This document shows positions 1 to 64,000 of a DNA stretch of 64,000 nucleotides, one piece after another. The stretch covers positions 19,975,501-20,039,500 of the forward strand of contig CM038912.1 in NCBI GenBank assembly GCA_021904315.1, in the 5' to 3' direction. This stretch comes from Sphagnum magellanicum (Eukaryota; Streptophyta; Sphagnopsida; Sphagnales; Sphagnaceae). The notes under the pieces are model-generated. The model worked only from the letters and a program-made list of their open reading frames with translations. It searched no databases and was not told the origin of the DNA. The stretch's first letter is position 1. Each line of letters starts with the position of its first letter. Made by a program: the position numbers and the translations under genes.

Positions 1-295
1 TTTAGTAAGGGATAAACCTTCAAGTTTTCATCACCAAACTCCTCAAAATAATAATGTACTTTCAATAAGGTTAAATGCACAAGGGATGTGTGTTTTGCAT
101 TAAGGTTTGATCAATATTGAGGATAGATAATCCTAGTAGCATTTGTGAATTCTAGGTTAAGATATGTTTGAAAAAACTCAATGAAGGTGGTAGCTACATC
201 TAACATTGCATTTCCACTTTTTTAGTAGCACATACCTTCATCATGGGTGCACATAACAAGAAGCACTTACAATGGACCTATTGTTTTTAACCATG

Positions 296-298
<3 letters not shown>
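1..298. other. AT-rich spacer, no gene seen
   Basis: Low-GC sequence with no open frame of interest and no recognisable repeat before the TA microsatellite. The same character resumes at 364-1036. I see nothing further in it. Confidence 0.5.

Positions 299-363
<65 letters not shown>
299..363. repeat. (TA)n microsatellite
   Basis: An uninterrupted TA dinucleotide run of about 65 bases. Its length is probably polymorphic and it is prone to assembly error. Confidence 0.95.
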
Positions 364-365
<2 letters not shown>

Positions 366-1036
366 TATTTGTTTGTGGTTTTAGTAGTCCACCAAGATAA
401 CAACCCATCATTGTTGTAATTCATGCAAGATCCCTAAAAGTCTTTTCCTTGGATCAATATAAAATGCATACATATTTATGGGTTTAAGTAGCCAATGAAC
501 ACAAAATCTTGTAACAAATATTATTAAAAAAGAATGTGCATGTGTTTGAACTTCCACCAAACTAATTTATTAAAAAAGTTTGACATCAATTGTGTTCATA
601 ATAAAATAGTCCAAAACCCAAAGAATAAAAATTTCAAAATAAACTACATTTTTTTATTGCTATTAAATGATTAAAAAGTATGGTTGTGAGAAGATAATAT
701 TTGTAACAACACAATATAAAGTTCAAATATGTTTCAAAAACCATTCAAATGATTACAACTAAAGTTTTGCAAACATGTACTAAAATAGTTGAACCAAAAT
801 TTTAATGATTTTTAACAAGAAACTAGGATGATTTTTAAGCAAAACATTTTCTTCAAGCACAAACACTTGTGGGGGCTCTTTGTCTAATCCAAGCCCACTT
901 GGTTAACACCACATCTTTATGCATTTTTTGGGTTATGATCCCACCTCCATCTTTACGTTTTGGATGAAGTATTACTTTAGGGTGTGTTGGGGAGTATGTG
1001 CACATTATTAATGTTCTTGACCCCCTTGCTTGGCCC

Positions 1037-1186
1037 TAGCCTCTTTAAAGAACATTAACAATTTACAAGCATTTTATGTTGCAGATTTGTTTTCTCCTTG
1101 CCTTGGATTTTTAGCCTCTTTAAAGAACATTAACAATTTACAAGCATTTTATGTTGCAGATTTGTTTTCTCCTTGCCTTGGATTTT
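1037..1186. repeat. 75-bp tandem duplication
   Basis: Two near-identical 75-bp units lie head to tail, the first starting at 1037 and the second at 1112 (both begin TAGCCTCTTTAAAG). The period is a multiple of three, so an open frame runs through both copies and repeats 25 residues, but nothing else suggests coding. This is probably a recent local duplication. Confidence 0.9.
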
Positions 1187-1518
1187 ATGGTGGATTTTTA
1201 GCTCCATTTGAAATTGCATGTGTTCCAAAAGTTTTGGTCCATTCCCCTTCCAAACCCACCTAAGGTTGCACAAAAGCTATTACCCCCAAATGCAATGGCT
1301 TGCATTCCCCTTTTTGTGTAGTTTGTAGAAAGGGGAATAGATTGGTTTCATGAGAACATTTCAAATAGATTACATGAGCATTCTTTCTCTAGCATCATTT
1401 TTGACATGGCTTCTGATTTATGTCACATGTGCCTAAGGTCTTGTGCAAGTTCAAGGGGTGGTGGGTGCATGACTTTTTGTTCGTCCAATCATTTTTGTGT
1501 TTTTGTTTGGCTTTAGAT

Positions 1519-1562
<44 letters not shown>

Positions 1563-2794
1563 GTGCATTAGGTTGGGCCTCCCCCATTGTTTACCCCATC
1601 CTTTAGCTCTTAGATTGATTCATTGCATTTGTGGTCAACCTCTATAACCAACGGGGACCCACTTCTTTCATTGTACCCATGGTGAGGAACGGATTGCATC
1701 CCATGATGTTGTTGGGATGTTTTCACTTTCATTGTAACAGATTTAAAGTTTCAGGTTTCATGTGGTCAAAGTCATGTGCTTTTGTCACCTACCTTTCAAT
1801 GAGTTGACGTTATGTTATTAGTTTATAATGTTTCGTGGGGTGGCTGTAACAATGGTGATTTAGGCAAAGGAAAGACTTTACCATGATTGGCACCCTAGAA
1901 ATGCATTTCTTTTCCTCAACATAAAGGTTTTTGATTGCTTTCATCAACAAGAAGTTGGTTTTTTTTCATTGATGTGCTAACATGGTGTGATTAGCAAAGG
2001 GCATAGGGGACCTTGCTTTGGTTATCTTGTGTGCTTTCTTTAATCAAAACGTGTCGATAACTTTGTAGAGAGCTCAAGCCATTTTTATTTTGAGACACGT
2101 TGTCATTATAGTTGAGAGGCTTTTCTAGGCTTAGTGTTTTTTCATGTTTCCATCCCTTTCTCTTTTCGATATGCTTCATACAACTAATGGAGGTTTTGGA
2201 ACATGATTTATTCCTTTGCCCTTTTGTGACTCACTTCACGTCTTGTCCATGGGGCTTTGACTTGGGTCCTCTCTTTTTGTTTCTGCTTTTTTTCCCCTTT
2301 GCTGGATGCTTTTTCACACAAAATTTACATTATTCTGGAGTTGGTTTCTCCATTTTTCCTTCCAGGCAGAGAGATTCAACAAGTCAGAGTATGGGAGTGC
2401 CTAATTGAGCATAGTTGGTGGCTGGCTGCCTGGCTGTATTAGGTATAGAGTATAGAATGCTCTCTGTAGCCCACTCTCTAGAATTGCTAAAATAAGGTGC
2501 GAAGATTCCACTGCACATCTCTAGAGGCTACTTTATTTGCCACCTTTGATCAGGAATTGCCCACAAGCCCAGTTTGTCACATGCCGCCATTTACAATAAT
2601 TTTTTGGCTGCAACAATCCCTATATTTTTAGTGGCTCCTTCAACTACCACCTAGTGCCCCTCTGGTTAGAAATGTTAACTCTATTGTGGTTGCTTGACCC
2701 AACTACATCATAAGTTAACCAAATTATTGCATATATAACTATATATATATTGTGTTTTTAGTGTTTTAATTAATTCTTTCATTTTGGTGAGGGT
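1187..2794. other. Spacer with long poly-T tract
   Basis: T-rich intergenic DNA. A run of about 42 T lies at 1520-1561. Short open frames on both strands have low-complexity, F/C/L-rich translations typical of T-rich non-coding sequence. I find no supported gene. Confidence 0.5.
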
Positions 2795-2970
2795 AAAGCC
2801 TCATGGCCACTGGCTTTATTGGAATAAGGGCCCACCCGAGGTGGAAGGCCCAATTGTGGTAAAGCCCGTGGCCAAGGGCTTTATGAGCAAAGAGCATTGA
2901 GGTGGATTTTGATTATTATTATTATTATTTTTCCCTGTGATACGTGGTGAACACCTGCCAGGTATCACAG
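2795..2970. repeat. Cluster of three small hairpins
   Basis: Two related inverted repeats lie about 64 bp apart (near 2797-2820 and 2861-2883). Both have the form AAAGCC...TGGCCA...GGCTTTAT, the second with perfect 7-base arms AAAGCCC/GGGCTTT. A third follows at 2935-2970 with perfect 9-base arms CTGTGATAC/GTATCACAG around a loop that itself contains GGTG/CACC. They look like remnants of a foldback repeat family. No coding signal is present. Confidence 0.7.
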
Positions 2971-4000
2971 GCCAAAAAAAAAAATGCAAGTGGGTTTAAC
3001 CCCTAAAAAAATGTTATAAAAAAATATTATTTAAAAATTAAAAAAAAAAAACTCTACATGAGGAATGAGCACTACATATTTTGAGATGCCTGCCCTTTTG
3101 GAAAGAAAAAATTCCTGTGCAATAAGGTGCCCTCCAACTACACTACAAAAGTCTGCCCAATGCCTTATGATCACAATAGGTGGTACTCACACCAGATTGA
3201 TTCCTAATATGCCAATGAACCAACCCTTTTGCCATTGTGAAAATTCTTTCCTTCTGAGTGTTTTTTTCATGGGAATTAATTCCTTCCTTCTTTCCTGTGG
3301 CTTTTTGTATAGGAGAAGGGCCTGAGTACAGGGCCCTTTCCTGATTTGAGAGCTGTGCCCCAGGCCCGGTAGGCTGAAAATACAAAGGAAAAATCCAGGC
3401 AGTGCTTTATGTTAAAAAAAATTCATTCCTTGTGAAAGAAATTCAGGGAAATTGCTTCCTCCCTTTGCCATTGTAAAATTTTGTAGTGTCAAACATGCAC
3501 CAAAACTTGCAAACTAACAGAAATGGGAGTGTGAAAAGGTGCTACCTAAAATTTGCAATTTTTTTTTTTTTTTTTTTTGGGGGGGTCTTTCAAGAAATGC
3601 TCCAATTATTGATGATCTCTATATTAGTATACACCTTTGCAAAATAGCAGAGTTGAATACTAGCTACCAAAATTTCTGGAGGTTAAAAAGATCGTGTTCA
3701 GTTTCCATTTCCTGAGTCCTCAGAAAAAATTGAGACAAAGTTGGTGCAAAACATGGAATGTTAGCTAATTTGGTGCTTGGTGCCCTCAGTTTGTTGCCTT
3801 TTGGGTGCGCACCCAGTTTCTTGTCTTTTGGGTGGCCACTCAGTTTGTTGGCTGTTCTTCCCTAGTAACAAGGGGAGAGACTAACGGGAACCATGTAGGT
3901 TTTCATTTGGTCTCACATCTACTAAGGGTTTTTTCTAAGGTTTTTTTTGTTGAAATTTTAAGCTCAAGTCTTTGGAGGTGGTGGTGGTGATGATCCCATG
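2971..4000. other. Spacer upstream of the PTEN-like gene
   Basis: Mixed-composition sequence with A- and T-runs, including T20 followed by G7 near 3559-3585. I see no supported gene. The right part probably merges into the promoter of the PTEN-like gene. Confidence 0.4.
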
Positions 4001-4290
4001 AGCTTCTCTGAAATGTGAGGGTTGAGTTTTCTGATCATCAGCAGAAACTTGACATGTTGGTTTCATGAATTTGTACTCTTTGAACTTCTTCTCTGGAATG
4101 TGAGAGCTTCAGTTTTTCTAATCATCATCAGAAACTTGACACGTTGGTTTCGTGATCCCTCAAATTTTTGAGCTTCTTCTGAGAAAAAACTGTGAGTTTG
4201 AGTTTAGTGATCATCAGAAACTTGATGTGTTTCTGCAATTTGAGCTTTGCTTCTCTGAAATGTGAGCTTGGGTTTTTATTGATGATCATA
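4001..4290 (+). repeat. Degenerate tandem repeat in the PTEN leader/promoter
   Basis: About four diverged copies of a 70-87-bp unit begin near 4001, 4084, 4171 and 4242. Each carries a GAGCTTCTTCTCTGAAATGTGAG-like segment, then GATCATCAGAAACTTGA, and most then TGTTGGTTTC. They lie 430-720 bp before the start codon, so they are in the promoter, the 5' UTR or a leader intron. Transcript data would be needed to say which. Confidence 0.7.
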
Positions 4291-4319
4291 AGCTTGAGAT
4301 AGTTTTTTTTGTTTTTTGC

Positions 4320-4336
4320 GTTTAGGGTTTAGGGTT
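4320..4336 (+). promoter_or_regulatory. Telo-box-like (TTTAGGG)2 motif
   Basis: Two tandem plant telomere-type units lie about 390 bp upstream of the start codon. In plants such telo-boxes occur in promoters and leaders of growth-related genes and can bind single-Myb factors. A role here is inferred from position only. Confidence 0.45.
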
Positions 4337-4609
4337 TTGTATGGGTTTTTAATGGATGGATTTTTAGCAGGATAGCTGTTCCAAGTTTCTTCTGCAGGTT
4401 CCTTCCTGTAGATGTCGCTCTGATCATAATGTGACCCTGAAAAGGATTTACAGCATTTTTTTTCCAGGATCAGAAGTTTGGGAATGATACCATATGAGAA
4501 ATGTTTTCAGGGTTCTTCAAGTGTTGGTTGTAGATCTCACGGGTTCCAGATTCTGCAAAATGAAGGCAAGCAGGAACTCATTTCTAACTTGTTGAGGGAT
4601 TTTAGGGTT

Positions 4610-4627
4610 TAGGGTTCAGATCTCTGA
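4610..4627 (+). promoter_or_regulatory. Second telo-box-like motif in the PTEN leader
   Basis: Another TTTAGGGTTTAGGG lies about 100 bp before the start codon. The inverse form (CCTAAACCCTAAACCCT) lies in intron 4 near 7053-7070, so this gene carries three telo-box-like sites. Confidence 0.45.
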
Positions 4628-4718
4628 ATCTCTTAGTCTTATTATTCTGTTCTCCTCCATATCGAAGTTGCCCTAGCTGCAAAAAAAATCATCAGGAGCT
4701 TGCAGAACACCACAACCG

Positions 4719-7700
4719 ATGGCTGCAGGTTGTGACATTTCAACGAGAAGTTTTTCTTCTTCTTCAGCTTCTCATCGGCCTCTAAGCAGATCCCTGATGA
4801 GATCTGCTTCATCTAAATCTACTTGGGTCCAGCAGGATCCAGACTCTTCTGCCCTTGGAGCAACTCCTGCAGCTTTCCCTTCAAGAGATGAAGACAAAAA
4901 AGATAAGCAATCCACAACCGTGCATGACAAAACCCATCTTCATCATCTTTATGGCGCCAAGGAAACTGATCAAGACTCACCCAGTTTTTTGCTTGGAAAA
5001 AATGCACAATGTGAGATATTGTTGGATGAAGAAGATTCAGCCAATTGGGATCCTTCACATGTCCCTACTTTGAAACTTTCTTCTGGAGACAAAGACAATG
5101 ATGGTGATGGTGCTTCAAAATTACCAGAGAGAAGTTGCCTTTATGATTTGGAGGATGCATTATCCGACATTACCTGTGACAACTCTTCTACTGCAGACAA
5201 AGATGAAGTATCCTCCTCATCATTTGGAATGCTCAGGAAACCATTCTTAAGGTCATGTAGTCTTGCCTCCCGGGAACAAAACTCATCACCTGGGAAATTT
5301 CTGGCAAGATCAGCATCAAATCTTTCAGCTAAGGACAACCAAGAAGCCATTCTTGTTGGAACTCAAGAAAACCGGACTTCATCATATCGATCATTTTTCA
5401 GCTTTGGCAAAAGTGATTCGAAACCCAGTCACAACAACTGGGAACAGCAGCAGCCCCTTTCTTCAGATCCCTCTGTCAATCCCAATTTGGGTCCAATTTC
5501 TGGCCTCTCAAATTGGGCTCGAAGATTCCGGAATTCTACCGCAAAGGTTCAGAGCAGTACTGATGCAGATCTGTTGGCTTCATCATCATCACCTAACAAG
5601 CTTAGAAAGGGTGGCTCACCTGCAAAAGCAGCAGCAGCAAAGGAATCTGATCTCAGCATTTCTTCAGTGTCACAAGATACAAGCTCCTTGAAGGTTTTTA
5701 CGAAGGGGTTTCTGGACTCCTCAAGAAATGCTGTCAAATCAGTGCAATCTAAAGCACGGAATCTTGTGTCACAAAACAAACACTGGTATCAGGTACTTGA
5801 CCTAAACCCAGGATTGCAGATGTCTGCAATGGTTGGCCCGAATTTTAGACACCCACTGTTGGAAGCATGATGATGATGAAGTCAATGGGGAAAATCATGG
5901 CTGCTCATCCACTGCTATTCATGAGGCAGAGGTGATGGTCCAACACTTTGTGGGTGACACTCATAAGGTTATGACCACACTCAATTATTGTCATCTTAGT
6001 TTTTATTTTACTGGAACTAATAGAACAGGTACCTTCAAAGATTTGTTTTGGAGATTTTCTCAACGATCTCATAAGATATTTACCCTTTTCAAATAAGCAA
6101 TCTGTGGATTTGCACATGACTAGTATGTTCATCTGTTGGAATGTTTGTTTAGTACCTTCACTGTTCTGCATTTTCTGTCCTGGGGTAAGGGTGAGATGCC
6201 TTAAGGGTATCATTGGCTATTGTGTAGATGATGTTTCTGAACAACTAGATTTATGGAAGCCCTTTTGAATTAATGGAATGAGTGGATGGGTTCTGTTTTG
6301 GTTCCCAGGATAATGGTTTGGAACTTGACATGGCGTACATTACAGAAAACATAGTTGCCATGGGTATTCCATCAGCTGATATGAATTCTGGTCTCTTCAG
6401 CTTTGTTGAGGTATGCAACTTGCTTTTCCCTTTTTATGCAATTTTTGGACAGAATAGCACCTTTTGTAAGTTTTCAACTAGCAGACTTCTGGATTTCCAA
6501 AGTTCAAACAGATTAAATTTGACCAATCGCTCAAGAAATCTGAGTTTGAAGATGTGTGCTTTCATAGACTTATTTCTCAAAATGTTCTTGGGTGCAAAGT
6601 GAATCCCTTGAGTTTTGTTAACTATGTTGTCAGGTCCTTAACATTTTGGATTCTTTGCAGGGATTTCATCATATGCACCATAACTACATGGAGGATGCCA
6701 TCAAGTATTTCGAAACTCAACATTCAGTATGTCTTTTTTGTCTTTTGATTCAATTTTGTTTTGTAATTCTTTAGACTCTTGTTCTGTATTGTGAGAAGTT
6801 GAGACCATAGTTACAGATTTCAGACAAAGACTCTTGAGGGAAATTTTTTGTCTGAATAATTCACTGCACTACCTGGAAACATTCTCTGTGGTGTCTGGTA
6901 ATAAAATTCTTAAGTCCATGCATATCTGTTTTCAGGGAAATTACAAGGTGTATAACCTTTGCTCTGAACAACTCCAAGATGCTTCAATACTTGAAGGAAA
7001 GGTGCACTTCACAGTTTCCTCTAAACCTTTTGAATTCTAGGTTTTTCCAGAATCCTAAACCCTAAACCCTGAATACAAAAACCTGGAAATCTGATATCTG
7101 CTGATGAGTAGCTTACTGACAGATTGTGAACCAGTAACAATTGGTATTTTTAAATAGGTAGTTCTTATTCAGGTCTTTATAAACTCTGTTTTGTGTGTTC
7201 AACTTGTGGCAGGGGGAATGGTTTCCAATGGACGAGAATAATTGTCCACCATTACAGTTGGTGACCACATTTTGTCAAAGTGCTTACAAGTACCTGAAGG
7301 CAGGTCTTGAGAATGTGGTGGTAGTGCATTGTAAAGGAGGCATGGCACATGCTGGCCTTATGATTTCATGTCTCCTCCTTTACCTCAAAGTATTTGCCAC
7401 TTCCCTTCAATTTTCTCAGATAGTTTTCAATCAATCTCTTCTGGGTTATGGCAATGACCTGTTGAAAATCCTTAGTTCTGCCAAGCAATTGAGGTCAATT
7501 GTATGGTGCGTGTGTGTTTTTTTGCAACTCTTGTTGGTCCCATTTCCTTCTTTTTATCAGGACCATGTTTGACAATCTCTGGTGTCTGCCTTTTGGTTTT
7601 GTGAAGTTTTTCCCAACTGCAGAGGAGTCTGTGAATCACTACAACCAGAAGCGGAGCGTGGATGGCAAAGGCCTGATTCTTCCAAGCCAGCTAGTAAGTA

Positions 7701-10700
7701 TTCCTTCATTATGGCTGGTCTTAAAGATGCATGATGGCACTTCTTTTGTATATTCATAAGAATGCACTTCTTCTTTTGTTCCATTCAAAACTGGGTGTAC
7801 ATTCAAAACATGCACTTCTTTTATACATTCTTCTTTTTTATGCTTCTTTTGCTGTTATAACCCTATATATGATGTATAACGTTTTTGAAAATGGCAGCGT
7901 TATGTGAAGTACTTTGAGTGTGTGTTGAGGGAATTTGATGGGCATACACCAACAGGCCGAAGGTAAAATTTCTCTGGCCACAAACAGGACCAGCTCAACT
8001 TTTAGATTCACAATCAGAGTGTCAAGGGTGCTTTGAATTTGGCAATACAAGACACAACTAGGACACGAAAAATCTTCTGTTATCTCATTTGTGTATGTAA
8101 AGATTTGCAGATGGGTGGTCTTCCTGACCCTCTTTATCAATTGACGACTTGGATTTTTTTTTCCCCTTTGATTTATGATGTTCTGATCTTAACCTGCTGA
8201 TGCTGAAATCCATTAAATGCAGGTGCCAATTGAGAAGCATCCAGTTGATCAATTGCCCATCTTGGATTCGTCCAGCTCTCAATATTTCAAACCATAATGG
8301 TAAAACTCATACCTGCTCCAATGTGAGGTTCTGTAGGGCTACCGAGTGAATATCATGTGTCAGTTGGTGATTTTATTTTTCTTTTCTTGTTGTAGAGCTG
8401 ACCAAGATGTGGCCTTGATTATCTCAGGTATTGTGTTTTCAAGTCGGGAACATCGTCAGACAAGAGCAATGCTGGTTTGTCTTTACTCAATTCCAGCTAC
8501 CCAATAATCCCTGAGTTGTCACTCTTAGTTTACAGATACATGCTGTCAGTTTATCTTTGGTTTTGTTTTGACAGTGCTTAGAACTCCTTCATCAATGGCC
8601 TGGGTAAGCAGGTTGTTAATATGATCTTGAAATTTACTACAGACTGAGGACCAATGGCTAAGCACCAGAACAGAGAGAGTTGTGGTTTTTGACCTGCTGG
8701 AGGAGCAATGCATCACAGAAATTGATGGCGACTTCAAAATTCATTTCACTGACCGACATGGCAACTTTTATTGGTAAGCATCTGCTTGTACCCATTGAGA
8801 GAATGTTCTTTATGAATGACAAGATTTCTCATGGTCAAAACATGAATGAAAGGAAAGCAGCAGATGTGAATGACCCTATAGCAGCAATTGGTGTGGTGCC
8901 AAAACATGACCTGCTGACATGAAGCATGGACTGATCCAGAAGAATCTGGTGTGTGTATACGATGAGATTGTAGCTTTAGTTTGTCATGGTCACATGCTTC
9001 AGAGTTCTGTGTTCAAAACATCTAAAGGTCAGTGACTAGCAATGCTCTGAACATTTTTGACATGGCATGAAATCATCCCCAGAATCATGTAGAAACAATA
9101 AGCAACTACTCCATTGATAAGATAATATGACCAATCTTTTGCTGGGATTGCAGTTGGTTGAATACGAATATGATGGAGTCACAATTGATCCTCAATGCTG
9201 AGGACCTAGATGGTTTTGACAAGGTATGGTACAAAGTGCCTCTTCATGGTGATTCACCATTAACAAATCCATGGATGCATTTGTCTAGTGCTTTCCATTC
9301 AATATTTTTCAAGTTTTGTTTGTAATTCATTATCTGGGAGCAGATGGACTTCTACTTGAAATCTTTAATGCAATTATTATAAAATATCTGGTGTAATTAT
9401 TATATACTTATTTACACACACCATCGGGATTTGATGATGTCAGTCTTATCAATGTTATCCACAATCAAGGTGATGGTCTGACACTTTGTGAACAACTCTG
9501 ATAACATTATGAGTTATGACCGCATTCATTGTTGTGTCATCATCAAAGTGTTGTTGAGATTTTCTCCGCAATCCCAAACAGATGAAAATTCTTTAATTTG
9601 AACTCAGGAGGTGGATGGGCTACTTCCGTGATTATTTTACACATGACCTTTTAAGTCTTATTTTCATTCAGGAAGAACCTCCCTGGTCTCTCTATGGACT
9701 TGGAACATAATGACTGCCAATTATGCTATGCCCATTCCACTCTTTTGTCTACAGGGCATGGCCAGTCAAACAGCTGATTCATACTGGGAGAAGGATGAAT
9801 CTGCACCTAAGGTGAAAATCATGGTGCAAAACATCTCATTCCTTACTGGTGCTCAATATGTGCAGAGACAGGTCCCTTCGGTTGGATTCCAAGTGCGAGT
9901 GGAGATCATGGATGACAATCTGCCCATTCCTGGTGATCTGGATGCAGATTCTGGTTATAAGTCTGGTGATAATAATAGGGTAGTGGCACCTGCAGTTAGG
10001 AGTCAAGCTTCAGGGAGCTCACCTTCAGGCAGCAATGCTGTAACAGTGGGAGGAGAACCTGATGATATATTTACAGGTTTGGTCACAAAGCTTGTCATCT
10101 ACGGTGTTGTATAATTGTTAACTGTCAAATCAGCACCTCTTTGTTTTTTACACTTTTACTTCCCTCCTCTCATATCTGCAGTGTGAGCATTTGTGTGCAT
10201 CACCATCTTGCTGGTTATTGAAAGATTGTCCTCTCTATTTTTCCAGACAGTGAAGGAGAGGAAGATGAAAGTCCACAACTGGATAATGGTGAAGCAGAGG
10301 TGAAAAGTAGGATGGATCTTGGTTTGGAAGTAGGAACTGCTTGTGTGGATACATCCAGGGCTCCTGATTTGATTGGAGGGAAAAATCAAGGGAAATTCCA
10401 AAATGTGATCACGAATGCCATGTCCGATATGGGCAATGGGATTTTGAATGCAGTGGATAGGATCCGCATTTCCCACTTGTCAGTCAGTGGGAGATTGACA
10501 AGCCTACCAAACAGCCCTCGGATGATACATGGTGACCGACAAGACTTTGGGTCTGCAAGGTCAACTGGTGACAATGTTGCCAACTGTGAATGGTTGTATG
10601 GGAGCTCAAGATCCCTGAGTGGAAGGTTTTTGGCTTCAAACAGTTTTGAGGAACAAACTGTCAAGACTGCAGGAAAACTGGAGCAGCTAGGGATAATAAA

Positions 10701-10932
10701 CTTGGACCAAACTGGGAAGGGGGGGGACATCAGTGACCATCTTTGTTCGCGTTTCAAAGAGACACCCAATTCTTCATTCCACAGTGAGGACAATGGAAGT
10801 GTAAACTATGTGGATCCACCTAGTGATTTTCAAGCATTGGCTGTAGCCAGTGCTGCTGATGCTTCTGTTTTCAGTTTTGTTGACGATGATGATTATGAGA
10901 GTGAGGATGAAGTCACAGTAGTTTCCACTTGA
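4719..10932 (+). CDS. PTEN2-like: PTEN2-like phosphatase, active site substituted
   Basis: Complete 13-exon gene encoding 952 residues. Exons: 4719-5792, 6309-6410, 6661-6726, 6936-7001, 7213-7389, 7607-7693, 7898-7962, 8223-8299, 8428-8474, 8643-8773, 9154-9223, 9866-10076, 10247-10932. All junctions are GT-AG and all phases join. PTEN removes the 3-phosphate from PIP3 and the domain order matches plant PTEN2: a disordered Ser-rich N-terminus with the conserved SNWA (about 263) and FTKG..D.S.NAVK (about 326) segments, the phosphatase domain (about 360-560), a C2 domain (about 560-690), and an acidic tail with DIFTDSEGEEDE and ADASVFSF. The N-terminus is about 200 residues longer than in Arabidopsis PTEN2. 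The P-loop reads HCKGGMAHAG instead of the usual plant HCKAGMARTG: Cys476 is kept, but the catalytic Arg is His482 and the following Thr is Ala. The acid loop has DENN where plants have DDHN. The frame is otherwise intact, so a catalytically dead but expressed protein is the simplest reading. The start is the first ATG of a 358-codon open exon, after stops. Confidence 0.93.
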
Positions 10933-13148
10933 TGTTTCTGAAGCAGAACTTCTTCTGAAGTAGATGGTTATATATCTTATGATGGTCTAGGCTTGACTAA
11001 TACAGTAAACATTGTCCATTATCACTGATACACTGCATCTAATTGTGGGATTAACCAAAGACCTTTTTCCCATCTATGTGAATTACCCCTGGAACTGAGC
11101 TTGGATTTGCAAGGCAATTTCAAACATCAAGTGAGCAAAACCACAGTATGATGAAAGAATGTTCACTTCCTACAGTGTTTGATTCAGTGTTGGGGTGGTT
11201 ATTTGATTTTGTTACTAAGTGCTGGTTCCAGTCTGTTAAATATTCATGAATCATAAAACCATTCGTTCCAGGTATCAGAATCAAAACACTGTCAGTTCCT
11301 GTTATTTCAAAAGCCTGAAAGACCTGCCGGTTTTCATTAAAGAACTAGCAGTTTTGGGGATGACATGATCTACCTTACTAGGCTTACATGATGTTTAAAG
11401 TGACCAACCTCCCCAAAAGAAAACCAACCAAAGGGTCGTAACCAAAATGACTACTTGGATTGAAAATTAACTGCCATGTCACTTGAAAGGCCTAATAAAA
11501 GCTAAGAACTCAAATTGGAGTTGTGTGGAAGTATTTTCCAATCTCCACAAAAGAGGAGTATCTAAGAACAAATCCCAGACTTAAGAAAGCAAGTGAGTAT
11601 CTCTAAAATAATGTTTTTGTCAATTCTCCAAAGAACTTTGAACCAACCTCTTGCTATTATAAATTTGGAAAATTGGGAAGTAGGCTTTCAAATCTGCTAT
11701 TTTCTTCATGCCTCTGACAATTTGTTTTATTTTTCTAGCTTTCATTGTGAATCAAGCTGAAAATTGAATGTTGGAATTTCAACTACCTACTTTTGGTATT
11801 AGAGAGGTAGGGAAATCTGTGTTGCAGCTTCAAGTGTTGAGAGCTCACGTCAGTGGGGGCATCCTGTAGAGACTGATAAACACCATGTTAAGATATGATG
11901 AAGGCATTTCAAACAACCACTCATAATGCACTGAGTTTTTCCACAGTGCAATAGGGATGAACAGCAAAAACTTCATAAAAAATTGTCTACATCAGCAAGA
12001 ACTTGATAGATCTTTTGTCCACAACCGCTGCCCTAAGGGGGAGATCATCATGGGAATATTTTCTCACTAAATTGAGATCAATCTGGTGGAACCAAATGAC
12101 CTCAGGTGGTCATAAAGAAATCTGTGTGCACCTTAAGAAAGTCAGACAAGCCTCCTGTCAAAGGTGAAGGAATATCCTAGACAAGAAATCCCAGGCCTTC
12201 TGATCCAAACATGAAGAAAGGAATCCCAGGCCAGACCCTGGCAATTCACAATTGAAGAGTTCCTATAGAATTATTCTCTTTGAATGTGAGGTTGGTTGAA
12301 AGAGAGGATGGAGATGTCTCCAAAAAAGTCAAGTCATCTCATTGGAGGCATCTTAATAATTGTGATTGTAAAATGATAACATACCTTCTTCAATTTTGGG
12401 GCTTGGCCAGTCTCTTACCATTACTTGGGGCATCTGGATGGAGGGCACCTTGATAGGACCCATGCTATCAGCACACCTCACATCAGTTGCCTCTTCCTGA
12501 GTGGATACAATTAAACTACTCAGAACAAAGCAGCAACAAACCCTTTCAGTCTCCCTGAACTCTTCACACCTCTTGTGCTCATACATCACTCTCAAGTAAG
12601 CAATAAGCTAAAGAGGAGGTAATCTCCAAGCGAAGACATGGTTACTCAGGCAAAACTTGTCCCAAAAGGAATACCCCCATAATATATTCCTTATTGTCTT
12701 GAAACACTTGAATTGAGTCACCAACTGGGTAAGCTAGCCATTCTAAAGGATAGACAACCTTCACATGAATCACGTGCTTCTTCACTAGTAGGTCTTTGTG
12801 GGCATTCTGCACAGGAGAGCAATGTGCTAAAGAGACAGAGATCAAATCTTTTTAGACATCAATTGAGTAGGCAACATAGTGAGTGTCCTCTCTGATTCAG
12901 GCTAGTTGAGGCTGCTGTCTTTCAAATTATGCCTCAGGTGAAAAATTGGGTGAGAAATCAGAAGAATTTCCTGCAGAATTTGCATTATTCTAAACTCTGT
13001 ATGTGGGAATCTGTGCTGCTACTACTAATTTATGCAGATACGAATTCAAGGAGGCAAAAGCTAACCCTCCCACCAAGAAGAAAGCCCTCCAAAACAGCCC
13101 AGGGAATTTGTTAGATGTGAGGAATTGTTGCTAGGGAACCCTTTTGAC
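10933..13148. other. Convergent intergenic region (3' flanks)
   Basis: The space between the PTEN stop and the P5CS stop on the other strand. It must hold both 3' UTRs and polyadenylation sites. Two minus-strand open frames (12353-12595 and 12642-12845) show no family resemblance and no splice-compatible continuation of P5CS. I found no third gene. Confidence 0.6.
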
Positions 13149-16100
13149 TTACGCCTTGTTGTTTGGAGAAGTGATGATACCATTACTTGAAACATCTTTT
13201 CTGGAAACAGAGCCATTGCTCATGATGGGTTTTATGGTGGTGCAGGTTGTGTTGCCATTGCTCAAGGCATGAGTTTTGTTGAAGAAATTTCTTGAAGGTT
13301 GAGCCTCTTCTGCATCAAGAGGAAGATTCCTGTGGGTATAGGACACAGATTGGTCCCCATCCACCATTTGGCCATTACCCCTTAGCAACCTGTGGAGACA
13401 AATTTGGAGCCCACATCAAGATCAGGCAGTCCATTAATGATGAAGACAGAATCATGTAGAACCACCTTGTCTGTAACTGGAAAATAGGTGCAATCATGTA
13501 TCCGTCTTTTAATTGTTCAAGGTAGAAAGTGCAAAATTACAAACCATCTTGTGGTGAGAAGGCCCTCCACTCCTACAGGACCTCGAGCATGGATTCGACC
13601 AGTGCTTATTCCCACCTGTGCAGCAGCAGAAGTCTCAGGAATTTCTTCTAAAATATGTTCAACACAAGCTCCATATTATTGATTGCAACTGTAAGAACAT
13701 AGAAGTAGCATCTACCATCTACTCAAAGTTTGACCAAGCTTCCACCATTCACACATATCTATACTGATCCACAAGGCTTTGCTTAACAAATCCTGATAGC
13801 AGTTCCTGCATCCAGTACAGGAAGATGTAGGAAAAAAGTACCTCAGCACCAAGTCCGAACCGAGCTCCATCAGAGAAGCGTGTGCTTGCATTATGGAAGA
13901 CTGCAGCACTAGAATATGGAATAGGGCAGAGAGCACTAGTTAGAATGTCCCACTTGTGACTTTCATTCAACTCCACATTTCAATGTCAATAGTATTTTGT
14001 TGAAAAGATCCACATTGTGATGTAACATACCTGTCAACGTCACACAGAAACCTCTCAGCAGTTTTCATATCCTCAGTAACAATGCAGTCCGTATGCGCAC
14101 TACCCAGCACCCCACCCAGTCACTTGCAATTTTCAACAAGGTATACATAAAGGATTGCTTGCAGGAAGGGGCCTCTTAACTGTCTGCTTTCACCAAAACC
14201 GGCCATCATCTATGACCCTGCAATGACTTCCTTATTCTACCATAGGATGGTCAATCAACAGCTATGCACAGATGTTAACATCCCAACAGGAAGAAGCAGA
14301 GGAGTTTTGTGTAGAGGGAGTTAACACAATTCTATGAATCACCTGCCATGGTCATGGATGTGTTCAATGGCAGCATCGATGTCCTTGACAATTTCAACAG
14401 TACAGGCTAATGCACTGTACTCTGTATGAAAGCTGATGGCTTTTGGCAGTTTCAGTAACTGCGCTGCCCTCTCACCTCCATACAATGTTACACCTGCAAT
14501 ACCGACCAAAATGACACTCATTGCATTGGTTTTTGACTTGAGTTCATCAAACACCTGACTTGTTCCAGTCCCCAAACAAGAACCAGAGATAAATAAAGCC
14601 AGAAACTTTCTTAGGTGTATAGATGGTTAAGAATCTTACCTGCACACTCAAGAGCAAAAACAAGGCTTTCCAACCCACCAGTGGCAACTAGGTGTTCATG
14701 TACCAACAGTGTTTCCTGTAATGACACAGGAAGGGACCATGTTTAACAGAACAAATAATCATTTCCTACACTTATGACACAGACTTTGAAGCTGTGGTCC
14801 AACTTCTAAATAGGCCAAGGGCCTGGTATGAATCTGACAGTCATGATCATAATAAAGTTAGGCTTTCAATCTCGAATCTCCTACAGTCCTAAAACACTCA
14901 GTTATCTGCCCTCCAGTTCTTCTAGACATTGGTATTTGACAGTTGGCAAATTGAAAATGACTCCACCCTGTCATGTCTTGTCCTGCTGTATCTCAATGGA
15001 CAATTCACAATCTGGAACTTTCAAAGGCTTTGGTCTGATTCCCCTAGTCATGGTGAAGTTCCCTACCATTGCATTGCAAGCAGCTGGATAGTCTGTTTTG
15101 GAGTCAACCACAATGCGCTTGGCCATACCAATATCAGCAGCCTTGTCGACAAAAACATGGCAGACACCATCTACACCATATACACAAGGGAACATGTGGA
15201 TTGAAAAATATAGTCTAGAAAGGAACTGACAGAGGGAAAAAGGAAACTATATAAGGTCCTGTTGTAGTATAAATTTGTTTCTTTGCCTAAAACATTTCCC
15301 AAGAGGGCAGGCAAAAAAAGCTACAGAATGTCCTTTGAATTGTCTCTGTATTAACAGAGAAACAGAACACACACATGTAGAGTGATGCTATAATGAAAGC
15401 CACATCAAATGTTGCTTGTTAGAGCCAAATATCCCGTCACCTTAAGGCCTTTGACTTCCACTAATCAGGCAGACATTATTTCACTGCAACGGTGAGAAAA
15501 AGGAAAGAGAAACGAGATAATAGCACAAGCCCAGAAACTAAGGGGATTGGGGAAAACTTGACAAGAGATCCACAAGCACGGAAAGAAAGGGCTGACCTGC
15601 ATGGCCAAGGACAGGGATTTTAGTGGCTGCCTTGATATCAGAAACCAGCTTATTGCTTCCTCTGGGTATCACCAAATCTATTACATCGTCCAACTGGCCA
15701 CCAAGTCCAAGGAAGAAGTCTCAGAACCATATCTCAATCTAACAAGTTGTTTCTGGCCAAAGGTTCACGAAGGGGTGAAGTTGCACATGTCTGCCTATCA
15801 TATAACTTCTGCACAAACAAGGAGGGTGCAAGAACTTTCATATTTCCCAGTACCAATTGTTTACCTTAAGTAGGTCTGGGATCTCGTCCCTGGAAGTAAC
15901 AAGTCCAATGAGGGATGAGCCCACAGACTTTGGCAGGGCTTCAGTGATCACCTGAAGTCACCAAATCAAAGCCCAATGATTCAGCCTCTTAACCGGAAAG
16001 CTGTATCAAAACTACAAGCCTTGATATTAGACTTACTCTCTAGGCAACTGCTCATGAAGTTGTTTGTTGACTCTCTCAAGGTGCCCTCAACTTCTTTCGG

Positions 16101-19100
16101 TTGAGGACATGCACCTGCACTACTATATGCCTATACAAGATATTCAAACAGCTCAAGCAGACTGTGTCATTAGCTTGAGTTAAGTGTAGACCCAAGCTTA
16201 AATTGGAGATCAAATGGCATGTTGAAAATACCAAGAATCATTAAAGTCAGCTAAATTTGATGTGCTAATTATAGCTCAGAAAAAAAACACATATTTGATC
16301 TTAACAATAGGAAAGGTTTTCCTGGGATGGGACATCTTTGGGCACCTTTTAGACTGCAACAATGAGACATACTGTGCTTGGTTATTCACAATTGCAAATA
16401 GGGAAGGAGTTCAGATGGTACTTTGTGCAATATAGCATTTGATCGGGCAGCTTCTTTCCCCCCCTTCAGTAAGATGCCATTTCCACTCTGAATTGCCAAT
16501 GATGCTATCTGACCCCACAGAAAACAAATAAAACTTGACATGTGGTAACTTTGACAATTTGCAGAACAGAGGTGAATATATTTGTCGCTGTGTCAGCTGA
16601 GGATCATAGTTCTAGTGTAGAATTTATGTGGATGTTGCTACAGCCACCAGCTTTCTAACAGGGGATGCTTCAAAGTTCAGGATATTGAAAGAAATGACAG
16701 CAGACATTGCTATGAGAAATAGAGCAAAGCACATTCATGGCAGAGAATCCCTAAATTTTGAACAGTACCTGGACCAAAGCATCTGGCCGTGACTCAAAAA
16801 TAACCAAGACAACACCCAATGGACATGTTGTCTTCTCCAGAATCAGGTCTTCTGCAATCTGTGACACACATTACATCCAGGAAGTGACATGATTAGCATC
16901 TCATACCTAGAAACCGTGGATGGTGGAACTCTCTAGTTGTCTCTAACTGTATCCTCTCCACCTGTAAGTTCCACTTTGACCCTGTCCTTCCAAGCATCTC
17001 ACTCTACTTTTTCACATCTTTGCCTTGCTGTTTCCAGATTCATAAGCTCAGCACATAAATCTGACAATCCCTAGCATCACAATTGTGATCTAAATTGTGC
17101 ATTTCTCTTTCTAGATGAGGAAACTCAGTTGGCTTACTACTAGTCCTTGCTACCAGAAAATGAGTCAGAGACAAACCTCAGTATGTTTTGACACAGCTCC
17201 AATTGGATCCTTCATGTCTGCAAGGACTCTCAGAGATTTGGCTAAACTTGCAATCTGTACAGTGGAAAAATAAAATAAGAACCTCAAAGCAACTCAAGGA
17301 AAATTCAAATACATCAGTCAAAAGAAATTCTCAATCTGTCCAATCCAACCTGAGTTTTACATTTAGTGAAGGGATCATGCTACTGAATTATCTTCTGAGA
17401 TAAACAGCTGACTAAATCTATGGCAACTCGGTATGTGCCCAGTGAGACAATGGAATTAAGGGAGGCCTTCTAGACATAGGTGACCTATAACTGGTTATGA
17501 CATACTTTTCCGGGCTTGATTGTAAGGCGACCAATCAATGACTTGGCAATGCCACTCAGCTGAGCTGCTTCCACATCAGCATCATTTTCAATCTTAATTC
17601 GCGCCTCGTTAGCCACCAAAGCATCAGAAACTGTAAGCAATATTTTCTTCCGCTCCTCTGATGAAAGACTCTGCAATATCCAAGAAATCTAAAATCATGA
17701 CATAGCAGACAAAACTCAAACTTCATTTTATCTTGACTTTTTTCTGAAGTGGCACCTTGTGAGTTTCAAATTTTCCCTCTCCCAACATTAGCTCTAAAAT
17801 AAAACATGACAACAAGACAAGCTTTAAACACCACCAGTTAAGAGGTAGAAGGGCTGCAACAATAAGGATGCGTATTATGGAAATTGAAGAAACACCTGCA
17901 GTCGGCGGCTGGCATCCCTCGCAGAAACAGCCATATCCCTAGCACCTGTTTCCTTCACATCAACCCAAAGATAGGAGTCCTTGTGGAAGAGAGTACCAAT
18001 ATGATCCCCGCGCATAACATGCAGTAGGCCATCTGGAGCACATCCACTACCCTCCCAGATCCCACCAACTCTTTACTCAACTGATTTGAGGACTTGGTAA
18101 TGCAACCAATGTGCACAATCTCCTGATTGATATGATCCTGAAACCTAAGATATACTCATTCCATCATTCCTAGTTGAACCTGTCATGACAAAGAGAAAAT
18201 AGTCCATCCTTGAAAGGTAGAATTGGTCCATGAATCAAGATGTGCTAACCTCGTGATAACGACAGGGATTCCAGCAGATGCTGCATTCCAGGCTGCATAT
18301 ACTTTAGCTGTCATTCCACCTCGACCAACTCTTGACTTTTCCCCAAATGTGACCATATCATCATGCTTTTCTTTCAAGTAAGTGTGAATCAGTCGTGACT
18401 TGGGATCACATGGTGGGCCTGTGTACAGGCCTTCAACATCACTCAAAAGGATAAGTAGATCAGCTTTCAGTTCCAGTGCCAATAGTGCTGCCAAGCTATC
18501 ATTGTCCCAGAAGATACCTGTTCCATCCTGTTAGATGCACCAAGTACCAGTACTGCTCATCAGATTATGTGACAATGTTTGTAATACTCCTGATTCCACC
18601 TCTGTTGCTCTTAAACAGGACCACACCCTCCATTGTCTATATGGAAAAATCATGCTAAAGGAATTGAAAGGTGAAAGATTGATACAGAATGCAACGAACC
18701 AAATCTCATAGTTCCAGAAGGCTTGTAGCAGGTGAGTGCAGATACATCATGTCAATTGTAAACTGCAAAGATTCTTCATAGCCTTCCATCACCTGACTTA
18801 TAAACAGATTCTGAACACTTCTAACTGTACTCACATAAGAAAACATACTTTGCTGTGCACAATAAGACAAGGGTATACAAGACATTGATAAATTACTTAT
18901 GGAATTCATTTACCTTGTATGGTGCCTTCCTTGTACTGATTGCATCATTCTCATTGAAAACTGGAACCACTCGAAGTTCTAGCAAGGAGTTGACAGTTTC
19001 TGAGAGCTGAAGTCTGGATTCAGGATCTCTGAAATCATTATCTGTTACAAGAATCTGGGATGATGCCACATCCAGCTGCATAACATAGTCATACTAAGTC

Positions 19101-20911
19101 ATGTGAGTGAGATGATGTTGTTCACACCAGAAATTATGCAAGTAGGTGATGGTGGATATTAGTGTAGACAACTGAGAAGTAGGATACAAGTTCACTTTGC
19201 CCTTGTATCCATCGAACTCAAGAATGAACTAGTCAAGGAAGTAAAAGAAAGCACAAGAGAACAGAGAATTGCCTCTCTGAAAGATGACTTCCACCATTGC
19301 AACTGGTCTCATGTCTGAAACAGCCATAAATTGTATCTATTCCACAAGAGCATTAAACACAAGGAGGATGGCAGCTCATCTCCATAGATGAGCTGAGGTG
19401 CCATAACAGTGTATTAATACCTGGGTGAAGAGACTGTCATAGAGAGCCATGAGGCCACTTTGGCCTACTGCTGCACAAGGCTTTCCATCCAACTCGATTT
19501 GCGGTTTTTCAAGGTCCACAAAACTGTATCATCAGAACATCACATGGTAAGGTAAAAGGGTCATGACCTTTCTTACAGTGAAGGCAGCCACTGCACTGTT
19601 GGAACATCAGATTCTACTAGAGAGGCTGCTGAGAAAGGGTTGACAGTGAAAATTGAACCAAAACAAGAGCTAGAATGGATACACAGAAACTCACCTGCTA
19701 TTCAGAAGACGTTGGTGGCGCAGCTTTTGTAAGCCAATACCCACTGCCCCTGAAGTCACAAGTATGACCTCTATGCCTTCTGACATTAGCTCCTTAACCT
19801 GATGAGAGCAAATGATCATTAGCAGCATATTACGATTCTCCAAAGTCATCAGACCTGCTGTCTGCTACCTTACAGCAGTTCTCTAGCTCTATAATTGAAG
19901 GACCAGCTGATGATATGACATCTGTATGTGCAGATAATCCAACAGCCAGTTGGGTGGTCAAAATCAGTGGATCTCCAATGTAACAATTGCCCTATGATGT
20001 CTGTTCAATGTGGATCTGCATTCCAGGGCATCATCATTTCTGTCTCTCTCCCTCAAACCACATGTGAGAGAGCTCAACAAAAGAGAACCCATAATTGCTG
20101 AAACAACCAACTGTAGCATGTGACTGCTTGAAGGACTAACCTGTTCACATAAAGCTCCAATCCGGCCCAGTGCAAGCTTGCCATCATTTCTGGTTACAAC
20201 CGCAGTTCCAACCTGTTTTACTCAGAAACCAAGAGTCAGGCTTGTTACCAAGAAATTTCTATTTGTCTACTACAAGGGCAAGAATGCCATCCAATGGACA
20301 AACAAGTCCAAAAGCTCAGCTCTGTTTAAAACTCAGCATGTTAACCTGCCAATCTGTGCATCAATCAACATCATCAACAAAAGCAGAATTTCTCCTGCAA
20401 TCGTCTAAAGACAATAATCAGTGGTGGCAAAGTCATCAATGTCAGCACAGATTCCAGATTGGCCAAGTGATGACCCCTAAAATCTAAATGCTATCTTCTT
20501 CAGGGCACCAGTGCTGTAACGCTCTCTCAGTCTGATCGTATATCTCTCATCTCTTCAAGTACTGTACAATACAATGTGTCATACCAAATACACAGCAAGA
20601 TTATCGTTATCACTTCCTTGTGGAAAAGGAGAAGAATTTGGATCCTTAAACTATAGTCTCTGAATGGACAACAATTCTGAGTGTCCAGCGAATGAGATAC
20701 TGGCAGTGAGCGGATGATGCAAGCTACTATTGTTCACTACGATTATCGGCATCCTGGAGCTCAAGAAGATTAGCAACACCAATTCTATCTATACTTGCAT
20801 TGCGAGGCAGAACTCGACTGCGACGTACACAGACAATGCCATTGTTTGCAAGCAAGGTACCTTGACAACCACTCGCTTTGCATCCTTGATGAATGCCCGA
20901 GATGGATCCAT
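13149..20911 (-). CDS. P5CS: Delta-1-pyrroline-5-carboxylate synthase (P5CS)
   Basis: Complete 20-exon gene, 767 residues. It encodes the bifunctional enzyme that phosphorylates glutamate and reduces glutamyl-phosphate, the committed step of proline synthesis. Exons 5' to 3' (high to low): 20861-20911, 20141-20212, 19695-19798, 19421-19523, 18914-19075, 18250-18527, 17896-18046, 17506-17670, 17177-17254, 16769-16858, 16422-16508, 15865-15951, 15597-15693, 15067-15170, 14640-14715, 14343-14493, 14031-14099, 13842-13908, 13545-13615, 13149-13389. Phases all agree. The glutamate-5-kinase domain (about 1-290) shows [24 protein letters not shown] (150-157), [10 protein letters not shown] and GRGGMTAKV. 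Phe125 sits at the Phe linked to proline feedback inhibition in Vigna P5CS. The GPR domain (about 305-714) shows [27 protein letters not shown] and DYPAACNAM with the reductase cysteine near 540. A 53-residue tail follows the usual C-terminus. The start is MDPSRAF, which matches plant P5CS starts. A CAG four bases before GAGAAAATG suggests a possible 5' UTR intron acceptor. Confidence 0.97.
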
Positions 20912-21793
20912 TTTCTCCTGAAAACGAAGCCAAGGTTGTCCACCACCTCCTTTTGAAGCTTTCTGCAGGAGGACACGAGAGCGATCTCAAAAGCGAAGCG
21001 GGCCCGATGAACCTCTCGCTCTTGAAACTCGCGCACTCGTCGAAAGCAATATTACGGTCGATCTTCAACAATCAAGCCTGTTGCAAGTCGTCAAGGGTGA
21101 AACGAAATCAAGGACTTCTTATCCCCAGCGTTTGTTGATCGCCTGCAAAAGAGGCCTAGTTTGTACGCGAATTTTTCTCCTAGACTCCTCCTTCCACTGC
21201 TACAGAAGAGCAGGCAAACCTCTTCAACAAATACCAGTAGTTTGTCAAAATGCAGCCAACCGATGCAATTGTGCACTCGATTTCCAAACAAAACCGCAAT
21301 CACAAGACTCACAAAAAGAACCTGAACGAACAAACACAAAAAGCCAAAGAAAAAAACAAAAAACAAAAAAACACACCACAAGATTCAAGCCAAAAACAAG
21401 ACCTCTATATACTCACACACTTCAACGAGACGATCATCAACAAACTCTTCGCAAGAAAGAGAGAGACAACACGTAAAATCAACAACAGTAGGTAATCTGA
21501 CAAATGCAAAGCATAAAACAATATTTGCTACAGACACAGAGAGAGATATAAGGAAGACTTTTGATGAATTGCTGCAAAAGACATGGAAATCAAGCTCGCA
21601 ATAAATACCAGAAAAAAAGAGCTTTACGCTTCCAGCAGCAGCAGCTTCTAGCTATATTCTCGGGCCCAGCAACAGAAGTGAAAAAAAACACACAAGGACG
21701 ACTGCAAGTGCAGTATGCAGCAGCGATGGAAAATGCTGGGCCACTTCTTCCCTTTCCCTTCTTCTTCCTCTGCGCCGTTGCTGAATCCCCTTG
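20912..21793 (-). promoter_or_regulatory. P5CS 5' flank: leader and promoter side
   Basis: Reading on the minus strand, this region lies directly upstream of P5CS. It is less AT-rich than the spacers beyond and, on the plus strand, contains A-rich blocks (CAAAAACAAAA type, 21300-21400). The leader, any leader intron and the core promoter must be here, but I cannot place a TATA box or start site with confidence. Plus-strand open frames such as 21081-21476 are Lys/Gln/Thr-rich low complexity and not credible genes. Confidence 0.45.
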
Positions 21794-21910
21794 AGGCCTG
21801 ATCCCTAGGGACTCCCCTAATTTGAGGGTGGTACCTAGTCTGGAGGGCGGTGGTAGCCCTAGGGTGCAGGACCCAAAATTAGGGGACGCCCCCTACGACC
21901 ACACAGGCCT
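21794..21910. repeat. GC-richer foldback repeat
   Basis: A stretch of about 117 bp whose ends are inverted repeats. Both outer ends read AGGCCT, and the inner arms contain TCCCCTAATTT and AAATTAGGGGACG. The centre is CTAGGG-rich. It stands out in GC from its AT-rich surroundings. No clear target-site duplication flanks it. It is probably a small non-autonomous element or its relic. Confidence 0.6.
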
Positions 21911-24900
21911 AAAGCACGCAAGGTCTATTTGTCATCAGTGAAAGGGTCCTTCAATAACTGTTGAATGAATCCTCCAAGGAGATGTTTCCAAGTACAAAGA
22001 AAAAACTTTGGAGTGCTTTATGTTTTCCAAAATGCTCCATGAGATTTTACACTTTGTAAACATACCTCCAAATACATGAAGAAAAATATTGAAGGTTTTT
22101 TATAATATAAGGTGAGGATCCCCATTTAGGGTGTTATATGTACTCACTCTTAAGGAGTAGGTGTAGAGTGAGAGGCATCTTACACTTACCTACACCTTAA
22201 GGTAATAGGAACACCTATTTATAGGTATGAGAACCCTCTCACTTTTAAGGAGTAGGTGTAAGATCCTTACTCTCTTCTTTTGAAAAAAGACAATGTTGTG
22301 TACCCAATGTTGTGTGGGTAGTAGAATCTGCTACAAATACCCGTTGGTTATCAACCCAGGTATATACTCACTTATCTGATGGAATACAATGTTGTGTGAT
22401 TATTAGAATTTGCAAAACTCATGATTCTTTGATTCTAAATTTTTTCAAGAACTGGAACTGCAGATTAATACTCGTAAAAGTCCCTCCCTGTCTTAAGGAG
22501 TGGGGGGGCCTAGGCATAATATCCTCCTCTGCTGTGGGAGGATATTCATGGATGGATGTGCTCCAAATACACTCGGAAAAATTCTGTGAGTGCTATAAGT
22601 GAAATGACACTAACTGACTTTTATTCATCAGCTACTACCATTCATCTTCTTTGGTTCCACAACATTGGAACCAACTCCTAAGGTACTTTTTCTAACTATA
22701 TATATTAGCAATATCACCAAAGGTGGTGGTACCAAACAAACTGAAGAGTTGTAAGGAAAGGAAGGTGTTCAGATGGTGTTCATGTAGTTGTTGCACTGTA
22801 ATCAAAGTGAATGCAACAAATTCTCACTTTGGGTAATTAACCCATTCTTTCATCTTCTTCAGTTGTTGGTGTTGGGAACTTGACTCCAAAGCCACTTTGC
22901 ATCCTTGCATCAATGAATCCATACCATGGTGAGTTGGATAGGGTCTTCGGCGGCCTTGAATTGACTTGTATTCTAGTACATGGGCTTCTTGCATGGTGGA
23001 AGTGATGTGAATAGGTACATGCTACCACCACATGGTGACTTGGATTGGGTGTTGTTGGAACCTTGTTCGGGAGAGGTACCCACACGATTACTATTTAGGC
23101 AAGCGTATTATTAGCTCATGCCAAAAAATGGTGACTGGCAATTTTAGGATCATAATTTTCTTGCGGTTGATGGGAAAGCTTGACATTCATGAAAAAGACC
23201 TCAATTTTTTTTCCTTGTGTGTTGAGGTGGAGGGAGAGGGCAAAGTGATTTTTACTTATTTATAGTTCTTAATGTGTTCCCATCAAGTTCTCAATGCGTT
23301 CCCCAAGTTGTTCCCCATAGCACCACACTTTTATAGCATGTGCTTCAAAGTGCATACAAACTATAAAGGTGGAGTGCTTAATGTTTCAAAAATTTGGTGA
23401 AGGCAAATCAAAGTGGCTCCTTTCGAAATTGAATATGTAGTAACAAATGTTGTTCGGTTCTAGCTTTTCCAAGGAAGCTCTAGTCCCAGTTCCAACTTTT
23501 TTTTTTGAATTTGATAGAACCTTCAGTTTTGGTCCAAGGATTATTATTATTATTTTTTTGATAAACTTTTCAGGCACAATTTCAGACTCGGCTCTTCACT
23601 CTAGACTATTGATTCCTGGTTATTTCAAATCTTAAGTGGGCCTGGTTCCAAATTGGATCTAAATCTACCTGGTTACGGATAGCCCAAAATTGATCGGGGC
23701 TCTATGTGGTTCTACTTACCGATGCAAGTCTTTAACGGGCCCAATTCCAAACTAGATGGGGTTGTACCTACCTATGCATAGACCAAAATTGATTTTTCAA
23801 TATTATTGACACTATACAACCAATAGAAAGGATGACTTAGATGGCTAAACCAAAAATTAAAAAAAAACAAAAAACAAAGTGAAAAAAACTTGCATACTTG
23901 AAACAGTTGGGGGACCCAAATGGCCCGAGAAATGAACCCAAAATGTGAAACCGGACAACATTAGTCAGTAACAACTAATTATTTGTTCCTATGGTTCGGT
24001 GGAGAATATTTCTACAAACATTATGCTTTTAGAGCCCTACATTACACATAAATTTGGGTGCATTTTTTAATGCACCTGCCCATGCACCATGGCTACCTAC
24101 TGAGGCTCATGAATCAATCTTGCTGGTCAAAAAACCGACTAGCCCACATTCACAAGGCCGAAATGAATAAGGGCACCACTGGATTGAACCCTAATGGATG
24201 AAGTCCTGTTATGACTCATGTGTTCACGGTTTCATTCATTCATTCTCAGCCTACTCACAAAAGGCGGATACCGAATCAAGTGACACTCGGTGGAGAGCAG
24301 AAAATAAGCGCGTGTGACTGTTCACAACTGGGTGCCATATGCGTGGAAAACTGCTGACTTGAGTGTTTCCTAGACAGCTTGTCTCGGTGCAGGTTCCGGA
24401 ATGAAGCACAGAATTTAGTTGAGGAGGTCAAGTTATGCAAAGTACTGCTGTTCATAAATTGGGCCAGACACAAAAACTGCCAAGTTAGGTGTGCACGTTA
24501 TGTGGTAGAATATTGTTATGCATTGTTAGGTGATGTCGTCATGGGCCATATCAGACCACGTCGGTCAGTTATCAAAAACAGGAACAGACCCTTGACGGTT
24601 ATCATGACGGTTCTTAGGGGGTTCATACTCATGGTTCTTGACACAATCAAAGAACTATAGTTCTCAGAAATTTGAAAAAAAATCAAGCAGCAAACTTTAT
24701 AAGATCCCTTTTTTTCCGGTTCTTTCATGAAACCTGCTGGTTTGTCACGACTTTCAACCTGGACTAATAACCCCCATTTTAAACTGGGGGTACTTATTGA
24801 GATTTTTTTTAGTGCCGGGAACCAGTGATCTTAGATTGCGAAAAAATTCCCCCCAACAAACTAGAACCGGCAGTTCTCTGATTCTGAAACATTTGGATAA

Positions 24901-25432
24901 TTGGAATCAGTGTTTATTAACAAAATCAAATACCCGTCCAACAATGATGGTATCAGACTACTGACCTCGCAAATTTCCCTGCAAAGACGAGAGAGATGTG
25001 CCTTATTGTCCAAGACTGAAGTTGTGTATGTGGTCGGTTGCAAGATTTTTCTCTGCAGATTTTGTTGGAGCTGAACATGGCAGGCAAAGTGGGCTCTAAA
25101 ATCCTTAATTATTATGTACTGATGTGGTTGATTTTCAATGGATTTGTCCTATTATGTTGTCAAATTACATAATATAATATAATTTATAATTGACCCACTT
25201 GCTCTCTAAATTTCTTGGGACATGCTTAAAATTGAAACCACCCTCATGAGAGATGTTTCTGACATTTTTTAGGGGTTAGCAATTGGAATGTGGTAATAAC
25301 TGTGTTATGTATTCAGTGGAAAGATGTTGTCCCTGGCTGAGTCATGTACTCTGCAAACTTATGCTTTCACTCTCACATAACAACTTGATTACAAAAAAAA
25401 TCCCCAAAATTGGACAATCCTTAAAATGTATG
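21911..25432. other. Repeat-rich spacer
   Basis: No gene found. At 22148-22265 the segment AAGGAGTAGGTGTA occurs twice directly and once inverted (CCTACACCTTAAGG), forming a local palindrome. Around 24540-24860 there are AGAACC/GGTTCTT-rich phrases resembling parts of the dispersed repeat also seen near 33.6-34.2 kb and 47.6-48.1 kb. Short open frames here (for example 22312-22602 and 24379-24660) have no recognisable similarity. Confidence 0.45.
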
Positions 25433-25680
25433 GAAAAATTCACCCAAAGGAATTGAATGCCATGATCATGGCTTAGATGGAGCTTATAAAACCCTATACC
25501 CAAATGTGTGGAATTATATATATAAAAACGCATACCCAATTGTAGGAAAAATGCATGATTATCTGTAGATGAAGCTTCTAGGCAGCACCCATATGTGTGT
25601 AAAATTCATCCAAGGGATTGAAAATTGTGACCATATCTAGATGGAACTTATAGAAAGCCATACTCAAAAATACACTAGAT
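25433..25680. repeat. Diverged tandem repeat, about 3 units
   Basis: Segments starting near 25433 and 25600 share AAAATTCA(C/T)CCAA(A/G)GGATTG, then CATATCTAGATGGA-like and CTTATA(A/G)A phrases. A shorter middle copy lies near 25547. The divergence suggests an old tandem array. Confidence 0.55.
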
Positions 25681-25883
25681 AGAAGAACAAACTTTTACTA
25701 CTCCGTGTTACAAGGTACTTGAGAGTTGAAATTTGAAACTCAAATATGTACATAAACTCCATAACTCCCTAGATCAGTGGGACCAAACTTGAGTCTACTC
25801 TCTCTCTCAGTTTCACAACTCCCTAGAATTAATGAACTTGAGACCAAAGGGGCACCCACACCATTGGTGGATTAGAAAACATC

Positions 25884-26057
25884 TTGGGTGATTAACACTT
25901 CTACAAATCAGGAGGTTAGGATGTCAGGACCACCAGGGCCAATCCAGTTGTTGCTGGTAGATTAACAAATTTTTTGGGATTAGAAACACTTCTACAAATC
26001 AGGAGATGAGGATGTCAGGACTCAGAACCACTAGGACCAAATCCAGTTGTTGCAAAG
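25884..26057. repeat. Tandem duplication, about 91 bp
   Basis: The phrases ACACTTCTACAAATCAGGAG, AGGATGTCAGGAC and AATCCAGTTGTTGC occur twice in the same order, about 91-96 bp apart. The second copy contains a small insertion. Local duplication of non-coding DNA. Confidence 0.75.
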
Positions 26058-26169
26058 TGAGGTACTTAACTAGGCTAGACGGATTTGTGCACTGAACTGG
26101 TCTCCAGTTTCCTATATTTTTGGTGGTCCTTTGTTTGTCCCATCATATGACAACAACCGGATCTGGAAC

Positions 26170-26186
26170 TTTAGGGTTTAGGGTTC
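26170..26186 (+). repeat. Interstitial (TTTAGGG)2 motif
   Basis: Two plant telomere-type units in tandem, far from either gene. Too short to be an ancient telomere fusion, and consistent with a chance or repair-derived telo-box. Confidence 0.6.
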
Positions 26187-26694
26187 ACTATGACCCAAAG
26201 ATAGAGAATTGTTGCACTAATTCCTCCCACCCTTTGGCTGATGATACCTAGGGCATCTTACAAGATTAGGACTTTGGAAAAAATAAAATTGGAATAAGTA
26301 AGTAGTGGTGCTTCTTTGGACATCAGAGGGGGTCTTGCTTAAGATCGTTGATGGGAACTGGGAACAGCACACCCCTTCAGTTGCTTTCATCTCAAAAACA
26401 TTTGTGAATTATCTAGCTTTTACCCCAGGAAAAGCAAAAGAGAAATACTCTGGTCTTTGTCAAGTCATACTAGCCCATTGCTCATATCATTCCATGACTG
26501 ATTCCAGAGAGAGTTAGTTTTCCTAACATGGTGGCACACACTTGAATAAGAGCTCCCTAGTTATATTATATACTTTGCAGCCTTTTGACATTTGCCCCCC
26601 TCTCTAACGCCCTTTTGCACATGGTTGGCTGCACTGTTTTGTTTTGGGGGGGGAATTCTTGCACTGTGGCAACAAAAAAAAAGGGGTTCTGTTG

Positions 26695-26905
26695 CCAATT
26701 GTGCAAAGGGATTTTGTGAAAACAATACACAAAAGTCTCCGAATTTTGAGGTAAAATACTCTGGTTAGGAGTAGCCTTTGAATTTTGATTCCAAAAAGTT
26801 TCTACTCTCTTGGCTGATCTCTAGCCAAATTTGGCTCATTCCTCTTGTGGATGATCGCCCAGCCCACCTAATGGACAAAATTGGGGAAAAAAAACCCTGG
26901 TTGGC
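26695..26905 (+). repeat. Dispersed repeat family 1, copy A
   Basis: This segment shares a colinear series of landmarks with 34560-34815: CAAAGGG...TTTTGTGA, a TTTTGAGG(A/T)AAA phrase, TAGCCAAATTTGGCT and CTCTTGTGGATGATC(A/G)CC, ending in ACAAAATTG. Same orientation, strongly diverged. It is an unclassified interspersed repeat without coding capacity. Confidence 0.65.
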
Positions 26906-27120
26906 TGAACCTGATAATTTACTCTCTCCTGTGTCCCCTACCCCAAATGCTTGGCACTCCGGTCCACTTGGTTATGTCCGATAACCAGCGCTCAAGACCC
27001 AGTTACCTTGTCCAATAAAGTTAGCAAATTGGGAGCTGTCAGAGCTATCATGGTGCTTTCTACAGTGTTGGGTGCCTAATAGAAATGGCACCAGACCCCG
27101 GTGGTTATCAAGGTGGTTCT

Positions 27121-27407
27121 TTAAAAGATAATTTGTGAGTTTCAAAAAATCAAAGAATTAGTTTTCATATATAGCCACAGTCCTCAAAACTCTTTAACAA
27201 ATTTAATACATTATAATTGCAACCAGTCAAATGACCTTATATAAGATTATCAATTCTTTGCATGTTAAAAGATAATTTGTGAGTTTCAAAAAATCAAAGA
27301 ATCAGTTTTCATATATAACCACAGTCCTCAAAACTCTTTAACAAATTTGATACATTATAATTGCAACCAGTCAAATAACCTTATATAAGATTATCAATTC
27401 TTTGCAT
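27121..27407. repeat. 144-bp tandem duplication
   Basis: Two adjacent units starting at 27121 and 27265 (both TTAAAAGATAATTTGTGAG) differ at only a few positions across about 144 bp. The low divergence means a young duplication. The unit is AT-rich and non-coding. Confidence 0.9.
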
Positions 27408-29099
27408 CTTCTTTGAACAAAACTATTTGTTCTTCGAAGGGTTTGAGATAATGAGAACCGGAGGTTGTTTGAAACTGGAATTCTAAAGAAAACAGGAACA
27501 AGAGGTTTTTTTTTTCTTCTTTTGAAAGCTTTCAAAAATATTGAATTGCAGGTTTTATGTTTAGGGTAAAGCCTTGGAAGTATGGTTGAATTCTCTCAAA
27601 ATAAGGGGCCTAGGACAAGGTGATAGCCATGTCCCCCACCTGTGGGCTTTATTGATTGTAAACATTGAGGCAAAATTATCACGAGCCTAAACATACATAG
27701 ATCACAATAGGCAGTCTTGTTTTGGTTTAATAATTGTCCAATACTGGTTGAGAGCCTATGATTGGATCCCACAATTTGGGATAAGCTCTTCAAATGCAAG
27801 GAGAGGGGTTTTGTTGACTCAAATTGGATCTACAATCTGGTTCACATTTTGCAATAGATTTTCCATTTGTGTCAAAAAAAAAACTAATAATAATTTAAAT
27901 TGGATCTTCAATTTGAGATTCAATTCTCAATAAATATGGGAGAGCGAGATGATGAGTTATTATTATTATTATTTTGAGAACTCACCTTCTTGAGAATTAT
28001 TTAACACAAAACATCAGTCCAAGGTATGGTAAGCAGAATCATGCAACACCTATGCATGGTAATCCCAAAAGGGTTGATAGAGAATGAGTGTTTCTAGTGG
28101 AGCTTGCTTTGGGTTCAAGGTGATGCAGTCTGCTGTAATATGGTGCTCTACGCATTTAGGTGCATCCAAGGTAACAACTTAGCATGGACACATTGGATCC
28201 CAACCAAACTTCAAAGGGAATTGGCCTAGTCAGAAAATATCTGCAGAATTGATGATCTTTCAAGAAGGTTGTGCAACAATTCTGTGTGGAACTGGCCACT
28301 TCTGGAAGGAGGCAGTACCACACGAGCAGAAGAAGTTCGGTAAGTGAAAATATTGGGCTGCTGCCTTGTCCTGGGCCCATTATCTCGGGAATGCCCTCAC
28401 CCTGGGGGACTCTATCAGTGTGGTGGGCATTGTTTCTTTTTATGTTTTAAATTTGTAGCACAAGTGGCAAGGGGATGTAAGAAGGCAAAGCCTTTATGGC
28501 TATTTGCCAAAAAAATCGATGTGATGTAGGTGGCTCTATTGCAACAACGTAAATTAGGCAAAGCATTTTGAAGTTGTAGGGGTTTGAAGTGGCTCCTACT
28601 TAGATGTCTATGTGTACAAGAGTAGGCTGCACACATGTAGTGGTGTTCAGATTTTAGGCTTCTAGCAAAAAAATTATGTTATAAAATTTGACAACATGTA
28701 ACAATTTCAAAGTAGAGTATTTTTTCCCTGCACCTTGCAGGGGATTTGAACCTTGGTCACAAGGACCCTGCTCATTGCAACACAAAGTACCTGTAGTAGT
28801 TGACAATGTTATTATTTGGATAAACAAACAAAACATGATCAATATAACATAGAAGACACACTTACAAGTTATAACTTTTAGGTTTCATATAGTCCAAGGC
28901 TCAAGCCCATATAAAAAAGCTACATACATCTCCAAAAAAATCAAAGGTTGGCTCAATAACAAAACAACACAAAATAATAACTTGCAATTCATAAAAGTCA
29001 AGTTGGAACTATAAAACCCGACAATCATGCATTCATTCCTATCCTAACCTTGTTTCCATCATTTCAATGCATAATAGTAACTTGGAAAGGAAAAGTTTC
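27408..29099. other. Spacer without supported gene
   Basis: Mixed AT-rich sequence with an ATT trinucleotide run near 27955-27975. Minus-strand open frames at 28156-28380 and 28415-28636 are short and unrecognised. I find no splice-linked exons. Confidence 0.4.
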
Positions 29100-29985
29100 A
29101 GTAGTGAAAAAAATCTTGAGCAAACATGCGAATGGCAATATCCAAATGCCTTGCCAATTGATTTTGCAAGGTGGACTTCATAAAAGTTAAAGTGGAAAAG
29201 GTTCTTTCATCTTCCACACTACCAATGACTTGAACAATTGTTAGTCCAACAAATTGCATGAACTTAGAAAGATGTTGAATGAATAGATTGTTTGTGGTGA
29301 GCTGATGTCACAATTTAATCACTAAATTTTCATCTCTAGGCTTTGTCATAACCTTAGAATCCTAACTCTTCATAGTTAGCTTGAAAAAAAACGTTTGTAA
29401 TTCCAAAATCTCCCTTAAAAATGCCTAAAAAACCCATTTGCTATCACCACAAGTTTGTGGGGTATGCAATAATGTTGTTTGATAAGGGATAAATGGTTTA
29501 TAAAGGTGGACTCACAATTTGGTTGTAATTAGTATTGTGATCATTCATCAATTCATGATTTGGAAACCTTTGCTCTAGTTTAGTGACCAACAAATCATAG
29601 GTAGCAATGCATTGATTCTTGTTCACATGCACTAATCAGATGCACATGCTTGATCAAGATCACATTTTTGATGTTGGTAATAGCTCCACCTTCAACCAAA
29701 TGCTCACTTGAGCAAAATGGGCACCTGTTTCTAGCCTACAACCACATAACAATGAACAAAAATCCAAATATGGTTATCAATTATAATCACTTCATTTGTA
29801 AAAATAGAAAGGAAATTCGAAGCTAGAATAACCTCTTTAATGGCACTCAATACCACACAGTGCAAAACTTTTGCAATTTCCCATCCTACACAATCACTCT
29901 AGTGCTTAAGAGGGTTGTTAAGCACTTTGAGGAATGCAAACAAGGATTGCATTTGTTCATATTTAATCATGGGTTTGCTTTGGGA
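29100..29985 (-). pseudogene. Decayed hAT-superfamily transposase
   Basis: On the minus strand, about 29735-29820 reads through a segment of the type NEVIIIDNHIWIFVHCYVV, which resembles the core of plant hAT proteins (usual form DEVT..D...WIS.H.Y.V..W...PILL). At about 29107-29280 the hAT C-terminal dimerisation region is clear, with VQVIGSVEDERTFSTLTFMK and ARHLDIAIRMFAQDFF. Several stops and frameshifts break the frame, and the middle of the protein, including the Cys/His region, is mostly missing. So it is dead and internally deleted. hAT transposases cut and paste elements that make 8-bp target duplications, which is relevant to the short elements at 55.8 and 59.6 kb. Confidence 0.75.
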
Positions 29986-31852
29986 AAGTAGGTGGAAAAT
30001 CACTAGAAGAAATGTTGTTCATTTTTACCATATTTTTATGACTACTACATGACTAGTGTCCAAACCAACTTATTTTACAACTAGTAATGTGTTAGTCATA
30101 TGTGTCCATGTAGTTGCAACTTGTAGTTGCATATGCAACTACATGAATTCTAAGCAAATTTTAGTCGTAAATGTGACTATAACTTATGACTAATATGATT
30201 TTCATTGAAAATGTAAATGAAAAGTGAACAATTTCATTCAATTTTGATTGCATCCATTGATGGATGATAACATAATTGTTTTTACAATTACAATGAAAGT
30301 TTTTGCAATTGCTTGAATAATATATTCTACCACACATACAAAAACACATAGACCACACATGGAAAACTTTGTTATTTCAATTAAACTAGTACCCCTTCAA
30401 TGTACTCATCCATGGGCCTTCCATAATGTAATATCTAATTGTTAATAGATTACTAAAAAGGCTATTATAACTTAGTTGGTAAACTAAGTTAGGTAAACTT
30501 AATAGGTTATGTTAAACTAAATAGGCCTATGTACATTGATAGCCTAACCTAGCTTGCATACTTAGTTAATTGGCTTAAGTTATTTATAGGTAGTAATAGG
30601 TTTATTTACTAGGTGTAACTAATAGGCTAAGCTATGAAAGTTAAACCTAGGTAAGCTAAGTAGGTTTGGTAAGTAGTTGGTAGGTTATGTAGTAGGTAAT
30701 AAGTAGCTAAATTAAGTAATAAGTATTTTATTGTGTGAATATATGATAATGTTTTTGTATGGGACAAAGGATGTGATAGTGTTATAGTGTTTCACTTCCA
30801 TTAGAATTTATCCAATATCCTTTGTTTACAACTTCAAACTTATAAAATATATAACTAGATGAAAGAACAAACTTGATTCAAGGTATGCAACTATAAACAT
30901 AGTTCATGTGCCATTTGGGATGAACCAATCAAAGGCTTGTCCCTAACAAAATAAATAGGATCTTACTTACTTACTTAGCCTATGTTAAGTAAATTATTCT
31001 ACCCTAATTTAGCTTAGAATAGGTTATTTATTATAATTTAGCTTAAGATAGATTATAATTAACTATTTATAATATTTAACTACAGTAATTATAATATGGA
31101 ATGATTAGACTTATAATATTTAATTGTTGTAATTATAATATTTAATTACTATAATCATAATATATATTTTTTGAACAAATGGAAGATTATCATGTGTTTT
31201 ATGGTTATTGGTTTTTAAAATTACCATGTGGTTAAATCTTAACCACCCATTAATGGCACATTTTGTAGCATGTGACTATCCCAAATGTAGTTGCAAATGT
31301 AGTCACAAATTGGGGTTCCACACCATACTAAGGTTCATCCATGGCAATGGATGAAAAATTATAGTTTAGTCATTAAGGTTTGCGACTACATTTTCAACTT
31401 CATGGCCATGTCATGTCTTTTGCGATTGATTATTTTATGGCACTTTTCTAAAGCAACTAGGTCATTTTTAGTCACATGTTCATTATAACTACAAATGAGT
31501 TGCAAATTTAGTGATTGATTTTCAATTTTTTTTTAATGAATGAATACAAATTACACTAATTTAATTATATAATTTATGTAATGAAAAACAAGCACAAAAC
31601 ATTTGGGAAAATATTTTCATAGCTCCAACTCAATTTGCAATTAAGGAATAACAAAAAGATTTAACCCATATGCTTTGTTTTTGAATCCCATGTTACAAAC
31701 TATATAAAGAAGGTTTGTTCTTTTATGTTCTCACATTAAAATACATGTGCCATTTTGGGATGAGCTCAAAAAAGTTTAACTTTAAAAGGAAAACATAAAA
31801 TTAAAAAAATAAAATTCATGGCTATTCTTTAGTTCATTTAGTCTTGTGGTTT
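29986..31852. other. AT-rich repeat spacer
   Basis: No gene. From about 30440 to 30720 the sequence is dominated by TAGG/TTAG/TAAG words, for example TTAGGTAAACTTAATAGG and AGTAGGTTTGGTAAGTAG. Several phrases built on TAGTTGCAAATG/TAGTCACA recur at 30040-30170, 31270-31500 and 32370-32400, suggesting a scattered AT-rich repeat. Confidence 0.45.
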
Positions 31853-32015
31853 TTTACCTACTTACCTACTTAAGTAAGTAAATAGGCCCTACTTGTCTAC
31901 CTAGGTAAATAGGTAGGTAGGTAGATAGGTAAGTAGGTCTTAAGTAAATATGTAGGTATGTAAGTTTTAAGATTTATCAACCTACCTACCTATGGTTATG
32001 TACGACCTACCTAGC
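31853..32015. repeat. Strand-switching TAGG/CCTA tetranucleotide tract
   Basis: Blocks of CTTACCTA units flip at CTTAAG into AAGTAAGTAAATAGG, then flip again at CCTAGG into a GGTAGGTAGGTAGATAGG run. CCTACCTACC and GACCTACCTAGC follow. The tract is therefore a string of inverted tetranucleotide blocks able to fold on itself. Confidence 0.75.
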
Positions 32016-33497
32016 TACTAAATAATTTTTTTTTATTTAGTTTTTTTCAAAATATAGTTAATGTGCCATGTGACAATTTTTTTATTGTGCAACATGTCAC
32101 AATTTCATACCACCATTAATAATCATAATGGACAATTGAGATCAATATTTTGAAAAAAATAATTTATGTCCAAATTTTTTTATAGTGTCATATGTTAGAT
32201 TTTAATAAATGGATGACAATTAATGACATCAACATAACATCATGTGTGTAGTTTTAATGGAGTTGGACAACGGTTGAAAATGAATTGTAACGTATATACA
32301 GTGATCATACAATTTGTTTGTTAGCATTCATGATATATAAATATAGTGAGTTGCAAGTGTTTGATGCAACTCAAAAATTGAGTTGTAAAGCTAGTTGTAA
32401 AACACCTTTTTTTTTCATAGTGAAACTAGCTTCTCCTTCTTAACAAAAGTAGAATTTGGCAAACCCTAACCTTATCAGGGAATGAACATGCACATACAAA
32501 TGACAAGGAAAGGCCACACAATGGTGACAATTTTTTTTTTCCATGGGTGGTCATTCAAATTTCTTACAACTTAAATAGAAATTCAACAAATTATTTCAAA
32601 TTTTCAACTTTGTTTCTTTTTTTCAAGCTTAGGGGTAGCCAAGTAGTCACATATGTAGGGATTTGGCTAAATTCACTAGTTGTGAATGTACATGGTTTAG
32701 GACTTATGTTTCGTGTAAATGTAAATCTCATAATGAAATTTATTTTTTATTTGTGTAAGTGTCTAATATTCATCTATGTTCGTGTAAGTGTAAATGTGAA
32801 ACACAAGACATGTAAGTGTAAAAAAAGTACATTTATATGAATTTACTTGATCATATAAAATAATATAAATGTAAAAAAATTAACTCATACAATTTTACAG
32901 TATATGAGCCAAAAATTGTTCTGCTTTCAGATTCCTTACATTTTTCCAACATAAGCCTGCTTTTTCATAAAAGAAAACGGGGCTCAAATTACTGTGTTTT
33001 AGGAAGGTTTATTATATATATATATTCATTCAGTTTTGTGATGTTGCCAAACTGATGATCATTGACAACAAATTTAGCCAGAAATAGTTACAGAGCAGAT
33101 CTGAGAGAATATTTTTAAAAAAATCTTTTTGTATTGTGGCTACATGCTGGAGCCTATGGTAGAAATCTGGTGAATGTAGATTTTTTATTCCAAAAAATCC
33201 TTTGTTGATGTTGCTGGGCACTTTCCTTCTTTGTTTTTTTTGGGTTTCTTTTTCAAAAAATGGCGAAAGTTTGCTACCACAAAATAAAGTTGTAAGTGTG
33301 ATCTTTTACTGGTCCCTTGAGACTTAATGAATTTAGCATGTTTTCCTTTACCATCTGTCTACTAGTCAGAGATAATATTTATTTTCTTTTTTTCAGAAAT
33401 CTGCCTGGAATTTACCCAATTTTTGAAGTGCCCATTGTAGCCTTACCTACTGTAAATATTAAGAATTTCCATTTTGTACATCTTTCCTCCTGATATC

Positions 33498-33525
33498 TAT
33501 ATATATATATATATATATATATATA
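33498..33525. repeat. (TA)n microsatellite
   Basis: TA run of about 28 bases. Similar but shorter TA runs occur near 33010-33025, 44803-44820 and 47449-47470. Confidence 0.9.
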
Positions 33526-33589
33526 AGAATAAAACATAAAAATAAAAAATAAAAATTGTGATTGATAAACGAATACAACACAGGTTAAA

Positions 33590-34170
33590 ATCAGAGTTGG
33601 GCAATGCTCTCTTTTTCAAAGAAAACACCCACGGGTATGGGTCAGGTATAAACTTTGAGTGATGGTTCAAGGAATGATCATTGACTTGGAACTGTGGTTC
33701 TTGAAATCAAAGAACCTACCCTGAATCGTTAGCATTTTGGGTGCCTAGGTGCCCACCGTAACAGTCCTCTCATGAAACCGATTCATTCTTTGAAAATTTC
33801 AAAAACCCAAAACAAGAGGTTCTAACAAATCCAAGAACCACCTAACGTTTTCTTCTCTGCTTTTCTTTTCTCTATCATAAACATGTTTAAGGTTTTAAGA
33901 TTCATAACCTATCTAAATAATATTTCAATAATCAGGGTAGGTTATTAAATTTTTTAAAATCAAGACCCAACCCATAAAGGTCTTGCCTGTTCTTGGAATG
34001 AGGTGTATAAAGAGAGTGAGCCCTATTTAAAAAATAATCAATAGCCAATTGGTAGATTATCAACTACGCAGGTTGATACCTAGATTTTTTCTCAATAGCA
34101 AACCAACATTGGTTCAAACCTCACACATCAGTAACCAGCTAGCATTGGTTCAAACCACCCCAATACAACA
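33590..34170 (+). repeat. Dispersed repeat family 2, copy A
   Basis: Shares with 47630-47865, in the same order and orientation, ATAAACATGTTTA, GATAACCTA(C/T)-like, GGTAGGTTATTAAA, AATAATCAA, GATACC(T)(A/G)GAT and CTCAATA...CCAACATT(A/G)GTT. AGAACC/GGTTCTT-rich sequence flanks both copies. Long, diverged and non-coding, it could be an LTR or another non-autonomous repeat. I found no termini. Confidence 0.65.
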
Positions 34171-34559
34171 AAATTTGAAGTTTAGTTGGTTTTCTAAAAT
34201 CTAAATATTACCCTCCAAAAAAGGTAACTCATATTTTGCATCTTGCATCAGGTAATGTACCAGTACTACTGGATCTTTTCTTCCCCCAGCTACTATCCTG
34301 GTATAGGGTAAGCTTCAACACATGTTTGTTGAATAATTAATTAATTTGGAAAATTTGATTCCATGTTGATAATGGAATACTGTTAAATATTCTAAAATAT
34401 TCTCTATTTTGCTTTAGACAATTTTTTTCTTTGGAAAAATTTTAGTTGAAAATCTCAATTTTTCTGCAAATTATTTAATTGGTGTGGAAGCTGCCAAGGT
34501 ATTATGGTAAACAAACTGAGTGAGCAATTATTCTACTAGAGTTCAAAGGGTACAAAGGG

Positions 34560-34815
34560 TATAAGAGTGCAATTATTCAAAGGGTACAAAGGGTTTTTGT
34601 GAGAAAAATGCATCAAAGTCACCACATTTTGAGGAAAACAATTTTGAAGTCATCATATTTAGACATAGGTTTCTGAAGTTGGAGGTATCCAAAACAAAGT
34701 AGCATTTAAAAAAAAATTACTTTCCTCTTTGAGGTATAGCCAAATTTGGCTTGTTTCTCTTGTGGATGATCACCAATCCACCCATGTCACAAAATTGAAA
34801 CAAAAAACCTGATTA
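34560..34815 (+). repeat. Dispersed repeat family 1, copy B
   Basis: Diverged same-orientation partner of 26695-26905, recognised by the shared TAGCCAAATTTGGCT and CTCTTGTGGATGATC landmarks. It carries a small internal duplication of TTCAAAGGGTACAAAGGG (34540-34590). Confidence 0.65.
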
Positions 34816-35965
34816 CAAGGTATCATAAAACTATGATTTGTAGTCACCATGGTCTTTTAAAGAACATTGCCATTTGAACGAACTAATAGTTTATAGTGTT
34901 GATAAATGTTGTCACCAAGGTGTTGCAATATTGATTCGGCAAACTTGTGTAATGCTCTATTCCCATGCATGAAAACATACTAAAAATTTGGGTTCCCCAT
35001 TTTCAACCATTGTCCAACCATCTATTATGGATTGTAGTTTGCTTGTTGGTTTTGTCCCAAACTTGCGATAGAAATATTGTGGGATTGTTTTCGAGCAGGT
35101 GCAAAGAATAGAGGTTGGTAGGTTGAATGGATAAAGTTTTAAGGAGGACTTTTGTGTCTAGTCAAATTTTTAAAATGATAATTAAGGGTGCAATTTTACT
35201 AACATGTATCAAAACAATTGTAACTACTACTTAATTTTATGTATTTAATATATTTATTGAAAAATTATAATTTTTTTGAAAGAAAATATTTTTAAAAATA
35301 TATTTAATGAATAAAAAACTACTAAAAAGCATGTGAAATCAGTTATAACTAGTGATTTTAAACAACAAAAATAATTTACAGAACTTGTAAATGAATTTGA
35401 ATTTTTTTTTAAATGGCGTGTTTTTAAAAATTTTTAACACAACTTTGAACATAATTGTATATAATGAAATTTTGAAAAAAGTATTGAAGATTTTTTTCAA
35501 ATTTTTTTCAAATAAATAATGAATAAACAAAAGACTAAGGGTCCAAACGCAACAAAAGGAGCAAGGTTGTAAAGGTGAAAAATCTTTTCCAAGGACTCCA
35601 TTTGACATGGAACAATGATAATGTGCCGGTCTATCATCTCATTTTTTGCATTATTTATAACCAATTTATGACCTAAATGTAAATTGTTTTTTGAAAAGAC
35701 CCTTTATTGTCACCTTTTCAACTTCACTCAACCTGCCACCTTGATGTTAGTTCGGAAACCTTGTACATGTGTGCTCAATGTATAAACTATGTCCCTTGGT
35801 TAGAAAATTATCAAGGGAGTGATTTCTTTGGCGGAGAAAGTGACAAGACCTTAATGAATCCCTCTTGTTCCAAAATCTCCAGCTTGTGCTTGCAGAATCT
35901 TCACTTCCAAGTGCTGTGACACCAACAGAGTCAATGACTTCATTTGGTTATGGTGAGAGAGTGGC
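34816..35965. other. AT-rich spacer
   Basis: No gene supported. The minus-strand frame at 35339-35608 is Phe/Lys-rich and lies in A/T homopolymer sequence, so it is not credible as a protein. Confidence 0.45.
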
Positions 35966-38110
35966 TTACATGCTTTCTCTGGCTTCATTCTGCCTGCTAC
36001 CAGGAAAGCTCTGTAGGACAAAATCCATTCATCAATGCATAGTTTTACCAACAAACTAGACTGTTCCGATTATTACAATGCATTCTTTCAAGAGCATCTT
36101 ATTGGCTGAACTTTGAATGGGTTTCTCTTCCAAAACAACCTATTGCAGTGTTCCCAAGATCTACTTGCCAATGAACTACATCAAATGCAAAAGTAATTGG
36201 AAATATTGTGCCCATGCTTGAAGAGGTTTTGAGAATTGGCATTGACCAGCATTATATATGGGTAGTATAGAGATTGCAAATTACAAATCATGTACTGTGC
36301 AAGAAATATTGTTCAGTACCTTGACAGAATAATTAGGAGCGAGGAAGGAACGGATTGGTTTAGAGACAAATCCAGCCAATCCTGCAGCTGTAAAATTGCA
36401 TACCACACAGATCAACATGAGTTATCTATACATTAAACAGCAATGAGCTCAATGAATAAAATTACAAACATGGCCATCCAGAAAGTAATGTGATATGTAA
36501 CAAAGTCCACAATCTGGAGCTAAGAAAAACAAACCCCAAAGATAAAAAGATAGTATCAGCAGAAGATGCACTGGCAGGAGAGTTACCTGTTGCATTTCCT
36601 CCACAGACCTTAAGCCCAGCATTCCCCACTCCCTGAAAGCTGCCTATAGCTCTGGCTCTGAGAGAGTATTCAGACCCTCATTCTGGATTGTCCTGTCATC
36701 TTGCTTAATCCTGTCCTCCCAGCCCAACATCAAGAGCTTGTCCTTTCATGTAGACAATATATCTTCCATTAAGTCAGGACATTTTGTACCGTCATTTAGA
36801 CCATTCAACAATGCAAACCAAAGCACTTAACAAATATTGCAGGTCGTCCATCAGTTCATGGGGCTCCATGGTTTGAAGTACAAAGACTGCTTGGCTATAC
36901 CATAGACCTAGAAGGTATAAAATGAAGTGAACTGCAAAGGTCCAAAGCTGGTGAGACTAGCTCTGACCATGAGCAAAGTTAAAACAAGTACCATGACAAG
37001 TGAGTGGTGCAGAAATTGTATCTTAAATAGAAATCAGTGCCATATAGTTCAATATTCGTATACAGCACATACTCACCAACCTTGCTTGGACTTCCACATA
37101 CCACATCATCGAGATAAACCTACGAATAGACACTGGAACATAATGCTTCTTATTGAAACAAGCTCTCAGAGCCTGTCCCAAAACTGCCATGTATGGAAAC
37201 ATGACCTCATGCCAAATAATAACCTTGATAAGATTTCTGACAATGAACATGTGGCAACATAGCAGGTTATCTTCATCATTTCACACTATGTTCTGGTAGT
37301 CCCAAAACAACACAGTGCTTATAGAAAGAAGAGTAAGTTGTAATACTCATATCCATCTCCTCCAACAATTATTTGAGCTTCTTGTGGCAATGCTGGAAAG
37401 AGGGGTGTTGTCTTCTTCACCATCTCCATCACCCAGCTCCAGTAGGAGCAACAATAAGCTTGTCACTCTCTGCCACAAGATATGCATGGTAATTCTTATG
37501 GTGGAAGTTCTCATCGAAGGGGTCAAGGGTCAGAGAACATGCTGAAAATGGAAATTGAAGTCCCATAGCCCTGCCTGTGTCCTACATGGAAAACCAACAC
37601 AAGAATATTGCAAATGCAAGTGCAAATGAAATAGAAATGATGGCATGTTTTGTGAAGCAAGCAAGTAGATGGAATCAACTGGAAGGCAGAATGTATTGAT
37701 TACTTGTGTTCACAACTACTGTTGCAGCATTCATATGTTGAGATCCTCCAATTGTTCCTCTTCTTCTTTGTGTAGAGTGTCTGTTACTCTACAATTATCA
37801 TAGAGCTGATGGAAAAGAAAAGAAACAAAACAACTAAGAGGATCTTTCTCTGCTATTGCGGACATAGAAGAACCCAGCAAGATCCAAGAGAGGGTAGACA
37901 AGAAAGTGCAAAAGAAGGCAAATCAGACACCAATCTAGACTGCTTACAGCCATTATACTTGACAATAGTTGAAGGTAGATATGAGAGTGCAACTAGACCT
38001 TAGAATTTCTCCTCATTCCTCTTCTTACATCCTGATGTTCCTTACCAACAGCAACAATGACTCTGCATTGAAAAAGCTTGCCACCTTTCATTGTCTTGCA
38101 GGACAAAAAA
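35966..38110 (-). pseudogene. Exon chain weakly like plastid ribosomal protein uS5
   Basis: Five phase-compatible minus-strand exon candidates with good splice sites: an open stretch ending at 38046, then 37433-37541, 36587-36657, 36320-36387, and 35966-36010 ending in TAA. The first reads KTMKGGKLFQCRVIVAVG, close to the uS5 start of domain (plant plastid form about TKVVKGGKxxxFRAIVVVG). The later joined exons read KLIVAPTGAG and GVGNAGLKVCGGNAT, which can be placed on the uS5 PASPGTG and AGVENALGKQLGSNNA region only with low identity. The conserved GRVG.G..KAKEV block is absent. So this is either a diverged or decayed plastid uS5 copy, or an unrelated gene. No upstream start or transit peptide was found. 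Confidence is higher for real splicing signals than for the name. Confidence 0.3.
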
Positions 38111-38235
38111 TCAAAGATGTAGCCTACAAAATTTGAGACCTAAGCTTCCAAGCTCTGGATTCAAAAGAAGAAATACATGAAGAATAGTTGGATGCACAAG
38201 AAGAATTGCAGGGATCTCTGTGAGTGAGCACACCT

Positions 38236-39060
38236 TCACAACAAAGGTGTAACCACAACAAAGGTGGGCTCTATTGTCTGGAACCTAAGAGACATAGGCA
38301 AACACACTCCCAATTGGAATGTCAGGGTAAAAACATTGAAGAAGAACCTCCTGACATCTTGATGGATTTGGATGCCAAATGCAAGTCCAAAGGCTATGAT
38401 CATTGAAGCATAATAAAGCATCCCTTCATACACCAAATCTGCCTCACTACAAGCTAACCGGTTACAAAAAGATGTGATATCATTTGGTTGTACAAATTCG
38501 TCATACACAATTCTAAATGTTTCAGAGCTTCCTTACCACTACCATGCATGGCACATCCTTCCACTACAACATTCCAACTAACCACATTTTTTGAGATGGC
38601 ATCTTGTTGAACACTCTCCAAACATCATCAGCCATGCGCCCACATTTTGCATAAATGAAGACCAAAATACTCCGAAGAAAGACATCTCAATCACATGATC
38701 CACTTTCAATGATATGTTCATGAGCACACTTGCGCTGTTCAACTGAGCCACAGTGGCATGTGCATTTAGTGCAACCACAAAAATTTGCAACAAGATTTGG
38801 TTGCACATTCTCTGCATCACTTGCCAAAATTAGTTCTAGTGCCTTTTGCCAGTGTCTACATGTCACCATGTACCAATATCATGGTGGTGCAAGTGACCAC
38901 ATTTCAAGATAGCATTGCATCTTGTTGCAAAATCCTTGGCATTCAAGCAATGCTCTTACAGTTACCATGTACATGTCAACCAAACTACTCTAGTGCACAA
39001 AGACATCAAACTTGGTGAGAACTTGTGACTTTGTGAGCTCCTTGAGAGGCCTAAAGGACC
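38236..39060 (-). pseudogene. Broken PLS-class pentatricopeptide repeat gene
   Basis: On the minus strand, shifting between frames, the sequence follows the consensus of plant PLS-type PPR proteins. A FDVFVH.SSLVDMY unit comes first, then KALELI, ENVQPNLVANFCG, VEQRKCAHEHIIESG, IYAKCGRMADDVWRVFNKMPS, KNVVSWNVVVEGCAMHGSGKEALKH (wording split across frames), and finally QPNDITS with ACSEADLVYEGMLYYASMI. At least two stops and several frameshifts occur, no ATG-to-stop frame exists, and the N-terminal and C-terminal parts are missing. Intact relatives bind organellar RNA. This copy can no longer do so. It lies just upstream of the uS5-like chain on the same strand. Confidence 0.75.
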
Positions 39061-40432
39061 ATTGTGGAGTCTAATCTGGAAAGAGAAAGAGGCGGTGAAC
39101 ACTAAACTCACAAAGACAAAGAAAAAATGTTCTCAAGTTCCGGAGTTCTAGTGCTTTCATATCAAGTTATTAGCCCCTCATCCATGTGCTTGTTGTGCGA
39201 AAGATCAAATTGCCCAATGTGTTTTATTTTTAAAAATGTTTTTGGGGGGTAAGGGGTTGGGAGTAGTGTTCTTATTTTCAAAAACCCATGGTGCATTGGA
39301 TCATAATGATGGCAAGTTGGAAATGCCAATGGTAAGTGCCCCTAACTAGATGCATTTTAGTGAAGCAAATTATAGCTACTTTATGCAGTTAAGTAGTTGA
39401 AAATGCATGGTGATGTTTGAGAGCAAGTGGTAATGTCTATTGGTGAAACCATGTTTTAAACAGTAGTTGGTTTGGCGATAAGTAGATGAAGAGGCATGGA
39501 TAGTGATGAACATTTTTGGGTTGCATTGGAACTTTCAATGATCTAATGAGCTTGAAAATAAAACTTCAACAACAAAAACCCAAACTAAAACAAACATCAT
39601 GAACATAACATCAATTTCATACTGTAACAAAGCATAACACCATAATTAGGAAGACCAAAAAGGTCAATGGATGGGGGGTTGAATCTTGATCCTTTTTTGT
39701 TCATTGTAACCCAGTTCAATATTGCACAAGCTAGAATCATATTTGCATACCCACATTAATATGTACTACCAATACAAATTACATAAATAGTTGCAAAACA
39801 CCAACCAAAAATTTAGTATTAATATAAAACAAACCTAGAGTCATGCAATGTAAAACATTTTAGAGAAAAAGAATTCCAACAAGGCAAAAGAAAGGGGGGT
39901 GGAAATCAAACTCTCATTAGTTTATATTTTTGTTTTTGTGCTTTTTCAAAAATTGGCATACATAAGGTATGAAGCTGAAATGCTTTGACTACCAACACTT
40001 ATGACATTTTCATGCCATTGCAAATTGCTAGTGTAATAGAAATTATAAAAAAATTTGCACCATAAACTATTGGCTTACATCACAAATTTAACATTTCACA
40101 ACTTAATAATGGAAATAATGCAAAATTTGCTTAGTTGTAATTCATACATTTCACACATTAATATCGTGCATGGAAAACACATTTAACACACAAAGTTATA
40201 GGAAGATGCGAAATTTGTGTGACGTTCATTTATTCATACGTTCATATTTCATTCATCAACAGATTTATTTATATGTCAAACATGTTTTCAACGCATGACA
40301 TTCATGTATAAACTGTATAGACCTATGAATGAATAAACTTTACATAATTTTTATTATTAATTTGTCACATGTTAAATTTGTGATGTATGTCGAAATGTTT
40401 TGAATGATCCATTACATATCTCATTTTATTCT
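39061..40432. other. AT-rich spacer
   Basis: No gene seen. ORFs are absent or trivial, and the sequence carries many CATTCAT/ATTCATA words (40150-40330) without clear periodicity. Confidence 0.4.
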
Positions 40433-40645
40433 TTGTCCAATCCTTGATAACATCCCCAAAAGGAAAAATATCCAAATTGTATTGTTTTCATGCAAACATC
40501 TTCACAACCAAATCCAAATGTGTAGCTACTTGGTTCTACAACTAAGATTTCATTAATGACAAGGTGGAAAAATAGCTATCAACGTCTTTTACATATTCTA
40601 AAATCATAATTAAAGAAAATTTTGCCAATGCAAAATATTTAGAAA
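40433..40645 (-). pseudogene. Second hAT transposase remnant (C-terminal domain)
   Basis: One minus-strand frame, interrupted by stops, reads LEYVKDVDSYFSTLSLMKS followed by ATHLDLVVKMFA and FPFGDVIKDW. This is the hAT dimerisation region (usual form GSVEDERTFSTLSFMKSKLRNR...HLDLVVRMFAQ). It is the same domain and strand as the relic at 29.1 kb but differs in sequence, so it is a separate insertion or an old duplicate. The rest of the transposase was not recognisable upstream on the minus strand (40.65-42 kb). Confidence 0.65.
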
Positions 40646-42589
40646 ATCAATGTTGTAAGAGGCTATTGGATCCTAGTTTAGACCATAATTGAGTGAAAGG
40701 GTTACACATAGGTGGGTGCTTTAGAGCAATGGCATGGTTGCTTTGCTAGTAACTTTGAATTTTTTTTTTTAAAGATCAAGTTTCCCTTCATCAAAAAGGG
40801 CATGGATCTTCACATGGTCAATCTTTGGGCCAATGAATTTCTCAAAATGGAAGTAAGCCTTTAACAAGGCAAAGTGCTCCCAAAACATTTTTGTAGCATG
40901 AAGATGTAACCAATATTGAAGGTAAATGATGTTAATTGCATTTATCAATTCCTAGCTTAGGAATTGTCACTCAAATTTAGAGAGTAAATAAGTGACAACA
41001 CTTGAACATTAAACTTTGACTATTTCAAAAATTGTTGTTCAATTGTCTTACATGGCTTAGGTGAACACACCAATAAGTTTTCAAACTCCTACTCAACTAA
41101 TATTGATTGCCCATGAAACAAAAAATCACAAGTTTATTGTAGGATCAATTCACCATCTAGTTAGCAATTAGTCATTCACCCATTTGTGTAAGTCCAAGAA
41201 ACCCTTGAAGTGTTTTTGATTATATTTTTCAATTTATATTACAATACATGCTATATACAACACATCACATCTTGACAAAAGTGACAAAATCACATTAAAA
41301 AATGTCTTCCCCAAATTTATAGTTGTAATCCAAGTTGAAAAGATGCCATGTGTGTGTCCAATGGCTTATGAACCACCTTTCAAATCATAGAAACAACTAC
41401 ATTTTCATCTACTTTGGGATGCCACTAAATGGTATAAATGTATTTTTCATCTTCATTTTGATCCAAATGAACATTAGTCGCAAGTGTAAGTTTATATACA
41501 ACTACAAATCATTTTGTAGTCATTTATGTAACTACAAGTCATTTTTACCAAGTGGCAAGGAGGATTGTCCATTTATAGTTGTAAAAATGGTTGATTTGGA
41601 CACAAGTTGCAAAGGCATGGGTTGAAATGGAGAGGATTCCTTATAGTTTTTGTGAACCAAATTATGTGTTTTCTTTGTTTGGACACATTGACCTTGGATT
41701 GTTTTAACAAATCTATGTGCAATCCATGTTATGATGGGGTTTTGTAATAGGTTCAAGATTTGAAAGTTGCTTTCATAACTTTTAGGAAGATTGGACGTTG
41801 CGCAACATTGAAAGAAATGTTCACTCCTTTAAATAAAGTCGCCCATTTCTTGTCCAAACCTTATTTTTTAGCTAAATTCAATCCTTTGAGCAATGAAACC
41901 TATTGAAAGGTTTGAGTGTTGTTATTTGTGGATTTATTAAAACCTTTTGTGTTATATGTAGGCAAGGCGTAAATTCAAACCTTTTCTACTTGAGATGTCG
42001 AAGCATATTCTCTTTCCATTGAAGGATTTAACATTTCAATGGCCATGTCTTCCATTCACCCATTAGGGAAATGGGTTAGTACTTCCATGTTTTTTGGTGG
42101 TGGAAGGACAAGTCCATCACATCAAGCAAATAGGGCCTTCACCCATGGTTGTGCCATTAAACACACTGTAATTCAAGTTTGTCCATTGTCATCATATTGA
42201 TAGCCCAAATAGAAAAACATTATATCCTTGTGATATGAAATGACATTGTCATAAAACTTACATTTCACTTTCCTTGGCTTATCTTTTGGCATCAAATACC
42301 ATGATTCCACACATTCCATTTTCCCTCCATTGAAAAGAATACAACAACAATAAATTTGATTAGTAGAATTAAGGTATTTAACAATAAGATCAAACTCCAC
42401 CTTTAAGGCTATAATTGAAATTTAGCACTAATTGTAACTGTAGTATGACAATCTGAAATTTCCATTCATAAAGGTTTCACCCCTCCCTTTGAAAGTATAT
42501 GGCAATGGTTGTTTATTAAACAACACAAGGCCCACATAGCTCAAAGTGAATTGAAATTATAAGGTCTATTTTTCATTACCAAGCAACAC
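40646..42589. other. Spacer, possibly old transposon body
   Basis: No readable protein. Because a hAT C-terminus ends at 40.43 kb on the minus strand, the body of that element would lie here, but stops and indels make it unrecognisable. Frames at 41335-41625 (+) and 42173-42400 (-) show no family features. Confidence 0.35.
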
Positions 42590-42960
42590 CAAATTTTGTC
42601 ACCAAATCAAATTCCATCACCAAATCAATGATGGAAGTCAATCCACCATTAATTAGATGACTGAAATTTGGAGTGAAAGTTTTTGATCGTCACACAATTG
42701 GTGACGGAATGCTTTCCATTGCCATAGGATTGGCAAGGCAAAACTTTTGGTTGCCAAATGATTAGCAATTGAAAGTTTTTAATCACCACATGAATGGTGA
42801 CCCAAAAGATTTTGTCACTAATCTTGTAGTGATCGCAAAATTTCAATTGCTAATCTTATGGTGATCAAATTTTGATTGTTAATCCCGCATCCACCAAAAA
42901 GTTTCAATTACCAATTTTGTGGTGATTGAATCCATTTTTAGTCACCATACATATTGGGGG
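42590..42960. repeat. Degenerate palindromic tandem units (about 33 bp)
   Basis: A series of diverged units, each with a CAC/TCAC word facing a GGTGA/GTGAT word (for example CACCACATGAATGGTGA, CACTAATCTTGTAGTGATC, CTAATCTTATGGTGATC, CCAATTTTGTGGTGATTG). They are separated by AAAGTTTTT/AAATTTCAATT spacers. The units are about 30-34 bp and weakly self-complementary. Confidence 0.55.
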
Positions 42961-45900
42961 CAATTAGGGTGTAAAGAATTTTTTTTGTGCATTGGTTTTA
43001 ATGGACATGATCAACTCATTAGGGTGGATGTCAATGTGATGCTTGACACAAAGTGGTTATGTCACATTGGTTTTGATAACCCTAGGAAGTAAATAAGTTA
43101 GGTATAAATACATGAATATTTATATTTTATTTTGGGTTACATTTTTTTGATTGGTTCATCCCATATGCCCATGTTTTAAAATATGAAAATGGGTGTGGGT
43201 ACAAATAAAGGACCCAATGAAATTACTTTAGAAAAAGGCTATGAATCTTTTTTAGTCTTTTTTCACTTTTTCAAATGAAAGAATTTTTGAATGAAATCTT
43301 TTACAAATTGTTATTAAAAATACATATAGTTGCCTCAATAGATTACATGTTTTGTGTTAATCATTGTTGAATAAATATGAATTTTTGAAAGTGTGGAAAT
43401 TTTGCCATATTTTATGTTTCATTTTGAAAATTTAGCAGAATTTTGAATCATACCAAAATATGTTAACTATTTTAGTTTTTTGTTTTTTATATCATAAACT
43501 ACAACTTTGTCTTATATGTCATGCACATTAAGTCCTATTTACATGTGGTAAAAACTTTTGAAAATTAAAAAATTTGAAAAATACTTTGAAGTTTAATAAA
43601 TTCAAATTTCATATCTTTTAAATTGTGAGTGTTTTTTGAATGTGGGTAGGTTATTATCATTTATTTATTTTTTACCATCAAAATTATTTTATTAAAATAG
43701 TGTTTTACTTAGTCCTTTATAAAATTAACCACAATTCGATTCAATATCTATTCAAGTTCAATGATCCTTTACTGAAACTAAAACCCAAAATTTAATTTAA
43801 TCAAATTTTTATTTGAATTCCTCAACATTCATATTAGTCATTTAACATAACTCATAATGATTAACATAATTTTTAAAATGTCATTAAAAATAATGTAAAA
43901 AGGTTCATAGTTTTCAACATTAACTGACATGGTTTATGGCTCTTAAAAATGAATTCACACCCAAATGTAAGATAAAGCACTTGGCTTATATACTTTTCAA
44001 AATGAAAATGAAAGACAAAACATATTCAATAAATCTTTTAGTTGCAAATAGTTCGCAACTAAAAATGTTAATCATAAATTATTTGTAATTAATTTAAAGT
44101 GTATCCTATATTTTAATCCTCATTTTAAATTTTGTAAATAAATATTTTAAGTAGGTAAGTGACTAACTAACTAATTAGTTAGGTAACTAATAAATTAACT
44201 AATTAATCTAAAAGACTATTAATTAATTAACAAATAGACTATAAACTAATTGTTAAACCAATAAATTAGCAAATTAATTAATTACTTATGGTAGTAATCA
44301 TCAATGGTTTTTAATTAAATATTTATAAAATTAAATAAATAATAATATTATTAAATATATTATTTAAATAAAAATTGAAAAAATTGAAAAAAATATAATT
44401 ATCTATTAATAAATATAATTAACTAATAATTTGGTAACATTAAAATAACTAACTAATTATTAATAACTTATTAATTAATAATTATTAACTACTAATTGTA
44501 AACATTAAGTAATGATTTAAAAAAATTAATAATATAACTAGTAGGTAGCCTAAGGTTAAGTAATTTATTATAATTATTCCCATTAGTTTTCATTTTTATT
44601 ATTAATAATAAGTAATAAAAATAAGATTTTTATAACAAGATTAATTGAATTATTGTAGTTAGTTGGTAACCAAGGCTAGGAATTTAGTTTTTATTATTCA
44701 TATTATTATTTCACTTGTTCTGACTATTTATGTACTATTTTAATAAATATTTTAGATTTTAGATTTATAAATATAACATTTCCTTTTTAAATAATTTGAG
44801 TAATTATATATATATATATAATCATACTAATAGCATCATCATCATTATTATGTAATAAAATTATATTATTTTTAAATTTTAGTCAAAGATAATATTAAAT
44901 CTTAATTTTTATTGTTATAAGGTAATTAATGAAATTAAGTAAAAAAATATAATAATAATAAAATGAAATGTCATTTGTAATTATTTTAAGAAATACAATA
45001 AAATAGCTTGGATAAAATTTTAATGTTGTTACAATAAGTTTACTAAATATTTTATATAAAAATTTAATATAACCAAAATATACAACTAGCAAGGTCATTT
45101 AATGCTATTAATAATTATTGAATACACCTATAATATGATAGTTCATACACATTCAAAATATACATTGTAAATTCTAATATATGTGATTATATCTTTTAGA
45201 ATACAAAAATTACACCTTTGTATACTTGTAGGGCTACCACTAAATTGGTCACATTTGCAAGTGATGGACATAAATTGTTTTTTTTGGATGAAAAGTAAAC
45301 TAGATGTTGTTTACATGGAAAAAATAAAATTACAATAGTTAGAAATTAGTTATAATGTACTTGCAATTATGATCAATACAAGAAATAGTTACAAAAATGT
45401 TCAAAGGTACACACAAATGATTAATAGAGTGATTACATTTTGACCAATTTCTATCATTGTTCAAACCTTTTGTGATGCTTTCCAATTGCACAATTAAAAA
45501 ATGCAACAAACTCTACATCCAACAATTCAAATTTTGACAAATTGGATGTTTTGAAACCCTTGGAGTTAACAAAGGCATGTAAAATTGCCTTTTGGGAGTT
45601 TGTCACTTGGTGAAGTTTTGCCAAAAAAAAAAACATTGCTTAGGAATGATTGGGGATGACATTGCCTACAAAAGAAAAAACAAAAAGCAAAATTGTTTTC
45701 ACCTCTAAAACAATTTTCCCCTAAAACCTTATTTTAACACTACAAATCATTGACTATTAACAACAAAAGCTAGCTTTTCAAAGAAACAAATTAATGCAAA
45801 TTCAAGATCAAGGCCATTAATCAACAGTGGTCTTTGTTGCTTCTTTTTGCCCTAATTGCCTGACCAAGATGTTTCTAATGATCATACATCTCTTGGTGCT

Positions 45901-48252
45901 ACCCAAGACGAATTTTGTGTCTTAATATACATAGTTTGGGCATGTAATGAACACTAGGCATGTATCCATGACATGCCCAAAGTGTGCATAACATGACCCA
46001 AAATTTGTGTCTTAGCATCGTCCATCTTTTTCTTTATTAGAAAAAGATGGATCGGGCCAAGGGCAGACAAGGAAAAAAAGAAGTAGACAGTACTATCTGC
46101 CTTAACAACCCATTGCAAGTTTAACATCCTGCCCCAAAGACCCTGTTTTAATGCTACACCTACTTGAACACAAACTGACCAACTACAACAATATCCGCCT
46201 TTGGAAACTCCATCCCACCACAAAAAAAATTAAAGAAAGGACTCACCATATGCCAGTATTTTGGGTTAGGGGCTTTAAAGACCCCTCAGCCACTCCTCAG
46301 TCTTGACTCTTAACCCATTTAACTTGAATTTGTAACAAAAATATTTATATTGCATTTTCTTGTAAGATTTTTTTGGTGAAAGATTATTAGTTTAGGACAG
46401 AGCTTCTCATGACAAAGTCGCTTGGTGTCCTTCATGGTAGAGAGGATTTCTTTTCAACAATTGCACAAAAACAAAAGGAGGCTAATTTTTTTTTTTTCCA
46501 AACAATTTGACTTAGTAAAAAGATTGTACCTAATCATATCACACCTAATGCTAAGTTGATGTTAAGAGAGACATCTTTAGGTACACACAATGTTAAGTGA
46601 TTGTTAAATTGATGTTAAGTGATGTTATCTTAACATCAAAGTTTCAAAGAACATAAATCTTTGAACACAATGATAAATAATGGTCATAAAAGGGGGTCTT
46701 AAGTCAATCTTAAGTTAAGAAATTGTTTTCCATGGTTTTCTTAGGACTTGTGAAAGAGTAGAAAAAAAATTAACCTTGTAGGTCAGTGCTAATTAACATA
46801 GGTCATTTCTTTTTCATGATGTTACGGACACCTTAGGCTACTTAACACTATGAGATCTAACACTAAATCTGATTGCAACTTTAGTAACCTAATACTGTGG
46901 GTGTTAGGTGTTGTGTTTTGTGAAATTGCCCCTTGCAGGGTGGGCCAATGCAATGGGCCCTCTCCTTGTATGGTGAGAAATTACATTTCAAAATTTCCTG
47001 ATATATGAGCAAACATGGTTAATTCTCCATGTGGGTGGTTGCCAGTGTGACTTGAACCTCTATTGGGTGCACATTTGTTTTTATAAATTACTTCTGATTT
47101 TGAGTTTTTAAAGTTTATTTTAAAAATGAAGAAACTCTGGCTTTGGTTATTTAGGCCCCTAGGTAAAAAGAAATTTCAATTTTCATGTAAGAACTAGCAA
47201 AAAGAACTGATAGTTTTTTAGAAGATAATTTGATTAGTTTTTATTCTTTCTATCTAATCACAGTTTATAAAGTATATCAGAACTAGCCGGTCATTGACTT
47301 TTTAAGAAATGTGATCTCATGAAATTAAAGAAAAACCATGAGAACGGGTGAGGGTTTTGGTGACATTTATAATACCCACATGATACTGGTTAAATTGAAA
47401 GCTTGATTTTAAATTTTAAATTGGGGGTGCCAGTTAGGTTATCAGCATCAATATATATATATATATATATTAAAGTTATCAATCTTCTTGAGTAATAATC
47501 ATTAGTTAGGCATAAGTGTAGGTTATCAAATAACTGATTGATAACCATGTTGATTATCCTTTAGATTATTAGATGGTTATAGGGTTTTTAAATTATGATT
47601 AAAATTTTCGGTTTTATTTTTTTATATTTCTGTTTAATACCATAAACATGTTTAGCATAAATTAAGATTGATAACCTACTTAAATGATAACCAAGTCATC
47701 TAGGTAGGTTATTAAAATTTAAATTCTCAATATTGGAGGCAGTTAAGTTATTAACTGGTTATAAAAAAAAAACAATAATCAACAGGTAACTCATCAATAC
47801 CTGGATCAAGACTCAATAAACAGCCAACATTAGTTTGAACCAAAATGTGGTTATTTGAATTTATAAAGAACCATGCCTTCAGGTTCTTAGAAAAAAAAGA
47901 GAACCAAAGAGTGTTGATCCTGGGTATTTCAAAGACCTAACAGAACCGTTGGTTTTTTTTGAAAGAACCAGCAATGAACTAGTGGTTTTATGGTTGGTTA
48001 TTTGATTTATGTCAACAATTGATAATCATGAATCCTTGATTTTTTGAGAACCATGGTCATAATTTGTCAGAACTGACCCCATAACCACTGGGGGTCTGTT
48101 CCTGTTACCCACCCATCTCTGGTTTGAAGCGTATTTGTAAGAGGGTAATTGTCTGCTGATTTTACCATATATAATTCTTGACGTGTCAAAGGCAAGTTAC
48201 TACAACAGAATACATTCGAGTGTCCCTGAATCATGAGTCGAAAAAGGATGCC
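42961..48252. other. Very AT-rich, low-complexity region
   Basis: No gene. From 44100 to 45130 the sequence is almost entirely A and T, with ATTAATTAACTAA words. Near 46530-46630 GTTAAGTGATGTTAA-like words recur. At 47630-47865 lies the second copy of dispersed repeat family 2, continuing with AGAACC-rich sequence to about 48110. All open frames are short and compositionally biased. Confidence 0.5.
47630..48110 (+). repeat. Dispersed repeat family 2, copy B
   Basis: Same-orientation partner of 33590-34170 with the same ordered landmarks. It is followed by GGTTCTTAG...AGAACC phrases and an AACCACTGGGGGTCTGTTCC phrase that has echoes near 24580 and 27090. Confidence 0.6.
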
Positions 48253-48291
48253 CCTGACCTGACCAGACCAGACCAGACCAGATCTGACCTG
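48253..48291. repeat. ACCAG pentanucleotide repeat
   Basis: A short run of GACCAGACCAGACCAGACCAG flanked by GACCTGA words. A minisatellite-like tract just outside the composite repeat that begins near 48.53 kb. Confidence 0.85.
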
Positions 48292-48529
48292 AAGAGTGAA
48301 GGTGGACTAGCAGCTAGAACAACCTAAAGATGGATGCACAGCATATATCTAGTGCTTTTCAGAAAGGCCTGCAATTAAGTTAGAGTGAAGATGATCTAGA
48401 AAATAAAGACTAAAGTCTACCCGCTGGAGCAAGAGTCTAGTAACAAGGAACAATGCATTAACGTTATCCGTAAAGTCAGGCAGAGGCGGCACTGGAACCC
48501 CTTGTTTGGTCACAGAGGGAACGAGATTT

Positions 48530-48800
48530 CAGGAAAACAAAAAGGGCTTGAGTAGCCCAGACACCCACCAGTGCACCATCCAAAAAATCCCGTTCTGGGA
48601 TTTCATGGATGGGATGAAACTGTCCCCCAGGGGTCAGTTTGCTTGGTCAGTAGTTTTTTTTTTCCTGGACCCTTTTTTTCTTTCGCTTTTTTTTTTTGGT
48701 CCCGCCAGCCTTGAACCCAAATTTTTTTCTGGGAACTCCTACCTACTCCTCCAACCCACCTACCTCCCCCTACCTACCCCACCACCCATTTGCACTCCCC
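48530..48800 (+). mobile_element. Left inverted end of a large composite repeat
   Basis: Reverse-complemented, this segment matches 61200-61745 in order: a TTTTCCTGAA word at the outer edge, CTGGGCT, a ...CACTGGTGGGTG block (15 of 16 bases at one core), a GTGCACCATCC block, A-rich sequence with GGGACC, and finally GGTAGGTGGG-rich sequence. Such inverted ends suggest the terminal inverted repeats of a DNA element of about 13 kb. The flanks GAACGAGATTTC and GAACGCTTTC could be a degraded 9-11-bp target duplication, as Mutator-like elements make, but the match is imperfect. Confidence 0.5.
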
Positions 48801-49009
48801 TCCATTGCCAAAGCTTCAAAACCACACAGAACTTGACTAGTTGGGCTTAGGGTTTGTGCCTCCAGAGCTCAAAGGGAGGAACTTGTGGAGCTTGGAGCTT
48901 GTGGAGCTTGGGGCACAAAGAGGGAGCAACTCCAATAGTAGGAGCTTGCAAAACATCAAGAGGAGTGGAGCTTTGAAGGTAAGTTCTTTTTTTTCTTGAT
49001 TCTAGAACT

Positions 49010-49985
49010 AGGACGATGAGCTCTGGCTCATCATCTTGGGTTTTTTTCATTGTAGGTACATTTGAAACCAAGACGACAAGCTCCATTCATCATCTTGGTT
49101 TTTTGTGTGTGTTGCAGGCTCTTAAATCATGATGACGAGTTGTGTTCATTGTCGTGGATTTTTATTTTAAAGTAACCTCAAACTTAGGATGAACAAACAT
49201 AGCTCATCATCCTTGTTCTTTTTTTATGTTGTAAATTCTAAAACCGCAACAATGAACATTGCATTTGTCATTGTGATTTTCTCTTGTTTAGCTTGTAAGA
49301 CTAGGACATTGTGCTCGTCATCTTAGTTTCTTTTTTTTTGTGTTCCAAGCTTTGAGACCACAACAATGAACCATGTTTGTCGTGGTGGTTTTTTTTTTTT
49401 CTATTGTTTAACTTGTAAGACCAGGATGATGAGCCTAGCTTGTCATCCTAGTCTTTTTTTGTGTTATAGGTTCTAAAACCACGATAACAAGCCATGTTTG
49501 TCATGGTGGTTTTTTTCTATTGTTTTGCATGTAAGATTAGGACGATGAGCGAGAGCTCATCATCTTGGTCTTCTTTTGTGTTGTAAGATCTAAAACCATG
49601 ACAACAAACAATTCTCATGGTGGTGGTTATATTTTTTGTTGTTTAGTTTGTAAGACTAGGATAATGAACATAGCTTGTTGTCCTGGTTTTTTTTGTGTTG
49701 CAAGCTATGAAACCACAATGATGAGTGTCGCACTTGTTGTGGTGGTTTTTTTATTTGTGCAACTTGTAAGACCAAGATGACGAGCCTAGTTTTTTCTGTG
49801 TGTTGCAAATTCTGAAACCACAATGACAATCACAATGTTCATTGTCGTGGTTTTTTTTTATTGCATAGCCTACAAGAGCAAGACAATGAGTGTAGCTCGT
49901 CGTCCTAGTTTTTTTGTGTGTTGTAGGCTTTGAAATTAGGGCAATGAGCAGTGGGCTTGTTGGAGTGGTTGTTTTTTCTCTACTA
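49010..49985. repeat. Serial array of about 17 alternating hairpins
   Basis: Roughly every 58-65 bp an imperfect palindrome of 28-42 bp appears, separated by T-rich spacers (TTTTTTTGTGTTGTAGGCT type). Two kinds alternate. Type A has AGACTAGGACGATGAGC facing GCTCATCATCTTGGTCTT, for example near 49418-49457 and 49532-49573. Type B has AAACCACAACAATGA facing TTGTCGTGGTGGTTT, for example near 49355-49392 and 49475-49513. One unit near 49768 has lost its second arm. Both strands have open frames through parts, but these shift and are T-rich, so coding is unlikely. The array lies inside the left half of the composite repeat. Confidence 0.8.
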
Positions 49986-50939
49986 TTGCCTACAATGACC
50001 ACTATGACTTGATGATTTTATTTTTTTTGTTGTTGCCTGCAAAATCATTTGAATTTTTTTTCTCTTCATTGGGTCTTGCAAACAGGCATCTTGGTAAGTT
50101 TTTCTTGAACTCTTGCCTTCAAAGAGTGGTGCTCTTCTTGGTTGTTATTATTATAGTGCAGTTTTTTTGGGTTTTTTTTTTTGTTTTTTCATGTTGGTAA
50201 TAAAGTTTAAATTAATTAGCTAGTGTCTTCATTTTTTTGGGCATTTTGGGTTTTTTGTTAGATGCATATTCGAATGAAAGCAAAAAATGGTGTAGGAAAT
50301 TAGCAAGCTCGATATGAGTTTACAAGTGACATTGGAGGTGTTATGAAAGAGGAGATGTAGAGGTTGGGATGATTGGATAACAAACGAAAGATGCGATTGC
50401 ATTGGTTCCAAATGGGAATATTGAGGAGGGAATGCAAGCTAATGTTGAGGTTGGGGAAACATTTGCTACTATAGATGTTAGTAGAATTGAAGTTGAATTA
50501 TAGAGAATTATTGACATGATAGAGGATTAAAAAATTATAGCTCCTAGCCAATAAAATGCAAATGGGGATGTTGAACTTCATGCTCAAATTGATGGAAGTG
50601 ACATATTGTACCTTATTTATTATAATTAATTGCCCCACCCATCTTCTCAACTAGGGTTTTTTTTTGTCAAATTTGTGATTACAATGCCTTCCTTACTTGT
50701 GATCCTTAAACCTTTGCTTGCCCCACCTTTTTTCTCTATGGAAAAGGTGGGTGGGGCATTTTTTTTTTGTTTAAGTTTGTAGGCAATACATTTAGATTTT
50801 GTAGGAGATATTGTTATTTTTAGGGTTTGTTTCTTTTTATGCAAATTTCAACACTAAGTTTAACAATACCTTCATCGTGTAGGGCATAACCTTCATCCAA
50901 GATATTAATTCACACATTAGGTTTTATGTTTTTGTTTTT
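49986..50939. other. T-rich interior of the composite repeat
   Basis: No complete gene. Around 50400-50600 a plus-strand frame (GNIEEGMQANVEVGETFAT) reads like old coding sequence but is broken by stops. A CCCCACC...GGTGGGTGGGGC inverted repeat lies at about 50720-50756. Confidence 0.4.
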
Positions 50940-51830
50940 TTGGTTTTAGATGTGGTTGCCCCTACCTTGATTACCATAAAAGGTGTACATTGGGCAAAAT
51001 ATGGGCCCAAATTTGCTTATAACATTGATGGGTGTGATATAACCAAGTACAACTTAATGCAACATTTGTGGGTGTCTCACAATGTTACCATGGACCTGGG
51101 TAAGCCTCGATACCCATCTATTTAAGAGTAGGGCCCAAGGGTTCAAGATTACGCAACAATGAATGTGTGGGTTTTGAGCAACCTTTTGGCCTGGTTTCAT
51201 CGCAATGAGTAAACAACTATTGCTAGGATTAGGAGGCATGCATTCCTGGAATGGGATAAGTTCTAGGTTGATTTATAATAGACACCTGAGGTGTTTAAGC
51301 CCGCATTTGTCAGGTTAACGTCTAGTCACATTCTTTGACTTCTTGGCATGATTACATGGGGTGTGGGGCCATCCCTTTCAATGTGCAAGCCAAGCGGGAG
51401 CACGATGAAGACCTTGCATTTGTGATTCGAACGATTCAATCTAGATATGCAAAAGCATTCATAAATGCTTGGATGGAGTGTAACTAAAAGTTTGCATCAA
51501 ATAAAAACAATGCAATGTAAAGTGATTGGCCTCGTTATGTAATACCATGATTCAAGAATGATTCATGGTCGGTAAGTTTCCAACAATGCCATATTGAATT
51601 TTACTTGAATTTTAGGTTTTAAAATTCATATGCAATATTTATTGTATTGTGTTGTTTGTTTTAAAGTTTGAAGCACCACTAGGGTGGTGTTTATGGCTGA
51701 TGATATGGACGCAACACTGGCCAATTGCAGGGTATTTACACAATAACACGCCCATGATGCAGAGGTTGCATCAACGCGGTATAGGAGGGCCAATGGGATC
51801 CCATCCCCTTTGAATAGTGACACAAATTAG
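50940..51830 (+). pseudogene. Decayed unidentified transposon-type ORF
   Basis: The plus strand begins with an open segment of about 60 codons containing YNIDGCDITKYNLMQHLWVS, where a Cys and an HL...H arrangement recall half of a C2H2 or BED-type zinc finger. After a stop, shifted frames keep protein-like wording (ATMNVWVLSNLLAWFHRNE, ARIRRHAFLEWDKF, FKPAFVRLTSSHIL, and FVIRTIQSRYAKAFINAW near 51.42 kb). Stops and frameshifts make it non-functional. I cannot name the family. It sits within the composite repeat and could derive from its own coding region. Confidence 0.5.
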
Positions 51831-52149
51831 TTTATCCCACTTTTGATTAGGGTGTTATTTTGGTTTTTAAAATTTAAAGTAACAATTTATTTTTGAAGCA
51901 ACCTTAATCAAAAGTTTATGACATGTTCCCAACTTTAGGATGGGGTTGTTTTGGACTTGGGCATTTTTTGCACATTTTTATAACACATTTCACCCATGTT
52001 TTTTTATTTAAAGCATTTTATCCTCATTTTACACCATTTTGTGTTAATAGTTAGAAATATATTCTCACATATTATTATATGTATGCTTGATAAAATTATT
52101 AAAAAATGATTCTAATTTTACATTCAAACCAAAAAATCTTTCTTTACCT

Positions 52150-53310
52150 CAAAAAATTAGGAGTTCAAACCTAAAAGGAAAGTAATACCCTCATGAGGGT
52201 ATTTTGTAGACACCATCGATTGAGTTATTTTGGTCTAAGCTATTGGAAAGGTAATGCTTATGCTTCGTATGATTCAATGCACATATAATACCTTTATTAG
52301 GGTATATTAAAAATCCTTTGGGCTCCATAACATATTAAAAAATCCTAAAGGGGTATTGCATAGCGCTAACAAAACCTAGAAGGAACATAATATGTACCCT
52401 TATGAGGATATTTTGTAAACAGTATGGATTAAATTATTTTGGTTTAGGCTATTAGAGGGGTATTGTTTATGCTTAAAAATATTGAATGCATGAACAATAC
52501 CTTTCTTAAGGTATATAAAAAATATTTTGGGCTCCATAACATATTTAAAAAATCCTAAAGGGGTATTGCATAGCGCTAACAAAACCTAGAAAGAACATAA
52601 TATGTACCCTTATGAGGATATTTTGTAAACAATATGGATTAAATTATTTTGGTTTAGGCTATTAGAGGGGTATTGTTTATGCTTAAAAATATTGAATGCA
52701 TGAACAATACCTCTCTTAAGGTATATAAAAAATATTTTGGGCTCCATCACATATCTATTGAAACCTAGAAAAATATTGCAAAGGTAAAACCTACAAGGAA
52801 AACAATACCTTCTTTGGGGTAATTTACAAACACCATGGGCACAATTATTTTAGTTTGGGCTATCAAAAGGGTATTTGTTCATGCCCAAAACTACTCAATT
52901 CACATGCACTACACTTCTTTGGGTACCCCATAAAACCTTTGGGCTCCATAACACAATTTTGGAATTTGAAAAGGTATTACATAGCCTTAATAAAACCTAG
53001 AAAGATAACAATACCCACATCATTTTGTAATAATATCATAAACCATGAAACAAAAGAATTTTTTTAAGATACTTATTTTATGCCCATTATATCATACCAG
53101 ACATATTAATTCAAATAAATGAGGGTATTGCAAAGTTCTTCACATTGATGGTAAAATGTCACTTGAACAAAGTTATGGAGTTTAAATGCAATACCTACAT
53201 CATCTTGGGATATTTGCAATCACTATGAAACTTGGAAGGGTATTACATAGCCTTACCAAAACTTAAAGGAACACAATACATGCATCATATTATGACAATA
53301 TCTTAAACCA
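52150..53310 (+). repeat. Tandem array of about 209-bp units (left arm)
   Basis: The landmark GCTCCAT(A/C)A appears at 52322, 52531, 52741 and 52943, giving periods of 209, 210 and 202 bp. Each unit contains a GGGGTATTG...CAATACC pairing, AAACCTA(G/C)A(A/G)GG, an inverted ATACCCTNATNAGGGTAT core, and GATTAAATTATTTTGGTTTAGGCTAT. The middle two copies are nearly identical and the outer ones more diverged, as expected from unequal exchange. The same unit occurs in the opposite orientation at 59.33-60.87 kb. Confidence 0.88.
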
Positions 53311-53316
53311 TGATAC

Positions 53317-53445
53317 AAATGAAGGTATTATCAAGTTGGTCACATTAATGGTAAAAGGTGATGAAACTATCACTAAATGAAGGTATTATCAAGTTGGTCA
53401 CATTAATGGTAAAAGGTGATGAAACTATCACTAAATGAAGGTATT
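53317..53445. repeat. 58-bp tandem duplication
   Basis: Two essentially identical 58-bp units start at 53317 and 53375 (AAATGAAGGTATTATCAAG), with a partial third at 53433. A very recent local duplication at the inner edge of the left array. Confidence 0.92.
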
Positions 53446-55828
53446 GTAGTTGCACATTAAACTTTGTTGAAGTAAACCTTATACCATCAATATGGCAAAT
53501 ATTGTAATACTTTATAACAATACTTTTGCCATTTATGAGTTTAAAAATATCTTTCAACTATATTTAATGTTTATTTTAAAAATTTAACATAAAATAATCA
53601 TTAAAATATTGTATGTATAAGAATAAAAGTAATAATAAATTCACATTATTTAATTAATATATCATTTTTTGATATATTGTAAAATAAATTTTACATAGAG
53701 ATAAGAAAATACATTGATTATACATGATATTAGATACTTATATTTCAAAATTCAATTAAAACCTTAATTCTTAAACCTTAACCTTTAACCTTGATTAAAA
53801 GAAGTCAGGGTTCTTACTTAAGGATTTTTTTTATGTTCTAAAAAAAAAAAACAACGAGGAAGATGATTTTGCTAATGTTAGGGTTGATGAAAAATGCCTA
53901 TTGCTTGCTTGGTAGCATTGGTTAGTGATACAATGCATTGTTATGTTGTAAAAAATTCCAGTTGCATTTTGGAGATAGCATAATTCAACAATGTAGGAGG
54001 TTTTAATTTTGCAAGGAAGAGACAATGGATATAGGTAGCAAGTGACCTTATGCAATATCAAATTCTATGATGATTAAAAAACATTTGCAATGGACCATTG
54101 CTTGAAAAAGGGGGAACATCTAATGTTTACTCTTATTAAAATGATTATTTTGGTGTTCATATCTTTAATGAATTTAATTTTGAAAGGGTAATCCTTAAAG
54201 GTTTATCAAGTTAAAAACTTAGGTAACAACTTGATTATATTCAATTAAAGTAAGATGATGACATCATTGAATTAGGGATATCTGAGAAGTAGAAACCACT
54301 TGGAACTAGGATGCATGAAAATGGAGTTTGGGCACATTCAACCAATGTCCAAAATGATCATAATACTAGTTTTTTATCATCCTAAACAAGTCTAGTCACA
54401 TGAGATAACATACAGATCATATGCATGAAGGACATGATTTGTTGCAACCTTAGTGTTGGGCTCGTGACCAAGGCAAAGGCTTGCAAAGGTGTGAGCCAAG
54501 AATGAAGCATGGGAGTCACACTTCATGTTCTTGGGAGTGTAGGAGAGTGTGAGGGAATGAACCCACGCACTCCCAAATGGGCTCACACTTTGAGAGTTGG
54601 AGTTCCGATGGATTTTCGAATTTTTAGAAAACGATTGATCATTGAAAGGGTCAAAACTTATTAAATTGAAGATTTCCTTATACTGTTGGAAAGCTCTTGA
54701 GACTTAAATGTCTAAAATGAACTCACATGACCCATTTGGATATTTAAAACATAAGTTATGGCCAAAAGAAGGGATGGGAGTCAAATTGCCAATTTGACTC
54801 CCAACCACTAAAAGTCAGGAATCGCTGTGATTCACTTGTGTGTAGGTGGTGTGCAACATATCGTTAGAAAGCTCCCAACAAGGGTTATAACTTTGCTTTA
54901 AACCTCACCTCAATTGGAGGTTTGTAAAAGAAGTTATGGGCTTCCAAAGTTGTAAAAGTCCCAGTTTCGAGAATTTCGGGAATTTCGAAACTACCAACTT
55001 GGGAGTATCGGAACAAAATGACATTTGGGTGTAGGCCCTGTGGCTAAGCATAGAGAATAATATAAGGGGGAAAGTGGTGGTTTCCTTTAAGTTCAGGCCG
55101 TGGTGAGTTTTGTGAGTCCGTGTTTGTTCATGGTTCATTCATGCACTGAAAGTGCTCTAATTATGCATTAACCAACTTGTTATTTTGTTTGTGTAGGTTC
55201 ATGTGAATATTTGACCCATTTATCACTCATCCTAATCCCCATCTTGGAATTCCAGCACGCCCCCCTACCTTCGAAATGTTACGAGCCAGGGAGCGTACCC
55301 CAACTCCTTATCCTTCCGCTATTTTCACCTTTGGACTCGTAGTTAACTCTATCAAGGAGTTTGGGGTTGTGTCATGATTTCTATTAGCCATTTGACCAAC
55401 TACTCGATGCCCATGTCTTCTCCTGGAGAATCTACTCCATTTTTTTATCGAAACGTCGATTTAATGGTCTAGGTGGTGAGCATTTTAAGTTAGTTCCATT
55501 CACAACAAAATCATTGTTGTGGTCAATGAAAGATGGAAGATTCAACATCATCATGTTTTATGTAGTAGTAATTTAATGCCAATAATTATAGTGTTGTCTA
55601 ACTTTTTGGTGGAATATACACAAAGAATTGCACGATGGGTGTAGTCATAATCAAATGAGCCAAAAAACACCTCAAGCAACTGCCAAAATTCTATAAAAAT
55701 TGTAATTTTGTTAGATATATTTTTGTGGTGCCATTTTAATGTCATGTTAATCATGCAATGTAATGCTAATTGACTAATATGAAGAATTCAAAGCAAAAAT
55801 TCAAAAAAAATAATTTTGGGTTTTGGTT
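53446..55828. other. Spacer between inverted arrays (left part)
   Basis: No gene. The AT-rich stretch 53580-53770 resembles 58240-58430 in the same orientation. From about 54400 to 55450 the sequence is less AT-rich, with a TATAAGGGGG word near 55060 and a CGAGAATTTCGGGAATTTCGAA palindrome near 54968. It could be a retroelement LTR remnant, but I find no primer-binding site, polypurine tract or second LTR. Confidence 0.4.
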
Positions 55829-56013
55829 CCTAGTGATGACATTCTTCATTTTGCACATTAAAATTCTTTAAAATTCTTCATTTAGCACCTTGTCATAATA
55901 TTCTTTACCCGCGAATGTTTACCAAATTACACTGGTTGATCTATAAATTTTTTTAAAATTCTTGCTTCTTTGGGCTTCCATAACATTCTCGCACCAAGAA
56001 TGTCATAACTATG
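55829..56013. mobile_element. hAT-type MITE, copy 1 (185 bp)
   Basis: Non-autonomous element with terminal inverted repeats CCTAGTGATGACATTCTT and AAGAATGTCATAACTATG (16 of 18 bases pair), flanked on both sides by the 8-bp target duplication TTTTGGTT (55821-55828 and 56014-56021). The interior is almost identical to copy 2 at 59581-59775. It has no coding capacity. The 8-bp duplication suggests mobilisation by a hAT transposase. Confidence 0.93.
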
Positions 56014-59000
56014 TTTTGGTTTTAATAAAGGACCTTTGAGCTTGAACAACAATTGCATCACAAGTAGTCAATTTTACAAATTACTAAGTTAAAGACTTTC
56101 TTTATAAAAATATTTTGAGGAGAAAAAATTGAAATGATGTTCATTGATTATCCACATTAATAAAACATTCACAATTTGAAAGTTATGAAATTTTAAAATT
56201 TTAAAAATTAAAAATCTATTGAACAAAATTTTAAAATTTCAAGAATCCTTTACCACATGTAAATGGGGTGTAATGTACATGACATCTAAAAAAAAGTTGT
56301 AGTTTATGAAACAATAAAATAAAACATTAAGTAATTAACATATTTTCATACAATTTAAAATTAAAATAATTTTTCAAAATGAAATGCAAAATTTGGTAGA
56401 ATTTGTACACTTTTTAAACATTTTTAGTTATTTATGAAAAGTTATGAAGTGATGTATTGAAAAAAAATATGTATTTTTAGTAACATATTGCAAAAGATTT
56501 CATCCCAAAAGTCCTTTATATGATAAATTGAAAATGACCACAAAAAGGATTACACTCCTTGAGTCCTTTGTCATTGTTGGTTCATTTGATTGTGATCGCA
56601 CCTCAGTTGAGTCATGTTCAATTTCTCAAGGTGTCAAGAGCATTGCATAAGAATTTGGCCTTCACAAAATTTTTGAATCCACACAAACTTTGGCATGGTT
56701 TCCAAGAGCTTATGAACATTTTCATACCCAACTATTTTTTAGTCCAAATCATATTCGAAATGAGATTTGAAGGTTTCTCAAAGGCTTTTCAAAATAAACC
56801 TTTTTCTGTGAACAAAGAGCAACTCGAGCATTAACTCCTTGTAGTCAACTATCATCTTTAAAACATTATGGAAGTTAATTATATTGTTGTTGTTTCTTTC
56901 TGTTGTTGCAATGATAGCGGTGTCGTGGGACATGGAGAGTTTACTTCCTCCGCCCTATGATTTATTGGAACGTTTCCATGTTTTTTAGAGCACATTTTAG
57001 TTTTTCATCGCAAAAGAAGTTTGGGCCTATCCAAGTGCTTGCATATGAGTGTTTGGAAGGATTATTTGAAGTTGTTTATAATGTTGTCACCAAATCAAAC
57101 ATTTGTTTACAACATTGTTGCTGCACTTCATCATCATTTGGTTAAAAAAACTCCACCTCGAATATATTGTTAGTTTGATGGGTAGAGAGTCTCTAGCAAA
57201 CTAGAGAGTAGGCAATTTCCTTCTTCCTATTTGTTTGTTAATTAAAAGAAGCATGACAATTGTGTGTTTATTGTGCAACTAATGTGGGACATTACCTAAT
57301 GTGGAGGAACCAAAGGTTACATCTAGTATATATTATAAATCTTCATTGCTAGTATTTTGTTACAAAATTCCAAAGCCTTAGATTAAAAGTAACAACTTAC
57401 ATAATTTATATATTGGTTACATGGTGCACTATTTTCACTTTTCATTTTGAAATTTTGCAATTGTACATGAAGAATTTAACTCACAACTCATTTGGATTAC
57501 AACCCACTAATTATGGCCATTGATAAGGTTATTACCTTAATTTTGTTACAAAATTTGCAAGGAATATGGTGTGATAATGTGTTGATTTTGAGCCAATTGA
57601 TTAGGTAAATGATTTTGAAAGGTTTTAAGACTTACCTATCATTTCACTCTACATGTTTAAATTTCTAGTTTTCATGAAGTCATTGCATATCAATAGGTAT
57701 TCAAGGAAAGCCACAACAAAAAGAGTAAAAAAAATTATAAAATCTAACCCAAATTTGGGTTTTCAAAAACTTTCTAAATTAATATTGCACATTCAATGTT
57801 ACACATTAACCACAACATTGCCAATGCCTTCAATGGGTTGATGATTCCTAGAAAAAATCATGTAATGTAACAACCACCTTTGATGTAAGGGATGCATGAA
57901 AATGGAGACAAAATTGTGACCAAAAATTTATTTCGGGTTTAACTTTTTGTAAATTGATAGTATTTTAGTTTATAATCATCATAAATGCAAGGATTTAAAT
58001 AGTGGATCCTAGGTAAAATCATGTTGCATCCATTATAAGATGATTACATACCCGAGTCCAATTGATGAACCTAACTATTACTTTTAGAGTATTTGGAACA
58101 CAAATTTTAAACAACCATAATTGGAAGAAATTTCAAGGTGCTAGAAGCCTCATCTAAAGAATGCAACTCTAAAGAATACCCCACCTTTGCCCCACCTTCC
58201 TCCTCCATCAAATGTTTAATTAAAATTTCTACCAAGTTAAAATGATTATGCAAATATTATATTTCTAGAAATGAAAATATATATAATTTCACACATTAAT
58301 AAACTAAGTATATCATCATTTACTACATTGTAAACTAAAATTTACATATAATTAATTTACAAGGACCAAACTTACATAATATTAGTAATTTATATTTCAA
58401 ACTTGAATTAAAATATTTCAATTTACATAGAAATAATATTCAATTATGTGCATTAATAAAATATACAACATTAATAACTTATCATTTGAAATTTTAAAAT
58501 TTTCATTAAAAATAAATTTTACAAAAAAAATTGCATTATACATAACCATGGGTTTATATATATAATTTAAATTTAATATATAATTTTTAATCAATTTTTA
58601 TCATATTAAAAATAAATATGAAGACATTTATATGTATTAAAATGAATCAACAATATAATTCCATAATATCATTAATTATATATAATTTATTTTTTGATAT
58701 GTTATAAATAAAAATATATTTAAACCAATATTTTAAGCCAATATTATACATCATAAAAAATAAATTTTACATAAGGATTTGTGGTATATCTTTATAAGAT
58801 ATAAAATATTATTGACCTAAAATATAATTATTTTAGGCTGCAAATTATTTATTATATGTCAAAAGAAATTTAAATAAAATTTCAATCATACATAAGATTA
58901 ATATATGGGAGAGACCATTTTTATTATTATGTGAACCATTAAAAGAAAAAAACCATTAAAAACCATGTGCTTTAATTATTTTTTAAAAAAATGCATCAAA

Positions 59001-59332
59001 ATCTTATTGAAATTTTATTATATTAAAGACTTTATGTTTTTATTTTTTGAAATGAGTTTATAATTTTAAGAGGGAAAAACATAAATATGTACATCATTGA
59101 AAAAATGTTAAATATGAATTTTTAATTTTTTGATTTTGACAAATTTTGAATTCTAACATGAATTACTAAATTTTACATTAAACCTTAAACCATTGTACCA
59201 TCAATGTGACCAATTTTGCATTATGTTCATTTTTATATATGTTAACTCATATTGTAAAGTGAATAAATAATTTTGAAAACATAAATTTCATGATATATTA
59301 ATGGGGAATCAAATATTTAAAAAATGTTTTTA
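56014..59332. other. Spacer between inverted arrays (right part)
   Basis: AT-rich. A plus-strand open frame at 56559-56834 and another at 56957-57145 show somewhat protein-like composition but match nothing I know. From 58200 to 59200 the sequence is nearly all A and T. Part of it (58240-58430) echoes 53580-53770 directly. Confidence 0.35.
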
Positions 59333-60870
59333 TGTTTCGTGGTGAATGCAAATATCCCATGATGATGTAGGTATTACATTTAAACTCCATAATTTTGTTC
59401 AAGTGACCTTCTACCATTAATGTGAAGAACTTTGCAATACTTTCATTTACTTGAATCAACTTGTAGGGCATGCTATATTGAACATGGAATAAATATTTTT
59501 AAAAATATCCTTTTGTTTCATGGTTTAAGATATTATCACAATATGATGTAAATATTGCTTTCCTTTTAGGTTTTGGTATGCATAGTTATGACATTCTTCA
59601 TTTTGCACATTAAAATTCTTTAAAATTCTTCATTTAGCACCTTGTCATAACATTCTTTACCCGCGAATGTTTACCAAATTACACTGGTTGATCTATAATT
59701 TTTTTAAAAATTCTTTAAAATTCTTGCTTCTTTGGGCTTCCATAACATTCTCGCACCAAGAATGTCATAACTATGTTGGTATGGTTATGCAATACCCTTG
59801 CAAGTTTCAAAAACTATGTTATAGAGCCTAAATGATTTTTGGGATACCTTAAAAGGGGGTAATGCATGTGCATTGAACATTCCTATGAATGAGCAATACC
59901 CCTTTGATAATCTAAACCAAAATAATTTGGCCCATGTTGGTAAGGCTATGTAATACTCTTTTAAATTTGAAAAGATATGTTATGGAACTCAATGTATTTC
60001 TAAGATAACTTATAAAGGGTATTGCAGGTGTATTATGTAGTTTTGAGCATGAGCAATACCCCTTCAATAGTGTAAAACGATGGTGTTTAATTATTGAATA
60101 CCCTAATGAGGGTATTAGTTTCCTTGTAATTTTTAGTATGATTATGCAATACCCTTGTGAGTTTTAAAAGATATGTTATGGAACCCAATGTATTTATGGG
60201 ATACCCTACAAGGGGGTAATGCATGTGCATTGAGTATTCCTTGCCATAAACAATACCCCTTTAATAGTTTAAATTAAAATAATTTAGCCCATGGTGTTAC
60301 TACATACCCCAAGCATGGTATTGTTTTGCTTGTAGGTTTTGGTAGGGCTATGTAATACCCTTCCACATTTCAAGTTATGGAGCCCAATCACAAGTTTCAA
60401 AAGATATGTTATAGAGCCCAATGTATTTCTAGGATACCCTACGAAAGGTATTGCAAGTGTATTGAGTAAGTTTGGGCATGAACAATACCCTTCTAAAAGC
60501 AACGTAGACCTTTGGTGTTGAATTACAAAATACCTTAATGAAGGTATTGGTTTCTTTGTAGATTTTGGTAGGGTTACGCAATACCCCTCCATGTGTTAGA
60601 AGATATGTTATGGAACCCAATGTATTTTTGGGATACCCTGAAAGGGGTATTGCATGTTCATTGAGTCTTTTTGGGCATGAACAATACCCTTTTAATAGCC
60701 TAAACCAAAATAATTCAGCCCATGGTGTTTGCAATGTAGCCCAATGAGAGCATTGCATTCTTTATAAGATTTGGTAAGGTTAAGTAATGCCTTTTCAATT
60801 GTCGAATTGTCGAAAGATATGATATGAAACCCAAACTATTTTAAGGATGTCTAGAATGGGGCATTGCACG
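59333..60870 (-). repeat. Tandem array of about 200-bp units (right arm, inverted)
   Basis: The landmark ATATGTTAT(G/A)GA(A/G)CCCAATGTATTT recurs near 59815, 59970, 60170, 60404, 60604 and, degraded, 60815. Reverse-complemented, the units match those at 52.15-53.31 kb. The clearest pairing is 59333-59457 against 53109-53233, about 125 bp with only scattered differences. Copy 2 of the MITE interrupts one unit here. Confidence 0.85.
59581..59775. mobile_element. hAT-type MITE, copy 2 (195 bp)
   Basis: Perfect 18-bp terminal inverted repeats CATAGTTATGACATTCTT and AAGAATGTCATAACTATG, with a perfect 8-bp target duplication TTGGTATG (59573-59580 and 59776-59783). It sits inside one unit of the right-hand array. 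The uninterrupted target (TTTTGGTA..G.TATG followed by AATACCC) is present in neighbouring units, for example near 60348 and 60566, and inverted near 53245-53262. It is about 10 bp longer than copy 1 because of an extra TTTAAAATTC-like internal repeat. Confidence 0.96.
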
Positions 60871-61199
60871 TTCATTGAATATTTTGCTTTATGAACTTGA
60901 ATACAACATGCACTAAATGCGTTTAAATTGAATTAAAGCTTTGTATTGCTTTAATTATCCACTTGGTTTGCAATACCCCCATGGAAAACACTCTCTGAGC
61001 AAAACTTGCAATACGAATATATAGGGGGTGTTAAATACTTTAATCGTCCCCTTATTTGTTTGTTTGAGTGAACAAGAGCAAGCTCCATGCAATACTTTCA
61101 TTTTTCATCGTTGTCAACTGTTGGGCGTCTATTGGAGTGACAACCATGTAGGTAGGTGTAGCCATGTAGGTGGGGTTTGGTAGGTACTTACTTAAAGTG

Positions 61200-61745
61200 G
61201 TCGTAGGTAGGATGGTGGAGGGGCTGGTAGGTGGGTGGGTATGAAAGTAGCACATTTAAAATTTATAGGTGAGTAGGTAGATGGGGAACAGTCTAGTCTT
61301 AATTTAAATATATAGGTGAGTAGGTCGATGGGGGACAGTGGGGGTATTAGGTGGGTGGGTGGGAAAGTTTCAAAAGCGAAAAAAAAAGAAAAAAAAAAAG
61401 AAAAAAAGAAACCAGGTGGGGGGGAGGGAGAAAATAAAGTTCCAAAAAAGAAAACAGAGATCAGGGGGAAAAAACACTGGGAAGGGGGCGGGGAGAAAAT
61501 AAAGTTGCAAAAAAAACTGAGACCGGGGCTGAGAAAGGACAAACAAAAAAAGTCAACCTGGGATGACACAGGGATAGAAAAGAGAATACTATCAGTGCAC
61601 CATCCATCCACGTTGGTACACTGGTGGGTGCTGGTTTACTCTGGCCAAAAAAAAGTACACTGGGCTTCAACCGGGCATGAAACTCAGTTTAGTAGCAAAT
61701 TTGGTGCTAAACTGAGTTTGCCCTGTCTTTTATTTTCCTGAACGC
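61200..61745 (-). mobile_element. Right inverted end of the large composite repeat
   Basis: G-rich GTAGGTGGGTGGG tracts (61200-61370), an A/G-rich tract, then GTGCACCATCC, CACTGGTGGGTG and finally TATTTTCCTGAA at the outer edge. This mirrors 48530-48800 in reverse. Open frames in this purine-rich tract (for example 61316-61741) have Lys/Gly/Glu-rich or Pro/Phe/Ser-rich translations and are not genes. Confidence 0.5.
61680..61719. repeat. Strong hairpin within the right end
   Basis: Arms AAACTCAGTTTAG(TA)GCA and TGCTAAACTGAGTTT pair over 15 bases with a 2-base bulge around an AATTTGG loop. It has no counterpart in the left end at 48.53 kb, where the colinear match is otherwise continuous, so it was inserted on the right or lost on the left. 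Confidence 0.85.
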
Positions 61746-64000
61746 TTTCAACCAATCACTGCTGCTGCTATGTGTACTGTACCTGTAAATGTTCTCGCGC
61801 CTGGTGAATTTAATCTTGAGTCTCAGTATTTCATACCCTTATTTACTAAAATTTCATGACTCTGCATACAACAGCCAGTAGGGGTGCAGCTCAGGCCCAA
61901 CAGGGCATGACTTTACAAATAATTCTATTGTATCCCTACAAATTAGGTATGTACTAAACAAGTCCAGCTATCCAACTATATATATTGTAAGCTGATGATC
62001 AGTCTTCTAGCTACAAGAATATTATCTATTGGTCATCTCATTTATGCGGGGTTTCATGATACCAGTAGTTTGTGTTTGACCGATGATCCTGGATCCCCCT
62101 CCAGCAGCTCCAAGGGGTATTTGGCCAAGCAAATTACAACTCAATGATGTCAAGTCAAACATGCAAGGCACAGCAAAATGGATGGTTTTGGCTTATTGAG
62201 AGCGTGGTAAAAGGCAAACATCAGAGCCAAATAAATGTTATCTGACTCCTATGTTCATATTATTAAATAGGATTTGACAGGTAGTCCCTGTTTTTGCCAC
62301 TCTAATTCCGTTCAAGCATCTGTTACATGATGAATTGATCAGTTAAAAACTTGGCTTATAGAATAAATTCCAACTCGTGTGATTCTCTAGAAAGTTTAGA
62401 AGCCATGCTTGTAGACAGAGCAGACAATATTAGTTAATTTTTATTCGTTGAAAATGCAATATCATTAACTGATGAACCCCATGATGCAGGTACCAAGTTC
62501 CTACAGATTCTTTCTCCAGTTTAATTAAGCAATTTACAGTATTTGAGTCTCGACTGTGGTGAAAGTACGGGTGAAGATTCTGCGTCTTGTACGAAACGGA
62601 TCCGTAGCCATAATCCAGATTCCACTGAACATTTGCTTTCTTCTTTCAAAGAACATCAGTCAAAACCTGCGTAGAACCGCGCAGGCGTCGCACAATTGCT
62701 GGGACCGTGCGCGGGACAGAGCTCCATGAGGGTGTTTAGCGCCTCGCATCTCAAATGGTACACTGTATATAAATTTAGCATGTTCCTTGTGGCCTTCATT
62801 AACGCCAAATACCTAGTTCATTAGCGCCAGGTTAGCCTACGTTCTAGAAGAACTGGGTCGCACGAATGACCAGTCCTTTAAAAGTTCACAAGAAGAATTT
62901 TGACGATGACGTTTATGGACTTGGCTTGTTTGTGTGTGGCCATGTTTATTGTTCCTTGTCGTCAGATCAGAAGCTGAAAATTGTACAAGTATTAAGAAAC
63001 AGCTTGGAGACTAGGTGCTGTGGAGTTCTTTTAACCTAGATCCTGTCAAAGACTAGAAGCTTTGAAATCGCTTTGGTCTCCTGTTAGCGATCTAGTTAAT
63101 AATTCGACTCATGGTCGACTTCTGGTGAAATCCATTTTGACCAATCTCCCGCATGATGCGTCCCTGGGGGTTGGAATAGCTCCTCCCTTGACCCAGCTTA
63201 CCGTAGCTGGTTTTGACCTGTTCGTAGAAGGCGCTATCACGCTGTGCTTGATGTCTAAGGGTCTGGTTCCATTAGGCTACAGTGATCACAATTACAAACA
63301 GCTCTGATCACAGCAGCTAATGGAAAGCCACTGACGTTGGGCCTTCTTTCTTGCTGCAAGGATAGTAGTTTTCCATCCGAGAGCTGCCACTGTGGTGAAA
63401 ATATGTAATTAATCCAGTTAGAAATGAGTCATTATTTGACTCACAGCTCCTATAATTGGTCAATGCTTGACCGGTAAAGGTGTGAGATGACTGTGAGCAC
63501 AGCTACTTGAAAAAACAAATATGGAAAGGTGCTGTGATCACATAATCTGTACATCTGGCTACGATCGTTTTAATTGCAGATCCCGCGAATCTACGCCATG
63601 GCGACGATCTGCTTAAAGCAATATGCAACTAGGCTACTCCAGCAGTTACCAACACAGTAAAACTCATATAATTTCCTACTCTTACATCCTCCACGTAGCT
63701 GACTGGCTGCATATTTAATTGCAATATACTGCATCACAGCTGCTAGTGATCGTCGCTGGTGCCACATTGTAGCTGTGAAGTTCTTTTAATCAACAGCATC
63801 TAGAACACTGCTAGAATGCGGTAAAAGATCCCGTACTAATGTCCAAGCTATTGACATGATCATCAGTACTGCTCTAGTTTGATACTAGATATCATACTCA
63901 GTATCTTTTGCATACATAAATCAAATCTCAATTGGAATCTCGCTTTTCGCTCTTCCCAGAAATTATGGGCCCGAAATATCCAAAAGATCTTCATGAATTC
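61746..64000. other. GC-balanced terminal segment, no gene assigned
   Basis: More even base composition than the preceding 20 kb and no detectable repeat structure, which suggests low-copy DNA. A TATATAAATTT word near 62766 could be a TATA box of a gene running off the window. A plus-strand frame at 63062-63307 (81 codons) has unremarkable composition and no recognised domain. Confidence 0.35.

Follow-up and report, generated by a model that had tools for sequence, protein, structure and literature searches.

A plant-type PTEN2 gene of Sphagnum magellanicum with an altered catalytic site, a probable pseudophosphatase

One PTEN2 gene of Sphagnum magellanicum retains the nucleophilic cysteine of the PTEN signature but lacks the arginine that follows it in the P-loop, which raises the question of whether its product is still an enzyme, a protein kept for another task, or the trace of a recently disabled gene. 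The gene lies in a stretch of 64,000 nucleotides, hereafter the window (C6:19975501-20039500), where it occupies positions 4719..10932 of the + strand. Its 13 exons make up a coding sequence of 2970 bp (989 codons and one terminal stop); all 12 introns have GT-AG borders, and the reading frame is intact, free of premature stops and with every splice site kept. In exon 1 the frame between stops opens at 4677, and the ATG at 4719 is its first methionine. A first-pass annotation of the DNA had described an intact gene with all 13 exons in frame, placed exon 5 at 7213..7389 and read its P-loop as HCKGGMAHAG, with C476, a histidine at 482 and then an alanine; these readings are exact, the three residues being encoded by TGT (7330-7332), CAT (7348-7350) and GCT (7351-7353). 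Residues such as R130 or D92 are given below in human PTEN numbering. The features of the gene are as follows.

4719..5792, + strand: exon 1, with the start ATG and a long N-terminal extension (residues 1-358)
5697..5780, + strand: residues 327-354, FTKGFLDSSRNAVKSVQSKARNLVSQNK, a well-conserved segment upstream of the domain
5781..5786, + strand: H355-W356, replacing the basic pair R14-R15 (alignment to human PTEN; NKRRYQ in all three paralogues)
6309..6410, + strand: exon 2, where the phosphatase domain begins
6661..6726, + strand: exon 3, longer than that of the paralogues by an in-frame 9 bp (three residues; extra bases 6667-6675)
6676..6681, + strand: H398-H399, replacing Y46-R47
6936..7001, + strand: exon 4, with Q at the R74 and Y76 positions (position 74 is R, R and K in the paralogues)
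7213..7389, + strand: exon 5, carrying the WPD loop and the P-loop
7234..7239, + strand: E444-N445, replacing D92-H93 of the WPD loop (GAG AAT vs GAT CAC in all three paralogues)
7327..7356, + strand: P-loop HCKGGMAHAG, nucleophile Cys retained, Arg and Thr gone
7607..7693, + strand: exon 6
7898..7962, + strand: exon 7, where the phosphatase domain ends
8223..8299, + strand: exon 8, PTEN2_C2 domain
8428..8474, + strand: exon 9, PTEN2_C2 domain
8643..8773, + strand: exon 10, PTEN2_C2 domain
9154..9223, + strand: exon 11, where the PTEN2_C2 domain ends
9755..10076, + strand: exon 12, C-terminal region (GT-AG borders and frame; homology to the paralogues only partial)
10247..10932, + strand: exon 13, long tail, terminal acidic motif (SAADASVFSFVDDDDYESEDE; a similar motif in all three paralogues) and stop

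The assignment of the protein to the plant PTEN2 class is supported by its PTEN2_C2 domain (Pfam PF22918; 171.9 bits, E 7.2e-51, cut-off 25), by its exon structure, and by a C-terminal DASVF acidic motif and the FTKGFLDSSRNAVK segment, both of which it has in common with its paralogues. Two Pfam phosphatase models score below their own cut-offs, and human PTEN chains match at an E-value of 4.3e-36, so that the likeness to PTEN is not due to chance. Pfam matches up to E 0.01 included no FH2 domain in the 989 residues. When the protein was compared with the whole window by tblastn, only its own exons were found at E < 0.01. Elsewhere in the window, pieces of a multi-exon gene lie on the - strand at 13970-20221, with a glutamate-kinase-like part (AA_kinase, E 3.7e-17) and later pieces; by its motifs we take this gene to resemble a delta-1-pyrroline-5-carboxylate synthetase. 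Tandem repeats occupy 27121-27407 (unit of 144 bp), 52186-52754 (210 bp) and 59966-60788 (432 bp).

By searching the moss's own genome (438,994,042 bases in 31 contigs) with the PTEN2_C2 profile, we obtained 12 exon matches at four loci, namely the window and one locus each on C13, C14 and C18. A phosphatase-domain search gave 21 matches and added two loci, on C16 and C17, which from their resemblance we take to be of PTEN1 type; they read FDDN and AGKGRTG, the latter in a separate, unspliced exon. In an exon scan that permitted equal length or a 9-bp difference only, exons 2-11 had the same length and phase in the three PTEN2 paralogues, apart from exon 3, whose in-frame 9 bp are the only length difference from the window gene. 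These nine extra bases (6667-6675, His-His-Met) are in none of the three paralogues and adjoin the lost R47. Exon 1 encodes 358 residues in the window gene vs 166, 202 and 171 in the paralogues, the start of each paralogue being taken as the first in-frame Met. Between exons 4 and 5 of the paralogues on C14 and C13 (L010 and L011), matches to a PTEN query extend into the intron and contain stops; they are probably alignment extensions, or alternatively a decayed exon copy. Pattern searches for relatives found no match in viral contigs, and none of the 17 matches in the genome contigs collection was a relative.

The three other PTEN2 loci all keep HCKAGMARTG, which the first-pass annotation had given as the plant PTEN2 P-loop, together with FPFDDHN, FYRNHM and NKRRYQ. 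Compared with these paralogues and, by alignment, with human PTEN, the window copy carries R130H, T131A, D92E, H93N, R47H, Y46H, Y76Q and H/W in place of R14/R15, and compared with human PTEN also R74Q; the changes at D92, H93 and R47 (now E444, N445 and H399) extend what had been noticed before. It thus lacks two features of an active PTEN phosphatase, the arginine of HCxxGxxR with the threonine next to it and the aspartate of the WPD loop (Glu 444), and keeps Cys124, Lys125, Gly127, Gly132 and Gln171. An excerpt of PMC8956741 gives the PTEN active site as residues 92, 93, 124-126, 129, 130 and 171; at these eight positions the window copy is identical to the human protein in three and each paralogue in seven. 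Outside them, the window copy is identical to human PTEN at 57 of 164 positions of the phosphatase domain, so that conservation is no higher in its active site than across the remainder of the domain.

The individual changes do not carry the same weight. Both PTEN1-type genes also have asparagine at position 93, and a chain of a voltage-sensor phosphatase has glycine at 126, so that neither H93N alone nor the change at 126 need inactivate the protein. The informative ones are R130H, T131A, D92E and R47H. Changes at deeply conserved sites were not significantly clustered in the active site (4/7 vs 18/72, p = 0.09); a p value of 0.03 was reached only with residue 131 added post hoc, and the loops taken overall gave 8/23 vs 14/56 (p = 0.27), so we rejected a significant cluster.

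Because the P-loop arginine, which holds the phosphate, and the WPD aspartate are both replaced, phosphoinositide turnover by this protein is not expected, and it very probably has no phosphatase activity. Excerpts of two papers describe R130 as required for PTEN catalysis and D92 for protonation (PMC8180946), and R130 as a hotspot of colorectal cancer mutations (PMC8956741); both statements about R130 speak against a phosphatase that remains active with altered chemistry (His for Arg, Glu for Asp) or on another substrate, as does the additional loss of T131 and R47. The retention of Cys124, Lys125 and Gln171 leaves room for weak or altered activity, Gly127 and Gly132 are likewise kept, and the exchange of Asp for Glu is conservative, but we consider a still active enzyme very unlikely. 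Even less credible is that the P-loop codons were misread or misassembled, since the window's CAT is two bases away from the CGC that encodes the arginine in all three paralogues, and many conserved codons are changed across several exons with no stop or lost splice site. The same comparison bears on the idea, raised in the first-pass annotation, of a very young loss-of-function allele born by CpG deamination of CGT to CAT: with CGC in the paralogues and many other conserved codons changed, we rejected an origin by a single transition, though deamination may have been one of two steps. Nor is a very young allele as such supported, R130, T131 and D92 having all changed relative to the three canonical paralogues.

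Whether the gene has remained under selection was addressed with a branch codon model fitted to 293 aligned codons of exons 2-11 from the window gene and its three same-genome paralogues (three window codons were removed as gap). For the window branch the model estimated an omega of 0.117, and for the other branches 0.087. A common value for both was not rejected (LRT 0.8); omega = 1 on the window branch was rejected (LRT 141.0), with a likelihood interval of about 0.08-0.17 (2dlnL < 3.84). This dN/dS, far from 1, together with the intact frame, agrees with the earlier preference for a pseudophosphatase over a broken pseudogene. The window branch, with a dS of about 1.6, is near saturation and, in an unrooted tree, includes the stem of the paralogues; as the comparison covers same-genome paralogues only, its omega is a mean over the periods preceding and following the loss. 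With human PTEN as outgroup, 23, 26 and 22 changes fell on the window side vs one each on the paralogue side, showing that the window gene evolves clearly faster than its sisters. This asymmetry also implies that its own omega is probably above 0.117; it would be about 0.22-0.23, by an arithmetic estimate, if half of the branch dS were its own.

Such averaging leaves a place for a recent pseudogene, in which catalysis was lost shortly ago, the frame has had no time to decay and the low dN/dS dates from before the loss. The faster evolution of the window side fits this reading, and dN/dS alone does not reject a neutral end to the branch: when one was modelled, about 5-6% of the branch was allowed to be neutral (2dlnL 2.81 at 5% and 4.70 at 7%), although the best fit among the ten fractions tried was zero. 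When the window coding sequence was substituted at random, with only stops scored, 51 substitutions left it without a stop with a chance of 0.145, but a tail that short rarely changes three of the eight active-site codons (0.003 at 51 substitutions and 0.011 at 98), and a longer one leaves stops (a mean of 5.3 at 142 substitutions, with none in 0.005). In a simulation of neutral decay that left out indels, three of the eight active-site codons changed without a stop in only 1 of 1000 runs. The window gene itself has neither a stop nor a lost splice site, and its sole length change in exons 2-11 is in frame. Gene-wide CpG decay was rejected as a sign of silencing because the four PTEN2 genes are depleted of CpG to a similar degree (observed/expected 0.32 in the window gene; 0.31, 0.29 and 0.31 in the paralogues). 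We therefore judge a recent pseudogene, like a short neutral spell since the catalytic loss, to be unlikely, and a maintained pseudophosphatase the more likely of the two; that a non-catalytic function has been maintained is, on these tests, likely.

The nature of that function is less clear-cut. The first-pass annotation had proposed lipid binding or scaffolding, and the former is weakened by the charge of the protein. Counted as K+R minus D+E, the core carries a net charge of -13 in the window copy vs +1, -1 and +1 in the paralogues, and the C2 part one of -6 vs +3, +2 and +3; 13 of the 34 basic residues common to the paralogues are lost, with 4 gained elsewhere. Also gone are R47 and the R14-R15 pair, which in human PTEN belongs to the PIP2-binding motif at the N terminus, and these losses together weaken a role in lipid binding. 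Nor is omega lower in C2 than in the phosphatase part (point estimates of 0.143 vs 0.104). On the other side, the C2 domain is still recognizable by its Pfam score, the PTEN domains of formins that lack the same arginine associate with membranes (PMC6982070, in excerpt), and an excerpt of PMC3870300 names PTEN2A among the targets of phosphatidic acid. A pseudophosphatase working by lipid binding thus seems doubtful to us, if less so than a recent pseudogene.

The loss of basic charge, the conserved segment at residues 327-354, the C-terminal acidic motif and the long N-terminal extension rather favour a role in protein interactions. In that segment, which was chosen after the alignment had been seen, 25 of 28 residues are identical to each of the three paralogues, and the core shows 196-200 identities over 293 positions (p ~0.02). 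Its conservation is not unique, since 2 of the 266 core windows of 28 residues are equally kept (residues 490-518, just past the P-loop), and this lowered our estimate for a role through protein partners rather than lipids to slightly under an even chance.

The loss of this arginine in plant class II formins has been published and is thus a known theme. According to an excerpt of PMC2386819, a crucial arginine of the PTEN catalytic site is missing from prasinophyte formins just as it is from those of plant class II, which makes enzymatic activity improbable. For moss For2A, an interaction of the PTEN-like domain with PI(3,5)P2 is reported, on which its localization depends (PMC6982070, in excerpt). 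The window protein resembles these domains in its plant PTEN ancestry and its missing P-loop arginine, and differs from them in that it has no FH2 and a C2 of PTEN2 type; unlike the membrane-associated formin domains, its core has lost basic charge. Set against these cases, the window gene differs in the absence of FH2, the PTEN2-type C2, the three canonical sisters that share its genome and the lost basic charge. The PTEN-related domains of metazoan tensin and auxilin are not known to be catalytic and serve in contacts. They are likewise PTEN folds within other proteins (PMC2386819, in excerpt), but from another lineage, and an auxilin chain matches the window protein only at E 5.4e-11.

Among closer relatives, PTEN2a and PTEN2b of Arabidopsis, listed as phosphoinositide phosphatases in an excerpt of PMC6719168, share with the window copy the PTEN2_C2 domain, the phosphatase ahead of C2 and an N-terminal extension, whereas the window copy lacks the catalytic Arg and the WPD Asp, its core is more acidic and its tails are longer. 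Human PTEN R130 mutants have the same residue changed in a retained protein, but they are tumour mutations, while the window change stands in a genome assembly on a branch of low dN/dS. Non-catalytic scaffolding and a homodimer of PTEN are mentioned in an excerpt of PMC8956741. Among the matches listed in the literature searches, no title concerned a stand-alone plant PTEN pseudophosphatase, and five variants of the P-loop letters gave no match there.

Taken together, the window gene is probably a PTEN2 paralogue turned pseudophosphatase, which would fold as phosphatase plus C2 and act through protein contacts. Loss of the P-loop Arg and the WPD Asp would have ended its phosphoinositide turnover, and the protein, with its long tails and lacking the basic charge that a membrane-binding protein should have, might then serve as a scaffold, or pair or compete with the active paralogues. 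Plants are not known to possess class I PI3K signalling. A bolder proposal, slightly more doubtful than the lipid-binding one, sees in this gene a dedicated PTEN2 subunit without enzymatic function that arose in peat mosses. Catalytically dead, acidic and long-tailed, it would pair with the three active PTEN2 proteins or titrate the partners of these, and might thereby act as a built-in dominant negative tuning phosphoinositide signalling. A copy with a conserved-looking fold but lost catalytic residues would separate, in nature, the enzymatic from the non-enzymatic job of PTEN2, and the three canonical paralogues of the same genome, as controls, would make the latter directly testable.
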